Shown: positions 1 to 64,000 of the stretch, in pieces
Numbering within the stretch: position 1 is the first letter of the stretch
Layout of the letters: every line of letters starts with the position of its first letter
Translations under genes and position numbers: made by a program
NCBI GenBank assembly: GCA_025201345.1
Contig: JAIXMG010000005.1
Location: 558,001 to 622,000, forward strand
Length of the DNA: 64,000 nucleotides
DNA from: Thamnidium elegans
Taxonomy: Eukaryota > Mucoromycota > Mucoromycetes > Mucorales > Mucoraceae
Direction of reading: 5' to 3'
Notes under the pieces: generated by a model
Seen by the model: the letters and a program-made list of their open reading frames with translations, nothing else
Told to the model about the DNA's origin: nothing
Databases searched by the model: none

Positions 1-208
1 TGCTTGAAAAGACTAGTTTTTTTTTTTTTTTTTGTCTTTGGGTGAGTATATACGAAGAGAGAGAAAAACAAAATAAATTATATATTTACTTTTAATAGTC
101 TACCGAGAAAAGAAATAATATCTGCCCATTCATTCACGGCATCAAAAGATTGTAGGTTTTTTTCCACAAGTAGAACGTATTTACGAAACCTCGAGTCGTG
201 CTGAAAAG

Positions 209-473
209 CTAGTTGTAAGAAAGTTTTAGTTTTGTGGTTAGATGACTTGGAGGTGGAGCTTTACCTGATTCTCTTAATAATTGAGGACCTAAATAATAAT
301 AGTAGTTAGCATTTGAGGAATGGAAGAGTTTAGGTTTTTTACTTACTTGATATTTCTGGAGACTCCATTGTTTCACTACCAGATTCTGAATGAGTATCAC
401 TACTTAGATTACGACTAGATATTTTTTTTAATAGTTTTTGTGAAATTGATAGTAAGTTATCATTATCTCCCAT
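209..473 (-). CDS. Small two-exon hypothetical protein (68 aa)
   Basis: Reading from ATG at 473 gives a 42-codon Ser-rich exon starting MGDNDNLLSISQKLLKKISS. It breaks at a GTAAGT donor at about 346. The intron has a GCTAAC branch-point-like site and ends in TATTTAG at 252. Splicing at phase 1 continues into PQLLRESGKAPPPSHL and a stop at 209-211. The splice signals match those of the other genes here, which supports a real gene, but I recognise no family. The protein is hydrophilic, with an acidic/Ser stretch and a short basic C-terminus. A second GT-containing site (GGTAAAG) lies in exon 2, so the 3' structure could differ. Confidence 0.5.
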
Positions 474-1642
474 TAAAATATATAAAAAGAGTTATACGTT
501 TTTTATTTTTACTTCTTATAGAAAGGAGAGAAGGCAGAAAAAAAATAAAGGACTTTTTCCTGTCCTGAATAAACAAGATACTCCGCTTCTCACGTGTGTA
601 CAAAGTACTTTGAAAAGGAAACTACCAGTATAGTGTTATAGAAATAAAATTAGTAAGGACGAGCCTTCTAACATGTTGTGCAATAGAAGCTTTATTATAT
701 TATTTAGGGAGGGGGGGGGGGGGGTTAAAACTTTAAGCTCGTTCAAAGACGTGATATCCGGTAGCAGCGAAAAAAGAAATGTTTGTTCTGGAGGTGTACA
801 AGGGTATTCAAAGAGTTAGGTACCAGGCGCTGAAAAATGCACTTATACAGTGATTGCTAGTAAGCTACAGTAGGAAACTATATGGTAGAGAACACAAGTC
901 TTTTTTTATTTAGTTGAGGTTCTGTCACGTAAGGAATTTGTATTACCGTTCGAAAAGCTTAAACTTGTGGGACTTTTTTTTTAAACTCTAAGTACTACCG
1001 ATTAGAGTCAAACTGACTACAGTTAATAGATAAAAAAAAACAAAAAAAATACGGTGGTATATGTCGCTACCCTTATGTCGTTACCCTTATGTCGATATTG
1101 CCTTCGATTTCATTACGACTGGTGCAAATTTCTTGAATCCAGTGAATGTTTTAGAATAGCGAATCCGCTTAAATAATATAATAAACAATTAAAAAATAAA
1201 TATACTGTTTATGTTGAATAATCCATAACTAAGTCATGAGCGATGCCTATTTATTTTTTTCATCCCGCACCACATTTCTACTAGAGGATATCATAGTTAA
1301 CAAAAGTAGATATACTACATATAAGAACCTATATTATAATTAATGTTAATTGTTTACTTGCATGAATCGGATATGCTCATTTCTTCTGAGACGATTCATA
1401 GCTTGAAATTTGTTTTTCGATACAAGTTGTATTAAAGGTGGGATTTTTTATGAACAAATCATTTATGTAAAAAAAATAGAAAGGCAAAACATTTATTATG
1501 ATGCATGGATAAAAAAAAATACAGAATAATAATTCATACAAACTAAACAAGTAGCTTTTTTTCTTTTTTGAGTGTGGAGGAAAAAAAAGGGGAATCTATA
1601 TTACGGGGCCCATGGATATGGTACTTTTTTTATATATTTATT
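474..1642. other. Gene-free stretch with short repeats
   Basis: I see no supportable intact gene. It holds a pure G17 tract (708-724), a short tandem of TATGTCG spaced 14 bp apart (1060, 1074, 1088), many T/A runs, and the CLU-like relic listed separately. The last part should contain the CLU1 3' UTR. Confidence 0.5.
733..830 (-). pseudogene. Possible decayed copy of the CLU1 TPR exon
   Basis: The 11-mer acgtgatatcc at 749-759, followed by GTAGC, recurs at 2060-2070 inside CLU1 exon 6. A second block, ttcaaagagttaggtac at 807-823, resembles ttcaaagaattgagtac at 2128-2144. Block spacing is 58 bp here and 68 bp in the gene. In the minus frame the first block reads ATGYHVFERA against ATGYHVLAKA in CLU1. 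Stops interrupt the frame. This is either an old partial tandem duplicate or a chance match; a local alignment would settle it. Confidence 0.3.
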
Positions 1643-4600
1643 TTACTTGCGCTTCTTTTGGGTCTTCTTTCCCTTTCGTGCGCCAGTAGGTTCACCGTTA
1701 ATGTATGATAAAACTTGATCAATAGGGAGTTCACCACGAGGAACAGCAGCAGCAGTGGCAGCGGCAGGAGCAGATGTGGAGACAGGAGCTGTCTTTATGG
1801 CTCCAGCAGCATTTCTAGCTTGCTCTTCACGAGCTTGTGCTGCGACCATAACAGCGTTTTGTGTTAATTCCTTTAACCATAAGTCACTATCCTTGGTACG
1901 AGCGTCTTCAGGACCGAGCTATAAAAAATTTAGTTAGTTTTTAAAGAACCTTCACTTATATACATGTATTTTACCTTTTCGTTGAAAACATCAAAAGCGA
2001 TTCTTTCAGCAGCTAAAGCCTTGGGGAAGCTACCTTCAAGAGTATATGCCTTGGCAAGTACGTGATATCCAGTAGCGGTGAGGACGTGCTCCTTACCCAA
2101 AACTGTTTCTTGAGTGGCACATGCTCTTTCAAAGAATTGAGTACTGGTCTTGTAATCACGAAGAGATTGGAGCATAACACCGGCGTTGTTCTAAGTAATA
2201 ATAATAAAGTTAGTATGGTTTTATATATCCTGTTTTTTTTATAAAAAAAAAGGCTTACATCGGCAGTAGCAGAGTCAGGGTGACCAGGACCAAAGAGAAG
2301 ATCCCAGTAGTATAAAGCGTGTTGGATATAACGAAGAGCAAGCTTGGTACGACCAGAAGCGTGTTCGAATAAACCAAGGTTCAACTATAACATACAAAAT
2401 GAGTAAAAAAAAAAAACTAAGAAAATTAAAAGAAAAACTTACGTAGTGATGAATGGTTTCAGGATGATCAATACCACAAGTTCTTTCAGCAGAGATAACA
2501 GCCTTACGTTGAAGATCTAAAGCAGACTCGCGATCTTCGCTGTGATGATAAAGCATAGCTAAAGTAGCATAACACTTGCTAGTTTCAGGATGTAAGAAAC
2601 CATAGGTTTGTTCATGTAAAGCCAAAGATTCAAGCAAAAGTTCCAAACCTAATTGCTTATGACCTTGAGAGATACTCATCTTACCAGCCTCGAAGGTTTC
2701 TTCAGCAAAGACACTACGAGAAGAAGCTTGCTTAACAGTAGGCATCAAGTTGAAGATATCCTCAGGGATGAAAGTGGCCATGCGTCTGGTAGGACGCTTA
2801 GAGGTTTCAACAGACTTCTTGGACTTTTTACCACGAGCATGGCTTTGTTCTTGCTTCTTACGATCCATAGCAGCTTGGTGAGCAGCATCTTCAGCAGCAA
2901 AAGCAGTACGTTCTTCCTCAGTGTAAGGTTCAGTACGGTAATCTCTAGCGTTCACTTGAATACCAGTACGAAGACAGAGCTCACGAAGACTAGGGATCAA
3001 ACTGAGTTGATCAACAGCATCTTCTTGAAGCTTGTAACGGAAACGAAGCAAAACTTGTTGAGAGATAAGAGTTCTCAAAACGGTAGGAGTAAGCTGAGCC
3101 CAGTCAAAATCGTTTCTGTTGGTACCTTCAGGTAAAACAGGAGTAGGCTTAGGGTTGAAAGAAGCACCGAGGAAACAGTTGAGGAAGTGAGAGATACAGA
3201 GGCTGGTTTCATCAGCAGTACAGTTAACCAAGTACTTGCGAAGAAGACGCTTACAGGCACGAATAATCATTTCTTGAACAGCGAGCTTGTGAATATGTTC
3301 AATACGCTTATCCTTACTGATGGCAACAAGGTCAGCGAGCTTACCGAGGTAACGCATGTTGATACCACGACGGTGCATGGCCTTAGTAAGAGCATCACCA
3401 TCTAAAGGAGAGATGGAATAAGAAGCGAAATCAAGAATGATACTGGGGATAACTTCTTCAGATAAGAACTTGGATGCTTCACGAATAGTTTCTTCTTGTT
3501 GTTTAGTTTCTTCAGTAGTAGGTTGCTTGGCAGAAGTGAAAACGTCAGGGTTGAAAGAAAGTTTGAATTCGTTGACATCAATCTTGATCTCTTCCTCTTC
3601 CTCTTCTTCGGCAGTCTTGGCGACTTCCTTTTCTTCAGGCTTTTCTTCGGTCTTTTCTGCGGTCTTTTCTTCGGTCTTTTCTGCGGTCTTTTCTTCGGTC
3701 TTTTCAGCACCTTCGATGGTAGCGGGCTTGTTGGCTTCCTTTTCCTTCTTGACTTGATCGGTCTTGGCCTTAACCCATTGTCTGAACTTGTGTTCCCAGA
3801 ACAAACTCATTAATTCGGGTCTTAATAAGGTCATCTTGTGAGGGTAAGCGGGCTTACCATCCTTTTCAACGCATTCGGATTCCAAGAACTCGATATCGAC
3901 AGGGTTTAATCTGTAGAGATCCAACATATAACGACGGCCATCAGCACCGAGCAAACCTTTAGTCTCTTGAGAGGTATAAAGCTTGACTTCAGCATTAGAT
4001 GCATCGATAACGGTATGTTCAATTAAATGAAGGGACTTGGCAACATCATTACCGATAGATTCATGGAAAGTAGGGTCAGAAGAGATTTGAACACCGTTAT
4101 CAACAGAACCATAAACAATAGAGTTTTCATCTTGACGACGGAAGATACCAGGGACGATACTTTGAGCAACAATACGAACACCCTTATAATCTACAATAAC
4201 ACTAGCTAAAGTATAAAGACCATCGGCATCGATACTGTTTAAAACCTTGACACCTTCAAGATCTTTACCGGTAGCAACATGGGCTGCTTCATCAGCACCA
4301 AGGGATTCAAAGGTACCACGACCATCGTTACCCTTACTGAAAAAGATATTGTTGTATACGTACATGTGAGATTCTTCAACTTCAAGAGGGTTTAAGGGAA
4401 GTACGGAACCGTTGACTACGGCCATAGCACCACGAACAGCAGCTTCAGTGAACTCAGCTTGTACCTTGGTGATCAAACGTTCACGCAAAACACGCTCTTG
4501 TAAGGCAGTCTTGGGTAATTCACGGTGAGATTGAAGTTCATCGTTCCAGTCACGGAGGGATTCAACAGCATCGGCACCAGAGTTTAAGTAAGTCTCACAA

Positions 4601-5177
4601 GGTCTGGAAGGATCAAAAGTGATTTCGGGATTCTCAACAGCCCAAGGATGACTAGGGTAGTAGGTATTAACAGGAAGGACCTCAAGCATATGATGACGAG
4701 TGATGAAATCTTGCAATTCCAAGAACTTGGCCTTGAATAAGGGAGAGACCTTTTGTAAGAGAGTGATGAGGGAATGAGCAAAAGCACGTTTGGTAGAACT
4801 GGGAGAAGGATCAAATTTGTTATTGGAAGAACTGTTAACAAAGAAACCCTTGGTGGAAGCAGTAATATGAAGAATTTCACCTTCCAAAGTAGTCACGGTC
4901 AAATATAAAAGATCGCCCTTCAACTTTTGTCTGTGGGGTACAGGGTTCCAGCCAGAAAGTGTTAAATTCTTGATACATTCGGGCGCAATTCTCTTGAACT
5001 CGGCGGGGATAATTTTAGAAAGCTTTGAACGCTCGTTGATGTCGCATGATGTAAAGATGTGCTCAGGAACGGGCTCGTCAGAGAATAAATCTTCCATCTT
5101 TCTATCGGCTTCGTTGACGATTGGTTCATCTAGATCATCAAAAGAATGAGATCAACCGCCTTGCAAAGAAAATGATT

Positions 5178-5242
<65 letters not shown>

Positions 5243-5923
5243 TTCCCTTTCTCTTTTTTATTGTTAAACTTACCAATATCACCAGTAATAGCGGTCAATA
5301 AAGAAATGGCAGGATCAATACCAACAGTAGATGGGTTAGGCTTATAAGGGCCACCTAATAGATCACGGAGACGACTAACATGAAGTCTAACATCACGTTC
5401 AGTATAGGTATCTAGTAACACACACACACATATATATCCATTAATATAAATTTGACATATGATTATCATAAAATAAAAATAAAAACCAACCTTCAACCAT
5501 TACAAGTTCACTTTCAGGAGTGATACCTTCAATCTCACCTAATTCCAAATAATCGTTTACCCTTTTACCATTGTAAGATAAATAAAAACAAGAGTTGGCA
5601 CAAGTATCGGGAGATTCCATAATGGATTGTTTAATGTCCAAAATAGTTTCATGAGGACTAGTCTATATAATTATATATATTAGGGTATTTAGGCATACAC
5701 ATATGTATAAGAGAAAACTTACAATGATCTTGATATCGTCAAGGTTACCAGGTAACTTTACAGTCAATTGATAAGTCTCTTCAGCTAGACAACCCAAAAT
5801 GTTTGGTTTAATACGAAGGGATATTTTTAAAACTTTTTTTTTTTTTTTTTTTTTACCTTCTTCAGGGACTTGTCCTTGAACATTTTCTGTCAACTGTTGT
5901 TCCTTTGCTTGTAATTCAGCCAT
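1643..5923 (-). CDS. CLU1: Clustered mitochondria protein (CLU1/TIF31 family), 7 exons, 1271 aa
   Basis: Exons 5923-5723, 5662-5491, 5411-5274, 5129-2443, 2384-2259, 2190-1975 and 1918-1643 join in frame to 1271 codons, the usual size for fungal Clu1. The family is a cytosolic RNA/ribosome-associated factor needed for normal mitochondrial distribution. Order seen: a ubiquitin-like CLU_N region (about aa 40-150), the GSKIP/CLU core (about 330-700), an acidic and Glu/Lys repeat with TEEKTAEK units (about 640-690), then a TPR array (about 990-1190) with typical HPETSKCYATLAMLY-type repeats, and a basic KKTQKKRK tail. Oddities: exon 1 contains an A21 tract encoding exactly seven lysines just after a GGT that mimics a splice donor, and intron 3 carries a long compound microsatellite. 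The start is the only ATG upstream of the conserved block. Confidence 0.95.
5182..5239. repeat. Compound microsatellite (TC)n(TA)n(CA)n in CLU1 intron 3
   Basis: Three abutting dinucleotide runs (CT, then AT, then CA) fill most of the third CLU1 intron between donor 5273 and acceptor 5130. It is intronic, so length change should not affect the protein unless it disturbs splicing. Confidence 0.9.
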
Positions 5924-6959
5924 GACTATATAATGTTGTTGGTGATCTCAAACTTTTTGTAAATAGAATACAAAAAAAAAACTTACTTGTAATAACAAAA
6001 TAATGTAAAAGAGAAAAAAGAAAAAGAGAAAAAAAAAATCAATTATAAAAACTAGGGGTTGGACATTTTTTTCTGGAACGGAGTTTTGATCATGTTCGAA
6101 AAAAAACAAGATGAAAAAAGGTTTTATATATTTACTTTTTTTAATAATATTCTCTTTTTTTGTCATACAGAAGAAAAAAAAGTATATTTTATAAATGATT
6201 ACAATTATGATCAAGAAAAAAAAAAAAAGTAGCTTTTTTTGTATTCTCTTTTTTTGTTAAAGTGGGGTAAAAAAAAAATTAAAAAAAAAAAGTTTAAATT
6301 TAACCAGGCATCCCAGCAAGGCAAAAGAGCGTGAGTAATAAAAAGAAACCCTGGGCTGGATCAACTCCGTCGCCAATGCAAAATTGATAGTTTTGTTCCC
6401 AGGCTCATTTCATGCCCGACTCTGGATCTTTTATTTAAAAAAAATGGGAGAGTGGGAAGTCGGGTATAATATATATCTTAGCAAAATAATTCTATCCGTG
6501 GTACTCAAAACTCATCCAAAAACAAGGCACCTCTTTTTTTTTGCAGGAAGATGGAGCAAGCTGTCATACCGGTAGTTATGCTTGATGGTGGGAAATAAAA
6601 CCCGTCAAATCCTTGGTTTTGATGTCTGGATCTTAACCCTATTTAACATATTTGAAGTGCTTTGGAGACTTTTATAAATACTAGAGGACATAGTATTCAC
6701 TGTATTGAAGATTCAAAGAAAGCACTAAAATAAGAACAGGGTTGGCTGAGTGCTGAGTTTGTTGGTCGTTTAATCGATAGTATGAAGGATATATGTTAAG
6801 CAGTAATCGACGTTAAAGGTGACTCAATCAAGTATTAAAGTTTTTTTTATGCAAATTCTTGGACAATGACTTGTTTTAATGTGTTCTTTACTATTCTTCC
6901 TCCTATGGCCATTGGTATCTTTAATCAAAACAAGTCATATAATATTTTTTTAAAAAGAT
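5924..6959. other. Intergenic: CLU1 promoter side and JmjC 3' flank
   Basis: Dominated by A/T homopolymers (5960-6300). The more complex part (6300-6840) has short ORFs without family resemblance or splice signals; I see no gene. Confidence 0.5.
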
Positions 6960-9393
6960 TTATTCATGATGGGTATTCAAGGAGGCGGGTGCAAGCTTCG
7001 ACTTCTTGGTCGTCACGACCAAGAAGCTCTCCCGCTCCGGTTCCTCGACTTTGTTGGCTTTTCTCTTACGAGAAGCAGTAGCGGTGCTGGAGGTGGGGGA
7101 GGAAAGAGTTGAGGAGAGAGTTCGAGCCGGTTTGGGTCTCTCTTCGGTCTTCTCACTTTTCCTCTTGTGAGAAGGGGTAGCTGGTACAAGAGTAACTTCA
7201 GGGTAATCGCAAGTCTAAAAAAAAAAGATGGGGTTAGTTTTTAATTTTAAAAAAAGTTTTTTTTTTTACCTTGTTTACATTGAAGTCAAAGAATGTTCCC
7301 CAACTTCTGGCATCAAATGATGCAGGCGAGTAGTAGACCAAGTCATAGTCCTCCATGCTTTCGTTTGTCTCCTCGAGTGGTATGCATGATTTGCAAGAAA
7401 GACTACAATTCTTACAAATAAAAACATCTTCTGGTAGACCAGGACGGACAGAAGCAGCTGGACAAATAGGGCGTTTGAAAATAGAAGTCAAACTTACCCC
7501 TTTAGCGGCAAGATTTGCAGCGGTAAAGTTTTTCTTACAATGGAGACACTTGAAAGTATTGAGTCCGTTACCTTTTGCCTTACGGTAAGACTCTATGCGA
7601 CTACAAAGAGTGGCCAACGAAGGACTTTCACTACGAAAAATAGGTCAGTGAATCTTTAAGAAACAAAAAATGAAAGAAAAAAAACATATATTACCTGTTC
7701 AAGCAATCTGATCCGTCAATAACAACTTCTTCATTAAAAATAGAGTTAACAAGTTCTACGAACCCTTTATAGAGCTCCAACGACTCTGTTAACTTTCTGT
7801 AACCTTGGCGCATCACCATACCATTAACATGTCGACAGCTTCTTCCAATAGAATAACAATACATGCAGATGTCATAGCCATCACAATCCTCACAATGGTA
7901 GTATCGATGAAAGATATCCGTATGGCAAAAGTCACATTTGATGATACATACTTCTCCTTCTTTATCCGTAGTAATATTTGGGTCTTCTGGTAACCAATCT
8001 GGTTCAATAATTTCTTTTAAAAAGATGTTTAAAAGAATCTTGGAGTCTTTAATAAATGATTCGCGGCCATAGCGGAGAGCAGGCAACTGATCAAGTTCTT
8101 TAGTTGGGTTATTTTTTATGGTTAAAAGTTGATTATACCATTCGTTAATAGTAAAGCTTACTATTGCTTTACACTTGTAAACCTCTGGTCGGTTGATAAT
8201 ACGGTAGAGTGGTAATTGATCTTCAAATGCGTATTCCAAAGTTTGAGCCGTGATACGGTTCCAGGCGAGTTTAATTGAGACGCCTACGTTACGTACTTGA
8301 TGATATGCTCTGCTAGGAACAATAACTAAGTCTCCGGGCTTTTGAATGATAACTTGAACAGGGAAATCACTCTTGTTTACTTTAAAAGCACTTAACCAAG
8401 CACGATCACTCTCCAAAAAGGAGCTCTTGGTTACGGATTTGCCTTGATCTAATCGCTTGTCAGGCTTGTATCTGTTAATCTTTTTTCTTTCAGTTTTAGA
8501 TAATTCAAGTACAGAAGCGAGTTTCTCTCTGTCCTTGTTAACAACGATTAACCATTCTGCGTAAGCACCAGGAGAGCCCATCGTCATGATATTATGACCC
8601 ATAGTACCACATAAATCTCGGTGAATAGGAGTTCCAGTTTGATCTTGACCCAAATAGCACATAAAGTTCTTGGCTTGAAAGAGTTGTGGTAATAAAGAAA
8701 ATAAATCATTATTTCCAAGTGGTAATAAATACTCCGGAATCACATCTTGAATGGCTTGAGTATATTCTTGTGGACACTCAATATCCTTCGCATACATTTT
8801 ATCAATCTTAGTACCTAATATTTTATATTCTCTTGCTTTCTTAATTTTATTATTATTGTCCTTGGGAGTAGCAAGCTTTGATTCGATTGTAGTAGGATTG
8901 ATGCAAGTAGAAATAGTAGCCTGTGTAGGTACTGCGGACGTTGCTTCGTGAGAATTAATATTATTGGATTTGGAGATACTTTTTACGTGTTGATCACGTG
9001 AATCCAATTTGTAGTTGCGTTGTAAAGTTTGGATGTAATCACCTAACAATACTTCTCTTTTGGCACTTTTGTTTACAACCAAATTTATCACTGTTGTTGT
9101 TTTTTTAACCAAAAAAAATAAAATAAAAAAAAATGTATATAAATATATATTTATTAATACTTACACTCTTCTCCGTGTTCGCGTTTAAGCTTTTCGAGAG
9201 AGAAGGCTTGTGTATTCCAGTTAATATGTTTATTCATATTTGACACAACAAGTGGTTCGTTATTGTCAATACAGTGTTCTTTGATAACTGAAAATAATTT
9301 TTCTGGAGTGTAATTCAGGTAATCGATTCTTTTGGCAGCCATGTGACCAGAAGGTAATTCCTGTTCGTTTTTAGCAATTAAGATCTTTGGCAT
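6960..9393 (-). CDS. JmjC-domain protein with Cys clusters, 4 exons, 746 aa
   Basis: Exons 9393-9165, 9090-7695, 7630-7270 and 7214-6960 join in frame. It is a candidate Fe(II)/2-oxoglutarate oxygenase of the JmjC class (histone demethylase-like). The iron ligands appear as HRD (H233, D235) and the His of AYHQV (H340), followed by IKLAWN. The N-terminus (LVVSNMNKHINWNTQAFSLE) resembles the start of KDM3-type JmjC folds. After the JmjC domain, residues about 455-500 hold a Cys/His cluster with CDFC, CEDC and CMYC pairs (ZZ/PHD-like). Residues about 565-630 hold a second set (CLHC, CKNC, CKSC) resembling the 4CXXC-R1 type. The last exon is Ser/Thr/Lys-rich with several KRK/KKSK nuclear signals. 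The substrate cannot be told from sequence. The catalytic triad looks intact. Confidence 0.85.
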
Positions 9394-10245
9394 GTTGAAT
9401 TAAAGAAAAAAAAAATAAGACAAAGAAAAAAAGAAAAAAAATCTTTGGTAACAGTTTATAAAACTGTGCACTTGTGTCCCAATAGGCGGGTTTTTAAAAC
9501 TCTATTTCTTTTTTTGTCATGTGATTTTTATTTTTTGTTGTTCATATGTAACATACAATGCTCCTTTTCATCTTCAGTACTATAAAAAAACACGGATTAC
9601 TTCAGGGCGACTCAATTTCACTAACTTCTTTCAAAGTTACCCTTTGAACACATCTTATTATTGGATTCAACAGGGCAAAAAAAGTTAAAGGTTTCAGGTA
9701 CCCAATTACTGTCATCAGCACCTATGCAGATGACGTTTTTTTTTTTTTTTGCATCTTACTCTGAAATGTTAAATTCAATAAAATTCAAAACAAAGTAAAA
9801 AAAAAAGGAAAATGTGATAAAATTATAAAATTCAAATAACCATGACCTTTAATGATTTATAAAAAAAAAAAAAATGTCTGTGCTTTTGACAGCTACATAT
9901 GTGGGACATATACTTAAAAAAAAGACCTAACCATATAAATAAAATTGATCTCAGCTATAAAGTTCTTTCAACCTTGAATTTCAATCAAACTAATAACCGT
10001 TATCCTAGGTACTTATAGCGAAAATAATACGGTACATTGTTGGAAATTAAATAATTGCGAGAATTATGATCTAAGCACGAAATCACGAAAAAAAAAATCG
10101 AGTAAATACATTTGTAATTCACTACTAAACTTTTTTTTTTCTTCTTGTATAAATCGGGATTCTGCTTTATCTAAAAGTCATAATGAAGGAGGGTTAAAGC
10201 TGAATAAAAATTTTCAAGTCTTCTAAACGGACTTTTATTACGTTT
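9394..10245. other. Intergenic, A/T-rich
   Basis: Upstream region of the JmjC gene. Contains several A9-A14 and T14 runs; no ORF or RNA gene recognised. Confidence 0.5.
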
Positions 10246-10449
10246 TTACTGCATTTCTGATTTAAGTTGGGTTTTAAGTGTTTCGGTGTCAGCTACAACG
10301 ATAAAAAGTGTTATCGAAGGTGAATAGCCAGTAAGCACACCAAATGTACAGTAGTACACAAGGAGATGCTTGATGGGTTGATGACTATATCGTCTTGTCA
10401 GTTTGAAGTATCTGGTAAAGATAACAGGTAGGAAAGGGGGATTCAGCAT
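10246..10449 (-). CDS. Possible small membrane/mitochondrial protein (67 aa)
   Basis: A single-exon ORF begins MLNPPFLPVIFTRYFKLTRR, a basic amphipathic N-terminus with no acidic residue in the first 30. One hydrophobic stretch follows (LLVYYCTFGVLTG to TLFIVVA), and then a short charged tail. That layout would suit a small mitochondrial inner-membrane subunit, but I recognise no family and there is no intron to support it. Its composition is more balanced than the surrounding AT-rich DNA. It could be a chance ORF. Confidence 0.3.
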   Translation of the reverse strand: MLNPPFLPVIFTRYFKLTRRYSHQPIKHLLVYYCTFGVLTGYSPSITLFIVVADTETLKTQLKSEMQ

Positions 10450-11113
10450 TTGTTAATTATAATTTTGCAAAAATATACTTATGGTCTCCTCTTCTCTATT
10501 ATCACATATACGAAACAATCTACATCTGAAGATTATGCAAATTGTAATGATTTGGATATTATTTATTCCATAAATGTACGACAAGCATATGTACACAAAT
10601 CGTGTATACTCTGAGCAAGACAAGCGAAAAGAAAATTATACCTTACAAGGTCTAGTTTTCGGAACAGTTGGTTTTGGCCATATTCATTTTAGCCGGACCG
10701 GCCTTTGTCAGCTCCATCGAACATGTCGGAATAACGCGGTCCGCACTGGATGAATTTTGTTTTATTTTACTATAATTAACTTTGTGATTGACAATAATGT
10801 CAGGTTATAATTTGTAGCTATCAGTCATTTTCGTGTTCCTTGTGTTTGTGGTCTGATTTCTAAGTTATTGTATTAGTAATTTTATTATAAGGTTTTATTA
10901 TATAATCTATCATATGATATTCTCAAGTTCTGTTGTAGTTTATTCATATGTTTCTATTATTTTGTATTACTTCAATTGAATATAAAAAGGTCTCCTTTTT
11001 ATATCTTTAATAAAAAAACTTCCTTTTACTATTTACTTTATTTTATTACTTTCTCTCTATTTTATTGTATTATAAAACAAGTCCATTTCAAGCTTGATTC
11101 CTATTGGCTGAGT
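10450..11113. other. Intergenic upstream of tRNA-Arg
   Basis: No gene recognised. The block 10640-10750 is less AT-rich but has no long ORF. An ATTGG (inverted CCAAT) sits at 11103-11107 just before the paired CACGTG element. Confidence 0.4.
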
Positions 11114-11130
11114 CACGTGAATGTCACGTG
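11114..11130 (+). promoter_or_regulatory. Paired CACGTG upstream element of tRNA-Arg
   Basis: CACGTG at 11114-11119 and CACGTG at 11125-11130 are separated by AATGT, giving 11 bp repeat spacing (about one helical turn). The pair ends 59 bp before the mature tRNA. The same arrangement is found before the other two tRNA genes at 61 bp, and in the LTR of the retrotransposon. A function in Pol III expression is inference. Confidence 0.6.
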
Positions 11131-11189
11131 TGGTGCTCTGGCTAAGCATGCAATAGATTTACTAAAAGCAGAATGACAATAATATGTGA

Positions 11190-11262
11190 GGGGCTATGGC
11201 CCAATGGATAAGGCGTCTGACTACGAATCAGGAGATTCCAGGTTCGACCCCTGGTAGCCTCA
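11190..11262 (+). tRNA. tRNA-Arg(ACG)
   Basis: A 73-nt cloverleaf. The acceptor GGGGCTA pairs with TAGCCTC (one G-U). The anticodon loop CTACGAA gives anticodon ACG, and the T-arm CCAGG-TTCGACC-CCTGG is perfect. There is no intron. Box A lies in TGGCCCAATGG and box B is GGTTCGACCCC. A T6 tract soon after the 3' end would serve as Pol III terminator. Confidence 0.97.
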
Positions 11263-11327
11263 CAACTTCTTTTTTGTTTTCGTCAATTCAAGAAGTGCAT
11301 CTAGACGTTGTATAAACATTTTGGCAC

Positions 11328-12450
11328 TGTTAGAATTTGGTATGTGGTAGAGTGTTGTTAATCAATCGATAGTGTGGTAAAGTGTAAAATGAGTGTTAGA
11401 ATTTGGGATGTGGTAGAGTAATAAAATAAAAGGTAATAGGTAATAGTAAGTTTAAGTGAGCACCAGTTCCTGTTTTATAAGTAGAACGACTTAAGTAAAT
11501 AAAGAAAATAAAGGGTTTTGGTAAAAAGTACAATGGAAGGTAAGATCCAAGGGAATTCAGGAACAAAATAAAATATAAAGTAAAGGTAAAAATAAAAGAG
11601 CTGATTTAAAGGTCTTTTATAAGTTAAGAGAAGTATAAGATAAAGTTGTTTACAAAATGTGAATTGAATTTTTATTAGAGTATGATTTTTTGATGGTTAT
11701 TTATATTATTTTAGATTATTACAAAAAAGGTATTATTTTAAGTTAAAGTTTAAAAGACAATCCTTGTTAAGGAGGATCCTCTTCAACGAGCGTCCTTCTT
11801 GGATTTGTGACACCACAAAAATTGTAAGTCACTATGTAACATGAGTATAATAAGGTAATAGTAAGAAAAGTGAGCACCAGTTCCTGTTTTATAAATAGAA
11901 CGACTTAAGTAATAAAGTAGAATAAAAGATTTAGGTAAAAATACAATGGAAAGTAAGATCCAAGGGAATTCAAGTACAAAATAAAATAAAGGAATAAAGA
12001 TAAAATAAAAGAGCTTGCTTTTAAAGATCTTTTATAAAATAAGGGAAGTATAAGATTAAATTGTTTACAAAAAGTGAATTATATTTTATTAAATAAAAGT
12101 TGAAGGTATTTATATCATTTTTAGTTTTCTTAATTAGGTTTTTAAATTTATAACAACCATGGAGGTTTGATTTCTTGTGTTAGGACAACAAGGACGATCC
12201 TTGTTAACATTATTTTATCAGAAAGAGGTAGTTTGTGTAACAAGGTAATAGGTAATAATAAGTTTAAGTGAGCATTAGTTCCTGTTTTATAAGTAGAACG
12301 ACAATTAAAGTAAATAAGGGGTTTTGGATAAAAAGTACAATGGAGAGTAATTTTACAAAATGTCTTTTATTTATCCCCGTAACACTAAATCAAGAACGAT
12401 GCTCCTTGAAGAGGATTCTCTTTGACGAGGATGGTTGTAAACTTTTAGTA
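11328..12450 (+). repeat. Stacked copies of a tRNA-linked LTR-like repeat
   Basis: Starting 65 bp after tRNA-Arg, the unit TGTTAGAATTTGG..TGTGGTAGAG begins at 11328 and again at 11394. The diagnostic core (gtgagcaccagttcctg, then a ttataagtagaacgac-like block and tacaatggaa) occurs three times, near 11457, 11870 and 12268, roughly 400 bp apart. Copies are diverged. There is no ORF inside. The TGTTA start, TATA-like core and CA-rich ends fit solo LTRs, but no internal coding domain is present in the window. Confidence 0.6.
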
Positions 12451-12724
12451 ATAAGCTAAAGTAATATAAATAGCCCGCTAAAAATATAATCTAATAATGT
12501 ACTGATTAACAGCACAATGTTTAAAGACTGAAAAGAAGGCATATAATTTTTAGCAGCCATACTATTCTTTTTTTTTTAGGTAACCACCGTTTATTTTAAG
12601 TGAGAGAGGGGTTTTCCTAATAAAGTAATGTTTTTATTTTCCTCTGCATTAAAAAAGAGGAACAAAAAAAAAGGAACGGGAACAACACACTTTCTTCTTT
12701 TTACACATATAAAAAAAAAAAAAA

Positions 12725-13710
12725 ATGATTTTTAACGAGAATTTAGAAAGAAGAGTTGTAGATAGTAACCCATTTAACCGAAAATTTTGTGCGTGTATGT
12801 CACTAAGAGCAGGATGTGCTCTTGCCTGTACGATATGGCTTGTAAATAGTTTTATTATATATGTATATGTATTGATATAAAAGTGCTAAATATATATATA
12901 TATATGTGTATATATTAGGGTGTAAATACATACTTTGCGACAGTATCATTTCTAGGATATACCCGTAAGTTTATTTTTTCTTGATTAATAAATAAAAGAT
13001 ACTAATATATATATTTATATCAATCAGCTATATTTTCATTTTTAAATAGACCTGCGTTAATCGTGTTGGGATCATTATCCATTGTATTTGCACTTGTCTC
13101 ACTCTTGATTTTATTTGGTTTATTTGTTGTAATGTGCCAAGGTCAAATCAGAAAATAAGGCCATTTTCTAACATGTTTTTTAAAAATTAGGATACGGCAG
13201 TATACCTTGAGTCAGGTGTCCTGTTTTTATTTTTTATTGTTCCAGTTTACTTGTTGGATATAATTGCCAATATATTTATTTTTGGAATTCAAAAACCATT
13301 GTATATGGATTGGTGTTTAGATAGATCTAAAGGTATTTCCAACGAAATTATAATGATTGTATCGGAAGCATCAACAGGTTCAGTGCAAGTAGATCCAACT
13401 AATGTTACATCCTTGGATACATATAATTGTCAAAAACTATGGGAAGATGAACTCAAGTTTTCTCTAGCGATTTTTATCACAATGACCATATGTTATGTAA
13501 GCATTGAAAGAGAAACTTTTTTTGACGGTAGAATTAACCCTTTTTTTTTCTGGATAGATTTATTGGGCTCTTTGCGTACTTCATTACTACCAAAAACTTC
13601 GTAATCTGTTACCACAACAGCCTATTTACACAGGATTTATGAATTATGCACCTACACGGTTCATACCAGGATACCATTATAATAATCACCCTCTTCCATC
13701 CAACGTTTAG
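12725..13710 (+). CDS. Four-pass membrane protein, 5 exons, 240 aa, unknown function
   Basis: Exons 12725-12841, 12919-12964, 13028-13128, 13191-13496 and 13558-13710 join in frame. The third exon needs the acceptor ATCAG at 13027 rather than the later AAATAG, which would create a stop. Hydrophobic segments: about aa 25-55 (LRAGCALACTIWL to VSFLGY), 65-90 (LIVLGSLSIVFALVSLLILF), 95-120 (FLFFIVPVYLLDIIANIFIF) and 155-180 (LKFSLAIFITMTICYIYWAL). Short loops and a soluble NH2 tail suggest a tetraspan/MARVEL-like topology. The C-terminal tail is Pro/Tyr/Asn-rich. It is convergent with TIM10, with 161 bp between stops. I do not recognise the family. Confidence 0.75.
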
Positions 13711-13871
13711 AATAAGAATAAGAAAAAGTTGATTAGATAGCAAAGTACTTTTTTTAAATATAAAGTTTTTATTTTAATATAATACAATGGCGGAGGGAAA
13801 AAAATGTATATATGTCGTAGTTGTTGAGTTTGTAGGTGGAGGTTTATGGTATTTCTATTATTACTACTTTT

Positions 13872-14245
13872 TTAAAGAGAATCGGGTGAGAAGCTGTCAT
13901 TGTTGTTGTTGTTGTTGTTGGTAGGCTCAGCTAAAGGAGACATGTGCTTCATTCTTTCTCCCATTATTGTTTGTATCGACATGTATTTTGCAACGCAACG
14001 ATCAATACATTTTTGTTCGCCTTTGTTCAAGTCAGGTTCGTGATAGTGGTTGGGAATACACTTGTCTTGACAAGCGTTCATAATTCTATATTTGTTTTTG
14101 TTTTAGATTAAGCTCAAAACATATATGTATATATATGTATACCTTACCTGTTGAACATTCCCATGAAAACATCTACTTGCTGTTCAGCTTGTTTCAAATG
14201 CTCTGGGTTCACATACGTTTGAGAAAAACTACCCCAGCTACTCAT
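13872..14245 (-). CDS. TIM10: Mitochondrial intermembrane-space chaperone Tim10, 2 exons, 103 aa
   Basis: Exons 14245-14148 and 14085-13872. Small Tim proteins form Tim9-Tim10 hexamers that escort hydrophobic precursors across the intermembrane space to the TIM22 and SAM machineries. The twin CX3C signature is complete: C38-x3-C42 and C59-x3-C63, 16 residues apart, in the contexts NACQDKCIPNHYHEPDL and KCIDRCVAKY, which are Tim10-like rather than Tim9-like. The C-terminus carries a poly-Asn run (about aa 88-94) and is slightly longer than usual. An in-frame upstream ATG exists, but the one at 14245 gives the normal N-terminus. Confidence 0.93.
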
Positions 14246-15090
14246 ATTGATAATAGTTAATAAAAAAAAGTAAAAAAAAATCATTTTCTTTTTTTTTTCG
14301 CCCAGGTAAAGCTTTTTTAAAATGTGACTATTATTGAGCCAGGGGTTACTGAGTTTCCCCATTGCCTAAGAAAAACTAAAACGTCAGTGCTTTCTACAAG
14401 AAAAAGATATGAATCTATACTCTTTAAAAATATGTAGCATAGCAACGTAGACAGCATAGAAGTATAGATGACATAGCAATGCGAGTATCGTAGCTACATA
14501 AGTAATATAGCAACGTAGATAACAATCATGGTAAATTATATTTAATTTGGGTTTACGGGTAGGTTTTTATTTTATTTTTTTACTTATGCAAATTGTTCCT
14601 TTCCTTAATATATATCTCCCAAAAATAAAGTTATACTTTTTTTCGGAATATGAGAAAAATAAACACAGTAGTAAAAAGGAGATTTGATCTGGTATTGTAC
14701 TTTATTGTTTTATGTAAATATATACACGAAAAAGTTCTATTGTTTTTATATATCAAAAATATACCAAAAAAAAGTATATATTTATATATACATATATTAA
14801 CGCCAGCGTTTTCTTTTTTTAGATTCAATTCATTCTATATCGTCAGTTGCAGTTCATCATCATCAAATACAATTTTTGATTTAATATTTCTTTTTTGATT
14901 GGATAAAGGTTGTTTAAACGGTATTTTGATTCGACAGACATGACCTCACGAGGGGGGGGGGGCGCCAATGAGGGTTGTACCGAAATAAATAACGAGAAAA
15001 AAAAGGAAGAAAACAAAGAAAAATATAATAAAAGAAGTAGAAAAAGAAAGATAAGGTAGAGAGATAATAATAATAAAGAAAGAGAGACTC
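14246..15090. other. Intergenic with short direct repeats
   Basis: Upstream of TIM10 the 13-mer atagcaacgtaga occurs at about 14439 and 14507, with degenerate relatives between. A G10 tract lies at 14953-14962. The purine-rich run 14997-15090 is on the 3' side of the cyclin gene. No gene seen. Confidence 0.4.
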
Positions 15091-15937
15091 TTATGCGATA
15101 TAGGGTATTGATTCATCCAGTAATAGTGTATCAAAATGATCTTTTGTAATTTCTTCTTCTAATTTCAAGTCGTCACTATCCAAAGAATTTGTTTTAATTG
15201 TTGGTTTTGTTGTTGATTCTACTTCATTATTAGCCTCAGTACTGCTTCTTCGTCGTTTTTTGTTTATCGCTTTTATATCCTCTTCGTCTGATATAACCCT
15301 TTCATAACAGGGGTGTTGTTCTACCAAATTAGCATAATATTGTTGTAATATAGGTCCAGTAGAAGCAAGGTGCCAATCAATTAGCGACAAAAATTCTAAT
15401 TCTAGTGCATTTATTTCTTGTGTTGATATACCTCCAACTTTTGCGTAATGAGAATTAGTACAATAAGAATCACATAATGCCTTGGATGATACCGTCACTG
15501 CAGTAATAAGAAATCGATGCACTGTCAATGAAGACACAGTAAAATGTGGATGCAATTCACATACACGATCAATATATATCAATAAAATCAGTAAACATGA
15601 TTTTTCAACTGATGTATATTTCACTATTCGCCGTAAATAGTCACTGAGCGATATATTTGGTGGCGTTCGTGAATGAAAACGCGTAAGGTTGCTCGGTGTT
15701 AACGGTATAAGATCGTTGTGTGTAATAAGTCTCCCCAACATGTCAGCTAAGTTAAGTAAATAAAACCCGTTTAATTTATTTAACATCATCTTGTTTTAAT
15801 TACAATTATTATTATTATAATTATTATTATCCATTACCAATCATGTGTGTCAAGTAATTAATGTCTACTGCATAAAAGTATTCGGGAACTTGAATCAAAG
15901 TAGTGGCTTCCGCTGATTCTGCTGCAGGTGGATCCAT
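15091..15937 (-). CDS. PHO80/Pcl-type cyclin, 2 exons, 251 aa
   Basis: Exons 15937-15838 and 15746-15091. The first exon (MDPPAAESAEATTLIQVPEY) is found by splicing from a GTAATG donor to CTTAG. This restores the cyclin start YFYAVDINYLTHMIADMLGR; the longer ORF beginning at 15789 would miss it. The cyclin box runs to about aa 165 and includes YLRRIVKYTSVEKSCLLILL, SSKALCDSYCTNSHYAKVGG and LELEFLSLIDWHL, typical of PHO80-like cyclins that partner Pho85-type CDKs. Such cyclins act in phosphate, glycogen or stress signalling; the specific branch cannot be assigned. The C-terminal 75 residues are acidic and Ser/Thr-rich with a KKRRRSS nuclear-type cluster. Confidence 0.88.
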
Positions 15938-16690
15938 GACATTAATTATTTTTTTATTTTTACTTTTATTAGGTAGGGAAAGCTGTAACAATAAAAAAAA
16001 ACGGTTCTTTTTTCCTACTTGTTCGGATGTTAAAATACATCTAGCCTTCCATTTTTAGGGGGCTGTGAGATAAAAAAAAAATAGATGCAACTGAAAAAGA
16101 AAAAAAAAAGAGCTCATGTTGACATAACCATGGATACACATTATCAATGCTTTACAATTTGAATTAGTATATATTAAACTTTTTTTTTATTTATTATTTC
16201 ATCAAAATTTGTTCCTGTAAAAAAAACATTGTTAAGTAAATGTTCCGTGTTGCCGGATCGCAAGCTGAGTAATGCGGCCTACACATTCAAACAGAGATTG
16301 ATCGGGGAAAAATATTCTTTTGGTGGCACATTTTTTAGTTGCCTAGTAGCCGAATTATGGTATATTTATCTTGCCTATCAAAATGATACAATTTATCTTT
16401 TTACTTGATTCAAGTCCTTTCGTGTATGGAGCTATTCCATATTAAATGTAACCAACCACTTTTTTGTATGATATAAATCAATTTACGGAGTATTTTCTAA
16501 AAAAGATATCCTTGCTATGTAGACACGTAAAAAAAGATTCTTGAAGTTTATTATAAACATTCGGCGATCTAAACTATTTTCAATTAACGCGGGATTTTTA
16601 TTTTTTACTTGCAAAAAAACTTGTATCGAAAATATATGCAGGTGTAAATTATTATAACAAATATTCCTTTTTTAGTACAATTATTCCCCC
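15938..16690. other. Intergenic
   Basis: Cyclin promoter side and 3' side of the HAD gene. A less AT-rich block at 16240-16380 has no sustained frame on either strand. Nothing else seen. Confidence 0.4.
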
Positions 16691-17746
16691 TTAATACTTG
16701 AGTAGCTTCATAAGGTAAGTCGGTTCCTGACTACCAAATTCTTTGCACAGTTTCCTAACACGAGATTTTAATTCTTCATCATCTTTAGCATCCTTTAACT
16801 CTTCCCAATGTACACCACCAAGAATCATAACCACATCTAATCCAGCTTCAGTAGCACCTTTAATATCTGTAGCCACATTATCACCAACACAAACAATGCG
16901 CTTTGATGGTTCTTGATCACCTTGCTTGATCGAACTTTTTGCCTTGTTTTCAATCAAATAATCATAGATGCTTTTAAATGGCTTACCAAAATATAATACT
17001 TGACCACCCATTTCTTCATACATTTTACCTACATACCCAGGGCAAATAAGTAACTTTGTATTTCCTTCTTCGTCTAAACCATTAGGAGCAAACACGTCTG
17101 GGTTAGCACAAATAATAGGAATCTTGTTTTGTAAACATTTTTCTAATAAAGGAGAATAATCGGCACGCACTTGTTCTTCGTTAAATGGATCTACTGGATT
17201 TTCTTCTGGGTATAATCCGCGAATTGAACCTAATAATACAAACTCAATTTCGTCCCAGTTATGAACTCGAGTGATAATAGGCGATAGAGGTAAATAAAGT
17301 GGTTCTTGCCAGTCCGGGTCACCAGCTAAAAAGAACTTGCCTGTCTTCAAGTATTTTTTAGCAAATTGGTCTGGTTCCATAGGTGTGCTCACACCGTTTT
17401 GTAGAGAGGTAGCGTGACAGGCAGCCAATTTTACTTGGCCAGTCTCTAAACTTTCAGCTACGTCCTTTAAGAATAGCTTTGTGAGTACGCCACTTGAAAG
17501 GATCTCTTGGTAACAAGAGTTATCGATATCAAACTTAGTCTTCATATTAATGTCGAGTTTATCTTGAAGTCGTGTGGAATTAGAAAGTAGAATGACATGT
17601 TCGTCATTAGCTTTTAGGTGTTGTAAAGTAGGCTTGGCGAATGGGTATGCTTTGATACCGTCATGAATAACACCGTATATATCGCAGGCGATCGTATCGT
17701 ATTTTATTTGGGTTAGTATTTCTGTAAAATTTTGAACAATTTTCAT
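16691..17746 (-). CDS. HAD-superfamily class IIA hydrolase (TIGR01459-like), single exon, 351 aa
   Basis: Start chosen at MKIVQNFTEILTQIKYDTIA; an in-frame ATG 14 codons upstream would only add a Lys/Phe-rich leader. Motif I is DIYGVIHDG (D22 nucleophile). The usual second Asp of DxD is Tyr here, as in the subfamily whose motif reads DxWGVxHDG. Motif II is the Ser of ILLSNSTR (about aa 60). Motif III is the Lys of FGKPFKSIYDY. Motif IV is VGDNVATDIKGATEAGLD. The class IIA cap lies between motifs II and III. The substrate is unknown; members are presumed phosphatases/hydrolases, and the missing acid/base Asp leaves the activity uncertain. There are no introns, unlike most neighbours. Confidence 0.88.
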   Translation of the reverse strand: MKIVQNFTEILTQIKYDTIACDIYGVIHDGIKAYPFAKPTLQHLKANDEHVILLSNSTRLQDKLDINMKTKFDIDNSCYQEILSSGVLTKLFLKDVAESLETGQVKLAACHATSLQNGVSTPMEPDQFAKKYLKTGKFFLAGDPDWQEPLYLPLSPIITRVHNWDEIEFVLLGSIRGLYPEENPVDPFNEEQVRADYSPLLEKCLQNKIPIICANPDVFAPNGLDEEGNTKLLICPGYVGKMYEEMGGQVLYFGKPFKSIYDYLIENKAKSSIKQGDQEPSKRIVCVGDNVATDIKGATEAGLDVVMILGGVHWEELKDAKDDEELKSRVRKLCKEFGSQEPTYLMKLLKY

Positions 17747-17839
17747 TTTTTTTATTATGAGAGTGAGAGATTTTTTTTTAAAAAACAAAAATGAAACAGT
17801 TTTTGTGTTTAGTTTAAAGTTCTGATTGGGTCCATCTCA

Positions 17840-18060
17840 TCAACATGCCTATTCAATCGGCTATTGAATAAAAATATGTATTTAGGGCAATGGGTTTGCC
17901 GGTATCGGCATGCCTGTTCTGTTCAAAAGACTATTGAATAAAACAAAATATGAATTTGGGACAAAAGAAATTGATAGGAATCGGTTGCGCCTGCTCTGTT
18001 CAATACCTTATTGAACAGGCATACCGATAAGGCATTACCGATTCCTGTCGAATGTGGGAT
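17840..18060. repeat. Tandem/inverted repeat cluster upstream of the HAD gene
   Basis: Units of the type catgcct..ttcaa..ctATTGAATAAA recur, with ends forming inverted repeats. TATCGGCATGCCTGTTC (17903-17919) matches the reverse complement of 18013-18029 at 16 of 17 bases. A 10-bp perfect hairpin with a 3-nt loop (CTGTTCAATA-CCT-TATTGAACAG) spans 17996-18018. The cluster ends about 95 bp upstream of the HAD start codon. Confidence 0.7.
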
Positions 18061-18670
18061 CCGAGCTATTAAAATAGTGAAGATTCAAAATAAAATAAAA
18101 ACAAAAAGATATTAAAAAGTAATCGGCCGCAAAAGAAAGATGATCGTTTTATTAATTAAATAAAAAAGGTATAGGTTTATATAGCTTTTTTATAGCTGAG
18201 TTTAAGTATAATCCTTGTAATGTGCTGTATCATTATAAGTGCTACAGTTTCCTTATAAAACTTCAAGTCGTGCTTATCTAACCTACTCTTCGATCAAGAT
18301 ATGTAATTATGGTCAATCCTTTAATCATTACTCAGTTAACAGCTATTACAGGACGCTGTCGGTAAGGCTTAGTTAAAGTAAATATAAATTAAACATAAAG
18401 GGATAAAGACGCGTGAAATAATCATGTAAATATATATGAGAATATATATTTGTATATGATTGATCACATTATCGATCGCTATTGTCCTTATTTTTTTTAT
18501 CCAATTGCTGGTTAAATAGATATGCCGATGAGTTTTATATTTATAAATTATATAAATTACAACGCTAAGAAACATGAATACATTGTTTGTACATCAACTT
18601 CCTGTTTAAAAAGCATGATTTTCTGACATTTATGCTAAATTAGAATATGATGCTCCAATCATAGTTACTC
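18061..18670. other. Intergenic, AT-rich
   Basis: No gene recognised. CCAAT at 18655-18659 lies 11 bp before the first CACGTG of the tRNA-Asn upstream element. Confidence 0.4.
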
Positions 18671-18698
18671 CACGTGCTAGACGCGTGAATATCACGTG
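18671..18698 (+). promoter_or_regulatory. Displaced triple CACGTG-type upstream element of tRNA-Asn
   Basis: CACGTG (18671), CGCGTG (18682) and CACGTG (18693) sit at exact 11-bp intervals. If the retrotransposon and one target-site copy are removed, the last half-element lies 61 bp before tRNA-Asn, the same distance as at tRNA-Gly. The insertion has moved it about 6.5 kb away. Confidence 0.6.
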
Positions 18699-18754
18699 AG
18701 TTTATCAACATTTAATATTTTTAAAATATATAGTATATTAAAATTTAAAAAATA

Positions 18755-19113
18755 TGTTACGATTACGGTACTTGTTTGTAGAATGGTTAGTTGTTTGAAA
18801 CTGATTGTTCCTTTGAATACGCTGCTCCGAGACTTGTTAAACAGAGTATTTAAGTATTAGTAGTGATAAGTTGTACAATAGATATCCAATTCCTTCTATT
18901 ATATTTCCAATTCAATTCGTTCTTCAAAACTCAGAATATCAAGTTATACAAATTAAAATTACTAAAGAAAAGCTTGTTTTATTAAAATTATACTTCTAAA
19001 AACTATATCTAAAATTATTGTAGTGTATGAAGTCTCCAAAACGTGATAATCACGTGTTGTAACATTTCAGTCTCAGCTTATGATCTTCATTCGATTTTCT
19101 ATACCACGTATCA
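18755..19113 (-). repeat. 3' LTR
   Basis: 359 bp, no difference seen from 24873-25231. It carries AACGTG-ATAAT-CACGTG (19040-19056), the same 11-bp-spaced pair found upstream of the tRNAs. Its first bases, TGA in element orientation, form the integrase stop codon. Confidence 0.95.
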
Positions 19114-20553
19114 TGCACCCACCTCAGAATTAAGATCATTCCTTTCAGCATTAGCGGTCCTCCTTTCGATCCAGGATTTAAATAACTCTTCATTTATCTT
19201 CTTTTGTACATCTGGTATCATAGAATTTTTACAATGATAAGGTATCAAATGGTCACTATTTACTGATCCTTCTAATCTTCTTGCATTTGGTCCTACTAAA
19301 TGATACGTTCCAGATTCATTCACTTTTTTAACAGTCATGGGCCCGATCCATCTATCAGCGAATTTGTTCTCAGGATACTGGTCTCTCATAAGCACTTGTT
19401 CTCCTACTTGATATTGTTTCTTAAGTTGAACAGTCAAATTGTATCTTTCTCGTTGTTTATTTTTCTTTTCGTTAGAAGCATCTCGAGCAATCTTCCTTAC
19501 TTCTTCTAATTGTGAAATCACGTATTCAACGCGTTTGTTTACTTCTTCTTCATATTCACCTTCGACATAATCTTCTCTAGGACATGTCCATAGGCTTGGC
19601 GTTCTCATTTCTTGGCCATATAACAAGTAGCTTGGAGTAAAACCAGTTGATTCACTTTTCATGCTTCTCATAGCCATAAGTGCACTCGGTAATGATAAAT
19701 CCCAATTCTCTACATTATCTTGTGTATCTTTCGTTATTTTTGATATTATTTGCACTAACGTTTGATTTGTTCTTTCTACTAGACCGTTTGTTTGGGGCCT
19801 GAAGGCTGAAGTTGTTACATGTCTACAGTTCATTTGTTTCAGAAACGATTTAAAGTATCTTGAAGTAAAGTTAGACCCTCTATCACTTAGCATATACTTA
19901 GGTACACCATGATGTTGCAATATCTCGGTCACTAAGAAATCTACAGTAGTTTCTTCATCGACCCTTTTAACTGCCTTTGCTATGGGCCACCTAGTTAGAT
20001 AATCAACCGCTACTAAAATCATACGATTTCCTTGCTTTGATGGAATAACCGGTCCGACAGCATCAATACCTATCATATAAAAAGGAACGCTAGGAGTCAT
20101 GATTGGTTTACTAGGTACAGTTCTTCTTGCTGGTTTCTTTTTACGGAATTGACATATGTCACAATTTTTAACGACTTCTTTAACTGTATCATATAACTTA
20201 TTAGGAGAATAATATTTTGATTTAACTTTATACCAAGTGTTATTAATTCCCATGTGTCCTTCACTATGTACGAACTTGATTATTTCTTCTATATTTCCTT
20301 CGTGCAATACTTCTAAGGGTTCATCTTCAGGGTTAGCAGGTCTTGTATATAGTATTCCTTTGAACAACTTGTATTTCTTGGACATTTCGATTAATTTGGA
20401 TTTGAATTTTTCGGTTGAATTTAACGGATAAGTCTTATGGATCTTTAGTTGTGTGATAGCTACGTATGTTGGATAATCCATGTCGTTATATTTTCTTCTT
20501 GTTGTATAAATTGTGCTTGTGTTGATCGATATTAATATTATTGTTGTCTGCAT
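19111..20553 (-). CDS. Retrotransposon integrase ORF (480 aa)
   Basis: Contains an H2C2 zinc-binding N-terminal region (H..H then CDICQFRKKKPARR), the DDE core with GIDAVGPVIPSKQGNRMI, LSDRGSNFTSRYFKSFL and FRPQTNGLVERTNQTL, and a C-terminal GPY/F-like module (FADRWIGPMTVKKVNESGTY). No chromodomain follows. The last codons run to the exact LTR edge, where TGA of the LTR terminus ends translation, so the plus-strand primer tract (GAGGTGGGTG region) is inside coding sequence. The frame is separate from the RT/RNase H ORF: a TAA, a 54-A run and stops in all frames lie between. The listed ATG may not be the true start; the conserved part begins near YPTYVAITQLKI. Confidence 0.9.
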   Translation of the reverse strand: MQTTIILISINTSTIYTTRRKYNDMDYPTYVAITQLKIHKTYPLNSTEKFKSKLIEMSKKYKLFKGILYTRPANPEDEPLEVLHEGNIEEIIKFVHSEGHMGINNTWYKVKSKYYSPNKLYDTVKEVVKNCDICQFRKKKPARRTVPSKPIMTPSVPFYMIGIDAVGPVIPSKQGNRMILVAVDYLTRWPIAKAVKRVDEETTVDFLVTEILQHHGVPKYMLSDRGSNFTSRYFKSFLKQMNCRHVTTSAFRPQTNGLVERTNQTLVQIISKITKDTQDNVENWDLSLPSALMAMRSMKSESTGFTPSYLLYGQEMRTPSLWTCPREDYVEGEYEEEVNKRVEYVISQLEEVRKIARDASNEKKNKQRERYNLTVQLKKQYQVGEQVLMRDQYPENKFADRWIGPMTVKKVNESGTYHLVGPNARRLEGSVNSDHLIPYHCKNSMIPDVQKKINEELFKSWIERRTANAERNDLNSEVGA

Positions 20554-20690
20554 GTATTGTTGGAATTAGTTGTTGTCGATGTTTTATGCCATCTCTGGCA
20601 GGTCTTTTTCGATGTTTAACGTCATCTCGGACCTTTCTAAATAATTGTGAGTCTATTTTATATATATTTTTTTTTTGTTTTTATTCTATT

Positions 20691-20693
<3 letters not shown>

Positions 20694-20747
<54 letters not shown>
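20694..20747. repeat. Homopolymer of 54 T (A on the element strand)
   Basis: An uninterrupted T54 lies immediately after the RT/RNase H stop codon in element orientation. It is the longest homopolymer in the window. Its exact length is likely unreliable in any assembly. Confidence 0.9.
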
Positions 20748-20750
<3 letters not shown>

Positions 20751-23700
20751 CTAATCTACTGAAGGCATCAGCGGGGTTGTCTTTACCACGACGATAGACG
20801 ACTCTATAAGACATTCCCATAAGACAAGCTTTCCATCTTTCGACCTTTGGTGAAGGTTTCGGGTTATTCAGAATATATTCGAGTGCAGCATGATCTGTTC
20901 GTATAATAAATTCTTCTTTAGACGCTAAGTAATACCTGAAACGATTAACTGCCCAGACGATTGCTAAAGCTTCCAAATGTGTAACAGTGTAATTCAAGTT
21001 TGCATGATTAATCGACTTAGAAGCATAACTAATCACTGTTTCTTCTTCATCAGTTCCTGTGGGTGATTGAGAAAGTATGGCACCTAGTCCTTTGTATGAG
21101 GCATCTGTAGTAATTATCTTCACATATTCACGGATCGGGAAGGTTTGTACTGGGGGAGACATCAATGAACTTATCAAATAGTTGAAGGCATCTTGTTGTT
21201 TATCTGTCCATTCGAAACTGTTTGTCTTCTTGAGTAACTTAGTTAGAGGTTCGGCTCTACATGCATAATCCATGATAAATCTTCTGAAATATCCAGTTGC
21301 ACCTAATAGCGATCTTACATCATCCTTGTTCGTAGGTTCCTTAAGTTTCACAATCTTCTTTAAATTACCTTCGGCTGGTTGAATTCCTTTCTCACCCACC
21401 TCATGGCCGAGATAGACCACCTTGTTCCTACCAAACTGGCATTTCTCCTTACGGATCCTTAAATTGTTAGCTTTACATACCTCAAAAATTTTCTGTAAGT
21501 GATTAATGTGTGATTCTTCATCTTTAGAAAACACTAAAATATCATCGATAAATATATAAACGAATACACCTATAAAGTCATTCAACAGTGTGCTCATAGC
21601 ACGTTGATAGCAAGCGGGAGCTCCAGTAAGGCCAAACGGCATAACTTTAAAAATGAAAGTACCAAATTTCGTGACAAACCCGGTCTTTTCTATTGAGTCT
21701 TCAGCCATTGCAATCTGCCAAAATCCTGTTGCTGCATCTAAAGTACTAAAATATTTAGCACCTGCTAACGCATTGAGCACTTCTTCGATATGCGGTAAGG
21801 GATATCCATCTTTAATTGTTTTAGCGTTCAAGGCAGAATAATTCACCACTAGTCGAAGTTTCTTGCTATCTTTTTTTGGTACAAAGAAGATCGGAGCACT
21901 CCATTTCCCATCGCTAGGCTCGATAATTTTCAAATCAAGTAATGTCTTCAATTCTTCTTTCAAACTGTCTTCTTCATCATAATTCAATCGATATGGCTTT
22001 GATCGAGTTGGTATTTCATCAGTTGTCCTAATATGATGTTTTATATTCTTAACCACTCCAATTTCATTGTATTCAACGAAACAGTCTCTGTAAGATTCTA
22101 AAAGATTATTTAAAAAATTAGGGGTCCCTTCACTTTCGTCTTCATTAAAAACTTGACGGGCTTCATTATCTTCGATAAATGAATCATGGGATATCGTGTC
22201 TTCTTGATATGTTGAGAGACTCACTATTTTGTTAATATTAATTTCTTTGTTTTTATTTATACTTAAATCTTCTTCGTTTGATTCTCCTAGATGACTATCA
22301 TCCCGTCTGACACTGACTTGAAAGATTGGAACATCATTTGAAATGAAATCTTTTTCATCATCTATGCATTCTACTTCTACATAATCTTTACCTCCGTTGG
22401 TGGGGACCATTACGATTTTACCCTTTTTTATTAACCTGATATCATGGTTTTCAATCCATGATCTACCTAAAATGCAAACCTCTTTCCCTGTTTCAGAAGG
22501 ATCAATACAGAAATGTTCTATTCTTCGTTTACCACCAATTCGTACATCAACGTCAGTAACTACTTGACAAGTCACGCTCTTATTGCTCGAGAACCCAGAT
22601 AATACCATTCTATCTTCATTATTGACTTTGATATTCAGAATTCTTGCTAGTCGTATACTCATTACGGAAACAGCTGCGCCAGAGTCTAGAATAGCTTCGA
22701 CCAATCGATTGTGGATATTTACGAAAACTCTAACGGGCCTTGCGTTTCTCATCTTGATAGAATCGTAAGGATAATTTATTATAGTCGATTCACCGTCATC
22801 ACTCTCTTCATAAAAACTTTCGGAAGAATTATCGTATTCGCTATCATCGCTACTAGAGTTACAATTCGTTTCACTTGACTCGCCATTACTTTCTTCATCG
22901 GACTGGAAGTGCTTGACTGAGGATTCGTGTGGGTTACTTCTGTTATAGTTTCTTCTTAACAATTCTTCTTCATCGAGTAATCCGTTACTTCGTAAGGCAC
23001 CGATCATTACAGGATTTGTAGATATACTTATATTTTGGTAAATTTTATTTTTATTTTTACCTGAAGGTTTTCGCCTATGCAGGTACATAATTCCTTCTTT
23101 GACTTCTCTTGCAGCGTTTTTATTTAAGGCTAAGAACTCTGCTACAGACATAGTTACTTGGGTATTCCTTAGTTTTTCCCAGGTATCCTGTACGTTGACA
23201 TGAACTTCTTTCCTTGGTCTACGACTTAGTTTCCTTCGTACGGGTTTAATCACACCTTCGGTGAGGGTGTTCATACTCGGTTCATTTAATGACATTACAT
23301 TGTGCGGCGTATAGTTTACAAATTGAGAATTGGGACGAATAGAATTGCTTCCTTCAGGGTGGTCGATTTCCATGTTACTTAGATTCACGTTTTCTTTTTC
23401 CTTACCTTTTCTTCTTGTTGTCGTTCTTCCTTCTTCAATACTTCCTGTTCCTTTTCTTTTTACAGCGTTAATATCAATACTTGAGAGATGATTTCCTTCC
23501 TGTATTGAGTTGTTAGTAACTTGGACTAATTGAATTGAGTTAGTATGTGCGTTATTCTCTAGAAGTTCTTTATATGGCGGTTTTATATTATTATTTTTTA
23601 TATTTTGTGTGGGTGGAGTATTATTTTCATTATATGTATTTATTTTATTATTATTGATATGGACAGCAGTATCTCCACCGATTACTGTTGTCCCATGTCT
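20746..23700 (-). CDS. Retrotransposon pol: protease, reverse transcriptase, RNase H
   Basis: Read in the -1 frame relative to gag from the slippery site at 23700; 984 codons follow to TAA at 20748-20746. After a variable linker, the aspartic protease shows ILDSGAAVSVMS. RT shows KKDSKKLRLVVNYSALN, TLDAATGFWQIAM, FGTFIFKVMPFGLTGAP and the catalytic FIDDILVFSKD (an IDD variant of YxDD). RNase H shows ITTDASYKGLGAILSQ and a C-terminal DNPADAFSR. An ATG exists at about 23371, but the frame is open across the gag end, so fusion by frameshifting is the simplest reading. All RT motifs look intact. Confidence 0.93.
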
Positions 23701-23706
23701 TTTCCC
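23661..23706 (-). promoter_or_regulatory. -1 ribosomal frameshift cassette at the gag/pol junction
   Basis: On the element strand gag reads CAG GGA AAA GAC, giving the heptamer G-GGA-AAA (23706-23700), a canonical X-XXY-YYZ slippery site. A 6-nt spacer (GACATG) follows, then an 11-bp stem: GGACAACAGTA (23693-23683) with TACTGCTGTCC (23671-23661), 10 of 11 paired, around an 11-nt loop. Slipping back one base yields AGA CAT GGG ACA and enters the pol frame. The gag stop codon begins inside the 5' arm. Confidence 0.8.
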
Positions 23707-24656
23707 TGTTGTTGGTCATTATATAGGTTACCACTATTGTCTTGGTAATTCCTATTCGCAGGTGGTTCAGGACAGAATCTACTAGCATGTCCATCTTTAC
23801 CGCAATTCCAACAAACGAATCTTTTGTCACTCCCATATGGTGGTCTATTGAACGTTTGTCTCTGGTTATGCTGTTGGGGTTGAATTTGTTGCTGTTGCAG
23901 ATTCATCTTCAACTGTTCTTGCTGTTGTACGATGTTGATGCTCAATTGATTCATTGAATTAATTAATTTTTCGAGTGTATCTTGGGTAGATACAGAGCTA
24001 CTGTCATTCGCTGTCGTATTACTAATTGTAAGTTTGCTATCTACTTCATCTATAAAACTTATTTTCTTATCATTTTTATTATTATTATTCTTGTTATACT
24101 TCATTAATAATGTCTCTAAGCTGGCAGCTTCTTCAATCACATCTTCATAGGTTCTCAAGTTCATTCGTTTCTTCTCTAACTCGAATCCAATATCAGAATT
24201 CACTCCGGATATAAACAACGAAATCTTCATTTCTTCATCTTTTACACCAGCAGCTTTGAACAACACATTTAGTTCACTAGTGAAGTGTTCTACCGTCTTT
24301 CCATATTCTTGTTCAATGCTTCTCAATTTCCTCCAAGTTTCACCAACGGTAGGTTGAATAAATTTACTCTTGAATTTACTCAAGAATTCCTCCCAAGTTG
24401 TAATTGTTTCACCAACAGTGTCCCACCAATCTTCAGCACGGTCTGTGAATGAGTTAGTGATAGCCGTCAAGAACATTTCGTGATTAAAATTTGTTGTGAA
24501 AAATCCTTTGTACGACTTAACAGTCTTCAACCATATTTCAGCCTTGTTTACATCTCTACTTCCAGAATAGTTAGGGATCTTATTCATCAAATTCATATAA
24601 TCAGCGGGGCTTGGTCCGCGCTGATGGGTGGCGTTTTCGTTTTTAATATCAGTCAT
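23682..24656 (-). CDS. Retrotransposon gag (324 aa)
   Basis: The capsid-like region carries the retrotransposon-gag motif (EDWWDTVGETITTWEEFLSKF, then FIQP..GETWRKLRSIEQ). It is followed by a Gln/Asn-rich linker (about aa 215-275) and one CCHC knuckle, CWNCGKDGHASRFC (about aa 280-293). The order matches Ty3/gypsy gag, which packages element RNA in virus-like particles. The stop TAA follows the slippery site by 5 codons. The ATG at 24656 is about 215 nt after the 5' LTR. Confidence 0.92.
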   Translation of the reverse strand: MTDIKNENATHQRGPSPADYMNLMNKIPNYSGSRDVNKAEIWLKTVKSYKGFFTTNFNHEMFLTAITNSFTDRAEDWWDTVGETITTWEEFLSKFKSKFIQPTVGETWRKLRSIEQEYGKTVEHFTSELNVLFKAAGVKDEEMKISLFISGVNSDIGFELEKKRMNLRTYEDVIEEAASLETLLMKYNKNNNNKNDKKISFIDEVDSKLTISNTTANDSSSVSTQDTLEKLINSMNQLSINIVQQQEQLKMNLQQQQIQPQQHNQRQTFNRPPYGSDKRFVCWNCGKDGHASRFCPEPPANRNYQDNSGNLYNDQQQGKDMGQQ

Positions 24657-24853
24657 ATCGTAATTGTAATTCGATTAAAAAAATTTTATAAAAATTTCTT
24701 GCTAGGATGTTGTCAAACTCTAATTTAATTTTTGACAGGTCGATTCTCCAATATATCGTTTAAAATAAAAGATCTTATATTATTTGTTTGTTTCTTAATT
24801 ATTGTTTTCGATTGGTGTTTAGTTATAAATGGTACGGTAATTGATTAAAATAA

Positions 24854-24871
24854 GTCTCGGCGAGACCTCCA
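24854..24871 (-). other. Primer-binding site of the retrotransposon
   Basis: One base after the 5' LTR, the element strand reads TGGAGGTCTCGCCGAGAC. It starts with TGG, as expected for pairing to a tRNA 3' CCA. The primer tRNA would end in CGAGACC-T-CCA; I cannot name it. The site contains a short palindrome (GTCTC-GCC-GAGAC). Confidence 0.6.
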
Positions 24872-24872
24872 A

Positions 24873-25231
24873 TGTTACGATTACGGTACTTGTTTGTAGA
24901 ATGGTTAGTTGTTTGAAACTGATTGTTCCTTTGAATACGCTGCTCCGAGACTTGTTAAACAGAGTATTTAAGTATTAGTAGTGATAAGTTGTACAATAGA
25001 TATCCAATTCCTTCTATTATATTTCCAATTCAATTCGTTCTTCAAAACTCAGAATATCAAGTTATACAAATTAAAATTACTAAAGAAAAGCTTGTTTTAT
25101 TAAAATTATACTTCTAAAAACTATATCTAAAATTATTGTAGTGTATGAAGTCTCCAAAACGTGATAATCACGTGTTGTAACATTTCAGTCTCAGCTTATG
25201 ATCTTCATTCGATTTTCTATACCACGTATCA
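24873..25231 (-). repeat. 5' LTR
   Basis: 359 bp, no difference seen from the left LTR. The U3 edge lies 9 bp from tRNA-Asn, so element transcription and tRNA transcription diverge from this junction. Confidence 0.95.
25158..25174 (+). promoter_or_regulatory. LTR-borne paired CACGTG element upstream of tRNA-Asn
   Basis: AACGTG (25158) and CACGTG (25169) are 11 bp apart with ATAAT between, inside the 5' LTR. The pair ends 66 bp before the mature tRNA, near the 59-61 bp seen at uninterrupted tRNA loci. It may serve the LTR promoter, the tRNA or both (inference). Confidence 0.6.
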
Positions 25232-25240
25232 AATATATCA

Positions 25241-25314
25241 GCTTCCGTGGCGCAATTGGCTAGCGCGTCTGACTGTTAATCAGGAGGTTGGTGGTTCAAG
25301 CCCACCCGGGAGCG
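25241..25314 (+). tRNA. tRNA-Asn(GTT)
   Basis: A 74-nt cloverleaf. The acceptor GCTTCCG pairs with CGGGAGC (one T-G). The anticodon loop CTGTTAA gives GTT. Box A is within TGGCGCAATTGG and box B is GGTTCAAGCCC. There is no intron. TTTCTTTTT follows as terminator. The upstream flank beyond 9 bp is now retrotransposon LTR. Confidence 0.97.
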
Positions 25315-25560
25315 TTTCTTTTTACATTTTTATTTTGATTATGGTGCATGTAGTCCTTGTGTCCGTTCTTAGTCATTTGTGTCACTTTGAAATTATGGTT
25401 TAGAAGTAACAGATCAAGTATGAAAGGTAGTCTACGTTCGGACAGGAGGTTTTTTTTCGAACTGTAGAACTGACTCGTATGACAGTTATTCACTCTAATT
25501 AGAATTCTGTAAAAGGAAATCGGAACCGTTTGAATGAAGAGTACGTAAGTACCTAAAATG

Positions 25561-25790
25561 TGTTAGTTGAAAGGTAATGTGGTAGAGTAAAAAAAAAAAA
25601 GAAGTAGCAAATAAGGTAATTGTAATTAAAGTGAGCACCAGTTCCTGCTTTATAAAGTAGAACGAATTAAGTAATAAAGATAAATAAAAAGTACAATGGA
25701 TTGAGTTGTCCAAAGGAATTCCAGCACAAGCAAAAGTATAAAATAAACTATCGTTAAAAGTCTAGGGTTTAAGAACGTTTAAGAATTAAA
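25561..25790 (+). repeat. tRNA-linked LTR-like repeat, copy after tRNA-Asn
   Basis: Begins TGTTAG..TGTGGTAGAG at 25561, 246 bp after tRNA-Asn. It contains gtgagcaccagttcctg (25631), the ttataaagtagaacga core, tacaatgga and gaattcc blocks in the same order as the copies after tRNA-Arg. The right end is not clear. Confidence 0.6.
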
Positions 25791-27065
25791 CTTTATAAAA
25801 AAAAAAGAAAGAAGAGAGAAGAAGTAGCAATATAGACGATCAACCAAGGTCGCGTAATGGTAAAAGTGTGATTTATGTAACAACTGACGGTGTCATGACT
25901 ACTTTAAAATTCATATAGCCCAAGTTTTAGTATATTAAAGATTAAAATATAAGAAAAAATGCAGGTATAAACTAAAAACGGTGTTGTTTACTTACAGTTT
26001 ACATATGAAGAAGGTTAAAGATAACAGACGTGAATATTTTGAATTTGAAGACCCTGATTACGGTTTTTAGCCTATATCCTGTAAATTATTCCAACAACAA
26101 AAACAATTCTGGTAGAAGCATCCAAACTGTGTTATTTTTTGTATATTACAAATAGCAGGATTCCGATAAAAGTAATTCTCCAGCTAAGGAACCAATAATC
26201 GAACCTATTAAAAAAAAAAAAAGACAAAAGTTCGAAATAAAATCGATAAATGAGGAGAGTTAAAAATTGTAAAGAGATCTATGGAATACCATAGGTTTGA
26301 TGAATCAGACTATGTAAAATCTTCTAGTGCTTAATGTCCAAATTAAATCAAAAGTAAATCAGAAGCACTTAAAGAATTCAACAAGACATACGTTATCAAA
26401 GCTAATTTGAACAAATACTACTATGATAGTCGAACTTCAAAAAGCTATAAACCATGTTACTTAAGTAGTTTAATCGCTAACACGGATACAGCATAGAGAA
26501 TAACAAAACACTTTTTCCAATTAACCATAATTTAATTTCATCAGCCCTTTTCACTCTATGCAGGTCAAGGGAAAAAAACTAATTACTCAGAAGTACGTCT
26601 ATTATTGACGTCTCTCAGGAACAAGAAGATATGGAAAAGATCAAAACTTTTATTCAAGATATGTCCCCAAAAAATAAAATAATTTTAAACAATAAAATAT
26701 ACTGACCCCACAAGTTCTTTGCTCCTATTATAAGATTGAATAAATAAGGAAGCATTTCTATACAATATGTCTTCCGAGAGGAGAAGTACAACATACCACA
26801 ATGTGACGTGGATAGAGACATATTTTAAAGGGGAGGCTAAAAAAAAACTGACTATGAAAAAATAGGTTGAGTGAAAAAAAAAAAAAAAAACTCACTTTTA
26901 TTTTCCTCTCTTGGCATAAAAAAAGAAGGGAACAAGTTATTGTCTTGCCAATTTCTTTCATCTTGAAAAAACAATTAGATTACAATTAGAAGAAAAAAAA
27001 AACCTCATTTCGATATTTTTATTTACATCTTTTTAATTCTCTCTTTTTATTTTGTTTAAAACGAC
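25791..27065. other. Gene-poor, decayed sequence
   Basis: Short open stretches (for example 26369-26493) read like worn coding DNA but contain stops and match no family I know. The pyrimidine-rich stretch before 27066 is the MON2 promoter side. Confidence 0.35.
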
Positions 27066-30000
27066 ATGAGTGGACTTACAGCCTTTTTACAAACAGAGCT
27101 GTTAACACTATCAAGTGAAGCAAGACGTAAGCATCCTGAAATTAAAGAGGTTAGTTTTCATTTTGTTGTACCTTTTTTTCTCTCTTATTGGGAGACGGGA
27201 ATGAAAAAGTAACTCAGTTCCCTTTTTTTTTGTCTGTAGGCGGCAGAACGTTTAAGTGTTATATTAAGAAGTTTCAAGGAAAGGCCTGGATACAGTATAG
27301 CTAATGGTAAAAAAAAAAAAAAAAAAAAAAGAATGTTGTTTGACGTATGAACACGTTGTTGAATTCTATTTGTACGATTTTTTAGAGTTAGCAAAAACAG
27401 AAGATGCGTTAAGACCTTTTGTATTAGCTTGTGAAACAAAGCAAGTTAAACTTGTCACTATTGCTATTGGGTGTATACAAAAACTTATATCTTTTCATGC
27501 TATACCAGAGGTAAGGAGCAAAAAAAAAAAAAAAAAAATTAAACTCATTGACTTTTTTTTTTTGTATTAGACATCTGTTCGAACCATCTTGAGAACATTA
27601 ACCGATATTAGTGTTCATGGAGTTGAAATTCAATTAAAAATATTACAGACAGTTTTACCCTTATTAAATAATTATAGAAGTGTGCATGATGATATATTAG
27701 CAGAGGTAATAATAAGGAAAAATAAAAAAAAGGGAGTATTCTTATTTGAGGAGTTTTTATAATGTTATAGGCACTTTTAATTTGTTTTCGATTACAAGAT
27801 TCAAAGATTGTTGTGGTAAATAATACAGCAGCAGCAACGTTACGTCAATTAGTTATTTTCGTATTTGATAAGGTGGCTAAAGAAGATACGATGGGATTGG
27901 AAAAATCAGATGCTAATCAACAAGTAGAGATCAGTACAGGAGAAAAAATAAAGTTACATCCTTGTGCTAAAGACGCTTATTATTTATTTCAAGATTTATG
28001 CTTATTAACAAATGGTGATCACCCTGAATATCTTCGCTTAAACCATTTATCAAAAACTTTTGGATTAGAATTAATTGAAAGTGTATTAACTAACCATTAT
28101 GAACTTTTCAGAGAGGTAAAAAAAAAAAAGGAAAAAAAAGCGAGAGAAAATAACGTATGTTTACAAGGTAACTTATATATATATATTAGCACAAAGAACT
28201 GAGCGCTATCCTCAAAGAACGAGTTTGCCCAATGTTCATAAAGAACTTTTCGGAAAAGAACGAATTTCCACAAACAATGCGATTAACCCGAGTTGTTTAT
28301 ATTTTGATTAAACAATTTAGTGAAATCTTGGTAATGGAATGTGAGATATTTTTATCAATGTTTGTAAAGATTTTGGAACCAGAGAATCCACTTTGGCTTC
28401 GAGTTTTGGTGATGGAAGTGTTTAGAGGTGTCTGCAGTGATGCTGTTTTAACAAGCTCAATTTATAATTGGTATGACGGTCAAAATAGCGCTACTAATGT
28501 CTTTCGAGATATGATTACTGGCTTTGGAAGATTGGCTACTGAAAAGCCTCAATCCATTGGAGCTCATCAAGGTGGTAGAGAGAGTGCAGAGTATAGTTCG
28601 GGTAACACAGGGTATGCGTCTCATGCAAATCAAGGCGGATCTGTTACTTCAGATGGCTTGAGTACTTCTACTTCTACTATGCGTATTCAATGGTAAGTGA
28701 TGAATTAGTATTTCGAATTTTGCAAAAAGTGTAGCTGATTCATTCTTTTTTATATATAAAAAATAGTATTGATCAATTGGATAAAGCAGATCCTCCCACT
28801 ATTCCTGATACCTATATTTATTATTTGGCATTACTTTGTCTCAACTCTATTGCTGATGGATTAGCAGGATTTGCTTTACCTAGATTCTCACCCGGATCAA
28901 TTAAATCACAAGAAAAAACTACAGCTGAAGAAACCACCAATAAGGATTTAACACTTGTGACAGATATGGCCAATGTTGCTTGGCCAGGACTTTTAGCAGC
29001 CATGTCATTTTACCTGACTGCTAACTTGGATGAAGATTTATTTCAAAGTACTATGCGATCCTATCAAAATTTTACTAATGTATGTGGTGTCTTAAACTTG
29101 GTAACACCACGAGACGCATTCTTAACCAACTTGTGTCGAAATTCTATTCCCATCATCCCATTACTTTCTTCGGGATATGTTACAACACCTGCTATGGGTA
29201 AAACTAATAGTTCCACCAGTATTAATACAACTTTATCTTTATCTGGAACAACCACTGCAGTTTCGTTTACGGATCTACCGGTACATCAACAACAGGCTGT
29301 GGCTAATATTACATTGAATGATAAGAATTTGTATAGTTTGCGCGTATTGCTGAATATCACCATGTTTCTTAGCAGTACGTTGGGATCGTCATGGTACCTT
29401 GTGTTGGAAACTTTACAGTTGGCAGATTTCTTGTTGTTTAATAGACCTGTACCAAAAGGAACTTCAGCTTCAGCTACTGGAAATACAAGTACAGCGGCTT
29501 CTTCAGTTGCTTTAAGAAGAACACTTACTGGATCCCCTGCTTCTTCTAATGCAATCAATCAATTAACCTCAAATTCACAACCTAGTAATAACCAAATGAT
29601 GGATGCAGATCATATTACGATTATTAGCGCATCATTTAATCGATTATTCGAAAACAGTAAATACTTGGACAACGAATCCTTTATAGCATTTGCATCTGCT
29701 TTATGTCGTATGAGTTCTGAAGTTACAGGTACACCATTCTCTGACGACCAATCTTTATCAAAGAGTAAATCATCTCGAGCCAAGATTTTTAACGGTCGAT
29801 CATTTGCAGTAGAAAAATTAGAATATATTTCAACATTAGATATGGGACGATTAATCAATAGTAGTTCATCTAAAAAGATTTGGGATTTGATCATGTCTCA
29901 TTTAGTTGCTACTGCTAATTATAGCTCTACACCGGCTTCGATCCGAACTCAATGCTGTGATGCTATTTCAGATATTATTTTGACAGCGATGAATTATGTC

Positions 30001-33000
30001 TTGTCAGAGTATAAACAAGTCAATGAAGATACACAAACTCGATTATTGCTGGTTTTAAATCAGTGTATTAACTATTCAGAAGAAACCAATCAGCAAGAAC
30101 CAAAGACGTTTAGTGAGGTCCAAAAGATGGGATTAGAGACTTTAAATAATTTGTTACAGACCTCTGGACATTCTTTTACATGTGGATGGGGAATTATCTT
30201 TGATATGTTGAGACATGTTGCCGTGTGCGCTATTGGACCACCTGCTGATCAACATGAAGAAGAAGAAGATCAAGGTCAAGAAACGGACGAAAATACATTG
30301 GTCGAAAAGACCAATGAGAGATCTAGTATTGATACAACTGCTTCGTCCATTGTTACAGGTGGCGGTAGTATTATGACAACAACAACAGCAGGACCTAAAC
30401 CTGCTACTGGGTTAATCAAGGTTGCATTTTCTAGTCTTCAATTGATTTGTACTGATTTCTTATCGTTACTTTCACCTGATTGTTTACGTCAATGCATTGC
30501 TACACTTGGGTCGTTTGGTATGCAAAGCGATGATTTAAATATTAGTTTAACAGCAGTTGGACTCTTGTGGAATTTATCAGATTTTATTCAAACGAGACGT
30601 ATGGAAATTAAAAAGAGTCAACCAGATACAGATGAAACGATTGATAAAGATAGTATGAATATTGATTTAGCGTTAAGTCAAGAAGATGATAGTAATCCTA
30701 GAACATACAGTATACTTTGGATGTTACTGCTACTTCAATTATCACATACCTGTATTGATTGGCGACCTGAAGTACGTAACGGAGCGAACCAAACATTGTT
30801 TCGAACCATTACCATGAACGGCCATATTTTAGGTCCTTGTTTATGGGATGCATGTATTTGGCAAGTGTTATTCCCACTTTTAGATTCGATCAAGATGTCA
30901 TCGATTCGGGCCAGTAAGATTTCAAATGGCAGTAAAGCTTCATCTCCTACTGCTAATGATCGAGATTCTTCGGGATTTATGCTTCATCATTCAAGAGATA
31001 CAGCCGATAAACAATGGGATGAAACCAAAGTATTGATCTTGACTGGTGTCTCTAGTATCTTTTCAGATTTCCTGCCTAATTTATACCGCTTGAAACATTT
31101 CTCTAGAGCGTTTAGGTTATTACTTGCTCATTTGGAAGATTCTTGCCTAAGATCAAGTCAAGAGGTATCATTGGCTAGTATTAAAAGTTTTAAGACGATT
31201 GTAACAATTTCAGAAGATTTTAAGGAACTGATGATGGAGTTGAGTGAACTGTGGCGTAGAGCTTGGTATACATGGGAAGTGATTGGGTATGGCATCAGCC
31301 AATCCATGAATGCAGATGATTTGGCTCAAAAGAAAGAATCACCTTTACTTGATGATGAACCCGAACTTCAATCACTTACATTATCATTATCTTGTTCAAG
31401 TGCAGCACCGATCTCACAAGATTTCACACAAGATACATTAACTTCGTTTGTCGGTATGTTTACAGATCTGTATCGATTAATCTCGGATAGTTTTAGTCTA
31501 GAAGATGTGAGTTCGTTATTGAGCGTGTTACGTAATGTGATGGTATACTCTACCAGTCCCCAATACCGCCCCGATGTAGATCATACCTCACCATTACAAG
31601 AAGCAGTACTGGAAGCAGTACAGACATTAGATATGAATGTTACGGGAGTGCCTCCTTTAGTACTCGCAGATCTTGCAGAGTACATGACGCTTGCATTTCT
31701 TAGTCCGCCTGAAGACGGTCGAAACAAAAATCGTGGCTATATCCCTCCGAGCCAACGCAAGTTCTCAACGGTCACTTATATTGCCCTGAACAAAAAATGC
31801 AGTAGCTTGGTTGCAAATCTATTCAAACTTCATGCAAATGTTTTGGATCTGTATACGGAGGGCGTATTTGAAAGGATGATTGGTGCCTATGGATTACCGA
31901 TGAAATTAAAGTATGATTGTCCTCCTTCTTATAAGCATGGAGATGATAAAACTCCTTTATGGAAAGTCGCAACTGATGGATTACTGCAGGTTTTGAAAAT
32001 TGGGTTAGAGACTTTGCAGAATTTCGGAGAAGGTAGGCAAAAAAAAAAAAAAAAAAAAAAAATTAGCGTTATTTTTTTTTTACTTATCCAAAAAAATAAA
32101 AAAATGTAGAAGTACCTACAGAAAGATTTGTTGGGGTATGGAGAACACTGGTAGATATCTTGGAAGGTAGTTTATTGTCACCTAGTTCCCCACCAGAAAA
32201 CATGAAGATTGAAGAACTGGATGTAGACGAACACTTTGATATTTCAGTACTCAACGTGATACAAAACGATATTGTGATTTATATGGGCACCAGAGTACCT
32301 ATTGAAGTGATTGAAAAGTTGGTCAATGTGATTAGAGAAAGTTCTAGACTCTACTATGTAGAAGATACAATGACAGAAGAAAAGGAGGATGGCAAGTCTC
32401 GCATCTTGGCTAGTGATAGGTCGAGTGATATTGTAGGTACAACTGGAACTATTGTACCTGTCATGAAGGAATCTTTTGCATACGCTTCCTTGATGACCTT
32501 ATTCACTTTATGCTCAGCAGAAAAGAAAGGTAGAAAAATAAATAAATAATAGAAATATAAAACGTTTCAAGTAAATTAATTTTTTTTTTTTTTAGATCAC
32601 CTTGAAGTTCGTAAAAGAATTGCTGAAGTTGCGATTCCTGTGTTACTTGAAAGGTGTGAAATTGTACTTAAAAATTATACGGCAGATGAACCCTTACTAG
32701 GAAGATGTCCGTTTCCAAGGTACTTGATGGGGTGAGAGCGATTTTTCTTTTTATTTATTGTTATTTTTTTGGGGGGGAAAAAAGAGAGAGAACAAAAAAT
32801 ACAAATATATAAAAAAAAAAAGGTATGTTTTTCTAACGATAGTTTAACAGAGTACGCAAAGAAGAAATGCTATTTTTCCTTAAGCAATCTATCCAGTTGA
32901 AATTGCAAGAAAATATTCTAACAATAACAACGGGTGATGATAACCAAAGTAAGTTAAATTGAATTGAAATATATATATTTATTACACACACACACAGACA

Positions 33001-33188
33001 ACAACATCTGACTTTTTTTGTTAACAGATATTGTGAAACAATTGCTTTTGTCTGGACCAAGAGCTCATCTCTTTTATTTGTATCCTTCTTTGTGTAGTAT
33101 GATAACCTGCGAAGATGATGTAGTAGTTGGTTTAATTAGAGAATGTTTGCAGGTTGTTGGCTTGGAAATGGGGTTGGCTCCTGTATAA
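27066..33188 (+). CDS. MON2: MON2 homologue (Arf-GEF-like trafficking protein), 11 exons, 1779 aa
   Basis: Exons 27066-27149, 27240-27306, 27386-27510, 27571-27705, 27771-28115, 28190-28692, 28767-32032, 32110-32529, 32596-32731, 32851-32948 and 33028-33188, all phase-consistent. Mon2 is a large peripheral Golgi/endosome protein related to the BIG/GBF Arf-GEFs but lacking the Sec7 domain; it scaffolds Dop1 and a flippase in endosome-to-Golgi transport. The N-terminus (MSGLTAFLQTELLTLSSEAR, then LAKTEDALRPFVLACETKQ) is the DCB region. HUS-type sequence follows (FPQTMRLTRVVYILIKQFSE, LRVLVMEVFRGVC). The long exon 7 holds the helical-repeat body, and the end (CPFPRYLMGVRKEEMLFFLK) matches Mon2 C-termini. 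Low-complexity Ser/Thr inserts occur around exon 6/7. Several introns start GTAAAAAA. Confidence 0.93.
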
Positions 33189-33550
33189 TTTTTTTTATAA
33201 CTACACTATAATATACTAATTATGACGTTTTTTTTTATTTTTTTTATTTATTTATTTTACATGAAATAAAAAAAATGTATGTGTAGTAAATGTATAAGTA
33301 ATATTATATAGATGGTAAATGAAATAATAATAATAAAAAAATGAGACTAAGAAGGAAAGGAAATTACAACTGAAGGAGAGAGATGAGGGAGAAAAAGCTC
33401 TACTATTTTTCACCATAAGTGTGTGTATAAATGTTTGAGTGAGTGGTATGAGAGAGAGAGAGAAAGAGGGCTAATAAATTGTATGTATAGTGTGTGTATG
33501 TGTGTGTCCTTTTTTTTTTTTTAGATGAAAAAAAAGGGGGTTAAGGAAAA
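33189..33550. other. Intergenic between convergent MON2 and bZIP genes
   Basis: Contains AG- and TG-rich simple sequence (33400-33510) and A/T runs; likely overlapping 3' UTRs. Confidence 0.4.
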
Positions 33551-34154
33551 TTATTCCGTGCAAATACTTTCTAATTCATCATCTTCGTCTTGATCGCTTG
33601 AAATTGTGGCGGCAACAGCTGCATTGATACCGTCATCGTGCTCACTACTACTGACTGATAATGCAGAGTAGTTGAAATTGGTATTATTATTCGCAGTAGG
33701 ATTAGCTTGGTTATTATATGGATAATTATTTCGATTGGAGTGATGATGATGATTTACATCATTATTTCGATAAGATACTTGTTGATATTGATTATTATTA
33801 TTATTGTCGGATTGTCTACCGATCCATTTTTTAAGCATTTTTTTAGCCACCATTTTCCCTCTGAGTCTATCTGTCGTGGCTTTTAATCGATCGTTTTCAA
33901 GACGCAGTTCTTGCAATTGACGTTCCAAAACTGCGTTTTGTTCAGATAGTCTACCAATCATGGATCTCATCTCATTTTGTTGCTGGTTTTTCTTTTGTCG
34001 GTATTTGGCAGAGGCAGCCTTGTTTCTTAAACGACGTTCTTGAAGTGTCAGTGGTGGTTGAGAAGGGTCTTGATCATCTAATAATTCATCATCTTCATCT
34101 TCGTCCATCATAATACTGTTGATTCTTTGTTGTTGTTGCGATTGATTCTGATAG

Positions 34155-34195
<41 letters not shown>

Positions 34196-34552
34196 TTGTT
34201 GTTGGTGGTACATTGATCTTTTGGGAGATAAAGATGAAACAGATGAAGAGGGAGAGGAAGGAGTAGATGACTCAAATAATTTATCTTCTGGCGAAGTAGG
34301 TGGAGAGCGAAATAGTGATGAAGGGTATCTTAAAGGGTGATGGTAAGGGTGACTAGGCGCAGATGCTCTTCGCTCCATAGCTTCCTTATGGTATAGTTTA
34401 GATGATGAGGAGAACATGGGAGCAGCAATAATAGATGAAATTGACATTAGCTTTCCAGGCGTTGGTCCAGTACTACTGATGCTGCTAGTACTGCTGTTAC
34501 TAGAGGTTGATAACATACATTCATTATTGCTTCTAGATTTAATTGATTGCAT
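33551..34552 (-). CDS. bZIP transcription factor with polyglutamine (333 aa)
   Basis: Single exon. The start MQSIKSRSNNECML at 34552 is preferred over an in-frame ATG 56 codons upstream, whose leader is Phe/Tyr/Lys low-complexity. The Ser/Pro-rich N-terminus (about aa 10-120) is followed by a Gln run (about 120-150), an acidic patch (MMDEDEDDELLDDQD) and the basic region RRLRNKAASAKYRQKKN (about 168-186; signature N-x7-R). A leucine zipper runs to about 228. The basic region resembles ATF4/Gcn4/MetR-like factors (NxAASAxxRxKK). The tail is Asn/His-rich and acidic. Nuclear DNA binding is expected; the target pathway (amino acid or sulfur control in relatives) is not certain. Confidence 0.88.
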
Positions 34553-37020
34553 TTTTTTTTTTTTGTATATATTATATATATTTTTTTTTACTTGGTGAAG
34601 AGTTGAAGAAAAAGGTTTTTTTTTATATAAAAAAGAAAAAGGAAAATATAAAATGTCGAATAAAAAAATCGAGTAGTATTTATATAGAGGTAAACCCTTA
34701 AATGTATAAGCACGACCCATTTGAAGAACTATTTATATCAAGTCATCTAAACACATACACCAAGGATTTACTTTTTGTTTATATAAAATAAAATAAAAAA
34801 CCTCCCTTCCTTGGTATGGTTAAATTAAAGGGAATTTTTTATTTTTTATTTCTAATTAGGATGATTCTTATTTCGACGACATCCCCCGAATCCTGCATCA
34901 GCCAAAAATATTATTATCCTTTGGGGGGGATACGTAAGAAATAAAATTATATGTCGATCGTCTTTTTGATACTATTGTAGCTACAACACTTGAGATGAGG
35001 TGAAATGTAAAGTGTAGGATACATGTGTAAAAATGAGAAAAAAATACAAATACAGGTTTTATGTTATGTACTATATTTTAAAAAAAGGAATAATGTAAAG
35101 GAATAAAAAAAAAAAGGTGATTGAATATAATGTACTAGTATCATATATAATCATAAGCGTATTGCATGTTGTGTTGTCTTTTTTATAGTATTACATTTTA
35201 CCTTTTTGATGGTAGGTTTTGGAAACAGATGGTCTCAAATGTCTCCATTAAAATCAAGTCGAGTCATTCACCATCCCATGACACTTATTATTATTCTGTC
35301 TGTCTGTCTGTACTCTCTCCTCCATTAGCCCCCTTTTTCCCCTCCCCCCATGTTCTCAAAAGTCTGTTAACCAAACCTTAATCACTATAAATAATAATAA
35401 CAAATACAATAATTCTTGTTTCATCTTGAATATTATCCTGTCATATAATCATTCTCGGGTGGAATATTTTTTGACGATGTTTATCGTGATATGTCCGTGT
35501 TATAACTTATTTATTATTGTCTATTATAGTAAAATGTGGAATTGTAATTTCATCATTATGTAACCATATAGTGTGTATTCTATTTTTATATACCCTACTC
35601 TTTTTCTTTACTTTATTTTTTTTTTAAAAAAAAAAAAGTATGTATTATGTATAGTATATACATATATCGATGATCAAAAAGATCGTGTAGAACATTAAAT
35701 TGAAGTCCATTGGTTAATAATACAATCATGTAAAAAGACAGAACTCTGTCGTATGGGTTCGTCATAAGTTATCGATAACAAAAAGTATGTACTCTTCTCA
35801 TTTTATTCTATAGTTAAGCCCCTCCCCCCATACATATTAAGCCCCCCGCCCTCTAACTCTCACTTCTTGTATCTTATCTCATGATATTTTAAATCAGGTG
35901 GATTTATTATAGTTTCAATAGAAATATAAACAACAACAAGAGAAGCAAGACAGCAGCAAAGGCAGCAGCAGACCATACTAAAAGTCATTCTATAAAAAAC
36001 ATCTAACATGATCAAATGTGTTTCAAAACAATTCTTTTATGGTAGTACCGTATCATCATCGTAATCGATTGGCGCACATTTATACTTTACTATATCAAAA
36101 AAATGGTAGTTTCGAATTGGAGAAAAAAAACAATGATATATATATATATAAAAAAAGGGGAACAAGTATTTAGTAGGAGAAAGTAATAAACTTTATTAGA
36201 AAAAAAAGTGGCAAGATGATCAAGTGTATAAAATGAGAATTTACTTGCATACTCCACATGTATAAAAGTAATATGACAGACTCCCTCGCTTTTTTTTTTC
36301 TTGTTTTAAACATGTGCGAATTAAAATATAGATATACATATGAAGAAAACTCGATGAAAGGTAAAAAAAAAAAAAAAAAAAAAAGATGATCGACTACTTG
36401 CAAAAAAAAAAAAAAAAAAAAGTCATTGGTACTATCCTTCTTTTTTATTGACTTAAAAAAAAGTTTTGAGTGTGCGTCATGTTATTTTAGAAATTCTTTA
36501 AAGCCCATTACCCTTACATATTACGCGCTTCTCCCTTTTTATTTTATCATTACAACAAATAAGTTCTCGATTTATATCTGTAAAAAGGGTTCTCTTTCTT
36601 GTTATTGATCGACCGATACTCTGCTTTTTTTTTTTTTTTTTTTTTGCATCGCAACCAAAAAAAAAAAAAAAAAAAAAAAATTAAAAGATTGTGTTGCATT
36701 TGATAAACGTATTTTTTTTTTAAAGAGAATAAATTTTTTTTTTGGCTTGTAAGAAGCACATGAGTTTTTATTTAAATATATGAAAAGGAGGAGGGGGAGA
36801 AAGGAATGAGAGAAAAAGTATCTTATTCTCTTGATGCTATCATTACTCATAATGCATATTAAAACGTGAAACACGATATTGCGAACACTGCCAGCTATTA
36901 ATCTTGACAAAAATGAAATAATAAAAAAAAATATAGTATTCATACTTGTTGCATATACATATACCATAAGATTTCTATTTATTTGTATATTGATATTATT
37001 CCCGGCCCTTTGATGAAACA

Positions 37021-37051
<31 letters not shown>

Positions 37052-38049
37052 GCAAACATCCTTTTCTGGGTAATAGATCAATTACTCTAAAAATGGTTAT
37101 TTTATGACAGCATTTATTTTTTTCGTGGTGGTTACAACTGTGCCATAAAGAAAAGCTGAGCAATACTGAACCTTTTTTTTTCTTTTTTTTTTTTAAAAAA
37201 AAAAGGGCAATATGTATAACGGTCCTTTTTTATTTTTTCTAAATAAAAATATCATTGTGTGCAACACATATTAATTTTTAAAGTTGATCCACTTCGTGCA
37301 CGGGATTTTTTCATCCTTTTATTCTGAGTGCATAATGATTTGGCTCACATTTTTATTTTGGTCCGACTCCTTGCATGTTTGATTGTTTATTTATAAAACG
37401 ACACGAAAAAAAGTCCCTTAAAATGTAGGCTCAAAAAAAAAAAAGTCGCCGTTTTAAAGTTTGATGTATTGTCTCGCTTTTTAATCATTTGATCAACTAA
37501 CATTTGTATTTTTTTAGTCTGCTCAAATTTTTGACTATGATGTTATATACTCTATAATACTTCTTTTTTATATATATTCTAATTGAAATAAATGTATCTC
37601 AACTGTTCAATAGAGTTCGGTTTTTGAGCCGTATCTACGTTGACGTCCTTACAATAGTTTACAATTAAGCATGACGCTATGATATATATTTAGCTTTAGT
37701 CTTTAGGCGGGCATTCTCATAAACGATTCATGAAACCATCCTTGATACTTTGAATAGTCGATATATCGAAACTCGAGGATTCAGGTTCTTTCAGTTCAGC
37801 TTCATCTTGTTTCGTCACACAACAGTTTTCCCCCAAATACTTTATAAGAAAATTAATGATTCAATATTTGCTCTATTTGTAAACGATTCGATTTCTCGAA
37901 CTGACCTTGGAAACGTGCAATTTCAGATACTTTTATCATAGTATAAAATGAGCTATTTGGCATTTTTTTTGAGAGGTATCCTTATAAAAAATATATTAAA
38001 ACCAGGTATAAAAATATAGCGTAGTACAACACAAACACCTGGATTTATG
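34553..38049. other. Long gene-free region
   Basis: About 3.5 kb of AT-rich DNA upstream of the bZIP gene. The first kilobase may hold long 5' leader or promoter sequence. Short C-rich patches (35335, 35820, 35845), a CAG-like patch (35945-35975) and A/T runs of 20-30 (36362, 36402, 36627, 36657, 37023) occur. No ORF with family resemblance, no tRNA and no splice-supported exon were found. Confidence 0.4.
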
Positions 38050-38560
38050 TTATTTACCACGGATCTGGAAAGCAAGAATATAATGCATTTCGGATTTTCC
38101 AATAATCTTGGTAGCCATGACTACTAATCTCAAGAAATCACTGGCTAAAGCTCCAATATTCGGATTCGGCTCTGCTGTTTTGGCTTCATCATAACCAAGT
38201 GTACAGCCCCAACTAAGCTGATCACTTTCACATATCATGGTATAAGGCTTTATGCAAATTATCTCACTGGCACTACCTTCTGCAGTTACAACATGAGTCC
38301 GACATATAATACATATTAGTGCCTATTTTAATAAAATCATGCAAAAAAAAACACTAACCATCTAAGTAATGTATCACGATCAAGATCAAAGAATAATGCT
38401 GCAAGGATGGGGTCAAACACATTACTCTATACTTCTGTAACTTTGTGACCCCGGAAGTATTTATTAGCATAGTTATTATTCGTGCCTGTCCTTATCGAAG
38501 AAAAAAAAAAGTTTTCAATAAGAATTGATGGTACATATATTTGTAATCTCCCAAAGCCAT
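38050..38560 (-). pseudogene. Broken gene of an unrecognised family
   Basis: Coding-like sequence runs across three segments. The first starts at ATG 38560 and is out of frame after a T10 tract. A segment ending GHKVTEV hits TAG at 38429-38427. In the same frame, NVFDPILAALFFDLDRDTLL (38426-38359) follows. A GTTAGT..GGTAG intron-like gap then leads into ASEIICIKPYTMICESDQLS (38272 on) and a stop at 38050. The segment from 38272 to the stop is well preserved (TAEPNPNIGALASDFLRLVV). The homopolymer frameshift plus in-frame TAG suggest a recent pseudogene, though a sequencing error in T10 is possible. I cannot assign a function. Confidence 0.5.
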
Positions 38561-38745
38561 TTGTTTTTAATAAAAGTAAATATCGTAGAGACTGTATCTT
38601 TTTTTATAAATTACTTGAAGCTTCTACTAATAAAAGCTCGAGTGAGGGGAAATTTTGTAGAAAATGTGTTTTTATTAAGAGAAAAAAATATGGTGACACA
38701 TGTGTTACAATTTTTTTCCTGCAGGATTTTTTTTTTTTTTTACTA

Positions 38746-39350
38746 TTAGCAGATACCACAACATAGTTTTGATAAAAGTTGATGAAGGGGACTTTTGCGT
38801 CTATTTACGAATTCGTCATCGTATAGTTCATTATGTCCATTACCGTAATCTCCATTGAATCCATCTGACATTTATACATTAGTGTCATACCTCTTTCTTT
38901 TTCATTATCATTGTACTTACCGCTAATGTAAGGACCGTTAGTTTCTGGCATTTGATAAGGGTTTTGTCGTTTCTGAATTCGTTCTTGTTCATGCCTATAA
39001 TCTAGAGTTTGTTGTTGTTGTACTGGTTGTATTTCTTCCTCTCCATTGACGGTTACTCTTTGACGTCCATCACCGTAGTCCTCAATAATACGCGTACCCT
39101 AAAATATTATACATAGAATGAGTAATATGTATATGTTATTTGTATATTATTTCCTTCGTTTTACATTTTGATCATGAATTTTTGTGACAGTATGCTTTTT
39201 ACCGTTTATAATGGTAGTAGTAGTAGAAACACTGCTGGCTGCACCAGAAAATCCGTCGTGCATTGAAGGAAATACTTTACTGCTGGGACGGTCAAATGGG
39301 TTTGCAAATGGGTCTCTAGAGTATCTGTTGTCTTTAATTGGGTCATCTTA

Positions 39351-39392
<42 letters not shown>

Positions 39393-40109
39393 AAGAAAGG
39401 GATGGGTTTGGTTGTTTTTTTTAAAAAAATAAAATAAAATAAAAGATCGATTAACTTACTAAATAGCATGTTGAATGGATCTTGTCCGCCAAAGAACTGG
39501 TTGAATAATTCATCGGGAGTTCGGAACTGAAAAATAAAAAGTTAGTATAAATGCAAAATATAAAGAGGTTTAAACTTTTACAGTGAAGGTAGAAAAAATC
39601 GGGTCTTGATGAAAGTTAGTGTATCTCGTACGGAAAGGTTCCTGTCTGCTGTTATAAGCGAACTCATATTCGGGGTCTTGTGATATTTCAGGCTCTTGAT
39701 TGTCGTATAATCTCCTTCTTTCAGCTAACAAAAGAAAGAAAAAAATTGTTTTAGAATTATATACAACTTTATTTTTCCAAGGGTTTATTGTCTTACGATC
39801 AGATAATATTTGATATGCTTCACTATTTTATTTCATTTTTTTTTAAAAAAAAAAGGGTAAGCCTCCCAGTGGTTTTTTTTTTTTTTTTTTTTACCTTATG
39901 TTTTTAAACTGGTGAATAATAATTTAGTAAAGAGGTATTTAGTACAAAAAGTTTATAGATTGTAACAGTGTAAATGTTTTTACTTTTTCAGCGGCGCCTG
40001 GTTCATGGTTCTTATCAGGATGATATTTTAATGCTAGCTTTTTATATGCTTTTTTGATATCTGCGTCAGAAGCATCCGGAGGCAATTCTAATACTTTATA
40101 ATAGTCCAT
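38746..40109 (-). CDS. Class B J-domain protein (DNAJB6-like), 8 exons, 284 aa
   Basis: Exons 40109-39984, 39908-39895, 39822-39797, 39724-39582, 39526-39460, 39346-39165, 39098-38921 and 38864-38746. J-proteins stimulate Hsp70 ATPase. The J-domain (about aa 1-60) has HPD at 30-32 and [15 protein letters not shown] assembled across a 14-nt exon. Next comes [20 protein letters not shown], matching the FFGG-DPF region of DNAJB6/B2. The later [17 protein letters not shown] and [13 protein letters not shown] match the Ser/Thr and beta-sheet part of that group, which suppresses aggregation. No zinc-finger region is present. The protein ends LCCGIC, a Cys-rich tail that could be lipid-modified (speculative). 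The exon containing only F-K-N-I plus two bases is required to keep frame and motif. Confidence 0.88.
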
Positions 40110-41288
40110 ATTTATTTTTTATAAAAAAAAAGAAGAAGAGAGTGGAAGAAGTTATTCTAAAAAAAAATGTTATAGATATGAAGTCAACTGAATACCCGCC
40201 GAGGTATTAGCAGTCATACGTAAACCTTTTTTCTTTTAATTAAATTAATATCCGTTTTCTTCAAAACGTATTGAAATATTATTATACGCTTCTTTTTTTT
40301 TTAAAAAGTTGTGTTGGCTTGCTTGTGTTACAGCTTTTGCTTGTTTAGCAGCTTGTAATTTGACACTGACAGCTTCCTCCTTCCTATTGCATAATAAGTA
40401 CTTTTTTTTTCACTTGACCTACTACACACGTTTAATTCATTTACAAAAATTATGTTGACAAATTAATGGTTAGCGGATAAATGAAATCATGCAAGTAAGA
40501 AGAGTTAGTAAAAAGTCCTGTTTAAGAATTTTTTGTGATGGAACGGGTGTTACCTAAATTATCCATATGCAGATAAAAAAAAAGGGTAGTTCGGCTTATT
40601 TTAATGACAGGGAATCTTTACTTTTTGTGGGCGTGAAAAATTCCGTATATCTCGTTACAAATGATTTATTATTTCAATGATAAACAAGATGGTACAAGGA
40701 ATTTAATAGAAGTTACAGCGCAAACGTATGAATATTTGTTTAGTTTTTACGAAGTGTGGGGGGTCTATGTATTAGGACAAAAAAAGGAAAAGAAAATACC
40801 TGCAAGTTTCCACAAGTGTAATATCCGTTCCCAAGCAAATTTCTGTATGTCAATATCGAACACGTCAGCATTAGATATACTAAACTCATAAGCTGCGATC
40901 TTAATTGACTTTTTTAATATCTGTCAGGATAAAAAGTTTGGTTTTTTTTTTTCGGTAGTAATAATGGAAAGGACGTAACTAATGCAACAAGCCGATAACA
41001 TGCGCTTACTATTGAAAGAAGAGCCCCCAATCCCTATTCCCAGCGCCTCGAATGCAAGTACATAATATGTAATTGAAGGATGCATTTGATCTCTCGTGTT
41101 TTTTCAGCTTAAAATAAATAAATAATAAATCCAAAAAATGAATGATTCCTCCTAGTTTGGGAGCAAAAGAAAAAAATACGCCCTTTGAAATTATTTCTTC
41201 CTCCGCCCTTTTTTATTAATCGTTTATGTTTACTCTTTTTATTGATCGAGTATAATGCGGTAGTTTTTACATGTAAAAAAAAAACTCT
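40110..41288. other. Intergenic
   Basis: DnaJ promoter side and SAP30-like 3' side. The 40661-40891 plus-strand ORF shows no family or splice support. Nothing else recognised. Confidence 0.4.
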
Positions 41289-41609
41289 TTAAATATGTAA
41301 TGGAAGTCTTAATACGGAATCTAGTAAACAATGATTAACTTTTTTTGGTTATAAATAAACAAAAAAAAAGGAGAGAATTACCTTTGTAATGAGCGGTATA
41401 TAAAAAGCAGGTAATTGTATCAAGCTCTTTTACGGTTTGGTTAGCGAAATGACGAGATACAGAGGCAGCTAATTCTTCTTTATTGCCTTTGGTTTTGGTT
41501 TTAATTTTATGTACTCGAGCATATTTACGAAGTACAGAAATATCCATCGAATTAAAATCAAGCTAAAAGAGAAAGAACGAATATGAATATACAGATTGCT
41601 ACATATATG

Positions 41610-41641
<32 letters not shown>

Positions 41642-41780
41642 ATTGGCTTACAGTTTGAAATTCTTTCCCAACATTACTTTCAGCCGCACGTCTTCTCTTT
41701 TCACGCTCTCTGTCCTTTTCGCTTGGTTGGTTTAAACCGTTAGATTGTGTAGATTGTGTTGACTTTTGTTTAACTCCCAT
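41289..41780 (-). CDS. SAP30-like Sin3-binding protein, 3 exons, 113 aa
   Basis: Exons 41780-41652, 41562-41382 and 41320-41289. SAP30 family proteins bridge Sin3 and the class I histone deacetylase complex. The basic N-terminus (KDREREKRRRAAESN) is followed by DFNSMDISVLRKYARVHKIK and a stretch ending FANQTVKELDTITCFLYTAH, which follows the SAP30 Sin3-binding pattern (order of hydrophobics, K-x-L-x-x-x-V-x-x-H-F). The last 11 residues come from a small terminal exon joined at AAAG/GTAATT to TTTACTAG; without it the ORF reads into intron. It is divergent from the RING gene with 192 bp between start codons, probably a shared promoter. Confidence 0.75.
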
Positions 41781-41972
41781 GATTTATTTAGTGTTAAAAA
41801 AGGAAAAAAGAAAGAAGAAGAAGAAAAAAAAAAACTTTATAAAAAACTGTTTGACGACTATTGGGTAAGGTCAGAAGGGGTGTGTGTGACTATGGATTAA
41901 CTGAAATAAAAAAAAAAGAGTTTTTTTTTTAAGAATTTTTTCTTTAGTTGTAACATATAATAAAACACCATT

Positions 41973-42727
41973 ATGCTAGGAAAAAGAAAATATAATGAAA
42001 GAGAGGAACAAGAGCTATTACCAACGTGTACTATCTGTATTCAAGAATACTCGAACCGAACATTCCTTCGACCGTGTTACCATTCTTTTTGCTTTACGTG
42101 TATTCGACATTGGATAAATATTGCTTCAGCAGTATGTCCAGTATGTAGACAACATATTGACTCACTTGTCTATAATATTGACGAAGAAGCAAACTCGTTT
42201 GATGAATATCATTTAAAAGACAGAGGAAACGCTAAATCGCATGATCCGCCACTTAATTCAAAACGAAAGTATTCAATGCCAAAAGAAAGACTAAAGATGG
42301 AAAGAACACAGGTTTATAAAGGATTAATTCAACCTGTAAGTTATCCTGAACCTTTACCAGGACATGTGAATTTTACTATTATCACACCAGAATATATACC
42401 CAGGGTAAGATACAATATATATATATGTTTGCATATATAAATACTCATGTTTTACAGACTAGAGTGTTCTTACAACATGAATTAAAAACTATTGTGGGAG
42501 TTGAAGCTTATGATGAATTCCTTAAAGACTTATTTGATAAGATACTCTTAATACCCTACCAAAGTGATAAACCGGTAAAAATGAATGATCCAGTGGTAAT
42601 CGATAAATTATCAGAATGGCTTGATGATGATTCTGCTATTGCTAATCGACTTGTAAATGAACTCGTCGCGTACTTAAAATCTGGTTTATCTTATAATGAT
42701 TTTATTTCTGCCGCCACGTATAAATAA
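41973..42727 (+). CDS. RING-finger E3 ligase, TOPORS-like, 2 exons, 233 aa
   Basis: Exons 41973-42404 and 42458-42727. The C3HC4 RING near the N-terminus shows CTICIQEYSNRTFLRPCYHS, then CFTCIRHW and CPVCRQ (about aa 19-60), so it is a predicted ubiquitin ligase. The second exon (TRVFLQHELKTIVGVEAYDE, then FDKILLIPY) resembles the conserved region after the RING in Topors/ICP0-type E3s. It is far shorter than animal TOPORS and lacks the long RS tail, as is usual for fungal relatives. Divergent partner of the SAP30-like gene; both would act on chromatin, but any functional link is inference. Confidence 0.83.
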
Positions 42728-43439
42728 ATTATTTTTTTTTCTTGCCTTGAAAGAAAATATATATGTTTAATTTGGACGTTTAGAAAAAAAAAAGCGTAAC
42801 ATATAACGTTCATGCGCACGGTCAATTTCAGTTCCCCCCACAACCCCTCAAAAAAAAAAAAAAGTAGCGCGTCCTACACTAGACAACTGGTACCATGAGT
42901 ACAAAAAAATTAAATTTTCAACACTTGACCGTTAAGGCAAATGATCAGTTCTTTTAATAATAGAAATGAAATTATCATTGGCAGTACAATATCTTATCAA
43001 GCGAGGCTCTTTTTTTTTTTTGGGGAGAGATTACTAAAAGCACAAACTATCACGGAATGTGATCATACTATTTAAAATCCCTACTTTCTACTCTTTGCAG
43101 AAATAGTGTATTTATTACCCCATTTATTATCACACCATTCCATTTATCTCAGTTATACTGTTACACATTTCATTTCAAAATTACTTCAGATTATTAGTTA
43201 CTTCCTATTTCAAATCTCAGTTTCTGTTACACTTTCTAGTCACTTAACCATCTTTACCTTCTATCCATCATTTATTACACTATTATTCAAAGTTTATCCT
43301 TCATTTAATATCAGATATGTTACTCCATCTACTTATTTTATTTTACAATACCTTTTAGTCTTCTCTGATTGTAAAAACATCAATTTATTTATCTTATTAG
43401 TCAACTAGAACAAAAACAACACACTTAGTTTAGAAAATT
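42728..43439. other. Intergenic; pyrimidine-rich block
   Basis: The plus strand at 43106-43408 is open, but the peptide is low-complexity Leu/Ser/Ile and looks like the antisense of AG-rich repeat DNA. No gene supported. Confidence 0.35.
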
Positions 43440-43795
43440 TACCCATTACATCTATCTTAGAATCAAAAGGAACAAATTTATTCCTGATATCAAAGATATT
43501 TTACAAGATTCGAAGGATGTCCTGACCGACATCTTTGAATATAAATACCACATAGTTTTACTTATTAAATAAATCTATCCCATATTTTCAGTTTCTTACT
43601 TATAAATATCCCTTGAATTATATTTTCTTTATCATATAATTCTCTGTAAATCTATTTCTTTTTATTTTACTTCTTTACGTATTATATCTGTTATAATACT
43701 ATCTCTTAGTTGGACGGTGCTCACTTTCTTTTTGAACTTATAAAATAATATCTTTTATTTTTATCTTACAAATAACTACCACACCAATTGTAACA
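43440..43795 (-). repeat. tRNA-linked LTR-like repeat, copy after tRNA-Gly
   Basis: Reading the minus strand from 43795: TGTTACAATTGGTGTGGTAG, then TTTATAAGTT and GTGAGCACC at about 43718. The order and spacing match the copies after tRNA-Arg and tRNA-Asn. It starts 104 bp past the tRNA 3' end and has the same orientation as the tRNA. The far end is poorly defined. Confidence 0.5.
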
Positions 43796-43899
43796 ATACG
43801 TTGCTATGCTACACCTATATGTTCGCTATAAACTCCAAAAATACAAAAACATGCAAAACCACAAACGTATCACGAAATTAACCAAAACAATAAAAGAAA

Positions 43900-43970
43900 T
43901 GCGCGGTCGGGGAATCGAACCCCGGCCCTTCGCGTGGCAGGCGAAGATTATACCACTTAACCAACCGCGC
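43900..43970 (-). tRNA. tRNA-Gly(GCC)
   Basis: A 71-nt cloverleaf on the minus strand. The acceptor GCGCGGT pairs with ACCGCGC, discriminator A. The anticodon stem TTCGC/GCGAA encloses CTGCCAC, giving GCC. Box A is TGGTTAAGTGG and box B is GGTTCGATTCC. No intron. TTTCTTTT follows. Confidence 0.97.
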
Positions 43971-44031
43971 TTTCATGTTTTGTTTCACCTTGTAAAATTA
44001 TATAGTCATTAAAATACCAAACCGTAGCTTT

Positions 44032-44048
44032 CACGTGGATATCACGTT
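44032..44048 (-). promoter_or_regulatory. Paired CACGTG-type upstream element of tRNA-Gly
   Basis: In tRNA orientation: AACGTG, ATATC, CACGTG, with 11 bp repeat spacing. The pair ends 61 bp before the mature tRNA. A CCAAT box (plus-strand ATTGG at 44060-44064) lies a further 11 bp upstream. Confidence 0.6.
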
Positions 44049-47000
44049 GAACAACTCGTATTGGCTAGAATAATACTCCACTGTTTTATTTTAAAAAAGC
44101 TTTTACTAGTCAATACATTTTACAAACCACTACTGTAATTTATCAGTTTAATTAGACTAAAACATATTACATATTTCATGGACAATAAAGCAGACAAAAG
44201 CCTTATGATTAAAGCTGTTTGATTGGCTCAGTGGCTATAATTATGTAAAAATAAGCTTTTTTTTTTCGTTCCTGAATTTTATCCCTTGACGGAGTATTAA
44301 ACTCGAACATAACTAATGACAGCGAGTTAAGAGAAGAATATAAAAGAGCAAATCATTTATTTTTAACTTTCTTTTGACATACCTCGTAAATAGCGCCTAT
44401 TCAAGATATAGTGTCTGTTTTTCGAATCAAGTGTCGCAGTAAATAGTATACTGATAAGCTTAATTTCTTTAGCTTTATTTCATGATGTAGAGGCCGCTTT
44501 TACTTTCTGCCTTTTTTTTTTTTTTTTTCGTAAATAGCAAATTATTTATGGAGTAGAATATATAATATTAAAAAGTTTGTATTGGGTTACTACTATGAAA
44601 CTAATTTATTTACTTAAGGAAGTAGGATTATATATAAATACCCAGGCAAGTAAAAATAAGGTTTTTTTTTTAAAGGAACAAGACGATAGGTGAAAAAACG
44701 AAGTAAAAAAAAAAAAGCAAACTTTTAACAAACGCCCCAGGTGGTTAGATTGTTGACTACGATATGGAGGTAACCATACATTTCTTGTCCTCACACGTCT
44801 ATTATCATCACAAATTTCAGCCGATGATACGATAGTAATATGGAATATCGTATTTTTCCAGATATTACAATTTTATTTACGTAAAAAAAAAACACAAACA
44901 GTAAATTGCCGTGACTATTGTATCATATGTTAAAAAGCCATTTGATATGTATAAATGCTAATCAGATACTATGGGCTTTCGTTTTGATAACTGAAAAAAA
45001 AAAGCCTTTGTAGATCCTGTTGTAAAAAAAAAAAAAAAAAAATCAAAAAGAAAAAATACTTAAAATAGTTTATTGTTCTCATGACGAGGCGTATGGCAAA
45101 ATAAAAAGTGTAGCTAAGCGCACGCAGTTATTATTTTTAGATCTTTGTAAAGAAGTTCTTTTTTGCTGTGATTGCTCTATATGTCCAAATATTTATATTG
45201 GTTCCATGGTTCGGAAAAAAGGCGTACGTTATTTATAAATCCAAAAAAATCCAAAGAGTAGCTAGTTAGTATATGTTAGGAATTGTTTGAATCTTCTTGT
45301 CCATCCGTAAGTTTATCTATCTACTACGAATTATGCAAATAATGTTTGAATTAATGTGCCAGCACTATAGTTCGAGAACAATTGTATGTGTCGGTTACGC
45401 GCATCATTTTTTTTTTAAAAAAAAGGCGGACCCAATTTATACGTTCAGATAGAAGAAAAATAATAGTTGAATGAATAAAAAGAGGCGTTCCCTATATTAT
45501 ATTAATTTGATTAGACCATAAATATACTGCTTTTTTTTTTTTTTTAAAAAAAAAAGAAACTTGTTATACACTTGTATTACGTAGAGAGAGAAAAGTTAAT
45601 GATGATGCATTACTATGTTTTCTTCTTTCTTGACGTGACGGCAACTCAGTATTATGTCCATCAAAATGAGTTCTTTTAATGAAGTACGTTTATTATTCAC
45701 TTTGCATTATAGAACAGTTCTTTTATGTCGGATCCATCATCATATTTATTATTTTAATTTGTTATATTTTATCCCCATTCACAATACCTTTATCAGGCTT
45801 TAGAGCACAGATAAAAAAACATACGTATTGATATAAGAAATTTATACTGGTGGTTATATATATATATATTACCTCTTCATAAGTAGTAATACTCGTTCTA
45901 CTAGCTCAATGCATCGGCCGTCCTTACTATACAACCCCCAAAAATAAAATAAAATAATAATAACGATAGACTCGTACAGACTAATTACAAATATCATATT
46001 TATTAATTAAGCTTAAATATAGCCGTACTAAAGTGTAAGCTATTATTTTTTATATAATATGCGTCATAGTGGTTGGTCTACTGCAAATAGGTTTCACATA
46101 TATATTAGGATAGGTATACTATATGATATAAATAGGACGATCTTTGATTGTTTAGTTTTGTTTTTCATCGTTGTAATTGATCTTCACAGCTTAAAATATT
46201 ACAGGCACACAAGAAAAAGAAACAAGTACACAAGCACATATGTGAACGTCTTCTAACAACCATCGCTAGAGGCAGCTCTACCACCTGTGTCTTTTTTGTG
46301 CAAACAACACTCATACATGCTTTTGGGTAATAGTCGAAAGCATTTTACACCCGTCGAAGAAGTGCCAGAAAAGTTAGAATCTGCATCCAGGAAGAGCACT
46401 GGAATGCTTTCTATACCCAAAAGCATTAACCAGGAAGTATTCTAAAAAAAAAAAAAAAGACATCGAATGCGGATAAAATTATTCTTTGAAATGATATGTC
46501 ACATTTTTTTTTTGGATCAACTGTGTGGATAGACCTAGAATTTTTAGCTGTGGATTGGCACAGAACTCTCAGTACAGTTTTTTTTTTTTGGCATGTGCAT
46601 ATAATGTGTATCGTAGATCTTTATTGTTAAAAAGTTCCTTTTGAAACGTACACGCTATTAAAAAACATAAAGGTAATACCCGGTACAGATTTTTTTAAGC
46701 ACGTATGGGTATTCTATTTTTACAGCAAAAAAGCCTTTTTTTCTTTACTGAGCGAGAAAAACTTAAATAGACATATATCCTTTTAAAAAAAAAATCCACA
46801 AGTAAAAAAAAAACCAAGCCAATATACAGTATATATATAAAAAAAAAAACCAGCCCTTTCTTTTTTCTATCGTAATTACGCCACACCATAATAATTCAAA
46901 GAAGGCTGTAACGATATATACCAAAAAATATATTTTGAGATGTTTGTTATGAATTGCGTATATAGTTTGGCTGTTGCGCTATTTTTGGAAGCCAACTATA

Positions 47001-47488
47001 AAAAGATTTTCAAATGTTCTAAAAGAGGCAAACTTGTATCAAAACATTTATGTTCTACTGTAGCACAAAAAAAAACAGTATAGTTTCTGCTAATGCAAAA
47101 AAAAAACCAGTACTTTAGTTGTAAAAGTTACATATATATCTTGTTATGTAAAGAGTAATATAATTCTCTATTGTGTGTGTGTGTGTGGGGTTTATACTCA
47201 AGGTCATTTAAAAAAAGAAAAAACATTAGTCTAGATTTAAATTAGCTTGATGGCGCTAGAATTTCGAACCGCTTTTTTTGTTTTGTTATTGTAGTACACT
47301 TGATCCACTTTTTTTTTTTTTTAAAAGGAATACATCACTCTTTAAAAGTTCAAAATTTGGGCTTTGCAAAAAAAAAAAAAAAAAAAAAGGACCCCCTCAC
47401 GAGTTTTTTTTTTATATAAATACAATTTAAGTTGAAAGTCTTTTTTTTTTCTTCTTTATTAATTATAACCCACACAAATATAAATTTA
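44049..47488. other. Long gene-poor region
   Basis: No supported ORF. It holds the hairpin at 46317-46426, many A/T runs, a TG microsatellite (47173-47187) and the promoter side of the deacetylase gene. Confidence 0.4.
46317..46426. ncRNA. Long imperfect hairpin, candidate structured RNA or small inverted-repeat element
   Basis: Outer arms ATGCTTTTGGGTA (46317-46329) and TACCCAAAAGCAT (46414-46426) are a perfect 13-bp inverted repeat. Inner arms GAAAGCATT (46336-46344) and AATGCTTTC (46403-46411) add 9 bp after an asymmetric 6/2 bulge. The 58-nt interior contains weaker pairing (GTGCCAG / CACTGG). It lies in gene-free DNA and is not flanked by a clear target duplication. An RNA product is conjecture. 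Confidence 0.35.
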
Positions 47489-48322
47489 ATGCGTTCAGCT
47501 ATTGCTCTTTTAACTCTTGCCTTTGCCTCTATTGGGTTTGCCGCACCTATTGGTTTAGAAGACACACCATCCTCAACTGTGCTTCCAGGCTTCCGATCAT
47601 GTAATCGATCTGGTGTATTTGCCTTAACATTTGATGACGGGCCTTATGAATACACTTGGGATTTAGCTCAAATGTTAAATTCTCGCGGCATTAAAGCAAC
47701 TTTCTTCACTAACGGTCATAACTTTGTCACTACTGATTTAAACACAACTACTTCACCTACAAGAGATGGTGCCAAGACTTATGTTGAGGTGCTTCAAATG
47801 CTCGATCAATTAGGCCATGAAATTGGTAGCCATACTTATGAGCATAGTGTATTGGTGGGTCGTACTAGAGAACAAATTGAATATCAAATGAATGAACAAT
47901 CAGATTTAATCTTTGATGCTATTGGAAAGAGGTAATTTCGTATACATGCTTTCAAACTGCAACAGATCACTTAACAAAATTTTTTTTAAAAAAACAGAGT
48001 TGCTTTGATGAGACCTCCTGAGGGAGCTACGGATGTTGCATCTGATCAAATTTTACATGAACTTGGCTATAGTAATATTTTATGGGATATTGATCCTTTG
48101 GATTATAACGGTAGTACGGTCGATGAACAATTTAAGATTTTGGAGGATATTGTTGACTTGGACATTGCTGGTGAAACTCTTGGTCATATCTCTCTTCAAC
48201 ATGACGTTCACCCTTCTTCTGTTCGTGACTTGACTCCTAGAATTATCGATTATATTCGTGGCAAGAACTATACGTTTGTTACTGTCTCTGAATGTCTTGG
48301 TATTGATGCGTACCAAGCTTAG
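47489..48322 (+). CDS. Secreted polysaccharide (chitin) deacetylase, CE4/NodB fold, 2 exons, 255 aa
   Basis: Exons 47489-47931 and 47998-48322. The start at MRSAIALLTLAFASIGFA gives a clean signal peptide; an in-frame upstream ATG would bury it. CE4 motifs: TFDDGP (47-52; D49 base, D50 metal), SHTYEH (114-119; metal His 115 and 119), RPPEG (153-157, usually RPPYG), WDIDPLDY (177-184) and LQHDVH (214-219; catalytic His 216). These fit a metal-dependent N-deacetylase converting wall chitin to chitosan, abundant in Mucorales walls. The motif-3 Glu for Tyr is a small departure that may alter substrate preference. No C-terminal GPI signal or chitin-binding module is present, so a soluble secreted enzyme is expected. 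Confidence 0.92.
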
Positions 48323-50880
48323 ATATTTTTTTCTTTTTTAATCTTTATCATTTCACCTTTTTTATATATTAAATTTCATATGTTGTATTTTTTCTTCCAC
48401 TCAAAAATTAAAAAAAAAAATTGCTCCCCTCTTTTTGTATGTGTATTTCAAAAAAAAAAAAAAAAGTCCCGTTGTTGTATTTTATTACTGTCGGTGCATA
48501 GTATAATATTATGTATATGTATATGCAAAAAAAAAAAAAAAAGAGAGAGGGATGCACTGTTTCTGGTTGACATATAGAACAAATGTGCATGGCTGTTATA
48601 TTAATAATCGTTATGGAGGTATATTCTTTGTACATGAGATAAGATAACGGTGTTACTAATTCAACAGCAAAAAATGTATCAAAAATACATACTTGTATTC
48701 AGTCAAAGAAGGTATATACATATACAATGTATATACATTTCAAAAAGAAAAAAAAATAGTCGGACAAGTACGATTGACAAAGTACATGAATACGGAATTT
48801 GACAGGCAGAGAGAGAGAAAAAAAAAAAAACGAGATTGTTAAAAGTATTAAAAATATGGGTAAGATGAAAATGACAAGAACCTGTAGTTAATCAATTAAT
48901 AATGTATAAAGTCCCTTTTTGAAGGAGACTTTGAAAGAAGAGAGGTTAATATGTAATCATTCCTCCTGGATAAAAAAAAAGTACGTACCACCTAACAATA
49001 GTTTTTCTCTATGGCTTAAAAATCAACCAAGTTTTTTCCATCGTACGTAAGAAACCATAATTTTCTGTACCCAATATTGTAAGCCAATACTAATCACAAT
49101 TGAGCCCCACACGCCAAAGAAAAAAAAAAAATTAATTTTAAAAAATGTATTCCGCTTTTGTGTAATAAGTTTCGACCTTTTTTTCTTTGAGGTACATACA
49201 TTTTTTTTTAAATATGGTCAATGTCACTGTAAAAATACGGGGCGAAGATAGAAAAGAAGAGCTAAATACAGTATTTTGTTTTTAAAAAGGCCTCATATGA
49301 ATATCTCTATTTGCAGATATTAACAGTGGCCCACTTATCTATTTTCTAGAATAATTATTGTGACCCAGTTTTTTTTTTACGTTTTATCCTCAGGACCATT
49401 TCCGAAGCAAAAAGGTACTCCGATGGTCTCGGATATGAACGATTCTTTCTTTTATTCCGTTATCATTTTCTAATCGTCATATAAAAAAAACCTCCCTCTT
49501 TTTATTTCGTAGATAGACTAATAAATCAATTTTGAGTTACAAATATTACTCTCTGTCTCTATTAATATCAGAAACATGGCTTCCATCAGTAACCCCAGAG
49601 AAAATAAAATAAGGTTCTATTGTAACACATTGTAGTAATATATGTCATTGAACACAAAATATGAAAATAAAAGGAGAGAGTTGGATATTATTAACGAGTT
49701 AATTTAAGCGTAAATAGCGGAAAGAAAGAGAGTTTTTCTGGAAAAAAAAGAGCAGTGCAACAACAGATAGATATCAAACAGTTTGATATTTTTTTTTAAA
49801 AAAAAACAGTTTTGAAAAATTTCAGCTTCATTATTTATGCAAAAAAAGGGGGGGGGGAATCTAGACTGCCTTGAACTGCTTAATCAACGTCTTTTAAGAA
49901 AACCCCTCAACATAATACTATATAAAAAACTTTCGACTATTTATTCTAGATATTACTCTAGATATTTTACGAACAACGTCTTTAATAAAACACTTTTGTT
50001 CCTTGGTTTAACCAGCCCTTGTTTCGTGACACAGTAAATCAAGTACAAGCTTCACTTTCCAAAAAAAAAAAAAAAAAAAAAAGAGAAAATCCACTTATCA
50101 GATTTTATATTTCACATGCACTTCAAAAAAAAAAGTACAACTCCTACTCTGATTATACATAATCAACGGTTTATTATTACACAAAACCTTTTTATTTATA
50201 CAATTCTTTTCAAAACAAAAAGAAAAAAAAATCAGTGTAACAAAGTGGATTTTTTTTTTTTTTTACTTTTTATCTTTTTGTTCTGTTGGGTGGGAAAGGT
50301 TCAGTTGACAAGATTGCCAAAACTAGGCAATATTCTTTTTTGAGAAATATAATTTTGGTTTAACGAGAAAAAAAACTTGTCAATTTTTCTTAAAAAAAAA
50401 AAAAGAGAGTTTATAAGGGGAATCAAAAAGACGATCTGATAAACATCATACACGTGGAGCCAAATTTTTCCTTTCAAAAAAAAGGTCACTGATAACAATC
50501 TATAAACAATGTCACATTTTATCATTGTACAACCAACAAATAAAAAAGAAATAAAAAAGAATGAGAGATGAATATATATTTCATATATAAAGAAAAAAAA
50601 AAGCATAGAGTATTTTTTTGTATAGAAAAAATATAAAAAAACCAAGTTTTTATATATGTATAAATAAATGCAAGTAAAGAATATTTTTTAAAAAATGAGT
50701 TTTGTGTGAGGAGTGTAATAAAATGCTAAAGTATAAGAAAAAAAAAATAGGAAAAAGAAAGAGTGGTGTGTGGTATATAAGTTTTCATAAGAGATTCTTG
50801 AGAAGGGGGAGTTGGGGGTTGGGGTTGGGGTTATTTTTTTTTTTGGATTTTTGGTTTTTGAAGTGATTTTTTTCTTTTGA
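48323..50880. other. Long gene-poor region
   Basis: Homopolymer-rich. The short ORF at 49837-50037 is not supported by any motif. No RNA gene was seen. Confidence 0.4.
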
Positions 50881-51055
50881 TTAAGGATGAACAGGACAAT
50901 GCTCTAAAAAAAAAAAGAAAAAAAAAAAAAACTGTCAATTTTTTGTATTCGGTTTTCTTATATAGCAACTTACTTGTCATATGATTTACGGAACCACAAG
51001 AAGCACACTTGACACCAGTTTTGTTATGGTTAACCATTTCTTGTTGTGAGTACAT
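50881..51055 (-). CDS. CCHC zinc-knuckle microprotein (34 aa), 2 exons
   Basis: Exon 51055-50974 reads MYSQQEMVNHNKTGVKCASC then GSVNHMT. A GTAAGT donor follows, the intron ends TTTTTTAG, and exon 50903-50881 adds KHCPVHP and stop. The junction completes C-x2-C-x4-H-x4-C (C17, C20, H25, C30), a perfect retroviral-type zinc knuckle that only exists after splicing. The knuckle is nearly the entire protein. Such knuckles bind single-stranded nucleic acid. It may be a standalone gene or the end of a longer one, but stops and lack of splice signals upstream favour a microprotein. The 5' leader is AG/CT-rich. Confidence 0.6.
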
Positions 51056-51997
51056 TTTTTTGTTTTGTTTGTATGTTGTTGGTAAAGAGCAAAGTAAAGA
51101 AAGAGAGAGAGAGAGAAAAAGAAGTTGATTATTTATATAAAAAAATAAAAAATAACTCCACACACACACACACAACTTTTTTTTTAAAGTGACTGGAAAA
51201 GCTAAACAGGGCAAAACCGATTTTGCTTATCGTTGAACGGGCATCAAAGCGTTTATCTGATTTTAATATCCCGACTGGTTTTTTGACACTGCCTTTTGCA
51301 ACATAAATTGATTTTTAACTTTATTATTGTATACTTGATAAGGAAAGAAAACAAAGCTATTCCTTTCAATCACCTTGTTTCTACACACGTGTCCTTACCA
51401 ATTGTCTAACTTGTTGAATGTCAAACTCAAATTTTTTTTTTTTTTTTTTGATTTACTAATTGTTTTGTAATTGTTGCTTAGTTATAAAAAAAAAAAAAAA
51501 AAAAAAATAGATTTTTAATAATTATTGTATGCATCGACTTATCAAGAGTATCAAGAGATAGAAAAAAAAGAAGAAATAGAAAACAAAAATAAAAAGGGGA
51601 TGATGCTATTTTCTGTTCAGCCTATTCGTTACCGGAGAAGCCGGATAGAGAAAATATAAACAAGACGAAAAAAACAAAAGAGACATTTTTTTTTTTAATT
51701 ACACAAGGTTATACATTTCGTGATATGATTATCTAATAATAATAATAATAATAATAAAAAGGTTAAATAGTACTACTAAACTGTGAATATAACATACACA
51801 CACACGTACATATATATATATGAATATATAAAAGAAAAGACCCTTGACTGGTGTGTGAACCTTCTTTTTATTGCGTGCGTGCGTGTGTTATGATAGTGAT
51901 GATGATAGTTAATATGTATTGTCGCAGTGATAAAAAGAAAACAGAGCATGTGATTTTGGTGGATAATGTCGTTATCAGTGTTTATCGGCCGAAACAT
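51056..51997. other. Intergenic
   Basis: A/T runs, a TAA/AAT trinucleotide run (51734-51757) and GTGT/ATAT simple repeats (51790-51895). No gene seen. Confidence 0.4.
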
Positions 51998-53612
51998 TTA
52001 AGATGAAGCAACAGAAAGAATTGTATTGGTAGAATTAAATTCACTCATGTTTGTCTCTAATTGCTTTTTGAATTTTGCCATAGCTTGTATCACATCCTCT
52101 TGACCTTCTAAATACTCAATCAAACCTAGTTGAGCCTTTGTATGTAACTGCATAATCTCTTCGGGTTCATTTAACGTTTCTTGTATACGTTCCTCCAACA
52201 GTTTATTTTCACGCATGACAAGCTTTGCAGATGCTTTAGAAGCTATTTCCATATCAACCAATTGTTGTTTCAATGCTTCGTTTTCTAACCTGGTCTTCTC
52301 GTGTGTTTCAATAGATTGTTTGTGTCGTGCTTTAATCTCCGTCAGTTTGAATTCTAACTCCAGGGTCTTTTTATCTCTTTCGCTTGTGAGGGCTTCAATT
52401 TGTGCGACCAACCTATCATGCTCCTTATCCATCAGGTCCCTGATTTCTGCGGTGCCGTACTCCAACTTTATTTTATCCGCTTGCAAGGCTTCGATGATAA
52501 GCGCATTGTTCTGTTCTTGCGTCTGATTGGCTACTATATCCCTTTCTTTATTTTGTGTTGCCATCATCATGTCTTGAATCGTCATCATCATTGTTTTGAT
52601 TTGCTTTGTCAATTCTTTATCATTCACCACTTGAACTAAATTGTAAAGTTCGGTTCTAGCGTCTTTTAGATCTTGATAGTTTGATTTTAATTGGTTTAGT
52701 TCGGTTTCAATCGTTTTATACGCTTCGTGAAGTATTTGGTTTTCTCGAACAAGTTGTTCCTTATCCTGCTCTAACGCTTTGTTCTTGGTTTCTATAACTT
52801 CTTGTTGACTATTTAAATCCATTAAAGCAAGTGTGTGTGTGTTTTCTGAATTTGTTATATGTGATTCAAGCGATTGTTTTAACCCTTGGTTTTGTTCTGA
52901 GGCGGACATGATGATCAATTTAGACGTATCGACCACTTGTTTTATTCGACCCTCTAATTTTTCACTGCTGTGCATTGTGTTTACAAGTAGGTTGTTTATA
53001 TCGTATATTCTTTTTTTAATTTCTACCGCATTGTTAGGGTCCATTGAATTTAATTTTAATGATACCTCTTGTAATTCAGCATATAATTTTTCATTTGTGT
53101 CATCTATTGTGTGTGTGTAAGTAAATAAAGGGGGGGGGGGAGGAGAGTGTGTAATTAATTTTTTTACCTTCTGTGTTTATGGCGTCAGGAGGATTATTAA
53201 TGACTTGATATTTATTTGAGTTATAGTCATAGGTTATTGGCGAAGTAACAAACTCTTCTTCTTCTTCTTCTTGAATTTTACTAGTGGCATGATAGTTATC
53301 TTCTGACCAAGAGTTTTGTAGTGTGGTAACGACGTCATTGACATCGCCTAATGAACCAGAAGGCGTTACAAGTTGATTGGGTTCGAATGGATTGGTAGTC
53401 TTTTTAGAGAATTGTAAAGAGGCGTCAGAAATAGTAGGTGAAGGTTGTGAGTAGCGTTTACTGGTGGTGTTTAAACTGTGGTGTTTTGTCTTTTCTTTAT
53501 GAGCCCAGTTACTAATAGACTTTGTTAAAGAAATTGTGGAAGAGCTCCTTCTGTTGGCTTTCTTTTCGTCTTTTTCTGTTGTATTACTTGATAATAGTTT
53601 CCTTAGTCCCAT
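51998..53612 (-). CDS. Coiled-coil protein, 2 exons, 516 aa, unknown function
   Basis: Exons 53612-53168 and 53103-51998. The N-terminal 148 residues are Ser/Thr/Lys-rich and disordered-looking (MGLRKLLSSNTTEKDEKKAN), with an acidic run IQEEEEEEF. The rest (about aa 150-500) is almost continuous heptad sequence, for example LEQDKEQLVRENQILHEAYK and LDLKDARTEL-like segments rich in Leu, Glu, Gln and Lys with no catalytic motif. An MGLRK start could allow N-myristoylation only if further residues fit, which is doubtful. Probable structural or tethering protein of cytoskeleton or vesicles; the family is not recognised. Confidence 0.8.
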
Positions 53613-53750
53613 GGTTTTTTATTTTTGTTTATTTAATTGTTTTTATGATAAAATGTTTGTGGTAGTATGAATTATATGTAATAATAAAAAAAAGTTGTAT
53701 ATATAGAAAAAAGCTGAAAAAAAAAAAAACTTTCCGGAAAATATTTCAAA

Positions 53751-55111
53751 TACAGTGATTCCACACCCCCAAAGTTCGTTTTCCAATGAACCCGAATTCT
53801 ACTGCTCAAAGTTCGTTTCTTGATTGGCTCGTTTTGGGTTTTTAAAAAATATAAAATCGCTCAAAAAAAAAAAAATAGCATAGATGTGTGCTAATTTAAA
53901 GAGGCTTTAAGACATACTTTAAACTTTGAAGCAGATTAACCGCAAAAACCTTCGAGGTCACTGAAATAAGTACTGTGGCAAGCATTAGAAATTCTAGAGT
54001 TAAGATTTTCACTGTCAAGAAGTCTTTCTCTTTTAACAATTAACCAAAATTGCTCGATTGGATTCAGCTCGGGTGGCAGGGTGGAAGATAAACACAACCA
54101 TATCTCCGACTAACGATGAGACTTTCGATATCAGCCGCTGTATGGATGGGCGCATTATCCATAATAATGTAATACCCTTTAAATTCTTCGTGGAGATCTA
54201 ATATATCCAAAGTACTGGCAATAAAGTTAAAATAATGGCCGGTAACAGTTCCTGCGCCTTTTGTTGCTTTATTTCCATTACATGCCTGTTTTTTTTTGTT
54301 TTTTTTTTCGAAATATCAGATATTTATTATTCCCCTGTGGCAAATGACTCGACCAAGCCATAGTCCTCTTCAAATTAATGTGAAATGTGGACTCATCAAT
54401 AAAGACACAGTTCCCGCTGAAGTCCATATCCGTTTGACACCTAGCTCCATCTATCGTCCTAATCGTATCTCTTATTCATGCTTGTAAGACTGTTTTTTTT
54501 TTGGGTGAAGACGGGTCTTTACTTTCATAAAATTATGAACAGGGGTTTGAGTGATATTCAATCTTGAGAATTATCCAGTAGGACTTTCCATTGCCTGGTC
54601 TATTGTCGCAGAAGGCTCGTCAACAAATTTTTCTTCTAGGAACCGTTGATGCTCTTCTGTTAAAGTGGTAGGACGGCCAACTTTTTTTTTTTGGTTTCTT
54701 TGGGTCCTGCAAATGCTCTTTTTGATCTTTCTCCAACCAACCATAAGCTATACGCAGCTGACTTTCAGCTTTACCTGCTACCATACCTTCTATACATACC
54801 AAATAGAAAAAATGGTTTTTTTTACATCAGCTGCGTGTTTCTTATAGTATGTGTCGATGGAGTTGAACTCTCAGTTTGCACTTTCTTAATCATAAGTATC
54901 TTAATTTCCTTCTCAAGCCCAAGTAAGTGTCGTAATTTGTTATATTTTCAAGGAGAAAGTATTCATTGTCTATATCCATTAAAATCGGTTCATTACCATT
55001 CTCGTCGATAGATTTTCCTTGTCCGTCTTCAAAAGCAAACTGTAAACTATCGTTATAAAAAAAAAAAACTGGGAGTAGAATGTGCGAATCGTTTTTTAGA
55101 AAAGAGTGCAA
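53751..55111 (-). pseudogene. Decayed Tc1/mariner-type DDE transposon
   Basis: The minus strand shows, in order, AGKAESQLRIAYGWLEKDQK, a frameshift at an A11 tract, VGRPTTLTEEHQRFLEEKFV (helix-turn-helix), stops, the first catalytic Asp in FIDESTFHINL, the second in YYIIMDNAPIHTAADIESL, and the Glu in NPIEQFWLIVKRERLL. An upstream stretch (54890-55111) may be the N-terminus. Several stops and shifts make it inactive. At 53751 TA-CAGTGATTCC could be a target TA plus terminal repeat with internal direct repeats (AAAGTTCGTTT twice, 53769 and 53809); I found no matching right end. Confidence 0.75.
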
Positions 55112-55324
55112 AAAAAATAATTTACTTTGTGCGTATTTTTTCGATTACTCCCCAAGTATTTCCTACTGAGGGAGAGTTTTTACTTTTTTTTTATATAGTT
55201 CTGAACAGACTAATGGCTACTGCAATATACTTGGTTATCTAACGACATTCATCAGAGGGCGAAATATCTATTCTTACATCTTTGTAGATAGCCCACATCA
55301 TGAGATTTTTTTATTTATTTTTGG

Positions 55325-55633
55325 CTCATCCGCGGCCGTCGAAATCTCTGCCGTGTAGTCGATGAATTCTCTAATGATATTTACAATTCAGTTATCGAAG
55401 AGGATTCTGATGACTTACGTGCAGTATTGCAACAGCAATTGCAGCTGAACGCCTTATCTAAGTCCTTGGAACAAGCTCACGCTGTCCTTGGGGCTCAGAT
55501 AAAAGATCTGAACAAATCAAACAACCGCGATCCTGTGCTCTTAGAGTTAGCGATTCAAGATATTAAAAATATTACTTCAAAGATAGAAAACGCAAGACAC
55601 CCCTACCAACATCCTCCTAGACAAAGAGGATAA
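55325..55633 (+). CDS. Orphan coding fragment with helical Gln-rich segment
   Basis: An open frame (RGRRNLCRVVDEFSNDIYNS then an acidic patch, LQQQLQLNALSKSLEQAHAV, and a stop at 55631-55633) without a convincing start. Codon composition is less AT-biased than its surroundings. It could be the end of a gene whose 5' part is lost to the adjacent transposon debris, or part of that element. No family recognised. Confidence 0.3.
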   Translation, partial: LIRGRRNLCRVVDEFSNDIYNSVIEEDSDDLRAVLQQQLQLNALSKSLEQAHAVLGAQIKDLNKSNNRDPVLLELAIQDIKNITSKIENARHPYQHPPRQRG

Positions 55634-57196
55634 GTATTTACTTTTTTTTTTTTTTTTTTTTTTTAAAAAAAAATAATTTTCTATGGACTTCATATTTTAC
55701 ATTTTCAATAAAAAACACTTTAAAAAATCACCTAGCAAAAATTGAAACAGTTTAAAAAAAACGGCCAAGATAAATTGAGAAGCTAAAAATCACCAAGTTT
55801 TTGTCTTCCTATGTTGAATAGAAGAGATACGAATCGGATACGAGCTGACTTTTGTGGTCGGTGCAACTTTAAGAGTCAGCATGCTCTTTTCTTAAACAAT
55901 ACGTCTAGCAGTAAGTTTAAATATATCATATAAACAATCTCTTACACATGTAGAAAATACTTTTAGGTCAAAGCGACCAAGGTTCTAGTCCCAAGCGAGT
56001 ACAGTCCTGATCAGCCAAGTCATTCTGAATGACAAAATTATCATTAACGCTATTACCGAAATCCTTGTTCAAGCACCACACGGCCTCTATATCACACTGA
56101 AACATTACCTTCTCTCGATAAACGCGCGAGTAATGTCTTGTATATCCTACCATGACCTTCAAATACCATGCCTCATATTGTTATCAATATTGCGTGGTCA
56201 TTGTAGCGCAGGAAATGGACGAGGAGATAATGGAACACAGCACGGTGTACCAAAAACTCTCGGGGGGGGGGTTAGAGAACTGCAGTCTACATTCTGGGCA
56301 AAGAAGTATTTATTGGTGTCAGTGAAGGATAGCTGGACGAACTTAGATCAGCCGAGTCTCCATCCTTTGTTGGATATTGTGTTTGCTATTACCAGTAAAA
56401 AGAAAGCGGTACTATTGGAATGATTAGTTTTTATAAAGTGTTTTTTTTTCCTTTTTGATCATATTACTTTTTTGAAACTGACTTTATAAAATTTTACAGA
56501 AAAAGTGCTTCTGGAAGCAAATGTAACAGGTTAGGTTTTAGAAAATTATGGTGCGACACTTTATGCAGCTTTTAAAGTGCATCCAAGTGAACGAGTTTCG
56601 CGTGTGGGCTAACAAAAAATCGATTACAAACGGTTTCTTCTTTTTTTTGTGCCAGAGAGGAAAACGATACCCACTTGTTTCGCGGCTAAAAAGCTAAACT
56701 GGTACTACATGACTATTCTGGTAAACTCATATGTACCATGGAGGTGAAACGAAGCACAAGAAAACACGTTTTTTTCTTTTTTTTTTTTCGGTTTAAACAA
56801 AATTTTTGTTTCCGTAAAGATATGGAAAGGGTTTTGGTACCTAGGAAAGATAGAAATGATTGTGGGGTTTTAATATGTATGTTCTTAGAAGATCTTTGAA
56901 AAAAAGAACTTGTGCATTGTACTGTTAAGAGATTTTTTTATATATATATGTAAGCAATAAAGTATGGGAGTGTATATTTCTAAAAAAAAAAGTTGTTTAT
57001 TTTTCACACATTCCTCCCTTTTTTTTTATAGATACGTCCTACTAAAGGAGGGTTAGTAGTACTTTATTTTTGTTACAATAAAAAAAACATACGATTAGAA
57101 ATTACTTTCAGCGTAGACTACGGATAGAGTACAAAAATCTTGTTTTTTAGAGTAATGACAAGTGGCCTGTTAATACCTGAAATAAACCAAATATCA

Positions 57197-57229
<33 letters not shown>

Positions 57230-57788
57230 GAATACTTTTTGCTCAAGAGTAAATAAATAAATAATATCGGGCTTGTATTAACACCCAGGTTTTTTTTTAA
57301 GATGTGCCTCTTTCTTATTGCTGACAGGATTAAAATTAGAAAGTTACACCAATAAAGATGGTCCAGGTTAAATTGGTCATTTAGTTAAAAAAAGATATAC
57401 TTTCACAAATGCTTTTTTTTTAAACATGAATATATTTGTCATTATATACACGTAATGTTTATGTAGCAGAGGAAAAAAATGTTACCGCTTAAAAAAATAA
57501 CCCTCCCTATCTCTTCTTTAAACGCGAAGGAATACATGGTTTTTTTTTAGTTTGCCGCCCCTTAAAAAACCGGTCCCCATATTTATACAACACTAAAAAA
57601 AAAAAAAAAAAGTTTCTTCTTTATCTTTTCTTTATATTTCTTTTTATTTTCTGGTATCTTTTTTTTTGCTAACGCAAAAAAGCCTTACTTTGACCCCCCA
57701 CCCTTTCCTTTCTTTTTTTCTATACAAAAAAAAAACCACCTAAACCCACCCCTTCCTTTCCCTTCACAAATAACAAATAATAATAATA
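55634..57788. other. Debris region and bHLH promoter side
   Basis: A fragment near 56286-56421 reads STFWAKKYLLVSVKDSWTNL in the plus frame after a G9 tract, suggesting a worn exon. The rest is AT-rich with runs (T24 at 57198, A15 at 57597). C-rich leader patches (57695-57770) precede the bHLH gene. Confidence 0.35.
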
Positions 57789-58912
57789 ATGAGCGAAATT
57801 GCGTTAGCCAGTACACCTAATTACGACTATACAAATGGATCAATGATGATTAATCCTGGTCTTGTTCAAAAGACTACGAATACTCAAAATGAATCAACAT
57901 CTAATTTTACTGAACAACAATACTCAACTTATCCAGGTAAATTTTTTTTTTTCGCATTAACAAAAATCAATATGATTGGTTGAAGCGGGTTTAAGGAGTA
58001 AAAAGTATACTAAATATAACTCCCCTTTTTTATATAGCTTATGCCTTTCAGCCAATGCCAATGGAATATCCCCCTGTACCAAACTATCAAATGTCTCGGT
58101 TACCTTTTTTTAAGCAACCCAACAGTCCTGAATCAACTACGTCTTCACCTACACCTTCTCCACCACCTCCTAGCTCCAAAAATCGATTTAATAATCCTAC
58201 TACTGCTCGTGTTAAAGAGATGATCACTAGAGCTAATTCTGTACCTATGGAATTTTATCATACTGAGTTTTTAGAGTATTCTAAAGAAACTTATGAAAAG
58301 AAGATGGAGTCAAAGCGCAATAAGCGCAAGAGAACTGGCGAGGAAGAACAAGTCGAAAAGAAACAAAAAGTTGTGATTGAAGAAAGAGAAGATACTGATG
58401 ATGAATTTGACGATGAAAAATTAGTTGATGAGTAAGTTACTTACTGCTACTAAAATAATTTTTTTTTATTTTTTATTTTTTATATATTAATTTTTACTTA
58501 TAAATAGTAGTGCCGAGATCCGTCGTCAAATTCATATTCAGTCAGAACAAAAGAGACGTGCTCAAATTAAAGATGGATTCGATGAATTAAGAAAGCATTT
58601 ACCTGGTTGTAATAACAAGAAAATGAGTAAAGCTGCTCTTTTAACTAGAAGTAAGTTGGAACTATGTGCGTGTAACAAACAAACAAACTAATTTTTTTTT
58701 TAATTAAAAGCTGTTCAACAATTACAACATTTAAAAGGTATGCAAAATGAATTGTTATCTGAAGTCGAAAGATTATTACAAGAGAACGAAGCATTGAAAA
58801 AGTAAGAATTCGAATTTTATCTTTTTACTGTCTATTATACTTATTTCCTTTTATTAGGTTCCAACATGGAGTTCTTCAACGTCAAGCCATGGAAAAAATG
58901 TATACCTTTTAA
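57789..58912 (+). CDS. bHLH-leucine zipper transcription factor, 5 exons, 276 aa
   Basis: Exons 57789-57936, 58038-58431, 58508-58650, 58711-58801 and 58858-58912, phase-consistent. The Pro/Ser-rich N-terminal half (SSPTPSPPPPSSKNRF) is followed by a basic/acidic linker (KRNKRKR, EEREDTDDEFDD). The bHLH is at about aa 186-240: RRQIHIQSEQKRRAQIKDGF, then ELRKHLPG, KMSKAALLTRTVQQLQHLKG, and a zipper to the C-terminus. Basic-region contacts H190-x3-E194-x3-R198 match the class B pattern (H5, E9, R13) that selects CACGTG, as in Max and Mlx. The loop and helix 2 look Mlx/Max-like. A homo- or heterodimer partner is expected. CACGTG pairs occur upstream of the tRNAs in this window; regulation of those is only a hypothesis. 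Confidence 0.88.
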
Positions 58913-59284
58913 AAAAACTAAAGCCTATAATATTCCCCCAACCCCAACCCCAACTCAACTCCTTTCTTTTTATAATCTTATAACACTCCTTACTAATAAT
59001 TAACCCTTTTTCCCTCCCTTTTTTTTCTCTTAATTTATATCTTTTTTTATTGTAACTAGTTTTTTCTCTCCTTCCTTTTTTTTCGTGTACAAACACAAGT
59101 ATTTTTTTTTTTTTTTTTATTAATGTTTTTTTTTAATGCGTTTTTTTTTATACACATGTACACTGAGCACAAAAAAAAAACAAATAAAAAACATTTAAGC
59201 TTTTTTCAAATAAAAACCCTTTTTGCCTCCTTTTTTTTTTGTATCAAAAAAAAAAAGAAAAAAAAAAGATTAAAAATTCCTTTC

Positions 59285-60590
59285 ATGTTCTTTTTATTAT
59301 TTTTTACTCATTTTGGATTTAGTCTTCAACAACAAATGGAAGAAGAAGAAGACGACAATGATGAATGTGCGTTTATCTCAGGCCAGCACTGTGACCAAGG
59401 CGGTATCTGTAAATATTGTGCCATGTGTCTGCAAAGCTCTTGTATCCTCAGCAAGTCAATTGGAAACACAGTTGCGACGTGTAACACAACACAGTTTGGT
59501 ACAACCAATTTATACGACTGGTATGATTATTGTTTATCTTCTGACAATGATAACAGTGGAAGTAAAGTAGTTTTTTTTTTTTAAAAAAAAAAAATGACGC
59601 GATTTATTTTAAATCCATTTTTTTTTAGGTTATTGTGCCACAAGTACAGAGTGTTACCAGTACAAAAAAAGTGTTGGGCCTACTGTCAGTTATGCGTGGC
59701 ATAATTTGACATGTAATCCGTCTACCTGTATGCTCATCGCCAGTAACGGAGCACCACCGCCCGTACCTCTACCGCCGCAAACCAATTTACCCTACGACAA
59801 CGCCAACAGTATAAATCGTATAAAGCACAACCCCGCACATGGTCATGATATCGCAAATACAACTGATAGGCACCGATACTATCATGACAAACACCCGTTT
59901 CATAATCCCGCTGCCATTGCCCTCACCATTGTGTGTTCGTTGGTGCTCGTGGTCTTGATTTGCTGGTTGTTCAGGCTGTTTAAAAAGAAGGGATGGTGGC
60001 CGTTGCAAGGATCCATCATGTCAGAGAAAAAGAAGTCCACGGCCTCAGTCATTTCAACTGTCCCAAGCTCTGCGCCGCCGTCGTTCTCGTCCGTACCGCC
60101 CGATATGGCTGTCGTACGTCACCCGCATTTAAGGTTGGCTGTACAAACCTCCATTCATTCAACGCGATCGTCCACCACGTCGGTGGAACCACTACCATCG
60201 TATTTATCCCCGTATCCCTCGCCTCCTAAATACGAACAGGCGATCGTAACACAAATTAGAGACTTGAGAGAGGATCACGTGAATGGCTCCGATCAGTATC
60301 ACCACAGTGCCACAGCACCGTCCATGTGGGTGCCCGTTTACTTTACGCAACAGCAAAGTAGTTTTAGAAGAGGCGTGAATACGGGACAGGTGTTTGGGTT
60401 CACGCCCAATCATTCGTATTGGTTACATCAGTTGACGCAAGAGCAGGCGGCTGCGCAGGGTTCGTCTTCAGTGCTTTCGTCTTCAGTGGATTCTTCACAG
60501 GCGGATTCTTCACAGGCATTAGTACCTTCTACACAGGCGCCTTCACCATATTCAACACAGTCACCTTCACCACAGACACCGCCGTCTTAA
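59285..60590 (+). CDS. Single-pass membrane protein with Cys-rich ectodomain, 2 exons, 412 aa
   Basis: Exons 59285-59561 and 59629-60590. A signal peptide (MFFLLFFTHFGFSLQQQ) is followed by a Cys-rich domain to about aa 130 (about 14 Cys, with CAFISGQHCDQGGICKYCAM and CYQYKKSV). A Pro/His-rich stalk and one membrane span (AIALTIVCSLVLVVLICWLF, about aa 186-208) stopped by RLFKKK come next. The about 200-residue cytoplasmic tail is Ser/Pro/Gln-rich with PPKYEQAI (PPxY-type WW ligand) and ends in repeated SSVDSSQADSSQ and SPQTP motifs. It looks like a wall-facing sensor or receptor, but no family was recognised. The exon 2 3' half is notably GC-richer than its neighbours. Tandem with the bHLH gene, 372 bp apart. 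Confidence 0.8.
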
Positions 60591-61879
60591 AAACCCCTCT
60601 TTCACTCACTTCTTTTTTTTTTTTTTTCAGAAAAATAAAGCTGCCTTTTTGTTTGCTGCTATTAAAGTGAGGCGTACGACAAGCGTACATAAAAACGATC
60701 AAATATATCACATGAGCAAATAGGCCCTATTTTATCATGAGTAGTATATTTCTTTTGAGTAAGTCGTTTTTCTTTTACGTTTTTATTACATATACCATCC
60801 ATCTTTTAAAGGAGCTTGTATTTATGCTTAGTGTTTATGTATTTGGAACATAAAAGCGTTTCCCGTTAAAGATGCTCCGCCCAACTGTAATACCGTATTG
60901 AGCTGCTTCTAGCGTTGTATAAAGGGTACGTAAAATCACACTTTCTGCGCGTGTAAAGTGATTGAGAATCTCAGCAGCAGTTGGTTTCTCGTACCAGAGG
61001 TTTCTATTCCACCGAGACCTTTATAATAAACGGGCGTCGCGAAAAAAAAAAGGGACCCTTACACAATTTCAAAAAAATTCCTTGAAATTAAAAACCAAAA
61101 AAGTAACTAACGTGTAAGACATTGGCATCGAAAGATAAAATCGATTTAGAAAAAAAAAAGTAAAAGTCAACAACCTCAGTTCGTAGAGAAAAATTACTGA
61201 GAATAGTCTTTTGAAGGCTATTAACGTAGATGATGTAAAGAAACGATGCCCAAGTGCATTCTTGTACAAAATAAAATGGGTCTTTATCTGGTTTGTCTAG
61301 CCCCTTGTGCTCTTGATTTCAAGGATCAGTCTGCAGCATTGATTTCAATATTATCGTCTCTTCCTTACTGATCGAAAGAGAAAGATTGGCAGTGACGAAA
61401 AACTTAATAATAGTAAGTTAAAATACACATTGATTGCAATGAAATAGAGATATACTAATAATATTTTACTAAATTTTGATTGATGTGGCAGTTAATTATT
61501 GACTCAAATGATAATTTCAGCTTCTCAGTTAAATAATAGCAAGAAAGATGGCTGCCACAAAATCAATGTCAGGCTGCTGGTGAAATACCATATCTTATGA
61601 GCGGTTTGAAGTTGGAGTCGGTTACAAATATAACTTTACAAGTTTGTCTTGTATGGAATACGTCACTCAATTTGCTTTTCCATCCTAGATGTCTAGCCAT
61701 AGAAAAAAAAAAAAAAAAAAAAAAAAACTTTTGAAAAAAATATATGCCTTATTGAAAATATGGCGGGGAAATCCAGTAAGGAGGTCACACGCACTTTAAT
61801 TCCTTTTTTCTGTTATTAGTATTTTTCTTTTTGTACCACTACAACCTTTTTTTTTTTTTTCAAACATAATATCATACCA
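60591..61879. other. Intergenic with a coding relic
   Basis: Besides the fragment at 60835-61018 I see no gene. An A23 tract lies at 61706-61728, and the promoter side of the next gene is T-rich. Confidence 0.4.
60835..61018 (-). pseudogene. Coding relic, possibly a retroelement ORF1 tail
   Basis: An open frame ending in stop reads RWNRNLWYEKPTAAEILNHF, then TRAESVILRTLYTTLEAAQY and GITVGRSIFNGKRFYVPNT. The pattern of an EAA helix followed by a G-x-F/V-G-R strand resembles RRM-like segments in LINE ORF1/gag-like proteins, but similarity is loose. Its composition is markedly less AT-rich than its flanks. No start is visible; an acceptor-like AAAG precedes it. Confidence 0.3.
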
Positions 61880-62398
61880 ATGAATCAATCCGCAAGCTCA
61901 TCACCATCTAAACCGCCTAGTTCTAAACCACCCACTTTAAAAAGAACGCATTCTTCCATGTCTAATTCATCTAAACGAACTTCGTTACTTAAAACCAGCG
62001 ATACATTTGCCAGTTTAAGCGGCACAGATACAATGTGGAATTCTAGTGATTGGAAACGACTTGAAGATTGGTATCTTCGTAAAGACAGAGATCATGTAGA
62101 AGCAGCTAAAGCGTTTTATAAATTTGAATCAGTTCAACAGGGAAAAGAAAACTGGCCGTTTAAGAAAATATTATGGAGAGCAAAGTGTTTGGATACAAGT
62201 GCTAAGGCGCATGGCGGGTTAGTGCCCTCACAAAGAAAACGTAGGTCGATGGAATCTACACCCGAGCTGTCGCGGACTCCTACTAGAACACCAAATAGAA
62301 CCCCTGTAGGTACTCCCTCTAATCATGAAGTTTCGGCTAGGTTACGTACTCCCAATAGAACTCCCAGTAGGTCGTTTTATGCTTATTCGCCCGTTTAG
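61880..62398 (+). CDS. Small Ser/Thr-Pro-rich protein (172 aa), unknown function
   Basis: Single exon. A Ser/Pro/Lys-rich N-terminus (SSPSKPPSSKPPTLKRTHSS) is followed by a compact conserved-looking core (WNSSDWKRLEDWYLRKDRDH, then AAKAFYKFE, KENWPFKKILWRAKCLD, about aa 52-110). The tail has four or five TP repeats (SRTPTRTPNRTPVGTP, RTPNRTPSR). The many minimal CDK sites and KRKRR cluster suggest a nuclear, cell-cycle-phosphorylated protein; that is inference. The core with regularly spaced Trp could be a small helical fold. I do not recognise the family. Confidence 0.7.
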   Translation: MNQSASSSPSKPPSSKPPTLKRTHSSMSNSSKRTSLLKTSDTFASLSGTDTMWNSSDWKRLEDWYLRKDRDHVEAAKAFYKFESVQQGKENWPFKKILWRAKCLDTSAKAHGGLVPSQRKRRSMESTPELSRTPTRTPNRTPVGTPSNHEVSARLRTPNRTPSRSFYAYSPV

Positions 62399-62756
62399 AA
62401 ATGTTAATTTTTGTGTGTGTGTGTGTGTATGTTTTTTTTGTCTTTTTATAATAAACCTTTACTATATATCCCCCCTTCCCTTCTCCCCCTCTTTAACCGC
62501 CTTTTTTTTTTTTTAAATTATTTATTTTCATTGTGTTATTAAGGTTCTTTTTTTAAGATGATGTTTCAGGGTCCTTTTTTTAACGATAATTAGAAAAAGT
62601 GTTTCAAATAAGTCAGAATGAAGTGTACCCTTTTTTTATATATATCGAGACGACGTCTTTGTGGACAGATAGGTACCTGGTAAGCCAGATAAAATTAAAT
62701 AAATTGACTGTATACTATTAGAGCACGTATTAACTCAACATATTAACTAGCTTATC

Positions 62757-62958
62757 ATGAAGTTCAAAAATAATGAGGAACCAGAAGAATTAGTGAGCTT
62801 GCCTCCTAAAACAATCGTTGCTGTTAGCGATGCTATGAAGAATGTATGTATTGTATAAGCTGAAATACTCGTTACATAACTACGTTTAGAATCACAAAAG
62901 CTTTCCACTTTATCCAAGGGATATCTTAAAACATTCAGCTACCAACAACAATCAGTAG
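62757..62958 (+). CDS. Possible small two-exon gene (51 aa)
   Basis: ATG at 62757 starts MKFKNNEEPEELVSLPPKTI. A GTATGT donor at 62844 and CGTTTAG at 62889 (46-nt intron) join AAT to AAT CAC in phase 0, giving NHKSFPLYPRDILKHSATNN and a stop. No family recognised; the short length makes chance plausible. Confidence 0.3.
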
Positions 62959-63673
62959 AGGAATTGTTTGACCCGTAATTAATACTCTTTTCTATCGACC
63001 CGTCTTCTTTTTCTGTTTCTTCTCTTCAGATTTGCAGTTTAAAAGCAAACTACGCTTACCACCCACCTCCCATTACATTATTGAGCTAGTTTGTAAAAGA
63101 AGACGGGCTCACGCCACCGCCACCAATGTCCAAGACACAATCAAGTTTTTTTTTTATTTTTTTACAAGGCTTGTTGTTATTTAGAGGAAAGGCCAAATGC
63201 GAATCCCATTCCTATAAAAAGTAATTTTGTCAAAATATCATTCTTGGATTGTCAAAAAGACTCGAGCCTTGGGATTCAAAATTTAATAAAATACACCTTT
63301 TTTTTGTTTTGCTTTTTGTTTATCATTTAGGTTTAAGTCACATATACGCGGAGGCATACAGAAAAGGTTCCAAAGATAAAATTGAAATGATATTGCGTAT
63401 GGAAAATAGAAAAAGAAGACAATGCTTCAGTTCAAGACATAGAAACGCGAATAAGAGCGTTGGTATCAGTAGAAAACTATCTTAAAAATCATATAATGAA
63501 ACACGTATTAAAATATCAATAGTAAAAATAAAATAAAAAAATAGATGCATTAAAAAGCAGTGGAGGTAACACTTTTTGACAAAAGAGTTTATAATACTAG
63601 AGACATCTACTCAATCTATGTATTGCCATTTTTTTTTTTTTTTTTTTTGAATTAGTATCTTGCAACAGTAAAT
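62959..63673. other. Mostly non-coding; one open stretch
   Basis: The plus frame at 63249-63485 (ends YAEAYRKGSKDKIEMILRME then RKRRQ) could be an exon entered at TTTAG 63331, but no upstream exon or family could be found. Otherwise AT-rich with a T18 run at 63631. Confidence 0.3.
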
Positions 63674-63947
63674 TTATTGGAACTTCTTGGTTTTGTTTCG
63701 GACTTTCTCAGGGACCAAAAAAGAGCGAGATTCGCTACTGTAAAAAGGCGAATTAAGCAAGCATATATTAAAAAGATATATGTATATTAATTCTTTTTAA
63801 GAATTAGTAAAATATGTTTTTAATATGTTTTAGAGCTTATAATAAACGAAAAAGAGGTATTCATATAATTGTTTGGTTTTCATCTCTTTTTTCTCACTCC
63901 TGGATTTTGATTTACCCTTGTTAGCTCCCCAAAACAAGAAACATATC
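63674..63947 (-). CDS. Candidate 3' end of a gene running off the right edge
   Basis: A terminal exon 63737-63674 (SESRSFLVPEKVRNKTKKFQ, stop) joins in frame to a candidate exon 63947-63916 (ICFLFWGANK) through a 178-nt intron with GTAAAT and TTTACAG ends. The rest would lie beyond the window. The basic tail is plausible for a real protein; no family assigned. Confidence 0.3.
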
Positions 63948-64000
63948 CTATGAAATAAAAGACTCGTAAACTTTTTTTTTAAGATAAGTACACCCTTCTT

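Follow-up and report, generated by a model that had tools for sequence, protein, structure and literature searches.

The window, the 64-kb stretch of Thamnidium DNA analyzed here (33% GC, from a genome of 34.1 Mb in 64 contigs), contains three tRNA genes, all identified by both ARAGORN and Rfam. These are tRNA-Arg (acg) at 11190–11263 and tRNA-Asn (gtt) at 25241–25314 on the plus strand, and tRNA-Gly (gcc) at 43900–43970 on the minus strand. The earlier note had described two CACGTG-type half-sites spaced 11 bp apart upstream of each gene, at 59 bp (Arg), 61 bp (Asn, with an inserted element subtracted) and 61 bp (Gly) from the tRNA, with a CCAAT or ATTGG box 6, 11 and 11 bp further out. The coordinates of the pairs, the distances and the gaps were all reproduced on the window sequence, the box at tRNA-Arg having the opposite orientation. 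Overlooked at that time was that two of the three genes (Arg and Asn) now have a pair carried by the LTR of a retrotransposon.

The tRNA-Gly module is the only one of the three whose upstream sequence matches none of the LTR families described below. Its pair (44032–44048, minus strand) reads CACGTG and AACGTG on the minus strand and lies 61 bp upstream of the gene, and a CCAAT box in native orientation (44060–44064, minus strand) is located 11 bp outside the pair. At tRNA-Arg, the CACGTG-N5-CACGTG pair (11114–11130, plus strand; half-sites 11114–11119 and 11125–11130) ends 59 bp before the gene, and the ATTGG box (11103–11107, minus strand), reversed relative to the native orientation, is 6 bp further out. 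Both lie inside a solo LTR of family B (10798–11178, plus strand; 381 bp, TGTCAGG...TGACA), which is flanked by 4-bp target-site copies ATAA, identified by eye, at 10794–10797 on the left and 11179–11182 on the right. The flank upstream of this solo LTR (~10500–10793), which ends in GATTGACA, looks on inspection by eye like a degraded A/H-type LTR and would then be a second, stacked LTR at tRNA-Arg; blastn returned no match for it at E 1e-5.

The native module of tRNA-Asn (18655–18698, plus strand) has the form CCAAT-N11-CACGTG-N5-CGCGTG-N5-CACGTG, with half-sites at 18671–18676 (CACGTG), 18682–18687 (CGCGTG) and 18693–18698 (CACGTG). It is found 6.5 kb from the gene because a Ty3/gypsy-type LTR retrotransposon (18755–25231, minus strand), which ends 9 bp upstream of tRNA-Asn, separates the two. 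When the inserted element and one 4-bp target-site copy are subtracted, the module lies 61 bp from the gene. The element has two identical LTRs of 359 bp, one distal to the gene (18755–19113, with its own pair at 19040–19056) and one adjoining it (24873–25231), with termini TGTTACG...TATCA in plus-strand reading and an AATA target-site duplication (18751–18754 and 25232–25235). Three frames were found on the minus strand: gag (23682–24674; PF03732), a protease-like/reverse transcriptase/RNase H frame (20746–23715; PF00078, PF17917) and integrase (19111–20565; PF00665, PF17921). The protease profile PF13650 scored slightly above the cut-off and PF13975 slightly below it. The resulting order of PF03732, PF13650/PF00078/PF17917 and PF00665 is the gene order of Ty3/gypsy elements. 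The adjoining LTR carries the pair AACGTG-N5-CACGTG (25158–25174, plus strand), 57 bp from the LTR edge and 66 bp from tRNA-Asn.

In the window, CACGTG occurs 12 times against 4.35 expected, and CACGTG-N5-[CA]ACGTG or its mirror occurs three times, against none in each of 20 dinucleotide shuffles. A further near-pair (8984–9000, 11/12 letters) lies away from any tRNA gene. A bHLH domain is encoded at 58521–58649 (plus strand; RRQIHIQSEQKRRAQIKDGFDELRKHLP), one of the 42 hits to this domain in the genome. A conserved neighboring protein of the HAD family has its nearest named match in Pilaira anomala (81%), with 76% to Mucor hiemalis, and so puts the genome close to these two genera.

Position and spacing of the module at tRNA genes

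The CACGTG pairs of the window are not chance occurrences. Across the genome, the exact CACGTG-N5-CACGTG pattern was found 93 times and the reversed pattern once; with all spacers from 0 to 30, the counts were 111 and 12. In a hand tally of the first 50 of the 93 sites, 37 were located 50–70 bp upstream of a tRNA gene. The other 13 comprised eight copies in LTR family G, one in family C, two native arrays displaced by LTRs (L015 and L090), one site at a contig end and one unexplained site. This last site (L087, C13:642709) has the full array, CCAAT-N14 with three E-boxes, yet nothing 50–70 bp away is convincing as a tRNA gene; its target has perhaps been lost or displaced.

Next to these motif-based counts stands a motif-blind Rfam sample of 60 distinct tRNA genes. 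It was derived from 63 scored places out of 1882 first-look candidates, with three identical places, copies of one divergent Met/Arg pair, merged. As only scored places entered, the sample represents high-scoring tRNAs of some isoacceptors. A pair matching at least 10 of 12 letters ended 51–72 bp upstream of 40 of these 60 genes. The motif is therefore neither absent from most other tRNA genes nor randomly placed at them. Among the 20 genes that had no such pair, 13 were immediately preceded by an LTR from one of the families A, E and H, four had a 9/12 version in place and three had neither, so that seven of the 60 had neither a full pair nor a matched LTR. The divergent tRNA-Met/tRNA-Arg pair is present in three near-identical copies (L047, L049 and L052; C13:445494, C53:14741 and C61:8291), two of them on small contigs, and has degenerate E-boxes (9/12).

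In a 63-gene set, composed of the 60 genes plus window tRNA-Asn, window tRNA-Gly and the tRNA-Glu beside L072 (all three with a pair and hence subtracted for the 40/60 count), a spacer of 5 bp was found at 43 genes, and each of fifteen other spacers at 0–7 genes. Shuffles that keep single-base content only gave 0.05 genes with spacer 5, compared to the 43 observed.

The internal structure of the module was analyzed in 56 modules, which were selected for having a pair and some of which entered through the pair search. A third half-site 11 bp further outward was present in 12 of them, with no clear step beyond, and the E-box flanks preferred TCACGTGA. In 28 of the 56, a CCAAT box was present no more than 80 bp outward of the pair, compared to 5.8 in shuffles that likewise keep single-base content only. 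The gap between CCAAT and a half-site peaked at 11 bp (10 cases) and 14 bp (12 cases), and the half-sites continued at 22 and 33 bp or at 25 and 36 bp; ATTGG-to-half-site gaps had no peak in this set. Native modules vary in CCAAT gap and half-site number. A fixed CCAAT orientation and a fixed spacing to the E-box, here 11 or 14 bp, are the sequence hallmarks of an NF-Y/CBC–bHLH composite site.

Specificity of the module among Pol III genes

No pair was found in the 300 bp upstream of one 5S, four of five U6, two SRP and one RNase P gene, where the best score was 6/12. On the basis of these eight genes, we reject a general Pol III upstream element, and the CCAAT/E-box element looks restricted to tRNA genes. 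Thus, the proposal of an external, sequence-specific element made in the earlier note is supported by the pair at 40 of 60 sampled genes and by its fixed position, spacing and specificity, but it seems not to extend to Pol III genes generally; the suggested role as an activator or insulator is putative.

A PSE-TATA-like element (ACCACAACTT...TTTTYGGTCGCCTTTATAA) is common to four of the five U6 genes and the two SRP RNA genes, which have no E-boxes. This element, found upstream of L103–L107 and at C3:351324, C5:335684, C7:801011, C8:425855, C12:765330 and C13:532325, is by its sequence a putative second kind of external Pol III promoter. A type 3 (PSE/TATA) promoter was also considered for the tRNA module and rejected, as the module sequence differs. 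Among the pattern places examined, the U6/SRP element occurred only at other genes and not at tRNA genes. A variant of it, TTTTTGGTCGCCTATATAA, precedes an unannotated small-RNA gene family (L109, L110, L111 and ~10 further places, for example C1:1728413 and C45:1250442). The genes of this family are ~120–160 nt long and have complementary ends (GAGGAAG...CTTCCTC) and a T-run. For the three copies read, Rfam gave no match up to E=0.5 (L109 and L111) or none at the gathering score (L110). L112 (C6:769830–770250, minus strand) is a further candidate RNA gene that follows a PSE-TATA-like element, and Rfam returned nothing for it beyond one chance-level match.

The position and specificity of the module also bear on an insulating role in chromosome organization. 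A bHLH protein acting as a general regulatory factor would ward off nucleosomes or heterochromatin and part Pol III genes from their Pol II neighbors, and its binding would not itself raise tRNA transcription. A site 50–70 bp outside the gene suits a boundary as well as an activator, and a single array can be common to two neighboring divergent tRNA genes (L009 and L072). However, neither an exact CCAAT spacing (11 or 14 bp) nor a tightly limited distance to the tRNA is an obvious requirement of a boundary, and the other Pol III genes that were read have no pair. We therefore regard an insulator as unlikely.

LTR families and displaced arrays at tRNA genes

Seven LTR references (families A, B, C, E, G, H and Asn-type) were drawn from tRNA-adjacent copies. 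All 24 adjacent copies had the same orientation; seven of these are the references themselves, so that 17 of 17 comparisons agree. Two reversed matches were located further out from the tRNA (L025 and L065). The LTR ended 7–12 bp before the tRNA in 22 of the 24 copies, the ends of the other two not being clear, which is the fixed short distance of tRNA-targeting LTR retrotransposons. Target-site duplications, computed or identified by eye, were 4 bp long (ATAA, AATA, AAAA and GAAC). Stacked LTRs, with the inner one beside the tRNA, were B over A (L012), B over G (L023) and A over A over C (L065).

Four families (B, C, G and Asn-type) carry a pair 43–57 bp from their tRNA-side end: at 48 bp in B (four copies), 47 bp in G (three), 43–45 bp in C (three readable copies) and 57 bp in the Asn-type. 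The LTR copies thereby place the pair 53–68 bp from the tRNA. No pair was present in families A, E and H. Pair-less LTRs lay beside 13 of the 60 sampled tRNA genes, compared to pair-bearing LTRs beside 8. C and the Asn-type are partly alike in sequence, which leaves three carriers between which blastn shows no relationship. Among ten genome matches to the Asn-type LTR, five were directly before tRNA genes (Asn, Asp twice, Glu and Leu; neighbors named by eye), three were followed by another LTR and two by internal sequence. Family B gave 13 matches, nine of them longer than 200 bp; six of these nine were directly before a tRNA gene (Arg, Ala, Gly, Lys, Tyr and Thr), two were followed by an A-type LTR and one by other sequence. 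The family C LTR has tandem E-boxes with CCAAT at N11 on its tRNA-facing end. In five copies of it, CCAAT and E-box columns were kept at 14 of 16 positions, compared to 208 of 346 elsewhere (one-sided p=0.02), and the letters between CCAAT and E-box diverged while the spacing was constant. This conservation could also arise if the motif serves the promoter of the LTR itself.

The uniform orientation and the motif itself could reflect targeting, with bHLH proteins bound to both the LTR and the tRNA module bridging the two and steering integration. Such a tether would agree with the presence of the motif in some LTRs and most targets and with the single orientation beside tRNA genes (24 of 24, including the seven reference copies). 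Yet families A, E and H reach the same end point with no motif, and at L012 a B LTR struck again where the upstream A LTR has no motif, and we consider a tether very improbable.

Native arrays that now lie beyond an LTR were found at three loci, with pre-insertion distances of 61 bp (Asn), 55 bp (L015) and 52 bp (L090). The displaced array of L015, CCAAT-N14 with three half-sites, has been replaced by a G LTR with a pair at 57 bp. At L090, the duplication is GAAC and the inserted LTR has no pair. The far flank was read for four E-box-bearing insertions: two had displaced native arrays (Asn and L015), L153, which sits behind a G element, had only a lone CACGTC half-site, and L154 had none. LTR-borne pairs were themselves displaced by a subsequent LTR at L023, L065 and L067. 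No displaced array was present in the stretches read at L012, L044, L046, L048, L051, L053 and L056, among them further genes behind E-box-less LTRs; the insert may exceed these stretches.

These arrays also bear on the question of whether the pair is a transposon relic, that is, a regulatory site of the LTR promoter that is found at tRNA genes only through LTR landing. At 8 of the 40 motif-blind genes the pair lies inside a recognized LTR, at least 9 of the 50 tallied sites belong to LTR copies that adjoin no tRNA gene, and older LTRs may escape recognition, as L003, L018 and L079 have a common decayed upstream sequence. On the other hand, 32 of the 40 pairs match none of the seven LTR families, the native modules differ in CCAAT gap and in the number of half-sites, and native arrays preceded three LTR insertions. 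Retention of the 11-bp spacer and of a fixed distance would also not be expected of relics, and this origin appears improbable.

A putative external promoter module and its LTR-borne copies

The explanation that we favor, with a probability of roughly 0.7, is that the element is an external tRNA promoter module, a binding site for a bHLH and CCAAT-complex activator that some tRNA-targeting LTRs mimic. At least two bHLH dimers, Cbf1-like or USF/MITF-like, would occupy CACGTG sites spaced by one turn of the helix (11 bp), in many cases with an NF-Y/HAP-type CCAAT-binding complex 11 or 14 bp further outward. The genome has candidates for the first partner: of the 42 bHLH domain hits, 41 were translated, and among these we take one to be Cbf1-like (L143) and several to be USF/MITF-like, as judged by eye from their signatures. 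In yeast, TFIIIB occupies approximately −10 to −50. The predicted bHLH/CCAAT complex would be positioned just outside this place, where it may aid the assembly of TFIIIC and TFIIIB or keep the start nucleosome-free. LTR retrotransposons that target tRNA starts would land between the module and the gene. As the pair-bearing families carry the module 43–57 bp from the tRNA-side end, their insertion supplies a replacement at nearly the old distance, which may keep the gene active.

Textbooks present tRNA genes as the standard example of internal promoters. Upstream sequences, TATA-like or composite motifs, nevertheless modulate them in yeast, silkworm, fission yeast and plants, and in yeast conserved patterns occur around −53, −30 and −13 (PMC11346459). 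The Thamnidium module is likewise an upstream sequence on an internal-promoter gene. The motifs in the cited part of that work are short, weak and TFIIIB-related, whereas the Thamnidium module consists of repeated CACGTG with CCAAT at fixed spacing, and its pair is present at 40 of 60 genes (PMC11346459). E-boxes bound by Myc/Max are present at mammalian 5S rDNA, in the repeat spacer, and near 7SL genes (PMC4482074), and thus also tie bHLH dimers, predicted in Thamnidium, to Pol III transcription. The sections of that source cited here state no fixed distance for these sites, in contrast to Thamnidium, where the distance to tRNA genes is fixed and the 5S and SRP genes that were read have no such sites (PMC4482074). 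USF2-NFYA composite sites of human Pol II promoters combine CCAAT and CACGTG at a fixed spacing of 9 bp (PMC5223348). The Thamnidium arrangement resembles these and, by the account given there, differs in having two spacings (11 or 14 bp), tandem E-boxes and tRNA genes as its location (PMC5223348). Among the open-licence papers listed, no title or abstract opening describes E-boxes or CCAAT boxes as a module of tRNA genes.

The LTRs have known counterparts as well. Tj1 of Schizosaccharomyces japonicus is an LTR retrotransposon that also inserts upstream of tRNA genes (at 5–11 bp) and in one orientation (PMC4600332). It has the same direction as the tRNA gene, whereas the Asn element is opposite in direction to its gene (PMC4600332). 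The cited sections on Tj1 describe no replacement promoter module; in Thamnidium, LTRs of families B, C, G and Asn-type carry the pair (PMC4600332). According to the same source, insertion between upstream promoter elements and the start is very likely to disrupt the promoter, and S. japonicus tRNA genes apparently have no upstream TATA box for Tj1 to disrupt (PMC4600332). LTR-borne modules would be an answer to this problem. Like Ty3 of Saccharomyces cerevisiae, the Asn element is a Ty3/gypsy element at the start of a Pol III gene; Ty3 inserts in both orientations, unlike the uniformly oriented adjacent copies in Thamnidium (PMC5911963). Insertion of Ty1 and Ty3 at yeast tRNA genes is neutral or mildly stimulatory, with no such replacement in the cited part of that report, and this neutrality counts against the need for an LTR-borne replacement (PMC5911963). 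The E-box-less LTRs at 13 of the 60 sampled genes imply, in addition, that the module is not strictly required or that those genes are weakened and pay a price.

We advance only tentatively, at slightly below even odds, the further idea that several LTR families acquired a host tRNA-gene enhancer, so that insertion repairs the promoter by itself, integration is harmless and LTRs renew tRNA promoters across the genome. If so, an insertion severs the tRNA gene from its external activator and at the same time brings a new one to a nearly equal distance. The module can then also be reinstalled where an E-box-less LTR stood, as at L012, where the A LTR was later struck by a B LTR. The copy of the module carried by an LTR may thus allow a harmless landing beside tRNA genes. 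More broadly, a strict upstream CCAAT/E-box grammar at most sampled tRNA genes would link tRNA output to the kind of bHLH factor known from Pol II genes. Natural retrotransposon insertions have already set the module apart from the gene, in some cases leaving a replacement and in others none. Existing genes therefore allow one to measure what the module contributes and what integration targeted to tRNA genes costs.
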